The position numbers and the translations under genes were made by a program. This document shows, one piece after another, positions 1 to 64,000 of a stretch of 64,000 bases of DNA (position 1 is its first letter; each line of letters starts with the position of its first letter). Origin of the DNA: an uncultured Pelagibacteraceae bacterium (GTDB lineage: Bacteria > Pseudomonadota > Alphaproteobacteria > Pelagibacterales > Pelagibacteraceae); the NCBI GenBank assembly GCA_902597175.1, contig CACJWN010000001.1:1-64000 (forward strand), in the 5' to 3' direction. Below the pieces are notes generated by a model. It saw only the letters and a list, made by a program, of their open reading frames with translations. It did not search any database and was not told where the DNA came from.

Positions 1-146
1 ATTTTGTTTACAACAATATAAGTAATTAAATTTTTAAATTTTTCTTTATTTGCTTGAACAATAATTGATGTATTCTTACCTTTCTGTAATCTGTAAAATT
101 CTCTAAATGATGCATCTCCTGAAATTTTTTTAAGCTTATAATTCAT
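1..146 (-). CDS. Aminoglycoside-phosphotransferase-fold kinase (AmgK-like), N-terminal fragment
   Basis: Only about 48 N-terminal codons lie in the window; the gene runs off the left edge. Translation from the ATG at 146 gives a protein beginning MNYKLKKISGDASFREFYRL. The GDASFR...RL pattern is typical of the start of the phosphotransferase family that includes the sugar kinase AmgK, which acts in cell-wall sugar recycling in relatives. The start overlaps the end of tsaE by 11 bp. In many alphaproteobacteria a gene of this family follows tsaE, usually before a nucleotidyltransferase. Assignment rests on the short motif and the context; substrate is not determined. Confidence 0.7.
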   Translation of the reverse strand, partial: MNYKLKKISGDASFREFYRLQKGKNTSIIVQANKEKFKNLITYIVVNK

Positions 147-585
147 TTAAAATTTTCCATTTTCCTGAGCCAACAAATTTTACCTCTCTTTCTTTTTCAT
201 TTTTAGCATAATCTATGTATATTTCTAACTTATCAGATAATGGAATATTAATGAGTTGAGGCCATTCTATAATCTTAATTGTATCTTGCTTATCTAAAAA
301 TATTCCTAAATGCTTTAACTCTTTTTCTTCTTTTATTCTGTAAAGATCATAATGCATAATCTTAATATCCTTCAGATCATACTCGTAGAGTAAGTTAAAA
401 GTTGGGCTAAGTACTTCGGTAATCTTTTCCCCTCTTTTTTCTTGTAAATAATTTATCAAATATCTTGTAAAAGTAGTTTTTCCTACACCGATTTCACCAA
501 TTAAAAAAATACAATCGTTTTCAGCTAGCTTGTCTGCAATTTTTCGTGATAAGGAATTTAGATGTTCTAAAGATTTTACAATCAT
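136..585 (-). CDS. tsaE: tRNA threonylcarbamoyladenosine biosynthesis ATPase TsaE
   Basis: P-loop ATPase that works with TsaB and TsaD to make the t6A modification at position 37 of ANN-decoding tRNAs in the cytoplasm. The 149-residue protein has a Walker A GEIGVGKTT at residues 30-38 and the family signature SPTFN at 60-64 followed by YEYD. Length matches the family. It lies 11 bp downstream of ahcY on the same strand and overlaps the phosphotransferase gene by 11 bp, so co-transcription is likely. Its partner tsaB is also in this window (44450-44833) in shortened form. Confidence 0.93.
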   Translation of the reverse strand: MIVKSLEHLNSLSRKIADKLAENDCIFLIGEIGVGKTTFTRYLINYLQEKRGEKITEVLSPTFNLLYEYDLKDIKIMHYDLYRIKEEKELKHLGIFLDKQDTIKIIEWPQLINIPLSDKLEIYIDYAKNEKEREVKFVGSGKWKILNEL

Positions 586-596
586 TAGCTACTATT

Positions 597-1886
597 TTAG
601 TAGCGGTAAGTATCTGGTTTAAATGGTCCTGATGGTTTAACGCTAATATAATCGGCTTGTTCTTTTGACATTTTAGTTAATTTAGCACCTACTTTTTCTA
701 AATGAAGCATTGCAACTTTTTCATCGAGATGTTTTGGAAGCACATAAACTTTCTTCTCATACTTATCTGAGTTATTCCATAATTCAATTTGAGCAATTAC
801 CTGATTTGTGAATGAAGCACTCATAACAAAACTAGGATGCCCTGTAGCACATCCCAAGTTTACCAATCTTCCTTCAGCTAAAAGAATGATTCTTTTTTTA
901 CTAGGTAATTCAATTTCATGCACTTGAGGTTTTATTTCATCCCATTTGTAGTTTTTTAATGCTTCAACTTGAATTTCATTATCAAAGTGACCTATGTTGC
1001 AAAGTATTGCTCTATCTTTCATATCTCTCATATGATCAGCTGTAACTATATCTTTATTTCCTGTTGCAGTTACAACAATATCAGCATCTTTGATAGCTTC
1101 GTCCATAACAACGACTTCGTAGCCTTCCATAGCGGCTTGTAGCGCGCATATCGGATCTGTCTCGGTTACCATAACTCTTGCGCCTGCTTGACGTAAAGAA
1201 GCAGCACTTCCTTTGCCAACATCACCAAACCCGGCGACAATAGCTACTTTACCTGACATCATTACATCGGTAGCTCTTTTTATTCCATCCACTAAACTTT
1301 CTCTACAACCATAGAGGTTATCAAATTTAGATTTTGTAACCGAGTCGTTTACATTTATAGCGGGAATTAGTAGCTCTTTATTAGCTTCCATCTTTTTAAG
1401 TGCTAAAACACCTGTTGTAGTTTCTTCTGAAACACCCTTAACATCTTTTAATAAATCTTTATATTCTTTGTGCATTAAAGCTGTAAGATCACCACCATCA
1501 TCTAAAATCATATTTGGTTTCCAATCTTTTTTTCCTTCAATAGTTTGCTTAACACACCACCAATATTCTTTTTCTGTTTCACCTTTCCAAGCAAAGACGG
1601 GAATACCCGCTTTGGCTATCGCGGCGGCGGCATGATCTTGTGTTGAAAAAATATTACATGAAGACCACCTAACCTCTGCTCCCAATTCAACTAAAGTTTC
1701 AATTAAAACTGCAGTTTGAATTGTCATATGAAGACAGCCTAAGATTTTTGCTCCCTTGAGAGGTTTTTTACCTTTGTACTCCTTTCGGAGAGCCATAAGT
1801 CCTGGCATTTCTGTTTCTGCTAAAGAAATTTCTTTTCTTCCAAAATCTGCTTGGTTAATATCTTTTACTTTATAATCGTGGGCCAT
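597..1886 (-). CDS. ahcY: S-adenosylhomocysteine hydrolase
   Basis: NAD-dependent enzyme splitting S-adenosylhomocysteine to adenosine and homocysteine in the methyl cycle; metK, the enzyme that makes SAM, is also in this window. From the ATG at 1886 ([10 protein letters not shown]) the protein is 429 residues. A start 39 bp upstream is open but adds residues unlike the family, so it is not preferred. The N-terminal substrate domain carries HMTIQTAVL near residue 53; the Rossmann motif GFGDVGKG is at about 219-226; the C-terminus ends KPDTYRY, as is usual. Location beside a ChvG/ChvI system is a conserved alphaproteobacterial arrangement. No riboswitch-like structure is apparent in the 48 bp upstream. 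Confidence 0.97.
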
Positions 1887-1934
1887 ATTGAGGATGTTAT
1901 TATCAACATAAATAAACCTTAGCAAGAAATAATG

Positions 1935-3455
1935 TTAGGACAATTTAGGAAGCAAAACCTCAACCTGGGCTCCTTTTGTATTTACTCTATTTGAAGCTGC
2001 TATTGTTCCTTTATGTAATTGGACAATATTTTTTACAATATTTAAACCTAAGCCGGAGTGTTTTCCAAAACTAGCAGGTCTGTTGCTATAAAATCGTTTA
2101 AATATTTTCTGAGGCGAAGTTTCAGCAAAGCCAGGTCCCTCGTCTTTAACTGATACTAATAAGTTGCTACTAGTTTCTTCAAGACCAATCTCAATTTTTT
2201 GGTTATCTTTGCTAAACGAAATTGAATTATCCAATAGATTTGCAACAACTTGCTCTAATCTATTACTTATACCGAATATAAAATGACCATTTTTACTTTT
2301 AATTTTATTAATAACATTTATCTCAATTTTTTTATTTTGATTAACAAGATCTTGGTTAAAGTCTTCCACCACACTATTAATAATTTCAACTAAATCAACT
2401 TTATTCATTTTTTCTCTAGATAAGGATGCTTCATCTTTTAACATTTGAGTATAATCAGTTATTAATCTTTCTATTCTTTCTACATCATGATTTATGATTT
2501 TAAGAAGTTTTTCTCCCTCTTTTTTTTCAGTAGTTTTGTCTAAAAGTTCAGAGGCACTTTTTAAAGATGCAAGCGGATTTCTTATTTCATGAGCCAAGTC
2601 ATTTGAAAATGTTTCTGCTCTATTTGTTCGTTGTTGTAATTCTTTAGTCATTTCATCGATTGACTGTGTAAGATTTCCAATCTCATCATTTCTAATAAAA
2701 ACTTTGTTAATATCAATTGAATGACTGGATTTTTTTTTAATTCCGTCACTAAATTTAACCAAAAGTCCGATTGGCTTTAGAATATATTTATTTAAAAATA
2801 GAGAAAAGATTAAAATCACAATTGCAACAGCAATCATAGTTCTAATTATAAATGCTTTTCTCTCTTTCACAGCAGTGATGATGTCATTTGCTTGCTCTGA
2901 AACTACAATATAACCAATATCATTTTTTTGAAATTTAATTTTACTTAGCGTGCTTACAAAAAAATTATTTTTTTTATCACTTGTTATAGTTATTGTTTCA
3001 TCGTTATATTTATTTTTAATAATATCTTTAATTTCATCTGTTTCCTCTTCTTCAAGTCTTTCTTTAATATCTGGCTTAATTGTTTCACTACCCAAAGCTT
3101 CCTCAAAAATTATATCTGATCCTGTAAAAACACTTTGATCTAAATCTAAAATGTTTGTATCACCAATTATATTTCCAGATAAATCGTAAAATTGAACACG
3201 GTCAAGACTTTGAAATAAAAATCTTGTAGAGAGTAAGAAATCTCTAATTCCCTCTTTAGTGTATTCTATATTAAGTCTTTCAAGACTATCTTTGGTATTA
3301 TTTATTACTATTTTATGATTCTCTGATCTTTCTTTTACTAGATTGGGTTGGATTGCTTCAAGATATATAATTGTAAAAAGTCCTAAAACAGAAAAGACTG
3401 TAAGATTAATAATTAAAAACTTCTTTAGAATAGAAGCTGATTTTTTTTGTTTCAT
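1935..3455 (-). CDS. chvG: ChvG-type membrane sensor histidine kinase
   Basis: Sensor kinase of 506 residues. Transmembrane segments at about 13-33 and 203-223 flank a periplasmic sensing region of about 170 residues. A HAMP segment follows (about 224-277), then HisKA with NDLAHEIRNP, phosphorylated His at 289, and a C-terminal ATPase domain with an N box (NLLDNSISFS) and DEGPGF. The start codon overlaps the last base of the upstream response regulator stop, so the two are translationally coupled. ChvG/ChvI systems control envelope and acid or osmotic responses in alphaproteobacteria. Architecture and the neighbour ahcY support ChvG, but an EnvZ-like label would be an alternative. Confidence 0.82.
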   Translation of the reverse strand: MKQKKSASILKKFLIINLTVFSVLGLFTIIYLEAIQPNLVKERSENHKIVINNTKDSLERLNIEYTKEGIRDFLLSTRFLFQSLDRVQFYDLSGNIIGDTNILDLDQSVFTGSDIIFEEALGSETIKPDIKERLEEEETDEIKDIIKNKYNDETITITSDKKNNFFVSTLSKIKFQKNDIGYIVVSEQANDIITAVKERKAFIIRTMIAVAIVILIFSLFLNKYILKPIGLLVKFSDGIKKKSSHSIDINKVFIRNDEIGNLTQSIDEMTKELQQRTNRAETFSNDLAHEIRNPLASLKSASELLDKTTEKKEGEKLLKIINHDVERIERLITDYTQMLKDEASLSREKMNKVDLVEIINSVVEDFNQDLVNQNKKIEINVINKIKSKNGHFIFGISNRLEQVVANLLDNSISFSKDNQKIEIGLEETSSNLLVSVKDEGPGFAETSPQKIFKRFYSNRPASFGKHSGLGLNIVKNIVQLHKGTIAASNRVNTKGAQVEVLLPKLS

Positions 3456-4153
3456 TAGCTAACATTCCATCTATATCCACTTCCGTATCTTGTTTCAATT
3501 GCAGAAAACTTCTCATCTACTTTTTTAAACTTTTTTCTTATTCTTTTTACGTGACTATCAATAGTTCTATCTTCAATTTCTGTATTCTCTTTATATGCTA
3601 TGTCCATTAAATGAGCTCTTTCTTTAATAACACCAGGTCTTTTAGCCAATTCTTTTACAATTAAAAATTCTGTGGTAGTCAACTTATCTGGCAAAGCTTT
3701 ACCGTTCCACTCACACTCTAATTGAGCAGGATCTAATTTTAATTTTCCATGACTAATTATATTTTTTGTGTCGTCAACAGTATTAGTTTTTTTTCTTAAT
3801 TGGACTCTTATTCTTTCTATTAAAACTTTAGTAGAAAAACCTCCAGATTTTTTAACGAAATCATCTGCACCTAGCTTCAAACCAAGTAGTTCATCAACTT
3901 CATCATCTTTTGATGTTAAAAAGATAATTGGAATTGACATTTTTTTTTTGAGTTTTTTAAGCAATTCTTCTCCGTCCATCCTTGGCATTTTGATATCTAA
4001 AATAGCTAAGTCAGGTGGGTTACGAGTTAATCCAATTAAAGCGGTCTCGCCATCAATATAAGTTTGAACTTTAAATCCTTCTCTCTCTAAAGCCATGCTT
4101 ATGCTAGTGAGTATGTTTCTATCATCATCTACTAAAGCAATTGTATGTGTCAT
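3455..4153 (-). CDS. chvI: ChvI-type response regulator (OmpR family)
   Basis: 232-residue regulator with an N-terminal receiver and a C-terminal winged helix. Receiver residues are intact: acidic pocket LVDDD at 8-12, phospho-acceptor Asp53 in LAILDIKMP, Thr80 and Lys101. The DNA-binding half contains DRTIDSHVKRIRKKF, the usual OmpR-type recognition helix region, and ends YGSGYRW. It is cotranscribed with the kinase gene (1 bp overlap). The 39 bp to polA contain TATAAT at 4169-4174 on the minus strand, a possible own promoter, but with no convincing -35 at 17 bp. Confidence 0.86.
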   Translation of the reverse strand: MTHTIALVDDDRNILTSISMALEREGFKVQTYIDGETALIGLTRNPPDLAILDIKMPRMDGEELLKKLKKKMSIPIIFLTSKDDEVDELLGLKLGADDFVKKSGGFSTKVLIERIRVQLRKKTNTVDDTKNIISHGKLKLDPAQLECEWNGKALPDKLTTTEFLIVKELAKRPGVIKERAHLMDIAYKENTEIEDRTIDSHVKRIRKKFKKVDEKFSAIETRYGSGYRWNVS

Positions 4154-4192
4154 ATTTTTATTCTCTTGATTATATTGTCAAAATTTAGGCGT

Positions 4193-6958
4193 TTAATGGG
4201 CCTCTCCCCAGTTGTTTCCAGAGCTAATGCTAACTTCTAATGGTATTGAAAACATATGATATTCTGAACTTGAAATTGATCTCATTGCATCTTTAACTAT
4301 TTTTTTCACTTCAGTTTCATCTTTTCTTGAACACTCAAAAATAAGCTCATCATGTATTTGTAAAAGCATTTTTGCTTTCTTCTTTTTTTCAAGAATTTTA
4401 TCAATTTTTATCATTGCTAACCTAATGATATCGGCAGCTGATCCTTGTATTGGAGCATTAATTGCAGCTCTTTCCTGGAATGCACGAATACTAAAATTTT
4501 TATCATTAATTCCTCTTAAGTGAATTCTTCTTCCAAAAATGTTCGTGACATAGCCTTGCTTCCTACAAGTTTTTATTGTGGCATTCATATAATCTTTAAT
4601 CTCAGGAAATTTTTTAAAGTATGAATTGATAAAACTTAAAGCTTCTTCATTTGATACTGATATTTGTTTTGCCAGTCCATATTGTGTTATCCCATAGATA
4701 ATTCCAAAATTAATTGCTTTTGCTTTTCGTCTAAAATCATCGGTGACTTTATTAATTGGTACATCAAAAACCTGACTAGCTGTTAAAGAGTGGATATCTT
4801 GATTGTTTTTAAAAGCTTTCTTTAATTCTTTTACATCAGCAATGTCAGCAAGTATTCTCATTTCTATTTGATTATAATCTGCTGAGATAAGTAAATTATC
4901 TTTATCTGCAACGAAGGCTTTTCTTATCTCTTTGCCATCTAAAGTTTTTATGGGTATATTTTGTAGATTAGGATCACTCGATGCAAGCCTGCCAGTATTA
5001 GTAGCTGCTAATAAGAAAGATGTGTGAACTCTTTTTGTTTTTTTATTGATATGCTCTTGCAAAGCATCTGTGTAGGTACTTTTTAGTTTTGAAACTTGTC
5101 GCCATTCTAAAACTAAGTTTGGAAATTTATGCCCTGTTAAAGCCAAATCTTCTAGGATTTTAGCGCTTGTAGCTAAACTACCTTTTTTTGTTTTTTTTAA
5201 TTTTGCTATCTTTAATTCATTATAAATTATTTCTCCTAATTGTTTTGGTGATCCAATATTAAATTCTTTGCCTGTTATTTTATAAATTTCTTTTTCAATC
5301 TTAATTAATCTTTCCTGAAACTTATTTGAAAGCTTTTTTAAATAGACATTATCTACTTTTATTCCACTATTTTCTAACTTTGATAAAATTTTTATCATTG
5401 GTTTTTCGAATACTTCATAAATTTTCTCTAGCTTTTCATTAAATACTCTTTCAGATAAAAGCTCATATAACCTTAATGTTACATCCGCATCTTCAGCTGC
5501 ATATTCTGTAGCGGATTTCAGATCTACCTCTGAAAAATTTAATTGATTTTTTCCTGTTCCAACTATTTGTTTATAGGATATAGATTTATGTCCTAGGTGT
5601 AATTCAGATAAAGTATCCATGTTATGCCTATTGTTTCCAGCATCTAATGTGTACGAAAGCAACATGGTGTCATCTATTGGGTTTAATTCAATATTTTCGT
5701 TTTTAAATATAATAAAATCATATTTTATATTTTGACCTACTTTTTTAATACTTGTGTCTTCTAATATCGGTTTAAGTTTTTTTAAAACTAAATTTTTTTT
5801 TAATTCAGTTTTCTCTTTGTGTCCTAGTGGAATATAATAAGCTTGATTAGCCTCATAACATAAAGATATACCAACTAAATCTGCCTCCAGCGGATTCAGA
5901 GATGAGGTTTCAGTATCAACTGCAATGACTGATTTTTCATTTAATTTTTTTATTAATTCATCTAGTTGCTTTTCTTTTGAAACAGTTTTGTAGTTCTTAG
6001 TATTAATCTTATTGGTTTTTTTTGCTTCAGTTTTTTCGTTAAAATCTTTATTCCCTGGTTCACCATAAAAACTAATAGCTTGGCTGAGAAGTCTATTAAA
6101 CTCCATATCTCTTAAAAAATTATACAATTTATCTTTATTTATATCCTTAATGATAAAGTCAGTAGCATCATGCTTTAACGGAACATCATTTTTTAAAGTA
6201 ACTAATTGTTTGCTAATCATAGCTTTATCTTTGTTTGACATTAGCGTTTCTCGTCTTTTATTCTGAGGTATTTCTGAGGCTTTTTTTAATAAATTTTCCA
6301 ATGTTTTATATTTATTTATTAATTCAGCAGCAGTCTTAATGCCTATGCCAGGAACTCCTGGAATGTTATCTGAGCTGTCTCCAGCCAGTGATTGTACATC
6401 TATTACTTGATTTGGTTTGACTCCAAATTTTTCAACTACTTCTTTTTCTCCTATTACCTTGCTTTTCATAGGATCGAACAATCTGACTTTGCTAGAGACT
6501 AACTGCATTAAGTCTTTATCTGATGAAATTACAGTAACCTTAGCTCCAAGCTCTGTAATTTTTTTTGCATAAGTTGCGATAAGATCATCGGCTTCATAAT
6601 TTATTAATTCTACAGATGGTAGATTGAAAGCTTCCACAGATTTTCTGATATATTCAAATTGAGGAGCCAGATCATCAGGAGCTTCCGCTCTATTAGCTTT
6701 ATACTCACTATAGATTTCATTTCTAAAATTTTTCCGTGCTGAATCAAATATTACTGCAAAATGAGTCGGCTTATTCTTAGTATCATCTGATCTTGCATCC
6801 TCTAATAATTTGAAAAGCATTGAACAAAAACCACTTACTGCTCCAGTTGGAAGACCATCGCTCTTTCTTGAGAGAGGGGGAAGAGCGTAATAAGCTCTAA
6901 ATATATATCCGGAGCCATCAACTAGATAAAAATGATCTGTTTTTTTTATAGAAGTCAT
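4193..6958 (-). CDS. polA: DNA polymerase I
   Basis: Repair and Okazaki-fragment polymerase, 921 residues, usual length. The 5'-3' nuclease domain occupies about 1-300 (YEADD at 121-125, SLAGDSSDNIPGVPGIG at 190-206). The 3'-5' exonuclease domain follows with all three motifs visible: DTE at 348-350, NIKYD, and YAAED, so proofreading is probably active, unlike in family members that have lost it. The polymerase domain has motif A DYNQIEMRILAD, O-helix RRKAKAINFGIIYG and motif C QIHDELIFE. It is divergent from the ABC ATPase gene with a 42 bp spacer. Confidence 0.97.
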   Translation of the reverse strand: MTSIKKTDHFYLVDGSGYIFRAYYALPPLSRKSDGLPTGAVSGFCSMLFKLLEDARSDDTKNKPTHFAVIFDSARKNFRNEIYSEYKANRAEAPDDLAPQFEYIRKSVEAFNLPSVELINYEADDLIATYAKKITELGAKVTVISSDKDLMQLVSSKVRLFDPMKSKVIGEKEVVEKFGVKPNQVIDVQSLAGDSSDNIPGVPGIGIKTAAELINKYKTLENLLKKASEIPQNKRRETLMSNKDKAMISKQLVTLKNDVPLKHDATDFIIKDINKDKLYNFLRDMEFNRLLSQAISFYGEPGNKDFNEKTEAKKTNKINTKNYKTVSKEKQLDELIKKLNEKSVIAVDTETSSLNPLEADLVGISLCYEANQAYYIPLGHKEKTELKKNLVLKKLKPILEDTSIKKVGQNIKYDFIIFKNENIELNPIDDTMLLSYTLDAGNNRHNMDTLSELHLGHKSISYKQIVGTGKNQLNFSEVDLKSATEYAAEDADVTLRLYELLSERVFNEKLEKIYEVFEKPMIKILSKLENSGIKVDNVYLKKLSNKFQERLIKIEKEIYKITGKEFNIGSPKQLGEIIYNELKIAKLKKTKKGSLATSAKILEDLALTGHKFPNLVLEWRQVSKLKSTYTDALQEHINKKTKRVHTSFLLAATNTGRLASSDPNLQNIPIKTLDGKEIRKAFVADKDNLLISADYNQIEMRILADIADVKELKKAFKNNQDIHSLTASQVFDVPINKVTDDFRRKAKAINFGIIYGITQYGLAKQISVSNEEALSFINSYFKKFPEIKDYMNATIKTCRKQGYVTNIFGRRIHLRGINDKNFSIRAFQERAAINAPIQGSAADIIRLAMIKIDKILEKKKKAKMLLQIHDELIFECSRKDETEVKKIVKDAMRSISSSEYHMFSIPLEVSISSGNNWGEAH

Positions 6959-7000
6959 ATATACATATTACATTGAATTCTAATCGATTTATAAAAAAGT

Positions 7001-7930
7001 ATGAATAAATTTGCTCTATCTGTTGAAAATCTTACAAAAATTTATTCCAACACTAAATCAAGGAAACCAAACAAAGCATTAAATGAATTGAATTTTAAAG
7101 TTAAACAGGGAGAGGTATTCGGGCTTCTTGGTCCTAATGGAGCGGGCAAAACAACATTTTTAAGTATACTGGGTGGAACTGTTGTTAAGACGAGTGGAAA
7201 AGTGAATGTATGGGGTTTTGATCTAGATAAAAATCCACGCCAGGTAAGAGCATCAGTAGGTATTGTTCCTCAAGAAGTTAATTTAGATGCATTTTTTACC
7301 CCAAAGCAGCTTCTCGATCTTCAAGCTGGTTTATATGGAATAGCAAAAAAAGATAGGATAACTAATTTAATTCTTAAATTAGTTGCGCTTGAGGACAAGG
7401 CCAACGCATACTCAAGAAATTTATCAGGCGGTATGAAAAGAAGGTTGCTTATAGCCAAAGCAATGGTTCATCAACCTCCAATTTTAGTTTTAGATGAGCC
7501 TACAGCAGGCGTAGATGTAGAGCTACGTAATAATCTTTGGGATAATGTTAAAGAGCTCAATAAAGAAGGTGTAACGATAATATTGACTACACATTATCTC
7601 ATTGAAGCCCAGCAGATGTGTGATCGCATTGCAATAATAGATAAAGGGAATTTAGTTGCATTAGATACTACTGAGAACTTATTAAAGCGTATCAAGACTA
7701 AAAAAATAAATTTAAAAGTTAAAAACATAAGTTTAAATGAAAATTTATTGATGAAAGATATCAATTTCAAAATAAACTCAAAAAATTCAATTGCAATTAC
7801 ATATGAAAAAAACTCATTAGATTTTGGTGAAATAGTCAATTATTTAAACCAAAATAATATCGAAATTGAAGATATTTCTACTGAAGATGGTGATTTAGAA
7901 GATGTTTTTGTGCAACTAACAAAACACTAG
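7001..7930 (+). CDS. ABC transporter ATP-binding protein (CcmA/YadG-like)
   Basis: Nucleotide-binding subunit of 309 residues. It shows Walker A GPNGAGKTT, signature LSGGMKRR, Walker B ILVLDEPTAGVD and a switch histidine in TTHYLIEA. The long C-terminal tail ending DLEDVFVQLTKH resembles ATPases paired with ABC-2 type permeases that export drugs or polysaccharide. No permease gene is adjacent: bioY follows after 31 bp, and BioY normally works alone or with a different kind of ATPase (BioM). The substrate is therefore unknown and the permease must be encoded elsewhere. Confidence 0.85.
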   Translation: MNKFALSVENLTKIYSNTKSRKPNKALNELNFKVKQGEVFGLLGPNGAGKTTFLSILGGTVVKTSGKVNVWGFDLDKNPRQVRASVGIVPQEVNLDAFFTPKQLLDLQAGLYGIAKKDRITNLILKLVALEDKANAYSRNLSGGMKRRLLIAKAMVHQPPILVLDEPTAGVDVELRNNLWDNVKELNKEGVTIILTTHYLIEAQQMCDRIAIIDKGNLVALDTTENLLKRIKTKKINLKVKNISLNENLLMKDINFKINSKNSIAITYEKNSLDFGEIVNYLNQNNIEIEDISTEDGDLEDVFVQLTKH

Positions 7931-7961
7931 ATTTTAAACCAAAAAAAGTTAAATTGTTCTT

Positions 7962-8513
7962 ATGGAATTTGTAAAAAGTTTTAAACAAACCAAATTAATA
8001 AAATATTTATTTATAGCTCTACTAGGATCTATACTTTTAGCTATATCGTCAAAAATCAAAATACCTTTTTACCCAGTGCCTATGACAATGCAGACATTTG
8101 TTGTTTTAATTATAGGGGTTGCTTTTGGTTGGAAGCTTGGTCTTGCTACAATTTCTTTATATTTATTTGAGGGCATCTTAGGCTTACCAGTTTTTTCAGG
8201 CACTCCAGAAAAAGGAATAGGAATAGTATACTTCACAGGACCTACAATGGGTTACTTAGTTGGATTTGTTATTGCAGTGTACTTTGCTGGAAAATTTAAT
8301 TACGATGATAATTTATTTAAGACTTTTTTTAAATTAACTTTTGCAATAAGTTTCATCTATTTATTTGGGATTCTTTGGTTGGGAAATCTTATAGGATGGG
8401 ACAAACCAATATTTAAATTAGGTGTTCAGCCTTTCTTGTTAGCTGAACTATTTAAGATTCTAATAGCTACATTAGCTATTAAACAGTTTAAAAAGTTAAG
8501 AAAATTCGTTTAG
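7962..8513 (+). CDS. bioY: Biotin transporter BioY
   Basis: Membrane S-component for biotin uptake, 183 residues with about five or six hydrophobic segments. The family signature region IPFYPVPMTMQTFVV near the N-terminus and the conserved GPTMGYLVGF are present. No bioM or bioN genes are adjacent, so it acts alone or with a shared ECF module. Scavenging biotin fits a reduced genome with vitamin auxotrophies. It converges on regA with only 2 bp between stop codons and no visible terminator. Confidence 0.9.
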   Translation: MEFVKSFKQTKLIKYLFIALLGSILLAISSKIKIPFYPVPMTMQTFVVLIIGVAFGWKLGLATISLYLFEGILGLPVFSGTPEKGIGIVYFTGPTMGYLVGFVIAVYFAGKFNYDDNLFKTFFKLTFAISFIYLFGILWLGNLIGWDKPIFKLGVQPFLLAELFKILIATLAIKQFKKLRKFV

Positions 8514-8515
8514 TA

Positions 8516-9088
8516 TTATCTTGGAGATCTTTTGGAAAGAATTCTTTGCAATGTTCTTCTATGCATTTTAAGTCTTCGTGCTGTTTCAGATACGTTTCTA
8601 TTGCAAAGCTCAAATACTCTGTGTATGTGCTCCCATTTAACTCTATCTGCTGACATAGGATTTTCAGGTGGCTTTGCTTTTGACTCTGGAGATGCTAGAA
8701 GTGCAGCTTCCACATCATCAGCATCAACTGGTTTAGCAATATAGTCTATTGCGCCAACCTTTACTGCCTCTACAGCAGTTGGTAGATTCCCGTATCCCGT
8801 TAACATCACTATTCTGCTTTCTTTTTTGTTTTTGGAGAGTTCTTTGACGACATCAAGCCCATTACCATCCTCAAGTCTTAAATCTACCACGGCAAATGCC
8901 GTTGGGGAGTTTTTAGCGATATTTAGGCCCTCAGCTACAGATTTTGCCTCTTTTACTTGAAAACCTTTCTTTTCCATTGCTCTAGCGAGCCTTCCTCTCA
9001 GTGGATCGTCATCATCGAGAATAAGAAGCGTTTTATCCTCAAAGTCGGCCAATTTTAGCTGCTCAGGTACATTTCTTTGTGATCTCAT
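8516..9088 (-). CDS. regA: RegA/PrrA/ActR-type redox response regulator
   Basis: Response regulator with a receiver and a short Fis-type helix-turn-helix. Receiver: LILDDDD acidic pocket, phospho-acceptor Asp in FAVVDLRLEDG, conserved TGYG and KPVDADD. The C-terminus VSETARRLKMHRRTLQRIL is the diagnostic RegA DNA-binding helix. I choose the ATG at 9088 (190 residues); a TTG at 9115 would add nine residues without family support, and neither start has a clear ribosome-binding site. The cognate kinase gene regB lies 4.3 kb away beyond the polyamine operon. RegB/RegA pairs control redox-responsive energy and nitrogen or carbon genes in alphaproteobacteria. Confidence 0.9.
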   Translation of the reverse strand: MRSQRNVPEQLKLADFEDKTLLILDDDDPLRGRLARAMEKKGFQVKEAKSVAEGLNIAKNSPTAFAVVDLRLEDGNGLDVVKELSKNKKESRIVMLTGYGNLPTAVEAVKVGAIDYIAKPVDADDVEAALLASPESKAKPPENPMSADRVKWEHIHRVFELCNRNVSETARRLKMHRRTLQRILSKRSPR

Positions 9089-9248
9089 GGGACTACATAT
9101 GGGTACTGTTGACAAAATTTCAACACGACAAAAATGTCTTTTTTTCTTTACATAAAGAGAAAAAAACCTTAAACGCGAAATAAATAAGGTTTTTTTTATT
9201 AAATTTTTTAAAAAATCTTTGTGTAATTTAACGCGAGGGACACATGAA
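9089..9248. promoter_or_regulatory. Divergent regA / polyamine-operon control region with competing inverted repeats
   Basis: Two inverted repeats share one A-run. Arm 9139-9150 (T-rich, ending CTTTA) can pair with 9153-9166. Alternatively 9160-9171 (A-run followed by CCTTA) pairs over 12 bp with 9185-9196 (TAAGG followed by a T-run). Because 9160-9166 belongs to both, the folds exclude each other, as in attenuators. The heptamer AACGCGA occurs at 9172-9178 and again at 9230-9236, just before the decarboxylase start. I see no convincing sigma-70 promoter pair for either gene. Function is inferred, not shown. Confidence 0.4.
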
Positions 9249-10430
9249 ATGGGAAAATTTAAAACAGTTAACGAATTAGTTAACTCATTAAAACCAGATT
9301 ACCCCGTATATTGTATACGGCTTGACGAGATTAAGAAATCCGTAAAATTTTTCAAAGAAAATTTTCCTGGAAATATCCTCTACGCCGTAAAAACTAATCC
9401 AAATGAAAAAATTATAAAACAAATAATTAATAGTGGCATTAATGAATTTGATGTCGCTTCTTTAAATGAAATTAAACTAATTAAAAAAATTAAATCAGAC
9501 TCGAAGCTACATTTCATGCATACAATTAAAAGTAAAGAAAGTATTTCTTCAGCTTATTTTGACTACGGTGTAAGAAGTTTCTCTCTGGATAGTAAAGATG
9601 AATTAAGAAAAATTTTAGATGCTACTAACCAGGCAAAAGATTTAGAACTATTTGTAAGAATTGCAATTTCTAATGAACACGCAGAAATAGATTTATCTAG
9701 AAAATTTGGCGCTCTTCCATCTGAGGCTTTGGGGTTGGTCAGATTATGTAAAGATTATTCAAAAAAACTTGGGATAAGCTTTCATGTAGGTTCTCAATGC
9801 ATGCATAAAATCTCTTACTCTAAGGGCATACGTGAAATAGGAAACATAATTAAAAAAACGAAGATAGTCCCAGACACAATCAACGTCGGAGGCGGTTTCC
9901 CTTCTATTTATCCAGACCTTAATCCTGAACCATTAATAAATTACATGGATGAAATTAAAAAAGAATTAAACAATTTAAAACTTAATAAATTGCCTAAAAT
10001 AATCTGTGAGCCAGGAAGATCTCTTGTGGCAGAAAGCGGCTCAACAATCGTTAAAGTTATTTTAAGAAAAAAAAATAGTCTGTATATCAATGACGGAACA
10101 TATGGGTCTTTATTTGACGCTGGCGCACCAAATTTTGTTTTGCCATCAAAGATGATTACAAGTGGAAGAGTTCAGTCAAAAAAACTTACTGCTTTTAGTT
10201 TTTTTGGACCTACTTGTGATGGGCTAGATTATATGAAAGGTCCTTTTTTATTACCAAACAATATTAAAGAAGGTGACTATATAGAATTAGGTCAGCTAGG
10301 CGCTTACAGTCTTACTTTCAGAACAAACTTCAATGGCTTTTATTCAAATGAAATTCACGAATTAAGTGACAAACCAATTATATCTATGTACGATAATACA
10401 AATGATAAAGTTGGTTCTTTAGTAGCTTAA
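9249..10430 (+). CDS. Alanine-racemase-fold (type III) PLP amino-acid decarboxylase, ornithine/lysine type
   Basis: PLP enzyme of the ornithine/diaminopimelate decarboxylase fold, 393 residues from the ATG at 9249, which has GAGG about 11 bp upstream; a TTG at 9219 is also open. PLP lysine is in YAVKTN (residue 48), the phosphate-binding stretch in GGGFPS, CEPGRS follows, and FGPTCDGLD holds the catalytic cysteine. DGTYGSLFDAG aligns with the substrate-specificity segment of ornithine decarboxylases and keeps an Asp. It heads a four-gene operon with agmatine-pathway genes, so an arginine-decarboxylating activity cannot be excluded. Best call is ornithine (or lysine/ornithine) decarboxylase giving putrescine or cadaverine. 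Confidence 0.82.
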   Translation: MGKFKTVNELVNSLKPDYPVYCIRLDEIKKSVKFFKENFPGNILYAVKTNPNEKIIKQIINSGINEFDVASLNEIKLIKKIKSDSKLHFMHTIKSKESISSAYFDYGVRSFSLDSKDELRKILDATNQAKDLELFVRIAISNEHAEIDLSRKFGALPSEALGLVRLCKDYSKKLGISFHVGSQCMHKISYSKGIREIGNIIKKTKIVPDTINVGGGFPSIYPDLNPEPLINYMDEIKKELNNLKLNKLPKIICEPGRSLVAESGSTIVKVILRKKNSLYINDGTYGSLFDAGAPNFVLPSKMITSGRVQSKKLTAFSFFGPTCDGLDYMKGPFLLPNNIKEGDYIELGQLGAYSLTFRTNFNGFYSNEIHELSDKPIISMYDNTNDKVGSLVA

Positions 10431-11476
10431 TGAATAAAAAAAATAGTCCAAATATTGGACACAATAAAAAATCCTTACTTAATTCGCCGGTTGAACATAT
10501 CGACATAAAATCTTTCGATGCTCGAAAGATAATTGAAGGAATGGGTAAAATGTCTTTTACCTCTCGTGATACGGCTAGAGCAGCGAAAATTTACAATGAA
10601 ATGCTCGCAGATAAAGATTGTTCAATTTTTTTAACTTTAGCAGGATCAACTTCAGCAGGTGGATGCATGGATCTGTACACTGATTTAGTAAAACATAACA
10701 TGGTTGACGCTATTGTTGCTACGGGGGCCTCAATTATTGATATGGATTTTTTTGAAGCTCTAGGATTTAAACATTATCAAGGATCTCAATTTCAAGATGA
10801 TACTGAACTCAGAAATAACTATATAGATAGAATCTATGATACTTATATAGATGAAGAAGAGCTTCAAGCATGTGACAAAACTATATGTGATATTGCTAAT
10901 TCTCTAAAACCTAAGACATATACTTCAAGAGAATTTATCCAAGAACTCGGAAAATATTTAAAAACAAATTCTAAGAAAAAAAACTCATTAATAGAAACTG
11001 CTTTTGATAATAATGTTCCTATATTTTGTCCCGCTTTCACAGATAGTTCAGCAGGATTTGGACTTGTAATGCATCAGGAACAAAATCCTAAAAGTCACAT
11101 CACTATAGACTCAATAAGAGAATTCAGAGAAATAACTGAGATTAAACTCAAATCAAAACAATCAGGTTTATTAATGGTTGGAGGCGGGGTACCCAAAAAT
11201 TTTATTCAGGATACAGTGGTTTGCGCAGAATTATTAGGAAAAAAAGTAGATATGCATAAATACGCTATTCAAATAACTGTTGCAGATACGAGAGATGGAG
11301 CTTGTAGTAGTTCCACTTTAAAGGAAGCGAGTTCATGGGGTAAAGTGGATGTGACGAAAGAGCAAATGGTATTTGCTGAAGCAACAAGTGTATTGCCACT
11401 AATAGCAAGCGATGCCTTTCATCGTAAACATTGGCAAGTAAGGCAAAAAAGAAATTTTCAGAATTTATTTAATTAA
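10430..11476 (+). CDS. Deoxyhypusine synthase family protein, probable aminobutyl-transferring polyamine enzyme
   Basis: 348-residue member of the deoxyhypusine synthase family. Visible features include the GASIIDMD stretch, CPAFTDSSAG, GGGVPK and SSWGK, whose Lys305 matches the lysine that carries the butylamine imine in the eukaryotic enzyme. Bacteria have no eIF5A to modify, so a small-molecule acceptor is expected; homospermidine or spermidine-like synthesis is the natural proposal, since plant homospermidine synthase arose from this family. The gene starts within the decarboxylase stop (1 bp overlap) and is followed 6 bp later by aguB, so a polyamine role is strongly indicated. The exact product is unknown. 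Confidence 0.82.
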   Translation: MNKKNSPNIGHNKKSLLNSPVEHIDIKSFDARKIIEGMGKMSFTSRDTARAAKIYNEMLADKDCSIFLTLAGSTSAGGCMDLYTDLVKHNMVDAIVATGASIIDMDFFEALGFKHYQGSQFQDDTELRNNYIDRIYDTYIDEEELQACDKTICDIANSLKPKTYTSREFIQELGKYLKTNSKKKNSLIETAFDNNVPIFCPAFTDSSAGFGLVMHQEQNPKSHITIDSIREFREITEIKLKSKQSGLLMVGGGVPKNFIQDTVVCAELLGKKVDMHKYAIQITVADTRDGACSSSTLKEASSWGKVDVTKEQMVFAEATSVLPLIASDAFHRKHWQVRQKRNFQNLFN

Positions 11477-11482
11477 AAAATA

Positions 11483-12358
11483 ATGAGTAAAACAAAGATA
11501 GCATTAGTACAGATGAAAATGTCATCTGACCCAAAAAAAAATATTAAAAATGCTATTGGCAAAATTAATACTGCAGCAAAAAAAGGCGCAAAAGTAATTT
11601 GCTTACCAGAGTTATTCTTAACAAAATATTTCTGCCAAGCTGAAAGTCATGAGAACTTTAGTTTCGCTGAGAAAATACCAGGGCCTAGCAGTAACTTATT
11701 TTCTTCAATTGCTAAAGAACTGAAAATTATTTTAATAATTTCATTGTTTGAGAAGAAAACCTCTGGGCTTTATCACAATAGTAGCATTGTAATTAACGAA
11801 AAAGGTAAACTTTTAGGAAAATATAGAAAAATGCATATCCCTGATGATCCACAATTTTACGAGAAATTTTATTTTACCCCAGGAGATTTAGGTTTTAAAT
11901 CATTTAAGACTTCAAAAGGTAATTTGGGAACTTTAATTTGCTGGGATCAATGGTTTCCTGAGGCAGCAAGATTAACAGCTCTTAAAGGAGCAGAAATTAT
12001 TTTTTATCCAACTGCTATTGGGTGGCACCCAAAAGAAAAAAGGAAATTTGGCAAGTCACAACTCGAGTCTTGGCTTTCAATCCAGAGGTCTCACGCAATA
12101 GCTAATGGTATATTTGTTGCAGCAATAAATAGAGTTGGAATTGAAAAACAAGGTAATAAAAAGATCGAGTTCTGGGGGAATAGTGTAATATTTGATCCAA
12201 GTGGTAACGTTGTAAAAAAGGCCAGTTTAAAAGAAAGCATTTTAATTTGTGAAATTGATTTCAAAAAAGTAGAAACCTCTAGACAACATTGGCCTTTTTT
12301 TAGAGATAGAAGAATAGACTATTATAAAGGACTACTTAAAAATCCAAGAGATGCCTAG
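11483..12358 (+). CDS. aguB: N-carbamoylputrescine amidase
   Basis: Nitrilase-superfamily hydrolase of 291 residues that converts N-carbamoylputrescine to putrescine, CO2 and ammonia. The catalytic triad is visible as Glu43 (CLPELF), Lys116 (YRKMHIPDD) and Cys153 (LICWDQWFPE). HIPDDP and the C-terminal FFRDRRIDYY match the AguB subgroup rather than other nitrilases. It overlaps agmatine deiminase by 8 bp, so the two steps from agmatine are coupled in one operon. Confidence 0.93.
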   Translation: MSKTKIALVQMKMSSDPKKNIKNAIGKINTAAKKGAKVICLPELFLTKYFCQAESHENFSFAEKIPGPSSNLFSSIAKELKIILIISLFEKKTSGLYHNSSIVINEKGKLLGKYRKMHIPDDPQFYEKFYFTPGDLGFKSFKTSKGNLGTLICWDQWFPEAARLTALKGAEIIFYPTAIGWHPKEKRKFGKSQLESWLSIQRSHAIANGIFVAAINRVGIEKQGNKKIEFWGNSVIFDPSGNVVKKASLKESILICEIDFKKVETSRQHWPFFRDRRIDYYKGLLKNPRDA

Positions 12359-13397
12359 AAAAACAAAATCTCTTTTCAGGATGCCAGCTGAATGGGAAAG
12401 GCAACAATCTACATTAATGGGATGGCCTAATAATAAAAATGACTGGCCAGGCAAGTTCGGCAATATTCCTAAGATATTTGCTAAAATAATTTCAAACATT
12501 ACAAAATCCCAGGAGGTAAATCTTTTAATTAATAACTACAAATCTAAAAATATAATTAAAAAATTGCTTAGGAAAAATAATGCAAGAATACGAAATGTAA
12601 AATTTATAATTTGTAAAACAGATAGAGTATGGATGCGAGATACAGGGCCAATATTTATAAAAGATAAAAAAAATCAAAATATATTATTAAATTGGGAGTT
12701 TAATGGTTGGGCTAAGTATAAAAATTACAGAGCAGATAACAGAGTTAATTTGAGAATAAAAGATCATTACAAAGGAACTGTGATCAATCCTAAATTTAAT
12801 GAAAAATCCATAGTTCTTGAGGGTGGAGCGATTGATGTTAATGGAAAAGGTTTACTACTCACAACAAAAGAATGTCTTTTAAGTAAAATTCAACAAAGAA
12901 ATTCTTTCTTAAAACAGAAAGATTATAATTTCATCTTCAAAAAGTTTTTTGGTGCAAAAAAGGTTATTTGGCTAAATAAAGGAATTGCAGGAGACGATAC
13001 TCATGGTCACGTTGATGATATTGCTAGATTTGTAAAATTTAATAAAGTTTTTCTTGCTTACGAAAGTAACAAAAAAGATGAAAATTTCAAAAATCTTGAT
13101 GAAAACCTCAAAATTTTAAAAAAAATTAAAATTGGTTCTTCACAAATAAAAATTATTAAAATTCCTATGCCTAGACCTATTTATATAAATAAATGCAGAG
13201 TTCCAGCTTCGTATTTAAACTTTTATATCTTTAATAAATTTGTTTTGTTGCCAACTTTCAATGATCCCAAAGATAAAAAAGTAATCAAAATTTTTAAAAA
13301 AGAATTTAATAATAGAAAAATTGTTCCAGTAGATTGCTCTGAATTAATTTGGGGGTTTGGGGCAATTCATTGTTTAACACAACAAGAGCCAAAATAA
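12351..13397 (+). CDS. aguA: Agmatine deiminase
   Basis: Guanidino-group hydrolase of the pentein fold, 348 residues, converting agmatine to N-carbamoylputrescine and ammonia. It begins with the family feature MPAEWERQ...MGWP, and has WMRDTGP, GDDTHGHVDD (catalytic His/Asp region) and the terminal active-site Cys341 in GAIHCLTQQEP. The product feeds AguB, encoded just upstream. No arginine decarboxylase of a classical type is visible here to supply agmatine, so agmatine may be imported or made by the operon's own decarboxylase. It ends 3 bp from the convergent regB stop. Confidence 0.93.
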   Translation: MPRKTKSLFRMPAEWERQQSTLMGWPNNKNDWPGKFGNIPKIFAKIISNITKSQEVNLLINNYKSKNIIKKLLRKNNARIRNVKFIICKTDRVWMRDTGPIFIKDKKNQNILLNWEFNGWAKYKNYRADNRVNLRIKDHYKGTVINPKFNEKSIVLEGGAIDVNGKGLLLTTKECLLSKIQQRNSFLKQKDYNFIFKKFFGAKKVIWLNKGIAGDDTHGHVDDIARFVKFNKVFLAYESNKKDENFKNLDENLKILKKIKIGSSQIKIIKIPMPRPIYINKCRVPASYLNFYIFNKFVLLPTFNDPKDKKVIKIFKKEFNNRKIVPVDCSELIWGFGAIHCLTQQEPK

Positions 13398-13400
13398 AAT

Positions 13401-14690
13401 TTACCTTTTTAGTAAAATATTTTTTGGTGACCAGCTGATTACTACTGAAGCACCACCCAAATTTTTGTCGTCTTTAAATAACAGTTTGGCGTTTTGTCTC
13501 TCTAACAAAGTTTTACCTAGGAAAGTTCCAAGACCTAGACCTGAATTTGAATTTAATTCTAATGATCTGGATTTAATATATGGTTCACCCAATTTCTCAA
13601 TTATATCTTTAGGGAAACCTGGGCCATCGTCATTTACTGTAATTTTAATTTCTTTTTCATTACTAATTAGAAAGATATTAACCTTACTTTTTGAAAATTT
13701 AATCGCGTTTCCGATAAAATTTCTTAAGCCATAGATCATTTCTGCAGATCTCTGAATATCAATTTTATTTTTATCTTTATCAGATACAAGAGTTATTTCT
13801 TTTGAAGAAGTTTCTTTAAAGGAATTTATTATTTCCTCAAGTAAATTCTCTAGTTTAGTTGAACTAAAAAATTTATCTTCCTCGATTTGTTTTTTTGAAA
13901 TTCTTTTTAAGATTTCACTACATCTCTTAGATTGACTTATTAACAGATCAATGTCTTTAGAAAGGTCCTCGTTGTCTCCAATTTCTTTCTTTAATTCTTT
14001 TGCTACTACACTAATTGTAGCTAATGGTGTTCCAAGAGAATGCGCAGCAGCAGCAGCTTGACCTCCTAAAGACTCCAACTCGTACTCTTTATAAATTACT
14101 TCTTGAAGTTTTTTAAAAGCTTCCTCTGTTTTCTTTTTTTCTCCAGCAAATCGAATACCAAAATAACTAAGAAATATTAAACCAATTAAAATAGATATTA
14201 TTATTCCAATTTTATAAAAATTTGGGAAATACAACAAATTCATGTCTTCACCTGGTAATGGCAAATGAAAAAATGAGATAATTAATAAAAGTATTGATGT
14301 TATCAAACCTAGAATTATTGTGGTTCCCATACTTAAAAATGTTGAAGAAACTATAGCTGGAATTATTAATAAAAAGGAGAAAGGATTAAATATTCCACCC
14401 GTCAAGTAAAGAAGAGCACTTAACTGTATTAGATCAAATAGTAGAAAAGGGGCAGCATAAATATCTTTAAGTTGATTAATTTTGATACCAAATTGAAGAT
14501 ATAAGTTTGTGATCAAACCAAGTGAAATGATTAAATAACATTCTAAAATTGGAAACGGTAAATCTAAATAATAGTAAACAATACCAATAGCTAAAAACTG
14601 GCCAAAAATAGCTATATATCTTAAAATTGTGAGTGTATTTTTATCTAAGCTTAAATTCTCTTTTGTTCGGAAAAGAGTGGTGAAATTCAT
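13401..14690 (-). CDS. regB: RegB/PrrB/ActS-type redox sensor histidine kinase
   Basis: 429-residue membrane kinase with about six transmembrane helices in residues 20-180. The quinone-sensing motif GGIFNPF is at 98-104 between helices. The H box GGQAAAAAHSLGTPLA has His217. Cys257 in ISQSKRCSEIL sits where RegB has its redox-active cysteine. ATPase motifs follow (GLRNFIGNAIKFS, DDGPGFP, GLGLGTF). The gene is 7 bp downstream of gyrB on the same strand, and its likely partner regA is separated from it by the oppositely oriented polyamine operon. Confidence 0.9.
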   Translation of the reverse strand: MNFTTLFRTKENLSLDKNTLTILRYIAIFGQFLAIGIVYYYLDLPFPILECYLIISLGLITNLYLQFGIKINQLKDIYAAPFLLFDLIQLSALLYLTGGIFNPFSFLLIIPAIVSSTFLSMGTTIILGLITSILLLIISFFHLPLPGEDMNLLYFPNFYKIGIIISILIGLIFLSYFGIRFAGEKKKTEEAFKKLQEVIYKEYELESLGGQAAAAAHSLGTPLATISVVAKELKKEIGDNEDLSKDIDLLISQSKRCSEILKRISKKQIEEDKFFSSTKLENLLEEIINSFKETSSKEITLVSDKDKNKIDIQRSAEMIYGLRNFIGNAIKFSKSKVNIFLISNEKEIKITVNDDGPGFPKDIIEKLGEPYIKSRSLELNSNSGLGLGTFLGKTLLERQNAKLLFKDDKNLGGASVVISWSPKNILLKR

Positions 14691-14697
14691 TGCTTTA

Positions 14698-16806
<2,109 letters not shown>

Positions 16807-16829
16807 TCAGCGATGATAAGGCATCTAGA

Positions 16830-16858
16830 ATTATTAAGTACCAACGTTTCTAGGTCAA
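16830..16858 (-). promoter_or_regulatory. Candidate sigma-70 promoter for gyrB with flanking inverted repeat
   Basis: On the minus strand TTGACC (16858-16853) and AATAAT (16835-16830) are 17 bp apart. A CTAGAA/TTCTAG inverted repeat overlaps the same interval (arms near 16847-16852 and 16825-16830), so it could serve as an operator. A second candidate is an extended -10, TGATATAAT, at 16783-16775, only about 23 bp from the gyrB start and with a poor -35. Both are visual matches only. Confidence 0.45.
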
Positions 16859-16860
16859 AA

Positions 16861-16893
16861 AATAAAAAAAGTTTTGATTTTAGCTAAAATCAA
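16861..16893 (-). terminator. Intrinsic terminator overlapping the dnaN stop codon
   Basis: A perfect 20-bp palindrome at 16874-16893 (8-bp arms TTGATTTT/AAAATCAA around AGCT) is followed on the minus strand by a T-rich run (16873-16861). The dnaN stop codon (16890-16892) lies inside the first arm. This would end the dnaA-dnaN transcript before gyrB, which has its own candidate promoter just downstream. Confidence 0.6.
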
Positions 16894-18005
16894 ATTTTCA
16901 TTGGCATAATGACATAAAAACTATTTTTATCTGAAAGATCCTCTATTAAAACCGGAGAGGTTGAGTCTTTCAAGTTTAATTTTAAATTTTTATTTTCTAC
17001 CTCTGATGCGATATCTAGCAAATATTTAGAGTTAAAACTTATGATTAAGTTGTCTGAATTAAATTCAGCTTTGATCTTTTCGTTTCCTTCTCCAGAATTA
17101 GCACTATTTACTGATAGTTGAACATTATCTTTGTGGATAGACAATTTAACTCCTTCCTTTCGATCAAGTGAAACGCTCGCTACTCTCTCAATTGAACTAA
17201 TAAAATCTTTTGAACCAACTGATAAAACTTTATCATTTCCTATTGGTACAACTTTTTTATAATCTGGGAATTTGCCATCAATCACCTTTGAAATTAATTG
17301 CATATTTCCTATTGAAAATTTGATCTTATTATCTGATATCTGCATTGTAAGATTTTCGTTAGTCTCCGATAGAATTGAACATAGTTGAAAAACGGTTTTT
17401 CTAGGTAAAATGAAGGATTGAAATTCTTGAATATTTGGAATTTCTATACTACTTGAAGATAATCGATGACTATCTGTAGCGACTCCAGTTAAAAAATATC
17501 TTCCATGACCCTCTGTTAAATGAAAAAAAATACCATTTAAATAATGCCTTGTGTCATCATTCGAGATCGAAATTCTTGTTTTATTTAACAACTTTAAAAA
17601 ATTTTGATTATTTAATGAAATTTCTTTTTCGTTAAATTGATCGGAAAAGGTTGGAAAATTGTCAGTTGGTAAACATAAAAGGTTGAAATCGGCATTTTCG
17701 CTTATCAAACTTAATTTGTTTTCTGATTTTAAATCAAAATTTACTTCCGACTCGGCTGATATTTTCCTTAATATATCATAAAGGATAGCAGCTGAAGTTG
17801 TAGTGCTACCCTCATTAATCACTTTAACATCAGTTATTTCATCATAAAAAATGATGTCCAAATCAGTTGCTACAATGACTAGTTTTTTATCTTTTAATTG
17901 CAATAATACATTCGAGAGTATTGGAAGAGTATTTTTTTTTTCAACTATTCCTTGAACAGAGTTTAAAGATTTTAGTAACTTGTCTCTTTTGATAGAAAAT
18001 TGCAT
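16890..18005 (-). CDS. dnaN: DNA polymerase III sliding clamp (beta subunit)
   Basis: Processivity clamp, 371 residues from the ATG at 18005 (MQFSIKRDKLL); a TTG at 18017 is open but lies inside dnaA and is not needed. The three-fold repeat length is typical, NTLPILSNVLL is the conserved N-terminal segment, and the end SFYVIMPMKI resembles the usual VIMPMRL. Its start is one base away from the dnaA stop, so the two are coupled. A terminator overlaps its stop codon. Confidence 0.95.
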   Translation of the reverse strand: MQFSIKRDKLLKSLNSVQGIVEKKNTLPILSNVLLQLKDKKLVIVATDLDIIFYDEITDVKVINEGSTTTSAAILYDILRKISAESEVNFDLKSENKLSLISENADFNLLCLPTDNFPTFSDQFNEKEISLNNQNFLKLLNKTRISISNDDTRHYLNGIFFHLTEGHGRYFLTGVATDSHRLSSSSIEIPNIQEFQSFILPRKTVFQLCSILSETNENLTMQISDNKIKFSIGNMQLISKVIDGKFPDYKKVVPIGNDKVLSVGSKDFISSIERVASVSLDRKEGVKLSIHKDNVQLSVNSANSGEGNEKIKAEFNSDNLIISFNSKYLLDIASEVENKNLKLNLKDSTSPVLIEDLSDKNSFYVIMPMKI

Positions 18006-18006
18006 T

Positions 18007-19401
18007 TTACTGTTCAAGTAAAAGACTTTTAATTTGACTGATGTTTTTTTTCATTTCATCGTCTTGTTCTGATAATCTAGTTATTGTTTTAACTGCATGA
18101 ATGACTGTTGTGTGATCTCTATTAGCAAACCTTCTACCGATTTCCGGTAATGATCTAGTTGTTAATTTTTTTGAGAGGTACATAGCTATTTGTCTTGGCC
18201 TAGCCAAAGGTCTAGATCTTCTTTGTGATAACATTTCACTTAAAGGAATATTAAAAAAATTAGATACCACGTTTTGAATTTTATCAACTGTTATAACTTT
18301 AATTTGGTTAAATACATCTTTTAAAATATTTTTACAATCTGATGTGCTTAAAACTTTATTGTGGACTCTGCTGAAAGCTATAACTCTGTTTAATATACCA
18401 ATGAGATCTCTAATATTTGTTTTACTCTCACAAGCTATATAACTGATTACATCGTCACTTAATGAAATACTTTCTTTGAATTGATTTTGAATTTCTTGAA
18501 TTTTTTTCTTGATAATCCTCTCTTTTAGTTCTAAATCTGGGGACTCTATATCTACAACTAATCCTCCAGCCAATCTTGATTTTATTCGTTCTTGGATTCT
18601 ATCAAGTTTCATTGGTGTTCTGTCAGCTGAGATAATTATTTGAGAACCTTTATCAATCAAGCTGTTAAAGGTGTGAAAAAATTCTTCTTGAAGACTTTCT
18701 TTCCCGCTTATGAATTGAATATCATCAATAATAAAAACTGAGGATTTCCTAAAAAAATCCTTAAAATTTACCATATCATTTTTTTTTATAGATTTAATGA
18801 AGTGATACATGAATCTTTCAGCTGAAATAAACATGACGTTATTTTCATCTTGTAATTCTAATCCTATCGCATTTAAAAGATGAGTTTTTCCTAATCCCAC
18901 TCCACCACAGATGTAAAGTGGATTGTATCTAGATACATGCTCACAAACTTTTTTTGAGTAAGACAGTGCAATATCATTACTTTTTCCTTTAATAAAACTT
19001 TCAAAGTTTAGGTGTGGATTCAGTCTATTATAGTTGAGAATTGAGTCTTTTATTTCAGTAACTTTATTTATTTGATCAATCTTTATTAAGTCTTGTGGGT
19101 TCTTGTTCTCCTCAATAATTTTGAATTCTATCCTATTTAAACTTAACTTAAAGCTTTTCACTTGCTCCAGTATTTTGTCCAAATATCTTGAGACAATCCA
19201 GTCTCTAAAAAATCTTGTAGGAACACCTAAAACTAAATAATCGTTGAACTCTTTAACCAAGGAGATTTTTTGTAACCAGCTATTATAAATTTCTCCACCA
19301 AATGTTTTTTTAAATGCATTTTGAACCTCTAACCAATCTAATGTGTTTTCCTCCTCTGAAACATAAACATTTTGTTGTTTTTTAATATTATTTTTTTCCA
19401 T
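18007..19401 (-). CDS. dnaA: Chromosomal replication initiator DnaA
   Basis: Replication initiator with AAA+ and DNA-binding domains. I prefer the ATG at 19401 (464 residues, MEKNNIKKQQ); an upstream TTG at 19455 is open. Domain I begins near TLDWLEVQNAFKKTFG. Walker A GGVGLGKT and Walker B VFIIDDIQFI are intact. The C-terminal signature RRSRPLARPRQIAMYL and NRDHTTVIHA binds DnaA boxes. It is transcribed with dnaN. rpsT lies upstream, an arrangement common in alphaproteobacteria. Confidence 0.95.
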   Translation of the reverse strand: MEKNNIKKQQNVYVSEEENTLDWLEVQNAFKKTFGGEIYNSWLQKISLVKEFNDYLVLGVPTRFFRDWIVSRYLDKILEQVKSFKLSLNRIEFKIIEENKNPQDLIKIDQINKVTEIKDSILNYNRLNPHLNFESFIKGKSNDIALSYSKKVCEHVSRYNPLYICGGVGLGKTHLLNAIGLELQDENNVMFISAERFMYHFIKSIKKNDMVNFKDFFRKSSVFIIDDIQFISGKESLQEEFFHTFNSLIDKGSQIIISADRTPMKLDRIQERIKSRLAGGLVVDIESPDLELKERIIKKKIQEIQNQFKESISLSDDVISYIACESKTNIRDLIGILNRVIAFSRVHNKVLSTSDCKNILKDVFNQIKVITVDKIQNVVSNFFNIPLSEMLSQRRSRPLARPRQIAMYLSKKLTTRSLPEIGRRFANRDHTTVIHAVKTITRLSEQDDEMKKNISQIKSLLLEQ

Positions 19402-19617
19402 TAGAAATTTAGTTAGAGAATCCTTTAAACTCTCTTTTAAAAATATTTGCAACAATTTTTTTTTAAAAATGAAAAATAAATCGACTCAGGTTGTAGCTTT
19501 ATCGTTCTAATAGAAAAAAAAATTTACAACTTCTAAATGAAACTATATTTTGATTTTTAAAATCTAAAAAATATAAATATAGTTTTTTAAACTTAGTTGA
19601 TAATGAATTAGGAAAAT
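19402..19617. other. rpsT-dnaA spacer with nested inverted repeats
   Basis: About 216 bp, very AT-rich, with no gene. An 11-bp perfect inverted repeat, AAACTATATTT (19540-19550) and its complement (19575-19585), encloses a smaller one, GATTTT/AAAATC (19552-19564). There is no T-run after it on either strand, so a terminator is unlikely. One very degenerate DnaA-box-like site, TTATCAACT, lies at 19603-19595 (minus). With no cluster of DnaA boxes, I do not call an origin here. Confidence 0.4.
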
Positions 19618-19869
19618 TTAAATTTTTTTTGATATTCTTGAAATTTTTCTTGAAGCAGTTTTTTTGTTTACTACTCCAGATTTAGCAACCTGCATTAGAA
19701 TTGATTGGAATTTTGGAAAATATTTTTTTATTTTAGCCTTGTCTTTCGATTTAATTAGCATTTCCATTTGTTTAATTGCATTTTTATATTTGCTTTTTCT
19801 GATTCTATTAGTTTGAGTTTGCTTTTTAACCCTTCTTACTCTTCTGATAGCTGCTTTTGTGTTAGGCAT
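19618..19869 (-). CDS. rpsT: 30S ribosomal protein S20
   Basis: Small basic 16S-rRNA-binding protein, 83 residues from the ATG at 19869 (MPNTKAAIRRVRR), where S20 proteins begin; eight upstream codons are open but not expected. NKRIRKSKYKNAIK-like and SGVVNKKTASRKISRI segments match the family. It sits between mutM and dnaA, all on the minus strand. Confidence 0.94.
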   Translation of the reverse strand: MPNTKAAIRRVRRVKKQTQTNRIRKSKYKNAIKQMEMLIKSKDKAKIKKYFPKFQSILMQVAKSGVVNKKTASRKISRISKKI

Positions 19870-19911
19870 TTTACGATTGTATATATGGCTCAATTATTTC
19901 GGTCAACTTTA

Positions 19912-20781
19912 TTATTTTTGACACTTTTTACAAAAAAAAGTTGCCCGATTAGAAATGACGGTCTTAATTATCACATTGTTACAATCTACATTAGAACATT
20001 TACAATCTTTTTTTCCATAGATTTTAAAATATTGTTGAAAGACGCCTTTTTTTCCATTTTCAACAAAAAAATCTTTAATGGTAGATCCTCCAAGTTTTAT
20101 TGAACTCTTCAAAATGATTTTAGAATATTTAATGATTTTTTTAATTTCAAAATTCTTAAGTTTTTTTACTTTTCGACTTGGCCTCACACCACTAAGAAAT
20201 AAAATTTCATTTACATAAATATTTCCTAAACCAGATACAAATTTTTGATCCATTAAAATACTCTTAACATTTCTCTTTCTATTTATGATATAATTTTTAA
20301 AATATCTAAAGTTCCATTTTTTTCCTAATGGTTCTGGTCCTAAGTTTTTTAAATGAGATATTTTTGTTTTATTGTTTAACTCATATAATTTTATAAATCC
20401 AAATTTTCTTACATCATTATAAATTAATTTTCGATTTTTATTTAAGAAAAATATTACTCGATTATGTTTTTGGTCTTTTTGATAGTCTAAAAGATAATAA
20501 AAACTTGTTTTATATTTTTTTTTAGTTTTGTCTATAAAAAAGAACTTACCTGTCATTCCAAGATGAACTAACATTGAATAAGACTCATTTAATTCAAAAA
20601 TCAAAAATTTAGATCTTCTTAAGATTCTCTTAATTTTTTTACCTATGAGTTTTCTAAATATATCTTTCTCTAGCTTATATCTTAACTTGTGATCATTGAT
20701 TTGAACCTTTTTAATAATCGAATTTAAGATTTTACTCTCTAAGGACCTTTTAACAACTTCAACTTCGGGTAATTCTGGCAT
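19912..20781 (-). CDS. mutM: Formamidopyrimidine-DNA glycosylase
   Basis: Base-excision repair enzyme removing 8-oxoguanine and formamidopyrimidines, 289 residues. The mature N-terminus PELPEVEVV supplies the catalytic proline and Glu. KFVSGLGNIYVNEILF is the helix-two-turn-helix region, and the C-terminal zinc finger has cysteines CKCSNVDC...CKKC, somewhat altered in spacing from the usual CxxC-x16-CxxC but with four or more Cys available. It is divergent from ubiE by 11 bp, a conserved alphaproteobacterial pairing. Confidence 0.94.
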   Translation of the reverse strand: MPELPEVEVVKRSLESKILNSIIKKVQINDHKLRYKLEKDIFRKLIGKKIKRILRRSKFLIFELNESYSMLVHLGMTGKFFFIDKTKKKYKTSFYYLLDYQKDQKHNRVIFFLNKNRKLIYNDVRKFGFIKLYELNNKTKISHLKNLGPEPLGKKWNFRYFKNYIINRKRNVKSILMDQKFVSGLGNIYVNEILFLSGVRPSRKVKKLKNFEIKKIIKYSKIILKSSIKLGGSTIKDFFVENGKKGVFQQYFKIYGKKDCKCSNVDCNNVIIKTVISNRATFFCKKCQK

Positions 20782-20792
20782 ATAGTTATCTT

Positions 20793-21497
20793 ATGAACAG
20801 CACTATTCAAGATAAAGATAAGTTAGTCAATTCTGTATTTTCTAATGTTCATAAAAAATATGATTTAATGAATGATATAATGTCACTAGGCATACATAGA
20901 CTTTGGAAAGAAAAGTTCATAAATTGGATGAACCCGCAACCAAATACAAAATTGATTGATGTTGCATCAGGAACTGGTGATATAGCAAAACTTTTCTTTA
21001 AGAAAACAAATAAAACTGCAAATATCACTTGTGTTGAGCCAAATAAAAAAATGTTAGAACAAGGTAAAATTAAATTAAAAAACTATAATACAATTAATTG
21101 GATAAATTCTAAGGCCGAAAAAATTCCAGTGAAGGATGATGCCTTTGATTATTACTCAATAAGTTATGGAATAAGAAATGTTACAAATATAAATATAGCT
21201 TTAAAAGAGGCCTTTAGAGTATTAAAACCAGGTGGCAGATTTATGTGCCTAGAATTTTCAAAAATAGATAACGAACTAATAGACTTTCTTTACAAACAAT
21301 TTTCAAAAACTATTCCATTAATGGGTAGATTAGTTGTTGGTTCTGAAAAACCATATGAATATTTAATTGACAGTATTAAAAAGTTTTACAATCAAGAGCA
21401 ACTAGCTGAATTAATGAAAAAGAATGGATTTTCGAACGTAGAGTTTAGAAATCTTTCTAGTGGTGTCTCAGCAATACATTCGGGTTGGAAAATTTAA
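20793..21497 (+). CDS. ubiE: Ubiquinone biosynthesis C-methyltransferase UbiE
   Basis: SAM-dependent methyltransferase of ubiquinone synthesis, 234 residues. The family start KYDLMNDIMSLGIHRLWK, the SAM-binding VASGTGDIA and the late YGIRNV plus FRVLKPGGR segments are present. Head of an operon with ubiB (next ATG immediately follows the stop), coaBC and dut. mutM reads away on the other strand. Confidence 0.95.
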   Translation: MNSTIQDKDKLVNSVFSNVHKKYDLMNDIMSLGIHRLWKEKFINWMNPQPNTKLIDVASGTGDIAKLFFKKTNKTANITCVEPNKKMLEQGKIKLKNYNTINWINSKAEKIPVKDDAFDYYSISYGIRNVTNINIALKEAFRVLKPGGRFMCLEFSKIDNELIDFLYKQFSKTIPLMGRLVVGSEKPYEYLIDSIKKFYNQEQLAELMKKNGFSNVEFRNLSSGVSAIHSGWKI

Positions 21498-23063
21498 ATG
21501 TTTAAAAGAATCATTAAGTTATTTCAAATCGCTAGAAAATTTTCAACTTCTGGAGCGGTAGAAATAATAAATGAAATACAACAATTGCCAACAATTGTTA
21601 ATTTATTTTTTAATCTGATCTCAATCGGTGCAAGCTCAGGAATACAAGATAAACAAAAAACATCTGGAGAGAAGCTGTGCGTTGCTTTACAGGGAATGGG
21701 AACAACATTTATAAAATTAGGACAATTTCTAGCTACTCGGCCAGATATTATAGGTGAAGAATTAGCAAAAAGTCTTGAAAAGCTACAAGACAAAGTTCCA
21801 GCATTCAATCTGTATGATGCAAAAAAGATTATTAAAAAAGAAATTGGTGAAAATTATTTTAAAGATGTAACTCAAATAAGTGAACCAATCGCAGCTGCCT
21901 CAATTGCTCAAGTACATTTGGCTAAAATAAATTTCGAGGGAAAAGAAAAACAAGTTGCAATAAAAATATTACGGCCAGACATAGAAAAATTATTTAATGA
22001 AGAGTTAGATGCTTTAATGCTTTTTGCCTATATAGTTGAAAACACAGTATCCAAAGCGAAAAGATTAAAACTAGTAGAGGTAGTTCATTTATTAAGAGAA
22101 ATTACTAATATCGAAATGGATTTAAGATTTGAGGCTGCTGCAGCTAATGAACTTTATGAAAATACAAAAAATGATAATGGGTTTGCCGTTCCTAAAATTT
22201 ATTGGAACTATACGACAAAGAAAATATTGACTTTAGATAAAGTCGAAGGAGTTTCAATTAGAGAAATTAAAAAAATTGATGAACTTGGAATAGATTTAAA
22301 AAAACTTGCAGAAAACCTGATACAATTATTTTTAACACAAGCTGTAAGAGATGGTTTTTTTCACGGCGATATGCATCAAGGAAATTTATTTGTTGACGCT
22401 AATGGAAACGTAGTTCCAGTAGATTTTGGAATAATGGGACGTTTAGATAAAAATAATAGAAAATTTTTAGCGGAAATTTTGTATGGTTTTATAAAAAGAG
22501 ACTACGTAAAAGTTGCTGAAGTTCATTTTCAAGCCGGTCTTGTCCCCCAAGATGCATCTAAAGAAGAATTTGCACAAGCATTAAGATCCGTAGGTGAACC
22601 TATTTTTGGTCAATCTATTAAAGATATTTCAGGTGGAAATTTATTAGCTCAATTATTTGAAATAACTGAGAAGTTCAATATGCCAACTCAACCCCCGCTT
22701 CTTTTATTGCAAAAAACAATGGTTGTTGTGGAGGGAGTTGCAAGAAAACTTTACCCTGAAACAAATATTTGGGAGGTATCAAGACCTATTCTTGAAGATT
22801 GGCTAAAAAGTATTAAAAGTCCAAAATCTACTATTGATACTGCTATTAATACCTCTTCTGAAATTCTAAAAAGAATACCAGATCTACCAGAATTAATGGA
22901 TAGAGCAGACTATGCCTTAAAATTAATGTCTGAAGGAAAATTAAACTTATCTATAGGGACAAATAAGAAATTAGAATTAGAACAAATGAAGATTAAAAAC
23001 TTTAGGAATAATATAGTCATTAGTTTTTTTGGTGTTGTAATTGTCTTTCTATTAGTATTTTAA
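21498..23063 (+). CDS. ubiB: UbiB/ABC1-family kinase-like protein for ubiquinone biosynthesis
   Basis: Atypical membrane kinase/ATPase needed for ubiquinone biosynthesis, 521 residues. The KxGQ-type motif FIKLGQFLATRPDI near residue 73 is present, followed by AAASIAQVHLA, FFHGDMHQGNLFV and VPVDFGIMGRL (kinase catalytic and Mg-binding loops). A C-terminal hydrophobic segment (FRNNIVISFFGVVIVFLLVF) is a membrane anchor. The start abuts the ubiE stop with no spacer. Confidence 0.95.
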   Translation: MFKRIIKLFQIARKFSTSGAVEIINEIQQLPTIVNLFFNLISIGASSGIQDKQKTSGEKLCVALQGMGTTFIKLGQFLATRPDIIGEELAKSLEKLQDKVPAFNLYDAKKIIKKEIGENYFKDVTQISEPIAAASIAQVHLAKINFEGKEKQVAIKILRPDIEKLFNEELDALMLFAYIVENTVSKAKRLKLVEVVHLLREITNIEMDLRFEAAAANELYENTKNDNGFAVPKIYWNYTTKKILTLDKVEGVSIREIKKIDELGIDLKKLAENLIQLFLTQAVRDGFFHGDMHQGNLFVDANGNVVPVDFGIMGRLDKNNRKFLAEILYGFIKRDYVKVAEVHFQAGLVPQDASKEEFAQALRSVGEPIFGQSIKDISGGNLLAQLFEITEKFNMPTQPPLLLLQKTMVVVEGVARKLYPETNIWEVSRPILEDWLKSIKSPKSTIDTAINTSSEILKRIPDLPELMDRADYALKLMSEGKLNLSIGTNKKLELEQMKIKNFRNNIVISFFGVVIVFLLVF

Positions 23064-23069
23064 TTGCTT

Positions 23070-24299
23070 ATGAAAATAAAAAATAAGAAAATACTTATAA
23101 TAATTGGTGGAGGGATTTCGGCTTATAAATCATTAGATTTAATTCGATTGCTTAAAAAAAATAAAAACGAAGTTAAAGTTATATTAACTAAAAGTGGTAA
23201 AGAATTTGTCACCCCTTTGTCTATTACTACACTTACTAATAGTAAGACATTTGAGGATGTTTTTGATAAAAACTCTGAAGCAGAAATCGACCACATATCT
23301 TTGTCAAGATGGGCCGATTTAATAGTCGTTTTACCTGCTACAGCTAACTTTATGACTAAGTTAAGTCTTGGAAAAGCTGAAGACTTAGCAACAACAGTAA
23401 TTTTAGCTTCAAATAAAGATATTTTATTAGTTCCCGCAATGAATGTCAGAATGTGGATTCACAAAGCTACACAAAGAAATGTTAAAACTTTAAAAGATTA
23501 TGGTTATTTATTTATAGGACCAGAAAAGGGAGAAATGGCATGTGGAGAATATGGTGAGGGTAAAATGTCAAGTCCAAGACAGATATTTTCTTTTCTTGAT
23601 AATTATTTTAACAAAAAAAATATTATTAAAAAAAGAAAACTTAGAGCTCTAGTGACAGCTGGTCCGACAAGAGAATATATAGATCCAGTAAGATATATAT
23701 CAAATGAGTCAAGTGGTAAACAGGGGTACGAGATAGCAGAGGCGCTTAGTAGACTAGGCATAGAAACAACTCTAATTACAGGGCCAACAAATCTTGTTTC
23801 TAATAAAGATATTAAAACAAAAAAAATTATAACCGCAAGTGAGATGTTTGAGACTGTCAAAAAAAATCTACCTGTAGATATCGCTGTGTGTGCAGCTGCT
23901 GTAACAGATTTTAAACCAATTTATAAAAGTAAATCTAAATTAAAAAAAGATAATTTAAGATTAAAGTCTTTTGAATTACAAAAAAATATTGATATTGTAG
24001 AATTTCTTAGTAAAAATAATAAACATAGACCAAAAATAGTTATCGGTTTTGCAGCAGAAACTGAAAATTTAGATAAAAACGCATTATCTAAATTAAAACA
24101 GAAAAATTGTGACATTATAATTGCAAACGATGTTTCAAAGAAAGATAGTGGATTCAACTCGGATTATAATCGAGTTTCAATTATAGATAATTCAGGAAAA
24201 ATTAAAGTTGTTAAAAAAAATAAAAAAAGTTTTATAGCAAATATAATTGCGGATATTATTTTGGATAAAATCTTGATTAATGACAGAAGTTTTAATTAA
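23070..24299 (+). CDS. coaBC: Bifunctional phosphopantothenoylcysteine decarboxylase/synthetase CoaBC
   Basis: Coenzyme A synthesis, two successive steps. The N-terminal flavin-dependent CoaC part has GGISAYKSLDLIR, the active-site His region DHISLSRWAD and Cys in EMACGEYGEG. The CoaB part starts near VTAGPTREYIDPVR with NESSGKQGYEIA and later the IIANDVSKKDSGF loop. The ATG at 23070 gives 409 residues; a TTG 6 bp earlier is open. It overlaps dut by 20 bp. Confidence 0.95.
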   Translation: MKIKNKKILIIIGGGISAYKSLDLIRLLKKNKNEVKVILTKSGKEFVTPLSITTLTNSKTFEDVFDKNSEAEIDHISLSRWADLIVVLPATANFMTKLSLGKAEDLATTVILASNKDILLVPAMNVRMWIHKATQRNVKTLKDYGYLFIGPEKGEMACGEYGEGKMSSPRQIFSFLDNYFNKKNIIKKRKLRALVTAGPTREYIDPVRYISNESSGKQGYEIAEALSRLGIETTLITGPTNLVSNKDIKTKKIITASEMFETVKKNLPVDIAVCAAAVTDFKPIYKSKSKLKKDNLRLKSFELQKNIDIVEFLSKNNKHRPKIVIGFAAETENLDKNALSKLKQKNCDIIIANDVSKKDSGFNSDYNRVSIIDNSGKIKVVKKNKKSFIANIIADIILDKILINDRSFN

Positions 24300-24720
24300 A
24301 AGATTATCTAAAAATGTAGAACTGCCTAAATATGAAACTGATGGTTCATCTGGGATGGATCTTTCTGCTAATATCTCTACAGACATAAAAATAGATCCAG
24401 GAAAAACATCCATAATTCCTACTGGTATATCTCTCTCAATACCTAAAAATTTTGAAATACAAATTAGACCAAGATCAGGATTAGCTGCTAAAAGCCAAGT
24501 ATCAGTTTTGAATACTCCTGGAACTATAGACGCTGATTATAGGGGGGAAATAAAAGTAATTTTAATAAACCTAGGGAGCAGCACTTTCACGGTCAAAACA
24601 GGTGCGAGGATAGCTCAAATGGTTTTGAGTCCAGTTGTTAAAGTAAAATTAAAAGAAGTTGAAAACCTCGATGAAACAGACAGAGGTTCTGGTGGATTTG
24701 GTTCTACTGGTATGAAATGA
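24280..24720 (+). CDS. dut: dUTP diphosphatase
   Basis: Trimeric dUTPase, 146 residues, hydrolysing dUTP to dUMP and pyrophosphate. The conserved motifs are in order: GSSGMDLSANI (1), RPRSGLAAK (2), GTIDADYRGEIKV (3), RIAQMVL (4) and RGSGGFGSTG (5), the P-loop-like C-terminal arm. The 20 bp overlap with coaBC is part of a conserved operon in this class. Confidence 0.96.
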   Translation: MTEVLIKRLSKNVELPKYETDGSSGMDLSANISTDIKIDPGKTSIIPTGISLSIPKNFEIQIRPRSGLAAKSQVSVLNTPGTIDADYRGEIKVILINLGSSTFTVKTGARIAQMVLSPVVKVKLKEVENLDETDRGSGGFGSTGMK

Positions 24721-24723
24721 TTT

Positions 24724-25467
24724 ATGAAAATGAGATTTAATGACTATAAAAGATTTGAAAAACAAATAATTTTAAAAAATTTTGGAGTAAATGGACAAAA
24801 AAAAATAATGAACTCAAAGGTATTGATAATTGGACTTGGAGGATTAGGTTGTCCACTACTAACATATTTAGCATCATCTGGAGTTGGCAAGATTGGAATT
24901 GTTGATCATGACAAAATTGAGATAAGTAACTTAAACAGACAAACGTTATTTAATATTAATGATATAGGTAAATATAAAGTGCATCGAGCTAAAAATGTTA
25001 TCAACAAAATGAACAACAAAATTAGAATAAAAATGTTTAAGAAAAAACTTACCAAAATTAATGCAGGATCAATAATCAAAGATTTTGATATAGTTTGTGA
25101 TGGTACGGATAATTTTGAAACACGATATATAATTAATGATGAATGTAAAAGAAAGAAAAAAACACTCATCTCAGCAGCAATTAGTAAATTTGATGGTCAC
25201 TTATATAAATTTAATTTTAAGAAAAAGGTGTCTTGTTATAGATGTTTTATGCCAGAAAAACCTGCAACTGAAAAAAATTGTGAAGCAGATGGAGTTTTTT
25301 CTCCAGTAGCAGGAATTTTAGGGTCACTTCAAGCAAATGAGGTTTTAAAAACTATTCTAGATTTAAAAGATGATTTAAATGGTTATATAATAATATTTAA
25401 TTCTATAAAATATAATTTAAGAAAAATAAAATTAACAAATAACCCTCTCTGTAAAAATAAATGTTAA
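24724..25467 (+). CDS. MoeB/ThiF-family adenylyltransferase
   Basis: E1-like enzyme, 247 residues, that adenylates the C-terminus of a sulfur-carrier protein (MoaD or ThiS type). The nucleotide-binding GLGGLGCPLLTYLASSGVG at about 37-55, DHDKIEISNLNRQ, and DGTDNFETRY are present. Two CxxC pairs (CYRC and CKNKC) can bind zinc. A possible catalytic Cys is in EKNCEADG. Whether it serves molybdopterin or thiamine cannot be told, since no moaD, moaE or thi genes are near. It overlaps the following SH3 gene by 7 bp. Confidence 0.85.
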   Translation: MKMRFNDYKRFEKQIILKNFGVNGQKKIMNSKVLIIGLGGLGCPLLTYLASSGVGKIGIVDHDKIEISNLNRQTLFNINDIGKYKVHRAKNVINKMNNKIRIKMFKKKLTKINAGSIIKDFDIVCDGTDNFETRYIINDECKRKKKTLISAAISKFDGHLYKFNFKKKVSCYRCFMPEKPATEKNCEADGVFSPVAGILGSLQANEVLKTILDLKDDLNGYIIIFNSIKYNLRKIKLTNNPLCKNKC

Positions 25468-25904
25468 AAATTAAATATATTATTTTAATTTTTATTTTCT
25501 CATTTCAAAATCTTTTTGCTAATGAATATTTTTTAACTTTAAGAAATGATAAAGTAAATTTAAGGCAAGGCCCGTCTTTTGAATATCCAATAAAGTTATT
25601 TTATAAAAAAAAATATTTACCTGTTCTTGTACAAGATAGATTTGAAAATTTTAGAAAAATTATAGATCATGAAAACAATAGTGGCTGGGTTCATATCTCA
25701 CAATTATCAAAAAAAAAGGCAGCTATTATAGTTGGAGACGACAAACTGATCTTCAGTAATCCTTCGATTTACTCCAAACCATATGCAATTCTAAAACAAG
25801 GTAGATTATGTCAAATACGTAAATGTAAAGAAAATTGGTGCAAGGTAAAAATTGAAAAATTTGAAGGATGGATCAAAAAAGATGGTCTATGGGGATTATT
25901 ATAA
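25461..25904 (+). CDS. Secreted SH3-domain protein
   Basis: 147 residues with a signal peptide (hydrophobic residues about 3-19, probable cleavage near FANE). The mature part has two SH3-like repeats: VNLRQGPSFEYPI...GWVHISQLS and a second repeat ending WCKVKIEKFEGWIKKDGLWG. Such bacterial SH3 (SH3_4/DUF1058) proteins are exported and thought to bind cell wall. A cysteine pair (CQIRKC) and a further WC may form a disulfide. It converges on the DUF2061 gene with 2 bp between stops. Confidence 0.85.
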   Translation: MLKIKYIILIFIFSFQNLFANEYFLTLRNDKVNLRQGPSFEYPIKLFYKKKYLPVLVQDRFENFRKIIDHENNSGWVHISQLSKKKAAIIVGDDKLIFSNPSIYSKPYAILKQGRLCQIRKCKENWCKVKIEKFEGWIKKDGLWGLL

Positions 25905-25906
25905 AC

Positions 25907-26149
25907 TCATTTCTTATATTTAGAGGTCCAAATTTTATCTAACACGAAGTACCATACTGCATTAGCTATCGGTTCTACTATTGCATCTGTTAAAGCAATC
26001 ATGAACGATACATTGGATATTAACATCAAAACTGTTATAGCAATTAAAAAATGTCCAATTGTATAGATTAAGGTTCTTAAAAGAGATCCTTTGTTGCTTT
26101 GATAAATATCTTTTACAGTAAGATAAATTCCTTTATTGAACTCTGCCAT
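25907..26149 (-). CDS. DUF2061-like small membrane protein
   Basis: 80 residues with two membrane-spanning segments (about 25-45 and 48-68). The content SLLRTLIYTIGHFL and ANAVWYFVLDKIW resembles the DUF2061 family of small membrane proteins of unknown function. The start overlaps the upstream oxygenase by 17 bp, so it is the last gene of the katG-oxygenase-DUF2061 unit. No function is proposed. Confidence 0.75.
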   Translation of the reverse strand: MAEFNKGIYLTVKDIYQSNKGSLLRTLIYTIGHFLIAITVLMLISNVSFMIALTDAIVEPIANAVWYFVLDKIWTSKYKK

Positions 26150-26774
26150 TTTTAAACGGATTTTCTAAAACACACGCTACAAGATGTATCCTGTCTTGTT
26201 CACCGCCATTAAAGAAGTTGTGATATTTAGTGTTGTTTGTAATGGTTGCTGATCCATCAGCTGGCATATGCTTGCAAACATCCTCTATCACCATCCTACA
26301 ACCTTTGTTTGTTATGATTGGAATATGAAGTCTTGGCTCTGGATCTCTGTGCCAACTTAGAGTGGATCTAGGTTCTTTTAATAATATTCTTACTCTTCCA
26401 AGTTTAAAGTGTTTCTTTAAGGTATTATAAACTTCCTCAAAATATGTATTTTTAAACTCAGGAACTATTTCTGTATATTTTGACTCATCAATAGCCTTGT
26501 CTCTCTCTACTTCTTTACCTTTTTCATCAGGTATAGTCCAGTAAGTGCCTCTTACATTGTGACCCTCTGTAGAATTTTTATCACCTGGAATTTGATTTAT
26601 AGAAATGGCCCCAAAATTTTTAATACCAAGAGTGTTGAATTTCTTTTTTTTTAATACAATATTTAAATCAGCTTTTAATTTATCAATATCAAATTTTAAA
26701 TTTGGAACTTTAAAAAAATCATCTTTTATATTTTGATTTAACTTTTCTAAATTTTGTGTTTTTACAATTTCCAT
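26133..26774 (-). CDS. Aspartyl/asparaginyl beta-hydroxylase-like 2-oxoglutarate oxygenase
   Basis: 213 residues. The C-terminal half shows the metal-binding pattern of Fe(II)/2-oxoglutarate cupins: His142-x-Asp144 in SWHRDPEPRLHIPI and a distal His185 in KYHNFFNGG, with Arg195 in DRIHLV as the likely 2-oxoglutarate-binding residue. Within the superfamily it best resembles aspartyl/asparaginyl beta-hydroxylase (PF05118-type) enzymes. The substrate is unknown. It starts 1 bp after katG and overlaps the DUF2061 gene, so it belongs to the same transcript as an H2O2-removing enzyme. Confidence 0.65.
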   Translation of the reverse strand: MEIVKTQNLEKLNQNIKDDFFKVPNLKFDIDKLKADLNIVLKKKKFNTLGIKNFGAISINQIPGDKNSTEGHNVRGTYWTIPDEKGKEVERDKAIDESKYTEIVPEFKNTYFEEVYNTLKKHFKLGRVRILLKEPRSTLSWHRDPEPRLHIPIITNKGCRMVIEDVCKHMPADGSATITNNTKYHNFFNGGEQDRIHLVACVLENPFKNGRVQ

Positions 26775-26775
26775 A

Positions 26776-28972
<2,197 letters not shown>

Positions 28973-28994
28973 GTGAAAAACAAGCGACAAACTG

Positions 28995-29402
28995 TCAATT
29001 TTTCAAATTTATAAATACCTCAACATTCTTAATTTTTTTGCCATTTGGTGCTTTTGGAAGTTTTTGGATGATTATATCATTCGCATCGATGTCTATTAAT
29101 TCTGAAGTTTCGCTATCATAAAAATGGTGGTGGTTTGAAACATTAGTGTCAAAATAAGTTTTGTTTCCTCTTACTTCAACTTCACTTAAATGCCCGGCTG
29201 TTTTAAATGCGTGGACGGTATTATAAATTGTAGCTAGCGCAATTTTAGAAGCCGATTTTTTGCTCAAAAGTTTGTTTAAACTTTCAACTGTAAAATGAAA
29301 TGTTTTTTCTCTTTCAAATAAAAATTTAGCTATTTCAACTCTTTGTTTAGTCGGTCTTAACCCGGAAGATCTTAATTTTTTTAAAATATCTATTTTTTTC
29401 AT
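28995..29402 (-). CDS. irr: Iron response regulator Irr (Fur family)
   Basis: 135-residue Fur-family regulator. The helix-turn-helix section LRPTKQRVEIAKFLF...ASKIALATIYNTV is typical, and the HHHFYD stretch is the histidine cluster diagnostic of Irr rather than Fur or Zur. Irr senses haem/iron status and represses or activates iron-dependent genes in alphaproteobacteria. It is divergent from fabA, a conserved alphaproteobacterial pairing, and follows a shared Irr-box-like site. Confidence 0.88.
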   Translation of the reverse strand: MKKIDILKKLRSSGLRPTKQRVEIAKFLFEREKTFHFTVESLNKLLSKKSASKIALATIYNTVHAFKTAGHLSEVEVRGNKTYFDTNVSNHHHFYDSETSELIDIDANDIIIQKLPKAPNGKKIKNVEVFINLKN

Positions 29403-29426
29403 GTTTTAGTTCGTTTTTTGATCTAC

Positions 29427-29443
29427 TTTATAATCATTCTAAA
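29427..29443. promoter_or_regulatory. Irr-box-like operator between irr and fabA
   Basis: The 17-mer TTTATAATCATTCTAAA is a one-mismatch match to TTTAGAA-N3-TTCTAAA and is 25 bp upstream of the irr start. It contains TATAAT on the plus strand (29429-29434), which could be the fabA -10 element, and TATAAA on the minus strand for irr. An exact half site TTCTAAA lies at 29486-29492 just before the fabA start. Autoregulation of irr is inferred. Confidence 0.6.
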
Positions 29444-29494
29444 AACAAAATATATATGAAACTTTTGCTAAATCAAGTAAAACAATTCTAAATC

Positions 29495-29998
29495 ATGCAA
29501 AAAAATAGTTACAATTACGATGAGTTAATTTCGTGTGGAGAAGGGAAACTATTTGGTGAGGGAAATGCTAAGCTGCCATTACCTCCAATGTTGATGTTTG
29601 ATAGGATTACAGAAATAAGAAAAGATACAGGTGAATTTAAAAAAGGTTTTATTAAAGCGGAGCTTGATATTAAAGACAACCTATGGTTTTTTGATTGTCA
29701 TTTTAAAAAAGACCCAGTTATGCCAGGTTGTCTTGGCCTAGATGCTATGTGGCAGTTAGTTGGATTTTATTTAGGCTGGATAGGTGAGCCAGGAAAGGGT
29801 AGAGCTTTGGGAGTAAATTCTGTAAAATTCACAGGTGAGGTGTTAAAAAATATTAAAATGGCGACTTACGAGATAAATATGAAGAGAATTTTAAAAAAAG
29901 AAGGTACTGCTGTTGGATTAGCTAACGGTATTTTAAGTGCAGATGGTAAGATAATTTACACTGCAGAAAACCTTAAGGTAGGATTATTCAAATCATGA
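29495..29998 (+). CDS. fabA: 3-hydroxydecanoyl-ACP dehydratase/isomerase
   Basis: Bifunctional dehydratase/isomerase that starts unsaturated fatty acid synthesis, 167 residues. The hot-dog fold active site is visible: His in [15 protein letters not shown] and Asp in LGLDAMWQ. It forms the fabA-fabB-fabI operon with ATGA-type overlaps (fabB start overlaps its stop by 4 bp). Together with FabB it makes cis-unsaturated acyl chains anaerobically. Confidence 0.95.
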
Positions 29999-31212
29999 AA
30001 AGAGTTGTGGTTACTGGAATAGGAGTAGTTTCTTGTTTAGGAAATAATCAAGATGAAGTTTATAAGTCATTACTAAATGCAAAGTCAGGGATTACATTTT
30101 CTGAAGAATACAAAGAATATAATTTAAAAAGTCATGTTCACGGAAAACCAAATATTAAACTAGAAGATTATGTGGACAGAAAATTTATAAGGTTTATGGG
30201 GCCAGGGTCTGCTTATAATTATGTTTCTATGAATGAAGCTGTAAAAGATTCTGGTCTTGAGGAAAAAGATATAAGCAATGTAACAACCGGAATGATAATG
30301 GGATCTGGCGGCCCTTCAATAGAAAACGTTATATTAGCAGCAGACAAGACTAGAGAAAAAAGCCCTAAAAGAATGGGCCCTTTTGTAGTTCCACGGACAA
30401 TGTCGAGTACAGCTTCAGCAACTCTTGCGGTGCCTTTTAAAATAAAAGGAGTTAATTATACAATTAGTTCAGCATGTGCAACTAGCGGGCACTGTATTGG
30501 TAACGCTATGGAATTAATTCAACTAGGAAAACAAAAAATTATTTTTGCTGGTGGCAGTGATGAAGTTCATTTTGCGATGACTGCAATGTTTGATGCGATG
30601 ACCGCCTTGTCTTCAAAATATAATGATACCCCTGAAAAAGCGTCTAGGCCTTACGATAAAACACGAGATGGTTTCGTTATCTCAGGTGGTGGTGGTGTTT
30701 TGGTTTTAGAAGAATATGAACATGCGAAAGCAAGAGGTGCAAAAATTTATGCGGAATTAACAGGCTACGGTGCAACATCAGATGGTTATGATATGGTTGC
30801 TCCATCAGGAGAGGGAGCAGTCCGATGTATGAAGATGGCATTGAGCACCGCAAAAAATAAAATTGATTATATAAATACTCACGGGACATCAACACCTGTT
30901 GGGGATATAACTGAATTAAAAGCTGTTGGTGAGGTTTTTAGCGACTACAAACCTAAAATAAGCTCTACTAAATCTCTTGCTGGGCATTCTCTTGGAGCTA
31001 CTTCAGCCCATGAAGCTATTTACAGTTTAATAATGATGAAAAATAATTTTATTGCAGCGTCTGCAAATATAAATGATATGGATGATGAAGCAAAGAAATA
31101 TCCGATTGTAACCAAAGTTGAAAAAGACATAAACCTAAATGCAGTAATGTCTAATAGTTTTGGTTTTGGTGGAACTAATGCTACTTTGGTATTTGAAAAG
31201 GTAAAACAATGA
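29995..31212 (+). CDS. fabB: 3-oxoacyl-ACP synthase I
   Basis: Condensing enzyme KAS I, 405 residues. The catalytic Cys-His-His is in [22 protein letters not shown] and [20 protein letters not shown] closes the active-site glycine-rich loop. With FabA it elongates unsaturated intermediates. Start overlaps the fabA stop by 4 bp, end overlaps fabI by 4 bp. Confidence 0.95.
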
Positions 31213-31994
31213 GTTTAATGAAAGGAAAAAAAGGTCTTGTGATGGGCGTTGCTAATGAACGGTCAATAGCTTGGGGTATATCTCAAAAACTTGCAGATGC
31301 AGGTGCAGAATTAGCTTTTACATATCTAGGTGACGCATTGAAGAAAAGAGTTGTACCTTTAGCAGAAAAGCTAAATTCAAATGCAACATTTAGCTGCGAC
31401 GTAGAGAAAAAAGAAGAAGTTATAAAACTTTTCGAAGATGTTAAGTCAAAATGGGGCGAAATAGATTTTGTAGTACACGCAGTTGCATTTTCAGATAAAT
31501 CAGAGTTATCTGGTGAATATTTAAATACTACAAGAGAAAATTTTTTAAAAAGTATGCTTATTTCTTGCTTCTCATTCACTGAGGTATCTAAAGAAGCTGC
31601 AAAGATAATGAGAGAAGGAGGGAGTCTTCTAACACTTACCTATGAATCTTCTAAGGCAATACCTAATTATAATGTTATGGGAGTTTGTAAATCTGCTTTA
31701 GAGGCAAGTGTAAAATACTTAGCTAGAGATCTTGGGAAAAAAAAAATTAGAGTAAATGCAATCAGTGCAGGTCCTATTAAAACCTTAGCTGCTTCTGCCA
31801 TTGGGGATGCAAAATTTTTATATAAATGGAATGAAGATCATTCTTTTTTAAAAAGAAATGTAGATATTCACGATGTAGGTAACTCAGCATTATATTTACT
31901 AAGTAATTTAGCAGCAGGAGTAACTGGTGAAATTCATTATGTTGATGCAGGTTATAATAAAGTAGGAATGCCTGATCCTAAAAATATGGCTTAG
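31209..31994 (+). CDS. fabI: Enoyl-ACP reductase (NADH)
   Basis: Short-chain dehydrogenase-type enoyl reductase, 261 residues, completing each cycle of fatty acid elongation. The N-terminus [17 protein letters not shown] is the FabI cofactor motif (not a Gly-x3-GxG), and the catalytic pair is Tyr-x6-Lys in [22 protein letters not shown] is conserved. It converges on pnp with a 4 bp overlap of the two ends. Confidence 0.96.
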
Positions 31995-34063
31995 GCTGAA
32001 GCTTGTTTCATTGATAATTTTACTTTTCCTCTATCAAAACCCACAACTTTAACTGAAACTTCATCACCCTCTTTTACAACATCGCCAACTTTTGCCACTC
32101 TTTTGTCAGCAAGCTCAGAAATATGGACAAGTCCGTCTTGTTTTCCTAAAAAGTTGACAAACGCTCCAAATTCCATAATTTTTACAACTTTGCCTTTATA
32201 AATTTTACCCATCTCAGGTTTGGCGACTAAATTTTTAATGAATTCAATAGCTTTGTTTCTTGAAGCCTCATCTGGTGCAGCAACAGTTACTTCACCTGTG
32301 TCTTTAACATCAACTTTAGCTCCTGAGGACTCAACTATTTCTCTAATTGTTGCTCCTCCTTTTCCAATTACTGTTGCTATATCTTTTTTATCAACTTTAA
32401 TTGTTTCCATTTTAGGAGTATGTTTTGAGAATTCCTTTCTAGAAGTTTTTATAGCTTTATTCATTTCACCTAAAATATGTTCTCTTCCTTCTTTGGCTTG
32501 CTTTAATGCTTTTTCCATAATTTCAAATGTAATACCTGTAATCTTAATATCCATTTGAAGTGAGGTAATACCATCTTTTGTACCAGCAACTTTAAAATCC
32601 ATATCTCCTAGGTGATCCTCATCTCCCAAAATGTCAGAGAGGACTGAAAAATCTTCACCTTCCTTAATTAATCCCATAGCAATTCCGGCAACTGGTTCTT
32701 TAATTGGAACTCCAGCATCCATCAAAGATAAGGAGGTACCACAAACCGTTGCCATTGATGAAGATCCGTTAGATTCTGTTATTTCAGAAACTACTCTAAG
32801 AGTGTATGGAAAATTTTCTTTTGAGGGTAATGATGAGTTTATTGCTCGCCAAGCGAGTTTTCCGTGACCAATTTCTCTTCTTCCAGTTCCGATTCTTCCA
32901 CATTCTCCAACAGAAAATGGAGGGAAGTTATAGTGCAACATAAAGTTTGATTTTTGCATACCTTCTAGACTTTCTAGCCTTTGTTCATCATCTGACATTC
33001 CAAGTGTAGTTACTACAAGTGCTTGTGTTTCTCCTCTAGTAAAAAGTGCAGAGCCATGAGTTCTTGGTAAAACACCAACTTCACATTTAATCTGTCTTAC
33101 GTCTGCAAGACCTCTTCCATCAATTCTTTTCTTTTCTTTCAAAATTGCGGTCCTTACAATATCCTTTTCTAAAGACTTAAGCTGGCCCATTACTTGATTT
33201 TCCGAAACATTTTCATCTTCAGCAAACATTTCTTTGCATTGACTTTCTATTTCGGAGATAGCAGTTGATCTTTTTTTCTTATCAATCTCTTTGAACGCAT
33301 CTCTTAGAGCACTCTCAAATTTTTTAGAAATTTGGTTTTTAATTTCTGAATGATCAACTTCTTCAATTTCCCATTTTGGTTTTCCAGCTTTTTTTGCTAA
33401 TTTTTCTATTGCTTCGATAATTGGAACAAAGTTTTCATGTCCAAATTTTACCGCATCTAACATCACTTTTTCAGATAATCCAGATGTTTCTGACTCAACC
33501 ATCAAAACTGCATCTTTAGTTCCAGCTACTACAAGATCCAATTCTGACTCTTTAAGTTGTTCAACTGAAGGATTTAATAAATACTTTCCATTTTTATATC
33601 CTACTCTGCTTGCAGCTATAGGACCCATGAATGGTAATCCGGATATAGCCAAAGCAGCGGAAGAGGCTATAATTGATAAAATATCAGGTTGGTTTTCACT
33701 ATCATAAGATAAAACTGTAGGTAATACTTGCACTTCATTCATGAATCCAGAGGGAAACAAAGGTCTTATAGGTCTATCTATTAATCTAGAAATTAAAGTT
33801 TCAGCTTCAGTCGGTCTTGCTTCTCTTTTAAAGTAACCTCCTGGTATTTTGCCAGCAGCGTAATATTTTTCTTGGTAGTTTACCGATAGTGGAAAATAAT
33901 CTTGTCCTTCTGCAACTTTTTTAGCGCCAACAGCAGTTGCAATCACAACTGTTTCTCCTGAAGTAGCGATTACGGCTCCATCTGCTTGACGTGCAATTTT
34001 TCCAGTTTCTAAAGTTAATATTTTACCATTAATCTCTATTTCCTCTTTCTCTATTTTAAACAT
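31991..34063 (-). CDS. pnp: Polyribonucleotide nucleotidyltransferase
   Basis: 3'-5' phosphorolytic RNase of the degradosome, 690 residues. Two RNase PH-like domains ([16 protein letters not shown] holds the catalytic Asp pair), an inter-domain helical region, a KH domain ([15 protein letters not shown]) and an S1 domain ([15 protein letters not shown]). It ends the nusA-infB-rbfA-rpsO-pnp run, beginning one base into the rpsO stop. Confidence 0.96.
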
Positions 34064-34323
34064 TACTTCCTTAAATTAAGTTGCTTGATTACATTTTGGT
34101 AAGACTCTGTATTTTTTTTTTTTAAATAGTTTAAAAGTTTTTTTCTTTTATTAACTGATTTTGTTAAACCAATAGTAGAGTGCTTATCTTTTTTAAATTT
34201 TTTAAAGTGTTCTGAAAGTTTTGTAATTTTATCTGTAAGTAAACCTATTTGAATTTCTGTAGATCCGACATCATTTTTATGAGTAGCCAGTGACTTAATT
34301 GTATCTTTTTTTTTCTTTATCAT
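34063..34323 (-). CDS. rpsO: 30S ribosomal protein S15
   Basis: Primary 16S-rRNA-binding protein of 86 residues. [16 protein letters not shown] and KDKHSTIGL are conserved S15 segments. The ATG at 34323 matches the usual family start; 22 codons further upstream are open only because they lie inside rbfA. rbfA and rpsO overlap by 29 bp. truB, usually located between them in this cluster, is absent. Confidence 0.93.
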
Positions 34324-34693
34324 TATTTTTGTTTTCTTTAATAATTCTCTCGATTTTTTCAGCGTATTCAAATGAGTTATCTTCAACAAAAGTGAGTTTA
34401 GGAAGAAACTTAATATCTAACCTTTTCGAGAGCGCTTTTCTAACAAGATGCACGTATTCAGTCAAGATTTTTACAGTTTCTTTAGTATCTATTCCTCCTA
34501 AAGGAATTACGTAAACTCTTGCTGTTTTGAGGTCAGGGGTCATCCTAACCTCGGTCACAGTAATTAATTTAGTGTTAATTGAAGGTATTTTGGCTTCATT
34601 TCTAAGAAACAATTGGCCCAAGTTTTGTTTCACTAGTTCCCCTACTCTTAATTGTCTTTGACTAAATGGCCTTTGAGATTGATTAACCATCAT
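34295..34693 (-). CDS. rbfA: Ribosome-binding factor A
   Basis: Cold-adaptive 30S maturation factor, 132 residues, KH-like fold. The core SQRQLRVGELVKQNL, VTEVRMTPDLKTARVYV and LDIKFLPKLTFVEDNSF is typical. Start ATG overlaps the infB TGA (ATGA). The C-terminus overlaps rpsO by 29 bp, an unusually deep overlap that may couple rbfA and S15 synthesis. Confidence 0.93.
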   Translation of the reverse strand: MMVNQSQRPFSQRQLRVGELVKQNLGQLFLRNEAKIPSINTKLITVTEVRMTPDLKTARVYVIPLGGIDTKETVKILTEYVHLVRKALSKRLDIKFLPKLTFVEDNSFEYAEKIERIIKENKNNDKEKKRYN

Positions 34694-36867
34694 ATTGACC
34701 TTTGTATCTTTTCGGACAAATAGGATTCTATTACATCTTTTTCTTTGAAATCTATAAAATCTTTTATGCTAATTCCACATTCCAAACCAGTACCTACTTC
34801 TTTAACCTGATTTTTTTCTCTGAACAAAGATAAAATTTCTCCATTATACACAACTGTGCCGTCACGAATTACTCTTGCTTTTGATTTGCTTTTGATTTCT
34901 CCGCTAATAACTTTTGAGCCAGCTATTTTTCCTGCGCTTGAAACTTTAAAAACCTTTTGAATCTCAGCGCTTCCAAGCACTATCTCTTTAATATCAGGAG
35001 CAAGAAGCCCGGATAAAGATTTTTCAATATAATCTAATGCTTCGTAAATTATATTGAAAAATTTTATTTCTATCTTCTCTTTATCAGCTAATTTTTTTGC
35101 TTCTCTATTAGGTTTTACATTAAACCCAACTAGAATAGCATTCGAAGCTTTTGCCAGTGAGACATCTGTTTCATTAATCATTCCAATATCTGATAAAATG
35201 ATTTTTGCCTCAACTTCATCATGTTTAATTTTATCAATTGCCATTTTTAATGCCTCGCTTGAGCCCTGGACGTCAGACTTTATTATTATGTTTAATTCAT
35301 CTTTGTCTTTAACTTTATCGAAAAGTGTAGTTCTGTCTTTTGCAATTGATTTATTTTTTGCAATATCATCGCTTTTAATTTTTGAAATTTCTTTTGCTTC
35401 TTCTTCGTTTGGAGTTACTAAGAATTCAGCCCCAGCAAATGCTGAACTATTCATTCCTAAAATTTCAACTGGCATTGATGGAAAAGCCTCATCTATCATT
35501 TTTCCCTCATAATTAATCATTGCTCTTATTTTTCCCCAGGTATTACCACAAACAAAATAGTCTCCTTTGTTTAATTTGCCGTTACTTATCAAAATGGTAG
35601 AAACTGGTCCTTTCCCTTTATCAATTTTAGACTCAATTACTACACCGCTGGCTTTATCAGAGTAGGAAGCTTTTAAATCAAGTATTTCTGATTGAAGCAA
35701 TATACTTTCTTTAAGTTTGTCTAAGTTTTGTTTTTTAAGTGCAGAAACCTCTACAAAAAGAGTATCACCACTTAATTCTTCAGCTATCAATTCAAACTGC
35801 ATCATCTCATTTTTAATTTTACTGATATTTTTTTCAGGCAAATCGCACTTATTTATTGCTACAATTATAGGGACTTTTGCGGCTTTAGCATGTTTGATAG
35901 CTTCGACAGTTTGTGGCTTAACTCCATCATCAGCAGCTACAACTAAAACTACAATATCAGTAATTTTTGACCCCCTAGCTCTCATTTCAGTGAAAGCTGC
36001 ATGGCCAGGCGTATCAATAAAAGTTATTAATTTATTCTCACTCGTCTTGACCTGGTAGGCCCCTATATGTTGGGTAATTCCACCATACTCCCCTGATACA
36101 GTATTACTTTCTCGTAAGGAGTCTAACAGTGAAGTTTTACCATGATCAACATGACCCATAATTGTTACAACTGGAGGTCTGTTTTTTACTTCACCTGTGA
36201 AATTTTCTTTTTGTTTACCAGTTGTAACTAGTATTTTATCTTCTAAAATTGGTTTATGGCCAAACTCCTTCACAATATATTCTGCTGTATCCTTATCTAT
36301 ATTATGATTTATTGTTGCTACAACTTTCATATTAAATAAAAACTTTATAATTTCATTTGATTTCTCTGCCATTCGATTTGATAATTCTTGAATAGTAATT
36401 TGTTCTGGAATTTTTACTTCTTTAACTACCTTTTTGAACTCTTTTTTTTCTTCTCCATCTGGCTTATTTTTTTTCTCTTTTAATCTAGCTCTTTTTACTG
36501 AAGCTAAACTTCTTTGTTTTATCTCAATTTCTTCGACATTCAATGCTCTTGATACAGTCAGTTTAAAATCTCTTTTGTCTACTGGCCCCTTCAATCTTAG
36601 CTTACTTTTTCCAGCAGGTTTATTATCTTTTTTGATAAAATCTTTTGTTGCTTGCTGTTCGATGAATTTTCTAGCAAAATTTTTTTTTTTATTTTCTTGG
36701 TTTGAATGAACACTTTGATTATTTAGTTTATTTGTTTTAGCAGTTTTATAAGGTTTTTTTTTATCTACAAAAAAAGATTTCTTACCTGATGTAGATATTG
36801 AACGGGGGTCAATTTTTTTTTTTAAATTAGACGATATAGTGAGAGTCTTTTTTTTATCTTTATCCAT
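34690..36867 (-). CDS. infB: Translation initiation factor IF-2
   Basis: 725 residues. A shortish Lys-rich N-terminal region (about 1-155), an IF2_N segment, then the GTPase domain with GHVDHGKTSLLD (G1), DTPGHAAF (G3) and NKCDLP (G4), followed by C-terminal barrel domains that bind fMet-tRNA. It starts 4 bp after nusA. The usual ylxR gene between nusA and infB is missing. Confidence 0.96.
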   Translation of the reverse strand: MDKDKKKTLTISSNLKKKIDPRSISTSGKKSFFVDKKKPYKTAKTNKLNNQSVHSNQENKKKNFARKFIEQQATKDFIKKDNKPAGKSKLRLKGPVDKRDFKLTVSRALNVEEIEIKQRSLASVKRARLKEKKNKPDGEEKKEFKKVVKEVKIPEQITIQELSNRMAEKSNEIIKFLFNMKVVATINHNIDKDTAEYIVKEFGHKPILEDKILVTTGKQKENFTGEVKNRPPVVTIMGHVDHGKTSLLDSLRESNTVSGEYGGITQHIGAYQVKTSENKLITFIDTPGHAAFTEMRARGSKITDIVVLVVAADDGVKPQTVEAIKHAKAAKVPIIVAINKCDLPEKNISKIKNEMMQFELIAEELSGDTLFVEVSALKKQNLDKLKESILLQSEILDLKASYSDKASGVVIESKIDKGKGPVSTILISNGKLNKGDYFVCGNTWGKIRAMINYEGKMIDEAFPSMPVEILGMNSSAFAGAEFLVTPNEEEAKEISKIKSDDIAKNKSIAKDRTTLFDKVKDKDELNIIIKSDVQGSSEALKMAIDKIKHDEVEAKIILSDIGMINETDVSLAKASNAILVGFNVKPNREAKKLADKEKIEIKFFNIIYEALDYIEKSLSGLLAPDIKEIVLGSAEIQKVFKVSSAGKIAGSKVISGEIKSKSKARVIRDGTVVYNGEILSLFREKNQVKEVGTGLECGISIKDFIDFKEKDVIESYLSEKIQRSI

Positions 36868-36871
36868 AACA

Positions 36872-38419
36872 TTACTTGTAAGCTATCTCCCTAGCTGACA
36901 TAATTAGTTCATCAGCTTCTTTTCTTGATAAAGAAAATTCTTCGAGATAACCATCGATTCTAATTTTTTTTCCTTTTATTTCATCATATCCACCGATAAG
37001 CTCATCAGAAGATAGATCAGCAAAATCACTTAGTTTTTTTATATTTTTTTGTCCCAATATCACTAGCATACCTTGTGTCATGCCTTTTAAATTAATAAGT
37101 TTTTCCTCAACACCCAGTTCTTTTAATTTGAGTGAAACTGCTTCTTTTTCTTTTACGATTGTTTCTTTAGATCTGTTAATAAGCTCTAAGGCAGTTTCAT
37201 CATCTATTGCATCTATTTTGGAAATGTCATCAGGGTTTGATTGAGCAATTTCTTCAATAGAAATAAATCCTTCCGAAACAAGCAATTGACCTAAAGTTTC
37301 ATCTACCTCTAGATTTTTAATTAAAGTTTCGGTTCGATCTTTAAATTCTGCTTGGCGTCTTTCAGAATCTTCTTTTTCGGTAAGTATATCAATTTCAAAA
37401 TTTGTTAATTTTGAAGCTAGCCTAACATTTTGTCCCCTTCGTCCAATAGCTTTACTTAAATTCTCTTCAGATAAAATTATATCTATCCTCTTGTTTTCTT
37501 GATCAATCAGAACACGTTGAATCTCAGCCGGGGAAAGTGACTCTGAAATTAATGTTGGTAAGTCTTCTGTCCATTTTATTATATCTATTTTTTCACCGTG
37601 TAACTCATTTACTATAGTCTGCACTCTACTACCTCTCATACCTACACACGCTCCCACTGGATCAATCGAGGAGTCCTTGGAATGAACACATATTTTTGCT
37701 CTGCTTCCTGGGTCTCTAGCAACAGATTTGATTTCAATAGTTCCTTCGTAAATTTCTGGAACCTCCTGGAAAAATAGTTTAGCTAAAAATTGTGGGTGTG
37801 CTCTTGATAAAAATATTTGATGGCCTTTTAATTCTTTTTTAACCTCGTAGCAATAAGCCTTCACTCTATCACCAGTTTTTAATATCTCTCTAGGAATTAA
37901 TTCATCTTTTTTTATTACGCCTTCAGCTTTACCAAGATCAACAATAACATTTCCATATTCTAATCTTTTGATAATACCACTTAATATTAATCCTTGTTTA
38001 TCTATGAAATCTTCGTATTGTCTATTCTTTTCCGCCTCTCTAACTCTACTGCTAATAACTTGCTTTGCGCTTTGAGCAGCTATCCTTCCAAAATCAATTT
38101 GAGGCAATTCTTCATAAATTTTTTCACCAACTTTAAATTCTTTTTTTTTGTATATCTTTTGAGCATCTGCTAAATTAATTTCTCTAGCAGCATCCTCAAC
38201 TGATTCAACAATTTCTAGAACTTTCTGGATTTTTATATCTCCACTTTCTCTATCAATATTTACTTCAATGTTATTATCATTTCCAAATTTGGTAAGAGCA
38301 GCTCTCTTAATAGCGCTCTCCATAGAGTCTATAACAAGCTCTTTGTCGATAGATTTTTCATTAGCTACAGCTTCTACTATTCTTAAAAGTTCTAGTTTAT
38401 CTAAGCCTCTATTTAACAT
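36872..38419 (-). CDS. nusA: Transcription elongation factor NusA
   Basis: 515 residues: N-terminal RNA-polymerase-binding domain, S1 (IIKRLEYGNVIVDLGKAEG), KH1/KH2 (PVGACVGMRGSRVQTIVNEL and IGRRGQNVRLAS) and an acidic C-terminal region with helix-hairpin-helix-like repeats. An AGGGG ribosome-binding site lies 8 bp before the ATG. It follows a leader with its own promoter and a strong intrinsic terminator. rimP, usually in front of nusA, is absent. Confidence 0.96.
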   Translation of the reverse strand: MLNRGLDKLELLRIVEAVANEKSIDKELVIDSMESAIKRAALTKFGNDNNIEVNIDRESGDIKIQKVLEIVESVEDAAREINLADAQKIYKKKEFKVGEKIYEELPQIDFGRIAAQSAKQVISSRVREAEKNRQYEDFIDKQGLILSGIIKRLEYGNVIVDLGKAEGVIKKDELIPREILKTGDRVKAYCYEVKKELKGHQIFLSRAHPQFLAKLFFQEVPEIYEGTIEIKSVARDPGSRAKICVHSKDSSIDPVGACVGMRGSRVQTIVNELHGEKIDIIKWTEDLPTLISESLSPAEIQRVLIDQENKRIDIILSEENLSKAIGRRGQNVRLASKLTNFEIDILTEKEDSERRQAEFKDRTETLIKNLEVDETLGQLLVSEGFISIEEIAQSNPDDISKIDAIDDETALELINRSKETIVKEKEAVSLKLKELGVEEKLINLKGMTQGMLVILGQKNIKKLSDFADLSSDELIGGYDEIKGKKIRIDGYLEEFSLSRKEADELIMSAREIAYK

Positions 38420-38432
38420 TTATAATGCCCCT

Positions 38433-38459
38433 AAAAAAAAATGGGCAAGAGCCCATTTT
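38433..38459 (-). terminator. Intrinsic terminator between metK and nusA
   Basis: A 9-bp stem, AAAATGGGC (38438-38446) with GCCCATTTT (38451-38459), has a 4-base loop, and on the minus strand is followed by a run of nine T (38441-38433). It can end lnt-metK transcripts and also sits inside the nusA leader downstream of the candidate nusA promoter. Its second arm on the minus strand contains TGCCC, which could instead pair with GGGCA at 38430-38426, next to the nusA ribosome-binding site. Confidence 0.85.
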
Positions 38460-38481
38460 GAATTATTAATAATTTAATTGA

Positions 38482-38509
38482 TTTATAAAGAAAATTTGAA
38501 ATTTTTCAA
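38482..38509 (-). promoter_or_regulatory. Candidate nusA promoter
   Basis: On the minus strand TTGAAA (38509-38504) and TATAAA (38487-38482) are 16 bp apart, beginning just after the metK stop codon. Predicted start of transcription is near 38475, so the transcript would run through the strong terminator before reaching nusA, giving an attenuator-like leader of about 55 bases. Confidence 0.5.
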
Positions 38510-38511
38510 GA

Positions 38512-39675
38512 TTACAATTTGAATAAATCGGCTTTATCTGTCTTTTCCCATGTAAACTCACCTTTATTTGTGGGTTTTCTACCAAAGTGACCATAGGCTG
38601 ATGTTACTTGATAAATAGGATTATTTAATTTTAACATTTCTCTAATTCCTCTCGGTGATAAATCAAAGTTCTTATCTATTATCTCCATGATCTTTTTCAC
38701 TTTTGCTTCATCTTTGTCAGCCAGTTTTACAAAAATAGATAGTGGTTTAGAAACACCGATCGCATAAGCAATTTGAATCAAACATTTCTCAGAAGCACCG
38801 GATGAAACGATATTTTTGGCTAGATATCTTGCTGCATATGCTGCTGACCTATCAACTTTTGTTGGGTCTTTTCCTGAAAATGCTCCTCCGCCATGAGGAG
38901 CTGATCCTCCATAAGTATCTACAATAATTTTTCTTCCAGTAAGTCCTGTATCTCCATCGGGACCACCAATAATAAATTGACCTGTAGGATTTATGTAGAT
39001 TTCTTTGGGCTCTAAACTCTCTAAAAAATTAGATGGTATAGATTTTTTTATATAAGGAATTACTAACTCTTTTACCCTATCTTGATTTATATCTTTTGAA
39101 TGCTGAGTTGAGATTACAACTGAAGTTACTTTTACAGGCTTGTTATTTTGGTATAACATTGTAACCTGGCTTTTATTATCAGGTTCAATTCCTTTTAAAT
39201 TGCCTTTCTTTCTATCTTCAGCCATAAGTCTCAAAATTTTATGCGAATAGTGGATTGGTGCAGGCATTAACTCCTCGGTTTCATTACAGGCATAGCCAAA
39301 CATTAATCCTTGATCGCCAGCCCCCTCATCTTTATTGCCTTTTGAGTCTACCCCCATAGCAATATCACTAGACTGATCATGTAAATGATTTTCAATTTTT
39401 GCATTTTTCCAACTGAAACCTTCTTGGTCGTAACCGATATCTTTTATACAATCTCTTACTTTATTTAAAAGTTCCTCATTGTTTATTTTCGGACCTCTAA
39501 TTTCACCAGCAAGAACAACTCTATTTGTCGTAGTTAGTGTTTCACAAGCTACTCTCGAAACTGGATCCATAGAGAGATAGGTATCTACAACCATATCAGA
39601 TATTCTATCGCTTACTTTATCAGGATGCCCCTCAGAAACTGATTCACTTGTAAATAAATAATTGTTAGTTGTCAT
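38512..39675 (-). CDS. metK: S-adenosylmethionine synthetase
   Basis: Makes SAM from methionine and ATP, 387 residues. [13 protein letters not shown] near the start, [12 protein letters not shown], and [20 protein letters not shown] are hallmark motifs. It overlaps lnt by 11 bp, so no separate riboswitch leader is present, unlike SAM-riboswitch-controlled metK genes of some relatives. ahcY, the other half of the methyl cycle, is at 597-1886. Confidence 0.97.
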
Positions 39676-41221
39676 TTTTTTTTAATAATAGAAAAATTAA
39701 AATATATGTAATTAAAAGAGCAAAAAATATCAAATCATTTTTATTTTTATTTTTATTTTTAATTAGTGGGACTTCTAGCTCAATATTACCGGCTTCGTTC
39801 AGACTCAATTTCTTGATTACATTGCCTTTATTATCAATTATAGCGCTTATCCCTTTATTGGCTGACCTAATCAAAAAAGAATTTTGTTCAATTGCCCTAA
39901 ATATGGTTTTTGAGAAATGCTGATGTGGACCAATAGAATCGCCGAACCAGCCATCTTCAGAAATATTTATTATTAAATTAGTGTTTAAGTCTGACTTTTG
40001 AACAAATTCTGTAAAGATTATTTCGTAACAAATTAGTGGTAAAATGTTTAAATTATCAAATATCAGATTTTTTTGGTTTTCACCTTTTAAAAAAGAACCA
40101 TGGCCTTCGGTAATTTTTTTTAAACCAAATTTATTTAATATTTTTTCGAATGGTAAAAATTCACCAAAAGGAACTAATTTTTGTTTTTTATATTCTTGTA
40201 GTATTTCCATCTTATTATTTATAATAACTAAGCTGTTGTGATATCCATTCTTTTGCACATCAAACATATTTACTCCAAAAAGAATTAAATGATCATTTTT
40301 AAAATTTTTAGAAATAATTTTTTTAAACGGCCTTAATTCATCAAAACTATAACCGCTAAAAACTCCTTCAGGCCAAATATATAAAGTTTTTGGATCATTG
40401 CTTGCTTCACTGATTTTGATCAATCTATTAAGTCTTCTCTCAATATCTTTATCGTTTAATCCATATTCAAGTTTAAAATTAGGCGAAACAACTTTTATAT
40501 TAAATTTTTCACTTGTAGTTTTTAACTCAGTATTATTTTTATTTATTGAGTGATTTCCATAAATAAAAAAAGAAAAAATAATTAAAGATGCAATGCTTAA
40601 ATATAGAAATTTTTTTTTTAAGTTAATCTTAAAAAATAATACAGATGGGAGCATAAAAACTGTTAAAAAAATTAAATTTAAAGAAAATAAACCCAACTTA
40701 TCCAAAATTTGAATTACCTCTGGTGACCAGGAAAAACTATATATCCATAAATTCCAAGGGAAACCAGTAAGAATTTTTGCTCTAAGATAGTCAGAAAAGG
40801 CTAAACTTCCAGAAAAAATTAACATCGATAAAAAATTTAAGTTTAAAAATGGTCCAAAAATTAATGTTATCATTGAAAAAAATAAGCTTAAAAATAAAGG
40901 AATAAATATCAATCCAAACGGAATTAAAATTTTAAAACTTTCATCAAATGTTAGAGAATTAGTAATCCAGTGAATACCACTTAAATAATATCCAAATCCA
41001 AAAGCTGTCCCAAAAATGAATAAATTTTTTTTTAAAGGTTTTTTTCTGTAAGTGCTTTTTGATTTTTTTTTAATATAAACCGTTAAATAAAAAAAAATTG
41101 GGAGAATTATAAAGTTTATAATGCTAAAATTAAAAGGTTGAAATGAAAATACTGTGATGGCTCCAAGGATAAATGGGAACAAGAGCAATGTATATAATCG
41201 ATTATTAAGGAATTTTTCCAT
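39665..41221 (-). CDS. lnt: Apolipoprotein N-acyltransferase
   Basis: Inner-membrane enzyme that adds the third acyl chain to lipoproteins, 518 residues. Multiple membrane helices occupy about the first 220 residues and one lies at the C-terminus; between them is a nitrilase domain with the Glu-Lys-Cys triad seen in [26 protein letters not shown] and [10 protein letters not shown]. corC, usually between ybeY and lnt, is absent. A lipoprotein target (BON protein) is encoded in this window. Confidence 0.94.
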
Positions 41222-41224
41222 AAA

Positions 41225-41692
41225 TTAATTTAAATATGAAATAAATTTTTTTTCCATTTTGGTCATTTTGAGAAAATCCAAATCTTTTTTATGATCATAT
41301 CCAAATAAGTGAGTTAAGCCATGGATCCAAAGTTTATTAAATTCTGTTATAAAATGATTTTTGTTTTCTTTGTTTTTAATCTTATTTAAGTTAACAATAA
41401 TATCCCCTAAATAAATTTCTTTATTCATTTTAATTTTTTTTTTAAATTCTTTTTTAGTATAAAAAGGAAAAGATAGCACATCTGTAGTTTTATTTTTTTT
41501 TCTAAAATTTTTATTTAATTTTCTTATTTCGTTACTATCTGTTAAAACTAATGTACAAAGTAATATATTTTTTTTGTATTTTTTAAACTTTTTGTTAAAT
41601 TTATTAATTTTATTTTGAATGAATGTGTTTGGATTTTTCAAATACCTCTTCCAATTATCATCATTGGAAATTGTATTAATCTTTATCATCAA
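41225..41692 (-). CDS. ybeY: Endoribonuclease YbeY
   Basis: Metal-dependent RNase in 16S rRNA processing and ribosome quality control, 155 residues. The zinc-binding signature HGLTHLFGYDH is complete near residues 129-139, and TTDVLSFPF precedes it as usual. It overlaps phoH by 17 bp and is 3 bp before lnt, matching the conserved phoH-ybeY order. Confidence 0.95.
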   Translation of the reverse strand: MMIKINTISNDDNWKRYLKNPNTFIQNKINKFNKKFKKYKKNILLCTLVLTDSNEIRKLNKNFRKKNKTTDVLSFPFYTKKEFKKKIKMNKEIYLGDIIVNLNKIKNKENKNHFITEFNKLWIHGLTHLFGYDHKKDLDFLKMTKMEKKFISYLN

Positions 41693-42680
41693 TACTTTGT
41701 TTCTGATAAGCTCTGATAATCTTAGATACCAATGGATGTCTAACTACATCATTGTGATCGAATTGAATTATCTTTATTTCTTTTAAATCCATAAGAATAT
41801 TTTTTGATTTAACTAATCCTGAGTGTGATTTGTTAATTAAATCTATTTGCGAAGGGTCTCCATTTACTACTAGTTTTGAGTTTTCACCAATCCTAGTTAA
41901 AAACATTTTGATTTGTGTCTCAGTTGCATTTTGGGCTTCATCTAATATTGCAAAGCAATTCTTCAAAGTTCTTCCTCTCATGAAAGCTAATGGTGCTATC
42001 TCAATTTCCCCAGACTCAATTTTTTTATCAATTTTTTCTGCTCCAAATAGTTCGTACAATGCGTCATATAAAGGACGTAAATACGGGTCAACTTTCTCTT
42101 TCATGTCTCCAGGTAAAAAACCTAGTTTTTCCCCAGCTTCCACAGCAGGACGCGATAGAATAACTCTATCGATTTTTTTTTCCATTAACATTGAAACTCC
42201 TACTGAAACAGCTAAGAAGCTTTTTCCTGTTCCGGCAGGGCCCAATGACATAATAATTTCATTTTCCTTAAGAGCCTTAATATAATCTGATTGTTTCTCA
42301 GATCTAGCTATTACAGATTTTCTAGGAGTTTTTATCAATTGTTGAAATGATTTTATATTTGACTTTTCAAATTCTATATTTTTTTTCACTGATAACATTA
42401 TATCTTCTTTTTCAATTATTTTTGTTAAAAAATATTTGTTTGCTAGAAATTTAATCGCCTCACAAAAAACAACTATGTCTTCACTTTTCCCTTTACATGT
42501 GATCGAGTTTCCTCGAAAAAATATATTAGTATGAGTTAGTTTAGCTAGTTCTTTTAAATTTACATCAAATTGTCCTACAACAGACATTAACATTTCATTA
42601 TCATTTATTTGAACATTAATTGTTTCACTATCAATCTTTTTAATTGCTAAGTTTTGATCTAATTTACTTATCTCAGACAT
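41676..42680 (-). CDS. PhoH-like ATPase (YbeZ)
   Basis: 334-residue P-loop ATPase with RNA-linked function that works with YbeY. Walker A GPAGTGKSFLAV and the Walker B region (FAILDEAQNATETQIKMFL) are present; GEKLGFLPGDMKEKVDPYLRP is a conserved PhoH stretch. It lies between miaB (2 bp) and ybeY (17 bp overlap). An N-terminal KH-like region of about 100 residues precedes the ATPase. Confidence 0.93.
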   Translation of the reverse strand: MSEISKLDQNLAIKKIDSETINVQINDNEMLMSVVGQFDVNLKELAKLTHTNIFFRGNSITCKGKSEDIVVFCEAIKFLANKYFLTKIIEKEDIMLSVKKNIEFEKSNIKSFQQLIKTPRKSVIARSEKQSDYIKALKENEIIMSLGPAGTGKSFLAVSVGVSMLMEKKIDRVILSRPAVEAGEKLGFLPGDMKEKVDPYLRPLYDALYELFGAEKIDKKIESGEIEIAPLAFMRGRTLKNCFAILDEAQNATETQIKMFLTRIGENSKLVVNGDPSQIDLINKSHSGLVKSKNILMDLKEIKIIQFDHNDVVRHPLVSKIIRAYQKQSIDDKD

Positions 42681-42682
42681 AT

Positions 42683-44044
42683 TTAAGCGGCAAAATTCCT
42701 TTCATTAAGTTTATTATCAATCTCACCAAATAGAGTATTTTGATTTCCGCTTTTGATTTTTACTTTTTTTATTTTTCCTTTTAAATTCTCTTTCGTTTTT
42801 ACTATCACTGAATTAGCATACTCATCTCTCCCAAAAAACTCATCTTTATTTTTTACTTTGTTTTCGAATAATACTAAGGCTGTTTTATTAAATAGACTTC
42901 TTCTATATCTTAATTTGATCTTTTCAGCAGTATTTTGAAAAATAACTAACCTTTTTTTAGATGTATTATGATCAATCTCATTTAGTTTTGCTGCAGGAGT
43001 TCCAGGTCGAGGACTAAAAATGAAAGAATAACAATTTATAAATTCAATTTTTTCAAGCAGTTTTATTGTATCATTAAAATCACTTTCAGTTTCCCCTGGA
43101 TAACCAATAATAAAATCACTAGAAAACTTGATCCTCGGATTCACTTCTCTAAGTTTGTTAATTATTTCTAGATAATCTTCTACGGTGTGTTTTCTATTCA
43201 TTGCCTCTAGAATTTTATTCGATCCGCTCTGAACTGGTAAATGAATAAAGGGTGTCAACTTTTTATTATGACTTCTATATATATCTATTAGGTCTTCCGT
43301 AAAATCTTTAGGGTGTGAGGTAGTATATCTGATTCTTTCTATATCTTTTATTTTGGATATCTCTGATATTAGAGATGATAGTTTTTTTTCGTTATGACAA
43401 TAAGCATTAACATTTTGACCTAATAAAGTAATTTCTTTTGCGCCATTACTAACTAAATCTTTGCATTCTTTAACTAATTCATTAATCGGTCTAGAAAATT
43501 CTGCACCCCTAGTATATGGAACTACACAAAATTTACAAAACTTATCGCAGCCCTCTTGAATTGTTAAAAAAGAAGAAACACTACTATCAGAATTTTTGTA
43601 ATAATTTAAAGTGTCGAATTTTTCTTTAGCATCAAAACCCGTGAGATTTTCTTGCAAGGATTTTTTCTCTATATTTTTAATTATTTGATTAAACTTATGC
43701 AAAGATTGGGGGCCTATTACAGCATCTATATATTTTTCTCTGTCTAAGAGAATGTCGCCCTCTGCTTGAGCTACACAACCAGTTACAACAATAATTGGTT
43801 TTTTCCTGCCTCTAAAATTTTTTTTAATTCTACCAATATCATGATAAACTTTATCTGTGGCCTTCTCTCTAATGTGACAAGTATTTAAAACGTAACAATC
43901 AGCTTTATCCAATTCATCTGTTTTTTTGTAATTGATAGACTTAACAAGATCATAAATACGATTGCTATCGTATTCATTCATTTGACAGCCAAAAGTTTTT
44001 ATAAAGATTTTTTTTTCCAAATTATTTTTTAATTTTTGAGCCAT
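42683..44044 (-). CDS. miaB: tRNA-2-methylthio-N6-isopentenyladenosine synthase MiaB
   Basis: Radical-SAM methylthiotransferase, 453 residues from the ATG at 44044 (MAQKLKNNLE). The UPF0004 domain has its three Cys (FGCQMN, CHIREKA, GCVAQAEG), the radical-SAM CxxxCxxC is in GCDKFCKFCVVPY, and a C-terminal TRAM domain follows. A start 9 bp upstream is open. It overlaps the end of fur by 23 bp. Confidence 0.95.
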   Translation of the reverse strand: MAQKLKNNLEKKIFIKTFGCQMNEYDSNRIYDLVKSINYKKTDELDKADCYVLNTCHIREKATDKVYHDIGRIKKNFRGRKKPIIVVTGCVAQAEGDILLDREKYIDAVIGPQSLHKFNQIIKNIEKKSLQENLTGFDAKEKFDTLNYYKNSDSSVSSFLTIQEGCDKFCKFCVVPYTRGAEFSRPINELVKECKDLVSNGAKEITLLGQNVNAYCHNEKKLSSLISEISKIKDIERIRYTTSHPKDFTEDLIDIYRSHNKKLTPFIHLPVQSGSNKILEAMNRKHTVEDYLEIINKLREVNPRIKFSSDFIIGYPGETESDFNDTIKLLEKIEFINCYSFIFSPRPGTPAAKLNEIDHNTSKKRLVIFQNTAEKIKLRYRRSLFNKTALVLFENKVKNKDEFFGRDEYANSVIVKTKENLKGKIKKVKIKSGNQNTLFGEIDNKLNERNFAA

Positions 44045-44441
44045 ACAACTCAAGTTTATGATCTACTAGGTTATAGCCTAATTTTTTTGCAATTTTTTTT
44101 TGAAGTTCCTCAATATCTTTATCCACAAATTCAACTATTTCTCCGCTGTTTATATCTATTAGATGATTGTGATCGTCATTAATTTCATATCTAGCCTTTC
44201 CAGCTTTAAAATCGTGTTTTACCAAAATCCCTGCTTCTTCAAAGAGTTTTACCGTCCTATAAACAGTTGCTATACTAATTTTATCGTCAATCGCTGTTAC
44301 TCTTTTATGAAGTTCGTCTACATCCGGATGATCTTTTGATCCATAAATTTCTTTAGACTCAGAAAGTATTTTAGCAATTACTTTCCTTTGATCAGTTAAT
44401 CTAACCCCCTTTTGTTTACACTTTTCTTCTATTATGCTCAT
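44022..44441 (-). CDS. fur: Fur-family metalloregulator (Fur/Mur type)
   Basis: 139 residues. Helix-turn-helix region VRLTDQRKVIAKIL and SIATVYRTVKLFEEAGIL are typical. The usual second-zinc CxxC of enterobacterial Fur is not present (HNHLIDINSGEIVEF in its place), as in alphaproteobacterial Fur/Mur proteins that respond to manganese or iron. It lies next to miaB as in conserved clusters. A second Fur-family protein, Irr, is at 28995-29402. Confidence 0.87.
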   Translation of the reverse strand: MSIIEEKCKQKGVRLTDQRKVIAKILSESKEIYGSKDHPDVDELHKRVTAIDDKISIATVYRTVKLFEEAGILVKHDFKAGKARYEINDDHNHLIDINSGEIVEFVDKDIEELQKKIAKKLGYNLVDHKLELYGSKIKK

Positions 44442-44449
44442 AGTTTAAT

Positions 44450-44833
44450 TTAACTTAAATAAATAGGATTTATCAATTTTTTTTCTATTAAATTTTTGTC
44501 TAACAAATTCTCTATATTTTCTTGATCAAATTGCTTTAAATTTTTGTCTTTATATCCAAACAACTTGATATTTTTAGAAATTTTAAGTCCTTTTGCAATA
44601 GCCAAGGATATTCTTAATCCTGAAAAGCTTCCCGGGCCTTGATTAACGATTATACTAAAATTTTTGTCTAGTTTTACATTATGGAATTCAAGAAATTTAA
44701 TAATTTCTAAAACTAGCTGTTCATTATTAATTTTTTGGTTTTCAAAATGGTGAATAAAAAATTCTTTATTTATTCTTAAACCTAATTTATCATCCTCACC
44801 GATGTATTTAATTATCAAAAAATTTTCGATCAT
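44450..44833 (-). CDS. tsaB: Shortened tRNA threonylcarbamoyladenosine protein TsaB
   Basis: 127 residues against the usual 200-230. The conserved NQGPGSFSGLRISLAIAKGL motif is at about 64-83 and the C-terminus INPIYLS matches the normal family end (PxYLR), so the loss is an internal deletion of the C-terminal half rather than a frameshift. TsaB is a scaffold for TsaD/TsaE in t6A synthesis; the N-terminal dimer part is kept. Its start overlaps the divergent deacetylase gene by 32 bp. rimI, usually nearby, is missing. Confidence 0.8.
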   Translation of the reverse strand: MIENFLIIKYIGEDDKLGLRINKEFFIHHFENQKINNEQLVLEIIKFLEFHNVKLDKNFSIIVNQGPGSFSGLRISLAIAKGLKISKNIKLFGYKDKNLKQFDQENIENLLDKNLIEKKLINPIYLS

Positions 44834-45860
44834 ATTTTTAATCGTTATTATAGCTTTTATATCTCATCAATCAAAGGTGTTGGCTTTAGAAGACTATAAT
44901 TTTAATGATTTTGGACTTATTTCTATCATGTACCATAGATTCGATGAAAACAAATATCCTTCAACTAATATTCAAATTGATGTCTTTAATGAACAATTGA
45001 AAGTAATAGAAAAAGAGAAAATTAAATTTATTCACCCAAAAAATTTTGAGAAAAGTCTCTCAGAAAAAAAACAACAAAGAAAAATTTTGTTTACAGTAGA
45101 TGATGGGTTATTGTCGTTTTATCAAAATGCCTGGCCTATATTAAAAAAAAAGAAAATACCGTTTATTCTTTTTGTAAATACGCGCGAAGTCGGAACATAT
45201 AATTATATGAACTGGGAACAAATACTTGAATTGCATAAAGATGAAAATGTAGAGATTGGGAATCATAGTCACTCACATGAATATCTTGTGGAGGAAAATC
45301 CTGAAACAATAAAAAAAGATATAGTTAAATCAATAAAGATTTTTGAAGAAAAGCTCGGCCAAAATTCTAAATTTTTTTCTTACCCATTTGGAGAATATAG
45401 TCTTGAATTTAAAAAAATAATTAAAGATCTTGGTTTCAAATACGCTTTTGGCCAACATTCTGGGGTAATTGATGAAACAAAAGATTTGTGGGAATTACCA
45501 AGATTTCCAATTAATGAAAAGTATGGAGAAATCAAAAGATTCTCTACTTTAATGAAGACTCTACCATTGAAATTTAAAAAAATTTCCCCAGAAGATAGAT
45601 ATCTTCTGCAGTCAAAGAATCCACCAAGAGTTAATATAGAGTTTTATGAAAATATTAAAAATTTGAACCAATTAAATTGTTTTTCAAATGAGGGTAATAA
45701 ATGGCGAAATTCAAAAATTCTTTTTAAGGAGGAGAACTTACTCGAAATCGAAATTACAGAAAAATTTATAGGCGAACGTGGTAGAATTAATTGTTCATTA
45801 AAAGAAAGAGATGGATTCTGGAGATGGTTAGGAATTCAGTACGTAATAAGTGAAAGATAA
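44802..45860 (+). CDS. Exported polysaccharide deacetylase family protein
   Basis: 352 residues with an N-terminal signal sequence (hydrophobic about 8-21, cleavage near residue 29). The NodB-type catalytic domain has Asp100-Asp101 in FTVDDGLLSF, the metal His pair 155 and 159 in GNHSHSHE, and SYPFGEY. A C-terminal domain of roughly 100 residues with a WRNS...NCSLKERDGFWRWLG segment has no function I recognise. The N-acetylated sugar substrate is unknown. It is head-to-head with tsaB, overlapping by 32 bp, and its stop abuts that of the Bax-like gene. Confidence 0.83.
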   Translation: MYLIIKKFSIIFLIVIIAFISHQSKVLALEDYNFNDFGLISIMYHRFDENKYPSTNIQIDVFNEQLKVIEKEKIKFIHPKNFEKSLSEKKQQRKILFTVDDGLLSFYQNAWPILKKKKIPFILFVNTREVGTYNYMNWEQILELHKDENVEIGNHSHSHEYLVEENPETIKKDIVKSIKIFEEKLGQNSKFFSYPFGEYSLEFKKIIKDLGFKYAFGQHSGVIDETKDLWELPRFPINEKYGEIKRFSTLMKTLPLKFKKISPEDRYLLQSKNPPRVNIEFYENIKNLNQLNCFSNEGNKWRNSKILFKEENLLEIEITEKFIGERGRINCSLKERDGFWRWLGIQYVISER

Positions 45861-47369
45861 TTAAGAATTCAGTTCTATCTGTTTAACCGAGTTCACTAAT
45901 TTTACTAATTCAAAATCAGATAACCTGTTTTGAGTTATAATTTGGTTTAGTATTTTAGTATACTCAGAACCAGTCTGTGCGTAATTTTTTAGTGTATCTG
46001 TTAAAGCTAATCCTGCGATGTTTTTATTTTTACTTCTTAGTTGTTGTCTTTTTTCTCTGAATTTGGAGTAACTTTTGTGAGTATTCAAATTATTTTTATA
46101 TGCTTTAACTGAGGCTCTTAAAATTGGAAATTTTAAAATTTTATGATTTTTGTTTCCATCTCTTTTTAATGGCGCTATTCCTTGACCATCCCAAGTCCAC
46201 TGACCAAAAATTGCATTGCCCTCCAAAGCGAATCTAGATGTCCCCCATCCACTTTCTTTAGCAGCTTGAGCTAAAGCTATGGATGCTGGGATCATATCCA
46301 TTCTAAGCATAAGTTCATTAAGATCGCCTTTTTTAACTTTGTATTCCAAGAGTTTTTGTCTCAGCCATTGTTTTTCGGCATCAGATGTAAATTTTTTTTC
46401 AGTTAAATTTTTTAACTTTTCCCTATCATCAAGTATTTTTTCATTCTCAGCTACAACTAAGGGTAAAACAATCTTCAGAAAAGTTTCTTTCTTTAATTTA
46501 ACACTTTGTAAGTCATCCAGATCTTTTGGAAATTGTGTGAAATAAATAGGTTTAACTAATTTTTCATTTCTTACTGTTCTTAAATCATAATCAACGTCTT
46601 TAAATAATTGAATAACTGTCTCAGTTTTTAAGTTAAGGTCAGGTAATATTACTTCAGCAACATTATTTTTTTTAACTTTTAGTTCTGGCTTTTTAGTTTC
46701 TTTTTTTAATTTAACCTCTGGTTTCGTTTTCTCCTTTTTGATTTCGGGCTCAGGTCTTTTAATTTCTTTTTTAACTTCTGTCTCTTTTTTCTTCGTTTCT
46801 AATTTTTTTTCAGAAAAATCAAAATTTTGGTAAGTGTTAATTCCTGCTATTATTGCTGTTGTAACTCCTGCGACTACAAAAAATCCAATGATAACGTTTC
46901 TTGCACTTTTTTGGTCGATTTGTTGGTTATAGATTGAATTAAATACATCTGTAAAAAGATTTCCAAAAAATTGAGCGATAGTTGTACCTAATTTTGGAAT
47001 AATATTTAAAAAATTATAGCCTATTTTGCCTAATCCCCTCCAAAGATTTGATATTCCATGGTTAACTTTTCTAGTAGTGTCGTACTTATAGTTCTCAACT
47101 CTTCTAATAAACCTATTTTTGTCTTTTATTTTTTCTTCTTTATAATCAATAATATTTGTTTTTAATCTTGATATAGGTTTAACAAAATTTTCCTTGATAA
47201 AATTTGTTTTGAATTCTTTTGGAATGATGATTTTATTTTTTTTAAGAATTAATTCTATCTGACCCGTTGTTAAATTCTTTCTTCGCTTAGTGTATTCTTG
47301 AATTTCTTTTACATTATAAATATAGGCAAGTTCTAATAGCTTATCCCTATAACTTAATTTCTTTTTCAT
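45861..47369 (-). CDS. Membrane-anchored Bax-like glucosaminidase
   Basis: 502 residues. A cytoplasmic N-terminus of about 155 residues, one transmembrane helix at 158-178, a Lys/Glu/Pro-rich linker (187-235, repeats like KPEVKLKKE), then a Bax/glucosaminidase domain. The catalytic Glu is in AQAAKESGWGTSRFALEGNAIFGQW (Glu372). This should cleave glycan strands in the periplasm during wall remodelling. The family is PF01832-like. It follows nfu in the conserved order. Confidence 0.85.
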   Translation of the reverse strand: MKKKLSYRDKLLELAYIYNVKEIQEYTKRRKNLTTGQIELILKKNKIIIPKEFKTNFIKENFVKPISRLKTNIIDYKEEKIKDKNRFIRRVENYKYDTTRKVNHGISNLWRGLGKIGYNFLNIIPKLGTTIAQFFGNLFTDVFNSIYNQQIDQKSARNVIIGFFVVAGVTTAIIAGINTYQNFDFSEKKLETKKKETEVKKEIKRPEPEIKKEKTKPEVKLKKETKKPELKVKKNNVAEVILPDLNLKTETVIQLFKDVDYDLRTVRNEKLVKPIYFTQFPKDLDDLQSVKLKKETFLKIVLPLVVAENEKILDDREKLKNLTEKKFTSDAEKQWLRQKLLEYKVKKGDLNELMLRMDMIPASIALAQAAKESGWGTSRFALEGNAIFGQWTWDGQGIAPLKRDGNKNHKILKFPILRASVKAYKNNLNTHKSYSKFREKRQQLRSKNKNIAGLALTDTLKNYAQTGSEYTKILNQIITQNRLSDFELVKLVNSVKQIELNS

Positions 47370-47372
47370 TTT

Positions 47373-47918
47373 TTATACTGCCTCAACTGAGTTAACCTCT
47401 TTAACATAATGTTTTAGAAGATTTTGAACTCCTTGTTTTAAAGTCATTAAGGAGCTTGGGCATCCAGAACAACTACCTTGTAATTCCACTTTTACGACAC
47501 CATTAACAAAAGATTTAAATTTGATATCGCCACCATCTCTAGCAACTGCTGGTCTAATTTTTGTATCCAAAACATCTATAATTTTTTTTACTGTATCATC
47601 ATCAGTTTGTTTGAGCTCTGTTTTCTTGCTCTCTTTTAATATAGGCTCACTATTGTTTTCAAAATAGTGGTTTAGATGCGATATAACCATTGGTTTAAGT
47701 TCGTTCCAAGTCACATCTTCGGTTTTCTTAACTGATAAGAAATTTTTGGATAGAAGCACTAGTTCTACACCCTTGAATTCTAAGAGTTCTTTTATGAAAA
47801 CATTAGATAAATTTTTGGATTTATCTTTTTGAAATTCCTCAGTCCCAATTGCTGAGATTATCTTTTCTGAAAGAAATTTTAACGAATTAGGATTTGGTGT
47901 AGATTCAGTTTGTATCAT
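47373..47918 (-). CDS. NfuA-type Fe-S cluster carrier
   Basis: 181 residues in two parts: an N-terminal Nfu_N domain (MIQTESTPNPNSLKF, conserved) and a C-terminal NifU-like domain with RPAVARDGGDIKF and the cluster-binding CSGCPSS (CxxC). It delivers [4Fe-4S] clusters to apoproteins. It lies between trpS and the Bax gene, the usual alphaproteobacterial place. Confidence 0.93.
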   Translation of the reverse strand: MIQTESTPNPNSLKFLSEKIISAIGTEEFQKDKSKNLSNVFIKELLEFKGVELVLLSKNFLSVKKTEDVTWNELKPMVISHLNHYFENNSEPILKESKKTELKQTDDDTVKKIIDVLDTKIRPAVARDGGDIKFKSFVNGVVKVELQGSCSGCPSSLMTLKQGVQNLLKHYVKEVNSVEAV

Positions 47919-47931
47919 TAGGAAATTTATA

Positions 47932-48936
47932 TTATATCAATCCAACTTTTTCACGTATATTTTTAAGGTTTTCCTCAGCTATAATATTGGCTTTTTCTGT
48001 GCCTTTTTTTAAAATTTTCTCGAGGTGGATTTTATCATCTAAAAGTTTTTTCATCTCTTTACCTACAGGAGTGATTTCACTTATCAACAAGTCTGCGAGT
48101 TCTTTTTTTAAAAATGAATATTCTTTACCTGACATTTCATTGAGAACTTTTTCTAAACTAGATTTTGATAGGTTGGAATAAATATTTATTAAGTTTAATG
48201 CTTCTGGTTTTTTTTCTAAAGATTTTAGATTATCAGGAATTTGTTCCGAATCCGATTTAGCTTTTTTAATCTTTTTATTGATTTCATCTGCAGTGTCTTT
48301 TAAGTTTATTCGAGAATAATCTGACTCCTCAGACTTGCTCATCTTTTTTGTTCCGTCTCTTAAACTCATTACTCTAGAAATGTTTTTAGAAATAAGAGGC
48401 TCAGGTAAGGGAAAAAAATCTTTACATTTAAAATCATTATTAAATTTTTGAGCAATATCTCTTGAAAGTTCTAAGTGCTGTTTTTGATCTGCTCCAACAG
48501 GAACGTGCGTTGCCTTATAAAGTAAAATATCTGCAGCCATAAGATTTGGATAAATATACAATCCAACACTTGCCTTTTCTTTATCTGATCCAGCTTTATC
48601 TTTGAATTGAGTCATTCTATTTAACCATCCTATCCTAGAAACGCAATTTAAGATCCATGCCAATTCAGTGTGACCTGAAACTGAAGATTGGTTAAATATT
48701 ATACTCTTTTCCGGATTAAGTCCTGTTGCTAAAAAACTAGCGACTGTCTCTAAAACATTGTTTCTTAATTCATTTGGGCTTTGAAAAACTGTAATTGCGT
48801 GTAAATCCACAACACAATAAATACAATTCATCTCTTTTTGAAGTGAAACAAAGTTTTTTAAAGCTCCAAGATAATTTCCTAAATGCAAGTTTCCAGTCGG
48901 CTGAACACCAGAAAATACTAGTTTTTTTTTATTCAT
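47932..48936 (-). CDS. trpS: Tryptophanyl-tRNA synthetase
   Basis: Class I aminoacyl-tRNA synthetase, 334 residues. The HIGH-like signature is in [14 protein letters not shown] and the KMSKS loop in [24 protein letters not shown] and MAADILLY are conserved. It starts exactly at the murJ stop, with no spacer. Confidence 0.96.
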
Positions 48937-50463
48937 TTAATTTGCCTTATAACTTTTTATTTTTAATAAACCTAATAAATAACAAGATAACAAATAAATA
49001 ATTCCCACGAAACCTATTATAATTAATAAGTAAATTGACTTATAAATGTACTCATAATCTAGATAACTTGAGAATTTATCCAATGAAAATACTAGCATGA
49101 AAGACATTATTAATGATGAAATTAATATTTTTAAAATATTTTTGAATAATTCTTTTTTAAAATTTATGAAATTTTTTCTAAATAAAATATAAAAAAATAT
49201 TATAACCCCTATCCAAATCGAAATGGATGTTGCTATAGGGATTATCAAAAAACCTATTTGATTAAAAAAACTTAAGCTAATTAATATATTTAAGAAGACA
49301 ATTAATGCGGAAATATAAAATGGTAGTTTTGTGTTATCTCTTGCAAAAAAGAAGTTTGATAATATTTTAATTAATGCAAAAGCAACAATCCCATAACCAA
49401 AAAAACTTAATGCACGAGATGTTATTTCTACATCAGCCGAAGTAAAGGAGCCATATCCAAATAATCCATTGACTATTTCCTCTGAAGCTAAAATTAATCC
49501 CAAACTTGCAGGAATTGATAAGAGTAAAGATAGCTGAATAGACTTATTTTGAATATCGAAAGTTTTAAAATAATCTTTTGATTTAATAGATTTTGAAAGA
49601 GCTGGTAATGATACGGTACCAACAGCAATACCAGCTAATGCCAAGTTAATTTGGTAAACTCTTTCTGCATAATATAGATATGAAACTGCTCCAGATTGGA
49701 ATGAAGCAATTATAGTACCAACTAAAATATTTATTTGAGTTACCCCAGATGAAAAAATGCTTGGTAACAATTTTTTGAAGAAAAATTTTACTTCTTTTGA
49801 TATTTTAAATAAAAATTTAATCTTCGGTTTATAAAATTTATAAGTAAAAAAAATTAAAAAAATTAATTGAAGTATACCAGCTATTGTAACACCATAAGAC
49901 AGTTGTTTTGCTATATCTAAATTTTCTATGTAGGAAATACATAATACTACTATTAAAACTATATTTAAGATTATTGGTGCTGCTGCTGACGCTGCAAATT
50001 TGTTGTTTGAATTTAAAATTCCTGAAAAAAAAGATGCAAGACTTATAAAAAGTAAGAAAGGGAAAGTAATTCTAGTAAGTTCTACGGCTAAATTGAATTT
50101 TATATCATCGGTTACAAATCCCGGAGCAATTAAGTACAGTAAATAGGGAGCGAATATTTCAGCAAGAGTAACAATGAAAATTAAAACAAACAACAAAATA
50201 CTTAAAACGTCATCAGCAAATTTTTTACCTTTTTTTTTATTCTTTACTTTTGCTGCTGTATAACTAGGTATAAATGCTGCATTAAATGTGCCCTCAGCAA
50301 AAAGTCGTCTAAAAGTATTCGGCAATCTAAAAGCTACAAAAAAGGCATCTGCAAATATAGATGCTCCTAAAAAAAAAGCGATTAAAATATCTCTTAAGTA
50401 GCCTAGTATCCTGCTAATAAGTGTAAAAAAACTGAAAATTGTGGCTGATGACAGTAAGTTCAT
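48937..50463 (-). CDS. murJ: Lipid II flippase MurJ
   Basis: 508 residues with about 13-14 predicted membrane helices, of the MOP superfamily. The N-terminal SRILGYLRDILIAFFLGAS and AFRLPNTFRRLFAEGTFNAAFIPSY are hallmark MurJ segments. It flips lipid II across the inner membrane for peptidoglycan synthesis. It starts the minus-strand supercluster running to pnp and is divergent from maeB by 70 bp. Confidence 0.95.
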   Translation of the reverse strand: MNLLSSATIFSFFTLISRILGYLRDILIAFFLGASIFADAFFVAFRLPNTFRRLFAEGTFNAAFIPSYTAAKVKNKKKGKKFADDVLSILLFVLIFIVTLAEIFAPYLLYLIAPGFVTDDIKFNLAVELTRITFPFLLFISLASFFSGILNSNNKFAASAAAPIILNIVLIVVLCISYIENLDIAKQLSYGVTIAGILQLIFLIFFTYKFYKPKIKFLFKISKEVKFFFKKLLPSIFSSGVTQINILVGTIIASFQSGAVSYLYYAERVYQINLALAGIAVGTVSLPALSKSIKSKDYFKTFDIQNKSIQLSLLLSIPASLGLILASEEIVNGLFGYGSFTSADVEITSRALSFFGYGIVAFALIKILSNFFFARDNTKLPFYISALIVFLNILISLSFFNQIGFLIIPIATSISIWIGVIIFFYILFRKNFINFKKELFKNILKILISSLIMSFMLVFSLDKFSSYLDYEYIYKSIYLLIIIGFVGIIYLLSCYLLGLLKIKSYKAN

Positions 50464-50533
50464 ATAAAATCTAAATTAGGCCATAAATTTATAGTGAATT
50501 TTAATTCTTTATATAACATACTCATTTTAATAA

Positions 50534-52816
50534 ATGCCAAAGAAAACAGAAATTGATCATTACTCAGATAAAGAAGCGCTTGATTTCCATATAAATGGAA
50601 AGTCGGGCAAAATTGAGATTAATTCTAGCAAGCCCCTTACTACTAAAAGAGATCTTTCACTTGCTTATTCGCCAGGAGTTGCTGCGCCTGTAAAAGAAAT
50701 CGCAAAAAACCCTGACTTGGCTTATGAGTATACTAGTAAAGGTAATTTGGTCGCCGTGATAAGTAATGGGTCTGCAATCTTAGGGCTTGGAAATTTAGGA
50801 GCTTTAGCCTCTAAACCAGTAATGGAAGGTAAATCTGTTTTGTTCAAAAGATTTGCTGATATAGACTCTATAGATATTGAGATAAACAATGACAACCCTG
50901 ATGCAATTATAGAAACAATAAAAAATATTGGTGGTACTTTTGGAGGCATAAACCTTGAAGACATAGCTGCACCAGACTGTTTTATAATTGAACAAAAATT
51001 AAAAGAACTTTTAGATATACCTATTTTTCATGACGACCAACATGGAACTGCAATTATTACTACTGCCGCATTAATAAATGCACTAGATATTTCAAAAAAA
51101 CAAATTGATAAAGTTAAAGTTGTTGTCAATGGAGCTGGAGCATCGGCGCAAGCATGTGCAAATTTATTTAAGAGCTCTGGAGTAAAAGATGAAAATATTA
51201 TCATGTGCGATAGTAAGGGCGTGATTTATAAAGGACGTAAAAATATTGATCAATTCAAATCAGCATTTGCGATCGATACAAAACTTAGAACTTTAGATGA
51301 AGCGATGAATGGTGCTGATGTATTTTTGGGTTTATCTGCTAAAGATGTTGTTTCAAAGGAAATGATCAAGAGCATGTCAAAAAATCCAATAATATTTGCT
51401 TGTGCTAATCCGGACCCAGAAATTAAACCAGAATTAATTAAAGAGGTAAGATCTGATGCAATTATTGCTACGGGTAGATCAGATTATCCAAATCAAGTAA
51501 ATAATTTAATAGGTTTCCCATACATTTTTAGAGGTGCACTAGATGTAAGGGCTAAAGAAATTAACGAACAAATGAAAGTAGCTGCTGCTAACGCTATTGC
51601 ACTTTTAGCAAGAGAAAATGTACCTGATGAGGTCGTCTCAGCTTATGGTGGTGACAGGCCAAGATATGGCAAGGATTATATCATACCTTCCACGTTTGAT
51701 CCTAGGTTAATAAGCGTAATTCCTTCATCCGTAGCGAAAGCTGCTATGGAAAGTGGTGTTGCAAGAAAAAGAATTCAAGATTTAGAATTGTATAAAGATC
51801 AATTAACAAATCGGCTAGATCCAACAATGTCACTAATGCAAGGTATAAATGCAAAAGTAAGAAAGAGTCCAAAAAGAGTTATATTTGCTGAAGGTGAAGA
51901 TGAAAATATGTTAAAGGCAGCAATCGAATTTGGTCGTAACAAATTAGGTACTCCAATTTTGATCGGTGCAGAAAAAAGAATAAAGGAACAGCTTAAAAAT
52001 ATTGGTCTTGATGAAAATTATAAGATCGAGATTGTAAATTCTACCGATAAAGAAAAGAGAGAGAAATATGTCAAGCATTTATACAAAAAACTTCAAAGAG
52101 AGGGTCAATTAGAAAGAGATGTTGATCGTTTAGTGAGAAATGAACGCATAGCTTGGGGAGCATCCATGATTGCTTGTAAAGATGCAGATGCAATGGTTAC
52201 TGGAAATATAAGACATTACGCTGCATCTATTGAAAAACTAAAAAAAGTTACGGATCCTAGACCTGGAGAGGAAATATTTGGAATGACTATGATAACTTTA
52301 AAAGGGAAAACAATATTAGTCGCCGATACAAACGTTCAGGATTTTCCATCACCAGAAAGGTTGGTTAAAGTATCTAAATCTTGTGTGAGAGTTGCAAGAT
52401 TATTTGGATTTGATCCTAAAGTTGCCTTTTTATCTCATTCTACTTTTGGAAAACCAATATCAAAAAATACTAAACATGTTAGGGACGCGATAGAATTATT
52501 GAAAAAGGAACAAGTTGATTTTGATTTTGATGGAGAGATGCAGCCGGATGTAGCGTTAAATCCTATTTATCAAGAAGTTTATCCTTTTTCAAAAATAGTT
52601 GGTAATGCAAATATTTTAATCATGCCCGCTTTACATAGTGCCGCTATATCAACAAAGTTAATGAAAGTATTTGGTGGAGGAAAATTAATCGGACCATTAT
52701 TAATCGGGTTAGGATCGCCTATAGAGGTAGCGCCTTTAAGAGCTAGTACTTCTGAGATCTTAAACTTAGCATCTATAGCAGCTTATTCCTCTGATGTTAT
52801 AGATTACTCAAGCTAA
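50534..52816 (+). CDS. maeB: NADP-type malic enzyme fused to phosphotransacetylase-like domain
   Basis: 760 residues. The malic enzyme part (about 1-430) has YSPGVAAPVKEI, FHDDQHGTAIITTAAL and the NAD(P)-binding VVVNGAGASAQACA with CANPDPE. The C-terminal part (about 435-760) resembles phosphotransacetylase but in this family is a regulatory domain binding acetyl-CoA. It decarboxylates malate to pyruvate. Start follows a 70 bp spacer with an AT-rich possible -10 TATAAC near 50514. Confidence 0.95.
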   Translation: MPKKTEIDHYSDKEALDFHINGKSGKIEINSSKPLTTKRDLSLAYSPGVAAPVKEIAKNPDLAYEYTSKGNLVAVISNGSAILGLGNLGALASKPVMEGKSVLFKRFADIDSIDIEINNDNPDAIIETIKNIGGTFGGINLEDIAAPDCFIIEQKLKELLDIPIFHDDQHGTAIITTAALINALDISKKQIDKVKVVVNGAGASAQACANLFKSSGVKDENIIMCDSKGVIYKGRKNIDQFKSAFAIDTKLRTLDEAMNGADVFLGLSAKDVVSKEMIKSMSKNPIIFACANPDPEIKPELIKEVRSDAIIATGRSDYPNQVNNLIGFPYIFRGALDVRAKEINEQMKVAAANAIALLARENVPDEVVSAYGGDRPRYGKDYIIPSTFDPRLISVIPSSVAKAAMESGVARKRIQDLELYKDQLTNRLDPTMSLMQGINAKVRKSPKRVIFAEGEDENMLKAAIEFGRNKLGTPILIGAEKRIKEQLKNIGLDENYKIEIVNSTDKEKREKYVKHLYKKLQREGQLERDVDRLVRNERIAWGASMIACKDADAMVTGNIRHYAASIEKLKKVTDPRPGEEIFGMTMITLKGKTILVADTNVQDFPSPERLVKVSKSCVRVARLFGFDPKVAFLSHSTFGKPISKNTKHVRDAIELLKKEQVDFDFDGEMQPDVALNPIYQEVYPFSKIVGNANILIMPALHSAAISTKLMKVFGGGKLIGPLLIGLGSPIEVAPLRASTSEILNLASIAAYSSDVIDYSS

Positions 52817-53391
52817 AGCTTATTTCGACTTAACTCACTAGCAAGATAAATTGAGGGAATAACTTTTTCAACATCGTAAATTTTATTTGCCTCGTTAATT
52901 ACCTCCTTTTTTTCTTCATGATCCATGGCTATCCCAAAAATATAAATGGTTTTATTTATAGTTTCCAAAGTATAGTTTCTTGCTTTTGTTTTTTTGTTAA
53001 AAATCAAAGCAGATCGTAGTTGGCTAGTTATTAAAATATCTTTTGCAGTGCTTTTAAAGTTAGATTGGCCTTTTATAGTAATAGCATTTTTAACTGACCT
53101 TACGCCTTTAGTCTCCCATGCCATCTTTGTAATTTTGATCTTTTCTTCTGGTTCTTGCACCTTACCTGATAAAAAAATATTTCCATCTCTTACTTCAGAT
53201 TGAATAGATAAAAAATATTTTTTTTCTGCTAGAGCTAGTCTAGCTGATAAATTTTTTTGCATTATAGTATCATCAATTTGCATACCGATAGTCCTTGGAT
53301 CAAAAGTTATATCAACTCCAGCTCCAAATCTCCCCACAGACGAACAGGATGTGAGTATTAAGATAATTAAAATGCTAAGAATTTTTCTCAT
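52813..53391 (-). CDS. Outer-membrane-type BON-domain lipoprotein
   Basis: 192 residues with a lipoprotein signal: hydrophobic residues then LTSC, so the mature Cys is at about residue 16. Two BON domains (about 48-105 and 113-180) follow; BON domains bind phospholipid and are found in OsmY and DolP. It would be a substrate of Lnt, encoded in the same window. It overlaps rsmI by 17 bp and converges on maeB with a 4 bp overlap. Confidence 0.83.
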   Translation of the reverse strand: MRKILSILIILILTSCSSVGRFGAGVDITFDPRTIGMQIDDTIMQKNLSARLALAEKKYFLSIQSEVRDGNIFLSGKVQEPEEKIKITKMAWETKGVRSVKNAITIKGQSNFKSTAKDILITSQLRSALIFNKKTKARNYTLETINKTIYIFGIAMDHEEKKEVINEANKIYDVEKVIPSIYLASELSRNKL

Positions 53392-54214
53392 CTTTTATTT
53401 TTAAACATAATTCATATATCTTTTTTTTATTTATTTTTTCTCTTTTAAATATAATTTCAACAGTGTCTTTTACGCTTAGGTTCTTTAAATAATTTTTGGC
53501 TTTTCGCATAATTTCTTTTTCGTTAAATATTTTATCCTTATTATTTTTTTCTGATATTACAATCGTTAATTCACCTTTAAGTGGAGTTTTAAACAGCTTA
53601 AAATTATTAACATTGTCCCTAAAAAAAGCTTCATGTAATTTCGTTATTTCTTTAGCTATTAACAATTTTCGATCAGAATAGTATTTCTTAAAATTCTGAA
53701 TGTAGAAATTAAGTTTATTTGATGGTGCAAAAAATACTTGTGAATAATTTATTTTGGATAAGGACTTAAGTATTTTTTCTAACTCATTATTCTTTTTTGG
53801 CAGGAAGCCATAAAAAATAAACTGGTCACTGAAACCAGATACACTGATCGCTGAAATTACTGATGATGCTCCAGGTATTGGTGTAACTTCTATTTTTTCT
53901 TTAATACATTCATTAATTAGAGATCGGCCTGGATCAGATATTAAAGGAGTGCCAGCATCGGAAATTAAAGACAAAATTTTGCCCTGTTTAATATATTCAA
54001 TGATGGATGAAATTTTTTTTCTCTCATTAAATTTATGAAAAGAAATAAGTTTTTTTTTGATATTTAAATGATTTAATAACTTTATGGAACGTCTTGTATC
54101 TTCACATAGGATTAAATCTGAATTTTTAATTACATTGATTGCTCTTAATGTTATGTCATCAAGATTTCCAATCGGAGTTGAAACAATATATAAGTTATTA
54201 GAAGCAAGACTCAT
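53375..54214 (-). CDS. rsmI: 16S rRNA 2'-O-ribose C1402 methyltransferase
   Basis: Class III SAM methyltransferase, 279 residues. STPIGNLDDITLRAINVI and LCEDTRRSIKLLNH followed by SLISDAGTPLISDPG are the family motifs. It methylates ribose of C1402 in 16S rRNA. Divergent from the LpoA-like gene with only 3 bp between the two start codons, an arrangement kept in many proteobacteria. Confidence 0.96.
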   Translation of the reverse strand: MSLASNNLYIVSTPIGNLDDITLRAINVIKNSDLILCEDTRRSIKLLNHLNIKKKLISFHKFNERKKISSIIEYIKQGKILSLISDAGTPLISDPGRSLINECIKEKIEVTPIPGASSVISAISVSGFSDQFIFYGFLPKKNNELEKILKSLSKINYSQVFFAPSNKLNFYIQNFKKYYSDRKLLIAKEITKLHEAFFRDNVNNFKLFKTPLKGELTIVISEKNNKDKIFNEKEIMRKAKNYLKNLSVKDTVEIIFKREKINKKKIYELCLKIKDEKNS

Positions 54215-54217
54215 AAA

Positions 54218-55372
54218 ATGAAAAAAAAATATTTAATTATTTTAACTTATTTAATACTTCTTTTTAATACCAATTTATCTAGTAATGAGGAAAACAAAAT
54301 TCTGAAAATTGGTTTGATAGCTCCTTTAACAGGAGAATTCGCAGAATTAGGGAATTCCCTTTTATATTCTTCACAACTGGCTCTTGATGAGATAGGTGAT
54401 GAAAATGTTTTTATTGTGCCAAGAGATGCGGGTCACAACGACAAAGAAAAACTTAATAATGCGATTCAGGATATTAAATCACAAGGAATTAAAATTATAT
54501 TGGGTCCTCTTAATAATGATGATTTTAAAGAAGTTAAAAAATTTAATGATTTAGTTTTTATATCTCCATCAAATATTTCACCAAAATTTACGGACAACGT
54601 TATAAGTATTGGGGTAAGTTTAGAATCTCAATTGATTTCATTAATAAATTTTATAAAAAAAGAGAAGAGAAATAAAACAGTAATCATGTTTCCTAAAAAC
54701 CAATACACGAGCTTAATTGAACAAAAGTTAAAAGAGATGAATTTAACTAATATAAGAACTTTTAAATATAACCCTAATCCACAAGTTTTAACTGGTGAGA
54801 TAGAAACTCTGACAAATTATTCTCAGAGAAAAAATAATTTGAAACTTAGAAAAAAAATGTTTGAAGATAAAGACGATGAACAGTCTTCAAAGGAACTAGA
54901 GAGGCTAGAACAACTCTACACACTTGGCGATGTAAACTTTGATTCTGTAATTATAATCGACTTTGGAAATAACCTTAAAAGTGTATTAACTTCTTTAGTC
55001 TACACTGATGTTAATCAAGATAAGGTACTATTTACTACAGTAAATCAATGGTTCGATGAAAGTATTTTTTACGAGAATACGATAAAAAATATTTATTACC
55101 CTTCGGTAAATTATAAAGAATTTAGAAGATATAATAAAAATTATTATGAAAGATTTAAAAAATATCCCAACGAAATTACAATTTTGACTTACGATGCTTT
55201 AGGCCTGATTTATTATGCATGGAAGAAAAATGGTTATTTAAATTCTATAAATGACTTTTCATTTAAAAATAAAATTAAAGGAAAAATTGGAACCTTTAGT
55301 TTTAAAGATAAAAAGGTATTTCAAGAACTTGAAATTTACAAAACAGAAAAAAACAAATTCATTAAATATTAA
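54218..55372 (+). CDS. LpoA-like penicillin-binding protein activator
   Basis: 384 residues with an N-terminal signal (hydrophobic about 5-18). The fold is a two-lobe periplasmic-binding type: KIGLIAPLTGEFAELGNSLL in the first lobe and TYDALGLIYYAWKKNG late on. The divergent neighbour rsmI is the usual partner of such genes. These proteins activate peptidoglycan synthases; no lipobox Cys is evident in this N-terminus (LLFNTNLSSNE), so it is probably soluble in the periplasm. An ABC-type amino-acid-binding protein is the alternative. Confidence 0.75.
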   Translation: MKKKYLIILTYLILLFNTNLSSNEENKILKIGLIAPLTGEFAELGNSLLYSSQLALDEIGDENVFIVPRDAGHNDKEKLNNAIQDIKSQGIKIILGPLNNDDFKEVKKFNDLVFISPSNISPKFTDNVISIGVSLESQLISLINFIKKEKRNKTVIMFPKNQYTSLIEQKLKEMNLTNIRTFKYNPNPQVLTGEIETLTNYSQRKNNLKLRKKMFEDKDDEQSSKELERLEQLYTLGDVNFDSVIIIDFGNNLKSVLTSLVYTDVNQDKVLFTTVNQWFDESIFYENTIKNIYYPSVNYKEFRRYNKNYYERFKKYPNEITILTYDALGLIYYAWKKNGYLNSINDFSFKNKIKGKIGTFSFKDKKVFQELEIYKTEKNKFIKY

Positions 55373-55937
55373 TTTTTTTTCTTAACTTTTTAAACGCTAA
55401 ATATCTGTGGTCTATTTTCATTTTTTCTCTCTTATTCATTTGTCCATATGTCTCGTTGTAAGAATTTGGTATAAAAATTGGATCATATCCAAAACCATTT
55501 TTTCCTAGTATTTTTTCTGATATTTTCCCATAGATTTTTCCTTGCACGTTTATAAATTTACCATCCTGGGATTTGTATGTTAAATTACAAACAAAAAAAG
55601 CTGACCTATTCTTTTTTAGTTTAAGTTTTTTCAAAATATATTTCATAGCATTATGAAAGCCACCTTTCTCTTTTGCTAATCTTGCAGAGTAAACTCCGGG
55701 AGTGTTTTTTAATGACTTGATACATAAACCTGAGTCGTCAGAGATCACTGGAAAATCTACAAATTTTGAAAAAAAATTTGCCTTTAATCTTGAATTAGAC
55801 TCAAAAGTTTTGCCCGTTTCTTTTGGACTTTTGATATTCAATTTAACAGGCGATATTTTTTTAAACTTTTTCGAGATTAAGTAAGCAATTTCCCTGAATT
55901 TTCCTGGATTATGGGTGCCAATCAGAATTTTTTTCAT
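55362..55937 (-). CDS. rdgB: XTP/dITP pyrophosphatase RdgB
   Basis: House-cleaning nucleotide pyrophosphatase, 191 residues, that removes non-canonical purine triphosphates. GTHNPGKFREIAYLI, ISDDSGLCI and GFGYDPIFIP are conserved. It lies beside grpE (40 bp away, divergent); rph and hrcA, which often lie between them in alphaproteobacteria, are absent here. Confidence 0.94.
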   Translation of the reverse strand: MKKILIGTHNPGKFREIAYLISKKFKKISPVKLNIKSPKETGKTFESNSRLKANFFSKFVDFPVISDDSGLCIKSLKNTPGVYSARLAKEKGGFHNAMKYILKKLKLKKNRSAFFVCNLTYKSQDGKFINVQGKIYGKISEKILGKNGFGYDPIFIPNSYNETYGQMNKREKMKIDHRYLAFKKLRKKINI

Positions 55938-55977
55938 TTCACTCTAGTATTTTTTTAAAAGTTTATTATATAGCATC

Positions 55978-56553
55978 ATGATGTCAGATGATAAGAAAAA
56001 AAAAGATGAAATTAATAAAAAATCTGAAGCACCTTCAGCAAAAGAAAAGAAAGAAATAAATTTTGAAGAGAAGCTGAAAGAGACAGAAGATAAATTATTA
56101 AGATCACTAGCAGAAATTGAAAATCAAAGGAGAAGATTTGAAAAAGAAGTCAAAGATGCATTTGAATTTGGCTCTTTTAATTTTGCAAAAGAGAGTTTGT
56201 CAATACTAGACAATTTACAACGTGCGAAAGATGCGATCAAAAATGACCCTCAGTTAAAAGAGAACAAAGATTTAGATAAATTTTTGCAAAATATTGATAT
56301 TATTGAGAAAGATTTGGTCTCAATCTTTGAAAAAAATAACATTAAGAAAATTGAAGCAAAAGGTAAAAAATTTGACCCAAACATTCATCAAGCGATGACT
56401 GAAATTGAGGATGAAAAAAATGAAGTTGGATCAGTTGTACAAGAAATTCAATCGGGTTATATGCTTGGTGAAAGATTGTTAAGACCAGCGTTAGTAGGTG
56501 TGGCAAAGAAAAAAAATTTAAAAAATGAGGAAAAAGAGGAAAAAAAGGGCTGA
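55978..56553 (+). CDS. grpE: Nucleotide exchange factor GrpE
   Basis: DnaK co-chaperone, 191 residues. An acidic/Lys-rich N-terminal tail precedes a long coiled-coil helix (EIENQRRRFEKEV) and the C-terminal beta domain ends near GYMLGERLLRPALVGVAKK. The ATG at 55978 is followed immediately by another ATG. It directly precedes dnaK. Confidence 0.94.
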   Translation: MMSDDKKKKDEINKKSEAPSAKEKKEINFEEKLKETEDKLLRSLAEIENQRRRFEKEVKDAFEFGSFNFAKESLSILDNLQRAKDAIKNDPQLKENKDLDKFLQNIDIIEKDLVSIFEKNNIKKIEAKGKKFDPNIHQAMTEIEDEKNEVGSVVQEIQSGYMLGERLLRPALVGVAKKKNLKNEEKEEKKG

Positions 56554-56559
56554 AATAAC

Positions 56560-56588
56560 CTTGTAGTGAGAAAAAAAACACCCATATA
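56560..56588 (+). promoter_or_regulatory. Candidate sigma-32 heat-shock promoter for dnaK-dnaJ
   Basis: CTTGTAG at 56560-56566 and CCCATATA at 56581-56588 match the sigma-32 -35 (CTTGAAA) and -10 (CCCCATNT) with about 14 bp between. The dnaK leader then carries AAGGAA (56599-56604), 7 bp before the ATG. No CIRCE (hrcA operator) element is visible in this spacer. Confidence 0.55.
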
Positions 56589-56611
56589 GATTGGGTATAA
56601 GGAACAATATT

Positions 56612-58537
56612 ATGAGTAAAGTAATTGGTATAGACTTAGGAACTACAAACTCTTGCGTAGCAATAATGGATGGTACGCAAGCCAAAGTTTTGGAAAACGC
56701 GGAGGGTGCAAGAACAACTCCCTCAGTTGTAGCATTCTTGGATAAGGAAGAAAAATTAGTTGGTCAGCCGGCAAAAAGGCAAGCTGTAACAAATGCTGGT
56801 GACACAATTTTTGCAGCGAAAAGACTTATTGGTAGAAAGTTTGATGGCCCTTCTGTACAAAAAGATATTTCTAAAGTTCCATATAAAATAATTAAATCTG
56901 AAAACGGCGATGCTTGGGTGGAGGGAAGAGGTAAAAAATATTCGCCAGCACAAATTTCTGCTTTTGTTTTACAAAAAATGAAAGAAACAGCTGAAAAATA
57001 TTTAGGTCAAGCTGTAACTAAAGCGGTGATAACTGTACCGGCTTATTTCAATGACTCTCAAAGACAAGCAACTAAAGATGCTGGAAAAATTGCAGGTCTA
57101 GAAGTTTTAAGAATTATAAACGAACCTACTGCTGCTTCACTTGCTTACGGCCTTGACAAAAAAGGTGGTAAAAAAATCGCTGTTTATGATTTAGGTGGCG
57201 GTACCTTTGATATTTCTATTTTAGAAATAGGAGATGGTGTTTTCGAAGTTAAGTCTACTAATGGTGATACCTTTTTAGGAGGAGAAGATTTTGATGATTC
57301 TATTGTAGAATATCTTGCCACTGAATTTAAAAAAGACAATGGTATCGACTTGAAAACAGATAAACTTGCCCTGCAAAGACTAAAAGAAGCGGCAGAGAAA
57401 GCAAAGATCGAACTTTCTTCTGCAGTACAAACTGAAATAAATTTACCTTTTATTACTGCCGATAAAACAGGGCCAAAACACTTGAATTTAAAATTCACAA
57501 GAGCAAAACTTGAAGCTTTGGTTCAAAGTTTAGTCGATAGAACGTTAGAACCTTGCAAAACTGCTTTAAAAGATTCTGGTTTTTCCGCAGCTGAGATCAA
57601 CGAAGTTGTACTAGTGGGTGGAATGACGAGAATGCCTAAAATCATTGAAACAGTTAAAAATTTCTTTGGTAAAGAACCAAATAAAAGTGTTAACCCTGAT
57701 GAGGTAGTTGCAATGGGAGCAGCTATCCAAGGAGGTGTATTACAAGGTGATGTTAAGGATGTATTGCTTTTGGATGTAACACCCCTCTCGTTAGGAATCG
57801 AAACTCTTGGAGGTGTATCAACAAAATTAATTGAAAAAAATACTACGATACCAACTAAAAAAAGTCAGGTATTTTCTACAGCTGAAGATAATCAGCCCGC
57901 AGTATCTATTAGAGTGCTTCAAGGAGAGAGGGAGATGGCAGCAGATAACAAAATTTTAGGAAATTTTGAATTAGTCGGAATAGCTCCAGCTCCAAGGGGA
58001 ACTCCACAAATTGAAGTTACATTTGATATTGACGCCAATGGTATAGTAAGTGTATCTGCAAAAGATAAAGGTACTGGTAAAGAACAAAAAATTCAAATTC
58101 AAGCTTCAGGCGGTTTGTCTGATGAAGAGATCCAGAAAATGGTAAAAGATGCTGAAGCTAACAAAGAGGCTGACAAAAAGAAGAGAGAGACAGTTGATGC
58201 AAGAAATCAAGCTGATAGTTTAGTATTTTCAACAGAAAAAAGTTTAAAAGAGCACGGGGATAAAGTTTCAGCTGAAGAAAAAAAATCTATTGAAAACGGT
58301 ATTGCTGAACTTAAAAAATCTTTAGAGGGAACTGACATTGAAGATATAAAGAAAAAAACTCAAAGTTTAATTCAAGTTTCTATGAAATTAGGTGAAGCTG
58401 TATACAAAAGCCAACAAAAACCAAATAAAGATGACAAATCTGATAGTGGTCCTAAAGAGGCTAAGCCTGGTGAAAAAGATAATGTAGTTGATGCTGATTT
58501 TGAAGACGTAAAAGACGACAAAGAAAAAAGCGCCTAA
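56612..58537 (+). CDS. dnaK: Chaperone DnaK (Hsp70)
   Basis: 641 residues from the ATG at 56612 ([15 protein letters not shown]); an in-frame upstream start is unlikely. The ATPase domain has [23 protein letters not shown] and [11 protein letters not shown]; the substrate-binding domain and an acidic C-terminus with ...[11 protein letters not shown] follow. It is preceded by a heat-shock-type promoter and followed by dnaJ after 23 bp. Confidence 0.97.
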
Positions 58538-58560
58538 GATAATAAATAAGGAGACGTCCT

Positions 58561-59688
58561 GTGGCTAAAAGAGATTGTTATGATGTCTTAGGTATTCCAA
58601 AAGGTGCATCTAAGGACGACATTAAAAAAGCTTATAGAAAACTAGCACTAAAATATCACCCAGACAAAACTAAAGGCGACAAAGCTTCAGAGGAGAAATT
58701 TAAAGAAGCGAGTGAAGCCTATCACATACTCTCTGATGATAAGAGAAAAGCAAATTACGATCAATTTGGTCATGCAGCTTTTGAGGGTGCTGGTGGAGGT
58801 GGTGGATTTCAAGGTTTCGGTGGATTCGATAGTTCATCTTTTTCAGATATTTTTGAGGACTTTTTCAGTGATTTTGGAGGAGGAGGCTCGTCCAGAAGAT
58901 CAAGCAATAGAGGAAATGATTTAAGGTACGATGTCAGTATAAGTTTAGAAGAAGCATACGATGGAACTGAAAAAAATGTTAGATACACAACATATAAATC
59001 TTGTAAGTCCTGTTCTGGTAGTGGAGCAGCGAAAGGTTCAAAGCCCATAAGATGTGATTACTGTTCTGGAAGAGGTAAAGTAAGAACTAATCAAGGTTTT
59101 TTTACTGTTCAACAAACTTGCCCGCAGTGTAGTGGATACGGTGAAATGATAGGAACACCATGTAGCAATTGCAGTGGAAACGGAAAAGTTCAATCAAACG
59201 AAAATGTAACAGTTAAAATTCCAAAAGGAGTTGATGATGGAACAAGAATAAGGCTTTCTGGCAAAGGTGAGGCTGGTTCAAAAGGTGGATCTAGTGGAGA
59301 TTTATACCTTTTTGTTTCAGTAGATAATCATAATATATTTAAAAGATCGGATGAAAATTTATATTATGAGCTTCCAATTTCTTTTTCTGATGCAGCCTTA
59401 GGAACAACAGTAGAAGTACCTTCGATTGATGGAGGAAAATCAAAAATAAAAATACCTGGAGGAACACAACACGGAAAACAATTCAGGTTAAAAGGCAAAG
59501 GTATGCCTGTCTTAAGAAGAAATGTATTCGGTGATCTTTATATAAGAGTTGTCACGCAAGTGCCAAGTTCACTTTCAAAAAGACAGAGAGAAATATTAGA
59601 AGAATTTAATGAGATTGAGTCTAACAAGCCAGATCCAGTTATTAAAAGCTTTTTTGAAAAGGCCAAAAAATTCTGGAAAAAAACATAA
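58561..59688 (+). CDS. dnaJ: Chaperone DnaJ (Hsp40)
   Basis: 375 residues, starting with GTG at 58561 preceded by AAGGAG (about 8 bp). The J-domain with HPDKTKGDK (HPD at 36-38), a Gly/Phe-rich linker, four zinc-binding CxxCxGxG repeats (CKSCSGSG, CDYCSGRG, CPQCSGYG, CSNCSGNG) and a C-terminal substrate domain are all in place. Stimulates DnaK ATPase. Confidence 0.96.
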   Translation: MAKRDCYDVLGIPKGASKDDIKKAYRKLALKYHPDKTKGDKASEEKFKEASEAYHILSDDKRKANYDQFGHAAFEGAGGGGGFQGFGGFDSSSFSDIFEDFFSDFGGGGSSRRSSNRGNDLRYDVSISLEEAYDGTEKNVRYTTYKSCKSCSGSGAAKGSKPIRCDYCSGRGKVRTNQGFFTVQQTCPQCSGYGEMIGTPCSNCSGNGKVQSNENVTVKIPKGVDDGTRIRLSGKGEAGSKGGSSGDLYLFVSVDNHNIFKRSDENLYYELPISFSDAALGTTVEVPSIDGGKSKIKIPGGTQHGKQFRLKGKGMPVLRRNVFGDLYIRVVTQVPSSLSKRQREILEEFNEIESNKPDPVIKSFFEKAKKFWKKT

Positions 59689-59693
59689 TTTAA

Positions 59694-59861
59694 ATGGAAA
59701 CTGATCAAATAATGTCTGCAATATTTCTTATTGCAGTGCTTATTTTAATCCTACCTGGTTTTTTATCCACTAACAGTAGAATGAAACAATTTTTAAGTAA
59801 TTTGTCGATATGGACTATAATTGTAGTAGTGATTATTGTAATAATTTATTTAATTGGATGA
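59694..59861 (+). CDS. Small two-helix membrane protein of unknown function
   Basis: A 55-residue ORF from ATG 59694, 5 bp after dnaJ, with stop overlapping the dapB start by 4 bp. Two strongly hydrophobic segments, about residues 8-24 (MSAIFLIAVLILILPGFL) and 40-54 (WTIIVVVIIVIIYLI), are separated by a short basic loop (STNSRMKQ). No family is recognised. The tight fit between dnaJ and dapB and the consistent reading frame support a real gene. Confidence 0.6.
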   Translation: METDQIMSAIFLIAVLILILPGFLSTNSRMKQFLSNLSIWTIIVVVIIVIIYLIG

Positions 59862-60637
59862 TGAGAAAAATTAATTTAGCTATAACAGGTTGTATGGGTA
59901 GAATGGGACAGCAACTTATAAAATCAGCAAATAAAAATAAAATTTTTAAACTTGTATCTCTAACTGAAAATAGAAGAATAAATAAAAAAATTTTTGGAAT
60001 AAAACCTGAAATTAACTCTTTTCTAGCTTTTAAAAATACGAATGTAATAATAGATTTTACAGTTCCCAAATGTACATTAGAAATTTTAAAAATAGCTGCA
60101 GAACAAAAGAAAAGAGTAGTAATTGGTACTACAGGTTTTACAAAAAAAGAGGAGATATTAATTAAAAATTTCTCAAGGAAAATTCCAATACTTAAAGCTG
60201 GAAATATGAGCCTTGGGGTAAACTTGCTTATGTATTTAACAGAGATCGCTTCAAGATCTCTAGGTAACAATTTTTTAAGTAAAGTATATGAGGTGCATCA
60301 TAAAAATAAAATTGATTACCCTTCTGGAACAGCTTTAATGCTTGGGAAAGGAATAGCAAATGGAAGGAATAAAAATTTTTATAGTTTAGTAGGTAAAAAA
60401 TATTTGAATAAAAAATCCTTTCCTTTCTCAAAAAAAATAAATTTTAATTCTATTCGTAAAGGAGAGGTGATTGGAGAACATGAAGTCAGATTTTCTAGTG
60501 GAAAAGAAATTATAAAACTTAATCATGAATCTTTTGACAGAGCTTTATATTCAGAGGGCGCCTTAACTGCAGCCGCCTGGTTAATGTCTAAAAAAAAAGG
60601 CCTATACTCTATGAGGGACCTTCTTAAGTTTAAGTGA
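59858..60637 (+). CDS. dapB: 4-hydroxy-tetrahydrodipicolinate reductase
   Basis: Second step of the diaminopimelate/lysine branch, 259 residues from ATG 59858 (MMRKINLAI). An earlier ATG in the same frame would add residues outside the family. The Rossmann start AITGCMGRMGQQLIKS, EVHHKNKIDYPSGTALMLG with catalytic His and Lys, and GEVIGEHEVRF are present. It overlaps the small ORF upstream and nth downstream (GTGA). Confidence 0.94.
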   Translation: MMRKINLAITGCMGRMGQQLIKSANKNKIFKLVSLTENRRINKKIFGIKPEINSFLAFKNTNVIIDFTVPKCTLEILKIAAEQKKRVVIGTTGFTKKEEILIKNFSRKIPILKAGNMSLGVNLLMYLTEIASRSLGNNFLSKVYEVHHKNKIDYPSGTALMLGKGIANGRNKNFYSLVGKKYLNKKSFPFSKKINFNSIRKGEVIGEHEVRFSSGKEIIKLNHESFDRALYSEGALTAAAWLMSKKKGLYSMRDLLKFK

Positions 60638-61287
60638 ACAATAAAAAAAAATCTAAAATTATTTTAAGGATATTAAATAAAACATATCCTAAAGTACCTA
60701 TACCTTTAAACTATAAAAACACCTTTACTCTTTTAGTTTCAGTTCTTCTTTCAGCTCAGTGTACTGATGTAAATGTCAATAATGTTACTAAAGATATTTA
60801 TCCAAAATATAATAAACCACAACATTTTGTAAAACTAGGCAGAAAGAAAATTGAGAGGTTAATAAAAAGAATTGGAATATTTAGAGTTAAAGCTAAAAGT
60901 ATCTTCTACCTATCAAAAACATTAGTTGAAAAATATAAAGGTAAAGTTCCAAAAACTTACGAAGAGTTAGAACAGCTTCCTGGGGTCGGTCACAAGACTG
61001 CAAGCGTAGTCATGTCTCAAGGTTTTGGTTTTCCTGCTTTTCCAGTCGATACACATATTCATAGATTAGCTCAAAGATGGGGTTTAACAAATGGAAAAGA
61101 CGTTGTTCAAACAGAAGAGGATTTAAAGAAAGTTTTTCCTAAGAAATACTGGAACAAGCTTCATTTGCAAATAATTTGGTATGGAAGAGAATATTGTAAG
61201 GCCCGAGACTGTTATGGAATAACTTGTAAAATTTGTAAAAGCTGTTATCCCAATAGGTCAAAACCTATTAAAACAAAAAAAGCTTAA
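60634..61287 (+). CDS. nth: Endonuclease III with unusual cysteine spacing
   Basis: Base-excision DNA glycosylase/AP lyase, 217 residues from a GTG at 60634 that overlaps the dapB stop by 4 bp. The helix-hairpin-helix LPGVGHKTA with Lys121 and the catalytic Asp139 in FPVDTHIHRL are intact. The C-terminal [4Fe-4S] loop should be C-x6-C-x2-C-x5-C; here the cysteines are 188, 193, 198, 201 and 204 (C-x4-C-x4-C-x2-C-x2-C), so cluster binding may be altered. Confidence 0.93.
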   Translation: MNNKKKSKIILRILNKTYPKVPIPLNYKNTFTLLVSVLLSAQCTDVNVNNVTKDIYPKYNKPQHFVKLGRKKIERLIKRIGIFRVKAKSIFYLSKTLVEKYKGKVPKTYEELEQLPGVGHKTASVVMSQGFGFPAFPVDTHIHRLAQRWGLTNGKDVVQTEEDLKKVFPKKYWNKLHLQIIWYGREYCKARDCYGITCKICKSCYPNRSKPIKTKKA

Positions 61288-62229
61288 ATGAGAGTCCTAG
61301 GAATTGGCAATGCTATTGTTGATGTGATTTGTAAAGTTGATGACAAATTTATATCTCAGAATAACTTAACAAAAAGTACAATGAAGCTAGTGGATGAGAC
61401 TGAATTTAAAAATCTCTTATCTTCTCTTAAAATAGAGGAAACTGTCTCAGGTGGATCAGTTGCAAACTCAATAGTAGGTCTATCACAACTTGGAAATAAA
61501 GTTGGTTTTATAGGCAAAGTAAGTGATGATGATTTAGGCAATAAATATGAAGAAGGCTTGAAAAAAGAAAATGTACAGTACTACTATTCAAAGAAAAAAG
61601 AAGCAATTTCAACAGGAACTTGCTTGATATTAATTACACCTGACTCAGAAAGGACCATGGTGACTTTCCTCGGTACCGCAGGTAAAATTAACGAAAACGA
61701 TATTGATAAAAATGCAGTCAAAGAAAGTGAAATTTTATTTTTAGAGGGATATCTTTGGGACGAAGGTGAACCCAAGAAAGCATTTGAAAAAGCAATTAAT
61801 AGTTCAAATAAAGTCGCAATGTCATTATCAGATTTATTTTGTGTGGAAAGACACAAACCACATTTTTTAGAATTAGTGAAAAATAAATTAGATATTACTT
61901 TTGCAAATGAGCAAGAAATTATGTCACTTATTGATGTAAAAAAATTTGATGATGTAATCAACTTTGCCAAAAAAATAAATAAGTTAGTGGTTATTACTAG
62001 GGGTGATAAGGGAGCAATTGCAATAAATAAAAGTGAAGTTGTACAGTGTTCTGCGAAAAAGGATCTTCAAATAAAGGATTTAACAGGTGCAGGAGATTTA
62101 TTTGCAGGTGGTTTTTTACATGGTTTATTAAACAATAAATCCATTAGAGAAAGTTTAGAAACTGGTACAGAAATGTCATCTAAAGTTATTCAAATAATAG
62201 GAGCTAGGCTTGATCGGCCAAATATATAA
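61288..62229 (+). CDS. PfkB-family sugar or nucleoside kinase
   Basis: 313-residue ribokinase-superfamily kinase. The N-terminal VLGIGNAIVDV and GGSVANSIVGLSQLG, and C-terminal DLTGAGDLFAGGFLHGL with the catalytic Asp of GAGD, are diagnostic. Family members phosphorylate adenosine, ribose or other sugars; relatives in alphaproteobacteria are often called adenosine kinase, but the substrate cannot be fixed from sequence. It starts exactly where nth stops. Confidence 0.86.
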   Translation: MRVLGIGNAIVDVICKVDDKFISQNNLTKSTMKLVDETEFKNLLSSLKIEETVSGGSVANSIVGLSQLGNKVGFIGKVSDDDLGNKYEEGLKKENVQYYYSKKKEAISTGTCLILITPDSERTMVTFLGTAGKINENDIDKNAVKESEILFLEGYLWDEGEPKKAFEKAINSSNKVAMSLSDLFCVERHKPHFLELVKNKLDITFANEQEIMSLIDVKKFDDVINFAKKINKLVVITRGDKGAIAINKSEVVQCSAKKDLQIKDLTGAGDLFAGGFLHGLLNNKSIRESLETGTEMSSKVIQIIGARLDRPNI

Positions 62230-62233
62230 AGAT

Positions 62234-62356
62234 TTAGAAAGATCTTAGATTAGTTTTTTTTCTTTTAAAACTTCCTTTTCCTTTTTTGGGCTTAACAACT
62301 CTTTTTCTATATTTTTTAGTAAATAAATCTAATGCAAATTTATTTCTTTTTTTCAT
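62234..62356 (-). CDS. ArfA-like alternative ribosome-rescue protein
   Basis: A 40-residue very basic ORF missed by usual length limits, with ATG 62356 overlapping the wHTH regulator's TGA by 4 bp. Its core VVKPKKGKGSFKRK matches the conserved KKGKGSYxRK motif of ArfA, the factor that recruits RF2 to ribosomes stalled on non-stop mRNA. The hydrophobic C-terminal extension of E. coli ArfA, which makes it proteolysed when tmRNA works, is absent, as in the active truncated form. Function inferred from motif and charge only. Confidence 0.65.
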   Translation of the reverse strand: MKKRNKFALDLFTKKYRKRVVKPKKGKGSFKRKKTNLRSF

Positions 62357-62955
62357 AGATGATAACCATCTTTGCTATTTAGTATAAATTCTTCATCCAT
62401 AAATTTTTGATTGATTTTTTTTCTTAATCTATAAATATGAGTTTCTACTGTATGAGTATCTGCTTCAGCTGAATAATTCCAAACAGAAGATAAGATGTCA
62501 TCTTTAGATAATGGTTTAGGATTATTTAATAAGAGATCAATAAGATGGACCTCTTTTTCAGTCAAAATAATTGAATCACTGTTTTTAATTAATTTTTTTT
62601 CATTTTTATCCAATAAATAGTTTTTAACTTTTATTGAAGAATTTTTAAGGAATTTTTTTTTTGCAAAAATATTCTCTAAGGTATTGTTAATTTCTTTTAA
62701 AGTTGTAGGAAGCTGAATAACAGCATCGCATTTAGAGATTTGTTTTTTTTTAGATAAACACACTTTTAAGTAATCGCTTTTATCAATGTGATTTTTAATT
62801 TTCTTATCTTTAAGAACCTCATCATGAAACAATATAATATCATATCCAGTTTTTGGGGCTGATGTAAAATGATTAAACTTTAAAAAGGGCTTTAGTTCAT
62901 TTAATGTAGAAACAAATGAATTTGAAGCATAAATTAAAACGTTTAAACGATGCAT
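62353..62955 (-). CDS. OmpR-type wHTH regulator with degenerate receiver
   Basis: 200 residues. The C-terminal 90 residues are an OmpR-type winged helix (LTEKEVHLIDLLL...HTVETHIYRLRKKI...GYHL). The N-terminal receiver lacks key residues: no acidic pocket after the first strand (LIYASNS), His or Asp-shifted at the phospho-acceptor position (YDIILFHDEV), and no conserved late Lys. Control is therefore likely not by phosphorylation. It is translationally coupled to the ArfA-like gene (ATGA) and abuts the divergent L,D-transpeptidase start. Confidence 0.7.
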   Translation of the reverse strand: MHRLNVLIYASNSFVSTLNELKPFLKFNHFTSAPKTGYDIILFHDEVLKDKKIKNHIDKSDYLKVCLSKKKQISKCDAVIQLPTTLKEINNTLENIFAKKKFLKNSSIKVKNYLLDKNEKKLIKNSDSIILTEKEVHLIDLLLNNPKPLSKDDILSSVWNYSAEADTHTVETHIYRLRKKINQKFMDEEFILNSKDGYHL

Positions 62956-63450
62956 ATTAAAATAAATAAAAATTACCTTAGTTATGAAAAATATAAAGTA
63001 AAATGTGCTTTAGGTAAAAGGGGAATCGGCACAAAAAAGAAGGAAGGTGATAAAATTACTCCAATAGGACGGTATAATATTAAGTTTCTTTTGTACAGAA
63101 AAGACAGAATTAAAAAAATTGAAACTAAATTAAAAAAAATCATAATAAAGAAAAATATGGGATGGTGTGATGACTCTAGCTCAAGGAATTATAATAAATT
63201 AATTCAACTTCCTACAAAATATAACCATGAAAAACTTTATAAAAATGATAACTCATATGACATTATTCTTGTTTTAAATTTTAACATGCATCCAATCATA
63301 AAAAATAAAGGAAGTGCAATTTTTATACATGTTGCAAAAAAATATTATAAAAAAACTTTAGGATGTGTTGCGATAAGCAAAATTTCACTTTTGAAAATAA
63401 TTAAAAACCTAAACAAAAAATCTATTGTTGAGATCTCGAACCAAAGATAG
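62950..63450 (+). CDS. YkuD-type L,D-transpeptidase family protein
   Basis: 166 residues. The C-terminal motif IFIHVAKKYYKKTLGCVAIS contains the His and catalytic Cys arrangement of YkuD domains. Such enzymes make 3-3 cross-links or anchor proteins in peptidoglycan, though some lack a signal peptide, as here, and act otherwise. Start ATG and the neighbour's start form an ATGCAT hexamer, with no spacer between the genes. It ends 29 bp inside the convergent yggS gene. Confidence 0.75.
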   Translation: MHIKINKNYLSYEKYKVKCALGKRGIGTKKKEGDKITPIGRYNIKFLLYRKDRIKKIETKLKKIIIKKNMGWCDDSSSRNYNKLIQLPTKYNHEKLYKNDNSYDIILVLNFNMHPIIKNKGSAIFIHVAKKYYKKTLGCVAISKISLLKIIKNLNKKSIVEISNQR

Positions 63451-64000
63451 AACTGCCAATTCTTACAAAAGTTGCACCATTTTGAATTGCGTCTAAATAA
63501 TCTGCTGACATGCCCATGCTTAATTCTTTTAATGCTAAAGATTGATTAAGTTCATTTATTGATTGAAAATATTTTTTTGTCTGTTGATCGTTTGGGGGAA
63601 TAATCATTAAACCAATGACATCAAGTTTTACGTTGTTAATACAATAGTTATAAAAAGAATCGATTTCATTTATTGGAACTCCTGATTTTTGAATTTCGTT
63701 ACCTATATTAACCTGAATAAAATATTTAAGTCGTTTACCCAAATTCATTTGATGTTTTGCTAAATTATCTGCAAGTTTTTGGTTATCTAAAGAATGTATG
63801 TAGTCAAATAGCTTAACTGCATCTTTAGCTTTATTACTCTGTAATTTACCTACCATGTGCAATTTAATATTTTCATTGTCTTTTTTGATAGCCGTCCATT
63901 TTGAAGTTGCTTCCTGGACTTTATTTTCACCGAAATTCAAATGTCCATAATCGATTAATGGTTTGATGTGCTCTATAGAGAAGGTTTTACTTACAGCAAT
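63422..64000 (-). CDS. yggS: YggS-family PLP homeostasis protein, 5' part outside window
   Basis: The C-terminal 190 or so residues of a PLP-binding TIM-barrel protein (alanine racemase N-domain family) that balances pyridoxal phosphate. The AVSKTF lysine, the FGENKVQEA stretch, HMVGKLQSNKAKD, and GMSADYLDAI plus VRIGSSIFGSR are the family motifs. The reading frame remains open to position 64000, so the true start lies outside. Confidence 0.92.
   Translation of the reverse strand: MAVSKTFSIEHIKPLIDYGHLNFGENKVQEATSKWTAIKKDNENIKLHMVGKLQSNKAKDAVKLFDYIHSLDNQKLADNLAKHQMNLGKRLKYFIQVNIGNEIQKSGVPINEIDSFYNYCINNVKLDVIGLMIIPPNDQQTKKYFQSINELNQSLALKELSMGMSADYLDAIQNGATFVRIGSSIFGSRSQQ

Follow-up and report, generated by a model that had tools for sequence, protein, structure and literature searches.

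The window, by which we mean the whole stretch of 64,000 nucleotides analysed, carries a four-gene SAR11 operon that on balance probably makes homospermidine from arginine by way of two agmatines and caldomycin, a substrate use that we infer. In this pathway the decarboxylase would convert arginine to agmatine, and the enzyme resembling deoxyhypusine synthase (DHS) would use NAD and an imine on K305 to take the 4-guanidinobutyl group from one agmatine. Transfer of this group to the amine of a second agmatine would give caldomycin (1,9-bis(guanidino)-5-azanonane). AguA would then deiminate and AguB decarbamoylate both ends of caldomycin, provided that they accept it, to yield homospermidine. 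A wider proposal is more tentative, and we hold it to be quite possible but short of probable: SAR11 would make homospermidine via caldomycin without putrescine as an obligate intermediate, with SpeB or AguA plus AguB as interchangeable finishers, and marine T4-like phages would carry a complete three-gene cassette of pyruvoyl arginine decarboxylase (from SpeD), caldomycin synthase and ureohydrolase.

SAR11 bacteria belong to the most abundant bacteria of the ocean, and earlier published studies were unable to assign a role to their DHS homolog. If our reading is true, it describes a polyamine route that needs neither SAM nor ornithine, and a pathway shown in one thermophile extends to ordinary marine bacteria.

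The operon, its leader and its published counterparts

The following features, all on the forward strand, make up the operon and its leader:

9148..9226, +, conserved operon leader (alignment of 16 near-relative sequences)
9249..10430, +, alanine-racemase-fold PLP decarboxylase, 393 aa (Pfam PF02784/PF00278)
10430..11476, +, DHS-fold enzyme of the caldomycin synthase (CdmS)/NF002699 type (NF002699 577.5 bits; PF01916; pocket residues)
11483..12358, +, AguB-like carbon-nitrogen hydrolase, N-carbamoyl hydrolysis (PF00795; TIGR03381 301 bits)
12351..13397, +, AguA-like agmatine deiminase (PF04371 349 bits, above cut-off)

The DHS-like ORF encodes 348 aa and matches PF01916, its sole Pfam match, over the full length with 328 bits against a cut-off of 27; it is the only PF01916 match in the source genome (988 kb, 86% complete). 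The first-pass annotation of this DNA had recognized a DHS-family gene with the imine lysine in an SSWGK motif, and this is borne out, the lysine being K305. It had also placed the gene next to a decarboxylase and AguB/AguA with a spacing of 1-6 bp. The neighbours are as described, whereas the spacing needs correction: decarboxylase and DHS-like gene overlap by 1 nt (TAATG), a gap of 6 nt precedes AguB, and AguB and AguA overlap by 8 nt. Both a source of agmatine and the guanidine-removing enzymes are present within this one operon. Among the matches listed, the nearest SAR11 loci come from uncultured Pelagibacteraceae, with a DHS-like protein 97% identical to that of the window.

Judged from its sequence, the decarboxylase most probably acts on arginine, as an enzyme of the SAR11 'ODC/ADC' type. 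Homologs of 68-76% identity occupy the same place in the operons of SAR11 loci L078-L137, and the two 'ODC' homologs assayed, from Pelagibacter (394 aa) and Fonsibacter (396 aa), decarboxylated arginine and not ornithine or lysine (PMC9992855, Table 2). For the AguB-like protein TIGR03381 is the best NCBIfam match, though below its cut-off of 410, and the PDB matches include N-carbamoylputrescine amidohydrolase 5h8i. The AguA-like protein also stays under its NCBIfam cut-offs (NF010070, 259 vs 483; TIGR03380, 247 vs 382). No ureohydrolase was found in the source genome at its 86% completeness.

The leader is strongly conserved in near SAR11 relatives (window 9135-9260). It contains a terminator-like hairpin (9159-9197) that ends in a T-run and is flanked by TTACATAAAG (9148-9157) and CTTTGTGTAA (9217-9226), two segments able to pair with each other, of which the second lies near the Shine-Dalgarno sequence. 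Folding of the single sequence gave a z-score of -2.36, with 5 of 200 shuffles as good; the RNAalifold consensus is different, lacks the hairpin and shows 0 compensatory pairs. A known leader RNA was considered and rejected, as no Rfam family reached its gathering threshold in the window, the leader gave low-scoring matches only, and compensatory changes were absent. Three other SAR11 loci (L102, L104, L106) have different leaders. The element could be a candidate regulatory RNA, either an attenuator or riboswitch-like. On either side, the operon is flanked by genes on the reverse strand, a response regulator (8516-9115) and a sensor histidine kinase (13401-14690), which we take to resemble a redox pair of the RegA/RegB type; among the best 80 of 561 SAR11 loci, 21 contain a homologous kinase.

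Both the operon and its assignment to homospermidine have precedents, since the clusters of Ca. Fonsibacter and Ca. Pelagibacter and a Zymomonas route are in print. The cluster of Ca. Fonsibacter comprises an ODC-derived arginine decarboxylase, DHS/SpeY, and NCPAH plus AIH, and in the Ca. Pelagibacter variant an arginase/agmatinase homolog stands in place of the latter two (PMC9992855). Compared from the figure legend, the clusters of Ca. Fonsibacter ubiquis and Ca. Pelagibacter ubique share lineage and gene content with the window operon. The SAR11 DHS homolog is labelled homospermidine synthase SpeY there (PMC9992855, Fig. 2 legend), whereas we read it as an enzyme of agmatine coupling. Ornithine is described as the putrescine source of most alphaproteobacteria (PMC9992855); for Zymomonas a similar route was proposed, with the genes in two operons (PMC8594446). 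Within the accessible parts of the literature on caldomycin and SAR11 homospermidine, we found no prior statement of agmatine coupling for SAR11. Agmatine coupling with AguA and AguB as finishers would be a variant of the caldomycin pathway that we did not find in print.

Family and pocket of the DHS-like enzyme

The DHS-like protein belongs to NF002699, the agmatine-coupling family (an NCBIfam equivalog), passing the cut-off of 500 over residues 15-347. In contrast, it stays below the cut-offs of NF001980, 'homospermidine biosynthesis protein' (187.3 bits vs 450), and of TIGR00321, DHS (237.4 bits vs 304). A grouping with DHS relatives outside polyamine metabolism, which would have spoken against the first-pass annotation, was not found; the protein falls into a family named for the product of CdmS, a precursor of homospermidine. 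We rejected a plain deoxyhypusine synthase because of the NCBIfam cut-offs and the loss of two Asp sites. While fold and catalytic lysine are common to the window enzyme and the DHS of eukaryotes and archaea, from which we draw the mechanism by analogy, Asp243 and Asp316 of the human spermidine site are replaced by F210 and C292 (aligned to chain 9iex_B, which we take to be human), and the two sites lie 82 residues apart as compared to 73 in human DHS by its published numbering.

The enzyme after whose product the family is named, CdmS (TTHA1570) of Thermus thermophilus, couples two agmatines but accepts neither putrescine nor spermidine, and the resulting caldomycin is converted to homospermidine by a ureohydrolase (PMC10981699). 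A guanidino-removing partner is present in both systems, but Thermus finishes with a ureohydrolase (TtSpeBap) and the window operon with AguA plus AguB. The pocket residues S67, E136, D143, F204, L286, E293 and K299 of CdmS correspond to S73, E142, D149, F210, C292, E299 and K305 at a constant offset of +6; six of the seven are identical, C292 taking the position of L286, in a mapping that rests on the equal spacing of the published numbering. The roles of the CdmS residues derive from a docking model and not from mutagenesis (PMC10981699).

All seven residues are invariant in the 84 SAR11 rows of our alignment, from which 18 partial or duplicate loci were left out. The catalytic lysine of the EASSWGK motif, K305, is invariant in these and in 49 other alphaproteobacterial rows. 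The latter represent 37 distinct genes, 12 rows being duplicates of the same gene, and vary at site 210 only (36 F, 1 M). For comparison we used ten distant DHS-like proteins in two groups, five of which were scanned with NCBIfam. They share E299 and K305 (10/10) and mostly E142 (9/10), with D149 in 1/10. Since E142, E299 and K305 are common to most or all of these proteins, the pocket signal is carried by S73, F210 and mostly D149: site 73 is A in 10/10 of the distant proteins and site 210 is L, M or N, so that both separate cleanly. Site 292 is Y in the five NF001980-like proteins and L in the five NF002006-like ones, so that the latter resemble Thermus at this site and the window protein does not. 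The weak NF001980 relatives (92-113 bits in the three scanned) carry A at site 73, N at site 210 and Y at site 292. Taken as sequence evidence, membership in NF002699 and sites 73 and 210 favour agmatine as the substrate.

Two other enzymes deserve comparison. Anabaena SpeY, which we take to be a member of NF001980, is likewise a DHS homolog within an arginine-agmatine-homospermidine pathway, but the window enzyme does not reach the model of that family (187 vs 450 bits). Bacterial homospermidine synthase of the Blastochloris type (HSS) leads to the same end product as proposed here, yet belongs to an unrelated family.

Proteins of the family also occur on two plasmids of the Nostoc group (L138:7998-9041 and L140:4998-6041; NF002699, 587-592 bits), both with the Thermus-like L at site 292. 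The gene adjoins an ornithine aminotransferase on L138 or an aminotransferase on L140, and no agmatine genes are annotated in the displayed stretches of either plasmid. Outside the class, 22 genomes of a single family of the same phylum (f162; e.g., G325, G331, G415) gave very weak partial matches to PF01916 (19-32 bits each, up to 36 with in-frame neighbours) in frames of 259-354 aa; by sequence, these are perhaps a remote DHS-like family.

Guanidine removal and the choice of substrate

The company of the DHS-like gene is constant. From 561 confirmed stretches we took the best 80, all named SAR11 loci, and this choice leans to close relatives. A decarboxylase homolog lies upstream in 80/80 of these best loci, some being cut by the contig end. 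Directly downstream follows either speB (54/80) or aguB (26/80), never both and never neither, and AguA was seen in 25 of the 26 aguB-type loci, the remaining contig ending within aguB. The arrangement of DHS-like gene and aguB is therefore not due to chance. Holding the same gene position in 54 of these best 80 of 561 loci, the SpeB ureohydrolase would act as the finisher there. On a quick tree of 85 SAR11 DHS proteins, a minimum of 7 swaps between speB and aguB is needed, and well-supported branches force 5.

Across the alphaproteobacteria, 18 of 289 genomes in an even sample exceed the cut-off of NF002699. AguA or a ureohydrolase is present in 18/18 of these as compared to 183/271 of the others (Fisher P 0.002); nine of the 18 have a ureohydrolase directly downstream, and the other nine all possess AguA (9/9 vs 90/271 of the NF002699-negative genomes, P 7e-5). 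These counts and P values ignore relatedness, and G217 and G288, with a distant DHS under the NF002699 cut-off, are counted among the 271. AguA was likewise found in 22/22 further alphaproteobacterial genomes with a DHS of 64-71% identity, chosen by PF01916 and identity and not by NF002699 score. Thus, a guanidine-removing enzyme is missing in 0 of 40 DHS-positive alphaproteobacterial genomes, which span 13 families. Where a distant DHS occurs in genomes from outside the class, a ureohydrolase is present and AguA absent (11/11). Of 14 named controls, the three bacteria with a DHS fit this pattern too: Caulobacter vibrioides has AguA, Thermus composti a ureohydrolase and Deinobacterium both. 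The cut-off of NF002699 is passed by 3 of the 14 controls, a total obtained without names.

We also built an AguA tree from genomes chosen by hand. Of the class sample, 90 genomes possess AguA but lack NF002699, and 20 of these were taken (G288 labelled separately); of the 30 other genomes with both AguA and the DHS, 23 were taken. The tree omits the second AguA copies of G524 (416 bits) and G605. One clade of 17 rows includes the window AguA and stems entirely from genomes with a DHS-family gene (one a different DHS), a second of 22 rows comprises 19 with and 3 without the DHS, and the remaining 17 rows all come from genomes without it. In this hand-picked sample the AguA of DHS genomes is almost separate from other alphaproteobacterial AguA, which suggests a biosynthetic AguA subtype.

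Such company alone does not decide the substrate, because coupling of putrescine and coupling of agmatine both need an arginine decarboxylase and guanidine removal. The main rival is the SpeY reading in print: arginine is converted to agmatine, AguA and AguB turn the latter into putrescine, and from two molecules of putrescine the DHS-like enzyme forms homospermidine. This is the published assignment for SAR11 and other speY clusters (PMC9992855 for SAR11), the literature cites a need for Anabaena speY in the formation of homospermidine, the gene content suits this reading too, and the route proposed for Zymomonas is similar. However, the window protein fails the NF001980 model, and its S73 and F210 match CdmS. 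Furthermore, putrescine coupling could make use of a plain ornithine decarboxylase, so that the lack of any DHS genome without guanidine removal among the 40 favours agmatine. Physiology bears on this point as well. When strain HTCC7211 was fed with spermidine, its putrescine rose, whereas homospermidine did not increase significantly (PMC8437039). We regard the coupling of putrescine as rather doubtful, albeit to be taken seriously. Agmatine coupling agrees in part with this feeding experiment and, if true, would explain both the missing rise in homospermidine and its authors' doubt that the gene serves mainly as a homospermidine synthase. The comparison takes dys2 of HTCC7211 to be the orthologue of the window gene.

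A mixed or promiscuous enzyme might instead join agmatine and putrescine to N1-aminobutylagmatine, or accept several amines, with homospermidine as one product only. On norspermidine, HTCC7211 increased both homospermidine (P 0.04) and spermidine, and in the authors' judgement its DHS homolog Dys2 is not primarily a homospermidine synthase (PMC8437039), both of which suit such an enzyme. The rise of homospermidine on norspermidine also speaks against agmatine coupling, as does the native production of homospermidine by HTCC1062 (PMC8437039). CdmS, in contrast, took agmatine only in the reported assays (PMC10981699), and we consider a mixed enzyme improbable.

Least credible, and in our view very improbable, is the transfer of an aminobutyl group from spermidine to putrescine as in plant homospermidine synthase, which the first-pass annotation had favoured: the DHS fold and the catalytic lysine are kept and SAR11 strains do make spermidine (PMC8437039), but F210 and C292 replace the two Asp of the human spermidine site, the protein falls into the agmatine-coupling NF002699 and under the NF001980 and DHS cut-offs, the upstream gene is of a type that acts on arginine and not ornithine (two homologs, PMC9992855), and the spermidine-fed HTCC7211 disfavours spermidine as donor (PMC8437039). 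Other parts of the same annotation, namely a small-molecule acceptor rather than eIF5A, a SAM-free route and homospermidine as the end product, fit both gene content and literature.

A three-gene cassette on viral contigs

In IMG/VR, our scans revealed 19 contigs that carry such a DHS, and on 16 of these the genes for SpeD homolog, DHS and ureohydrolase are adjacent. The cassette was noted on these contigs:

L233-L246, L200, L201, L203, L208; e.g., L233:9001-11129, L245:8646-10648, viral cassette contigs (IMG/VR)

Two groups can be distinguished. The first has about 31% GC and the order SpeD-DHS-SpeB. On L212 and L245, the cassette is found among phage genes for clamp, clamp loader, translation repressor, DNA polymerase and UvsX, a context we call T4-like, and the closest INPHARED records to the polymerase are mostly marine cyanophages at 47-48% identity. 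The second group consists of five contigs of about 37% GC with the order DHS-SpeB-SpeD; that these are viral is supported mainly by IMG/VR, since PHROGs matched 1 of 7 of the group's proteins tested.

The viral SpeD homolog is likely, by sequence, a pyruvoyl arginine decarboxylase. Two of these proteins each match 12 INPHARED records, 11 pelagiphages and one uncultured phage, and the homolog of HTVC201P, a proven arginine decarboxylase (PMC9992855), shares 46.6% identity with the protein of L209 and 37.6% with that of L199. Eleven viral DHS proteins form one clade (100/100) outside the DHS of SAR11 and other alphaproteobacteria, in a tree whose root is unsure because the outgroup branches (10) are extremely long. 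All 11 have S73, E142, D149 and C292, site 210 is I in 7 and F in 4 of them, and the three that were scored reached 450-481 bits, under the NF002699 cut-off of 500. SpeD homolog, DHS and ureohydrolase together likely constitute the whole pathway, and the cassette looks like a new, predicted virus-borne path from arginine to homospermidine.

A survey of 2023 reported no SpeY homologs in viruses by BLASTP (PMC9992855), the INPHARED phages gave no match to the window DHS or to a viral DHS, and our literature search, within the accessible parts of its sources, found no other report of a virus-borne DHS cassette. If true, no agmatine-coupling route encoded by a virus would have been described before, within the reach of our literature and database search. 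Should the complete pathway reside in phages, the supply of polyamines could be tested as a component of phage infection in the sea. As for the other three of the 19 contigs, two end at the DHS after SpeD, and one is cut and carries a DHS 82% identical to the window protein; this last contig is probably bacterial.
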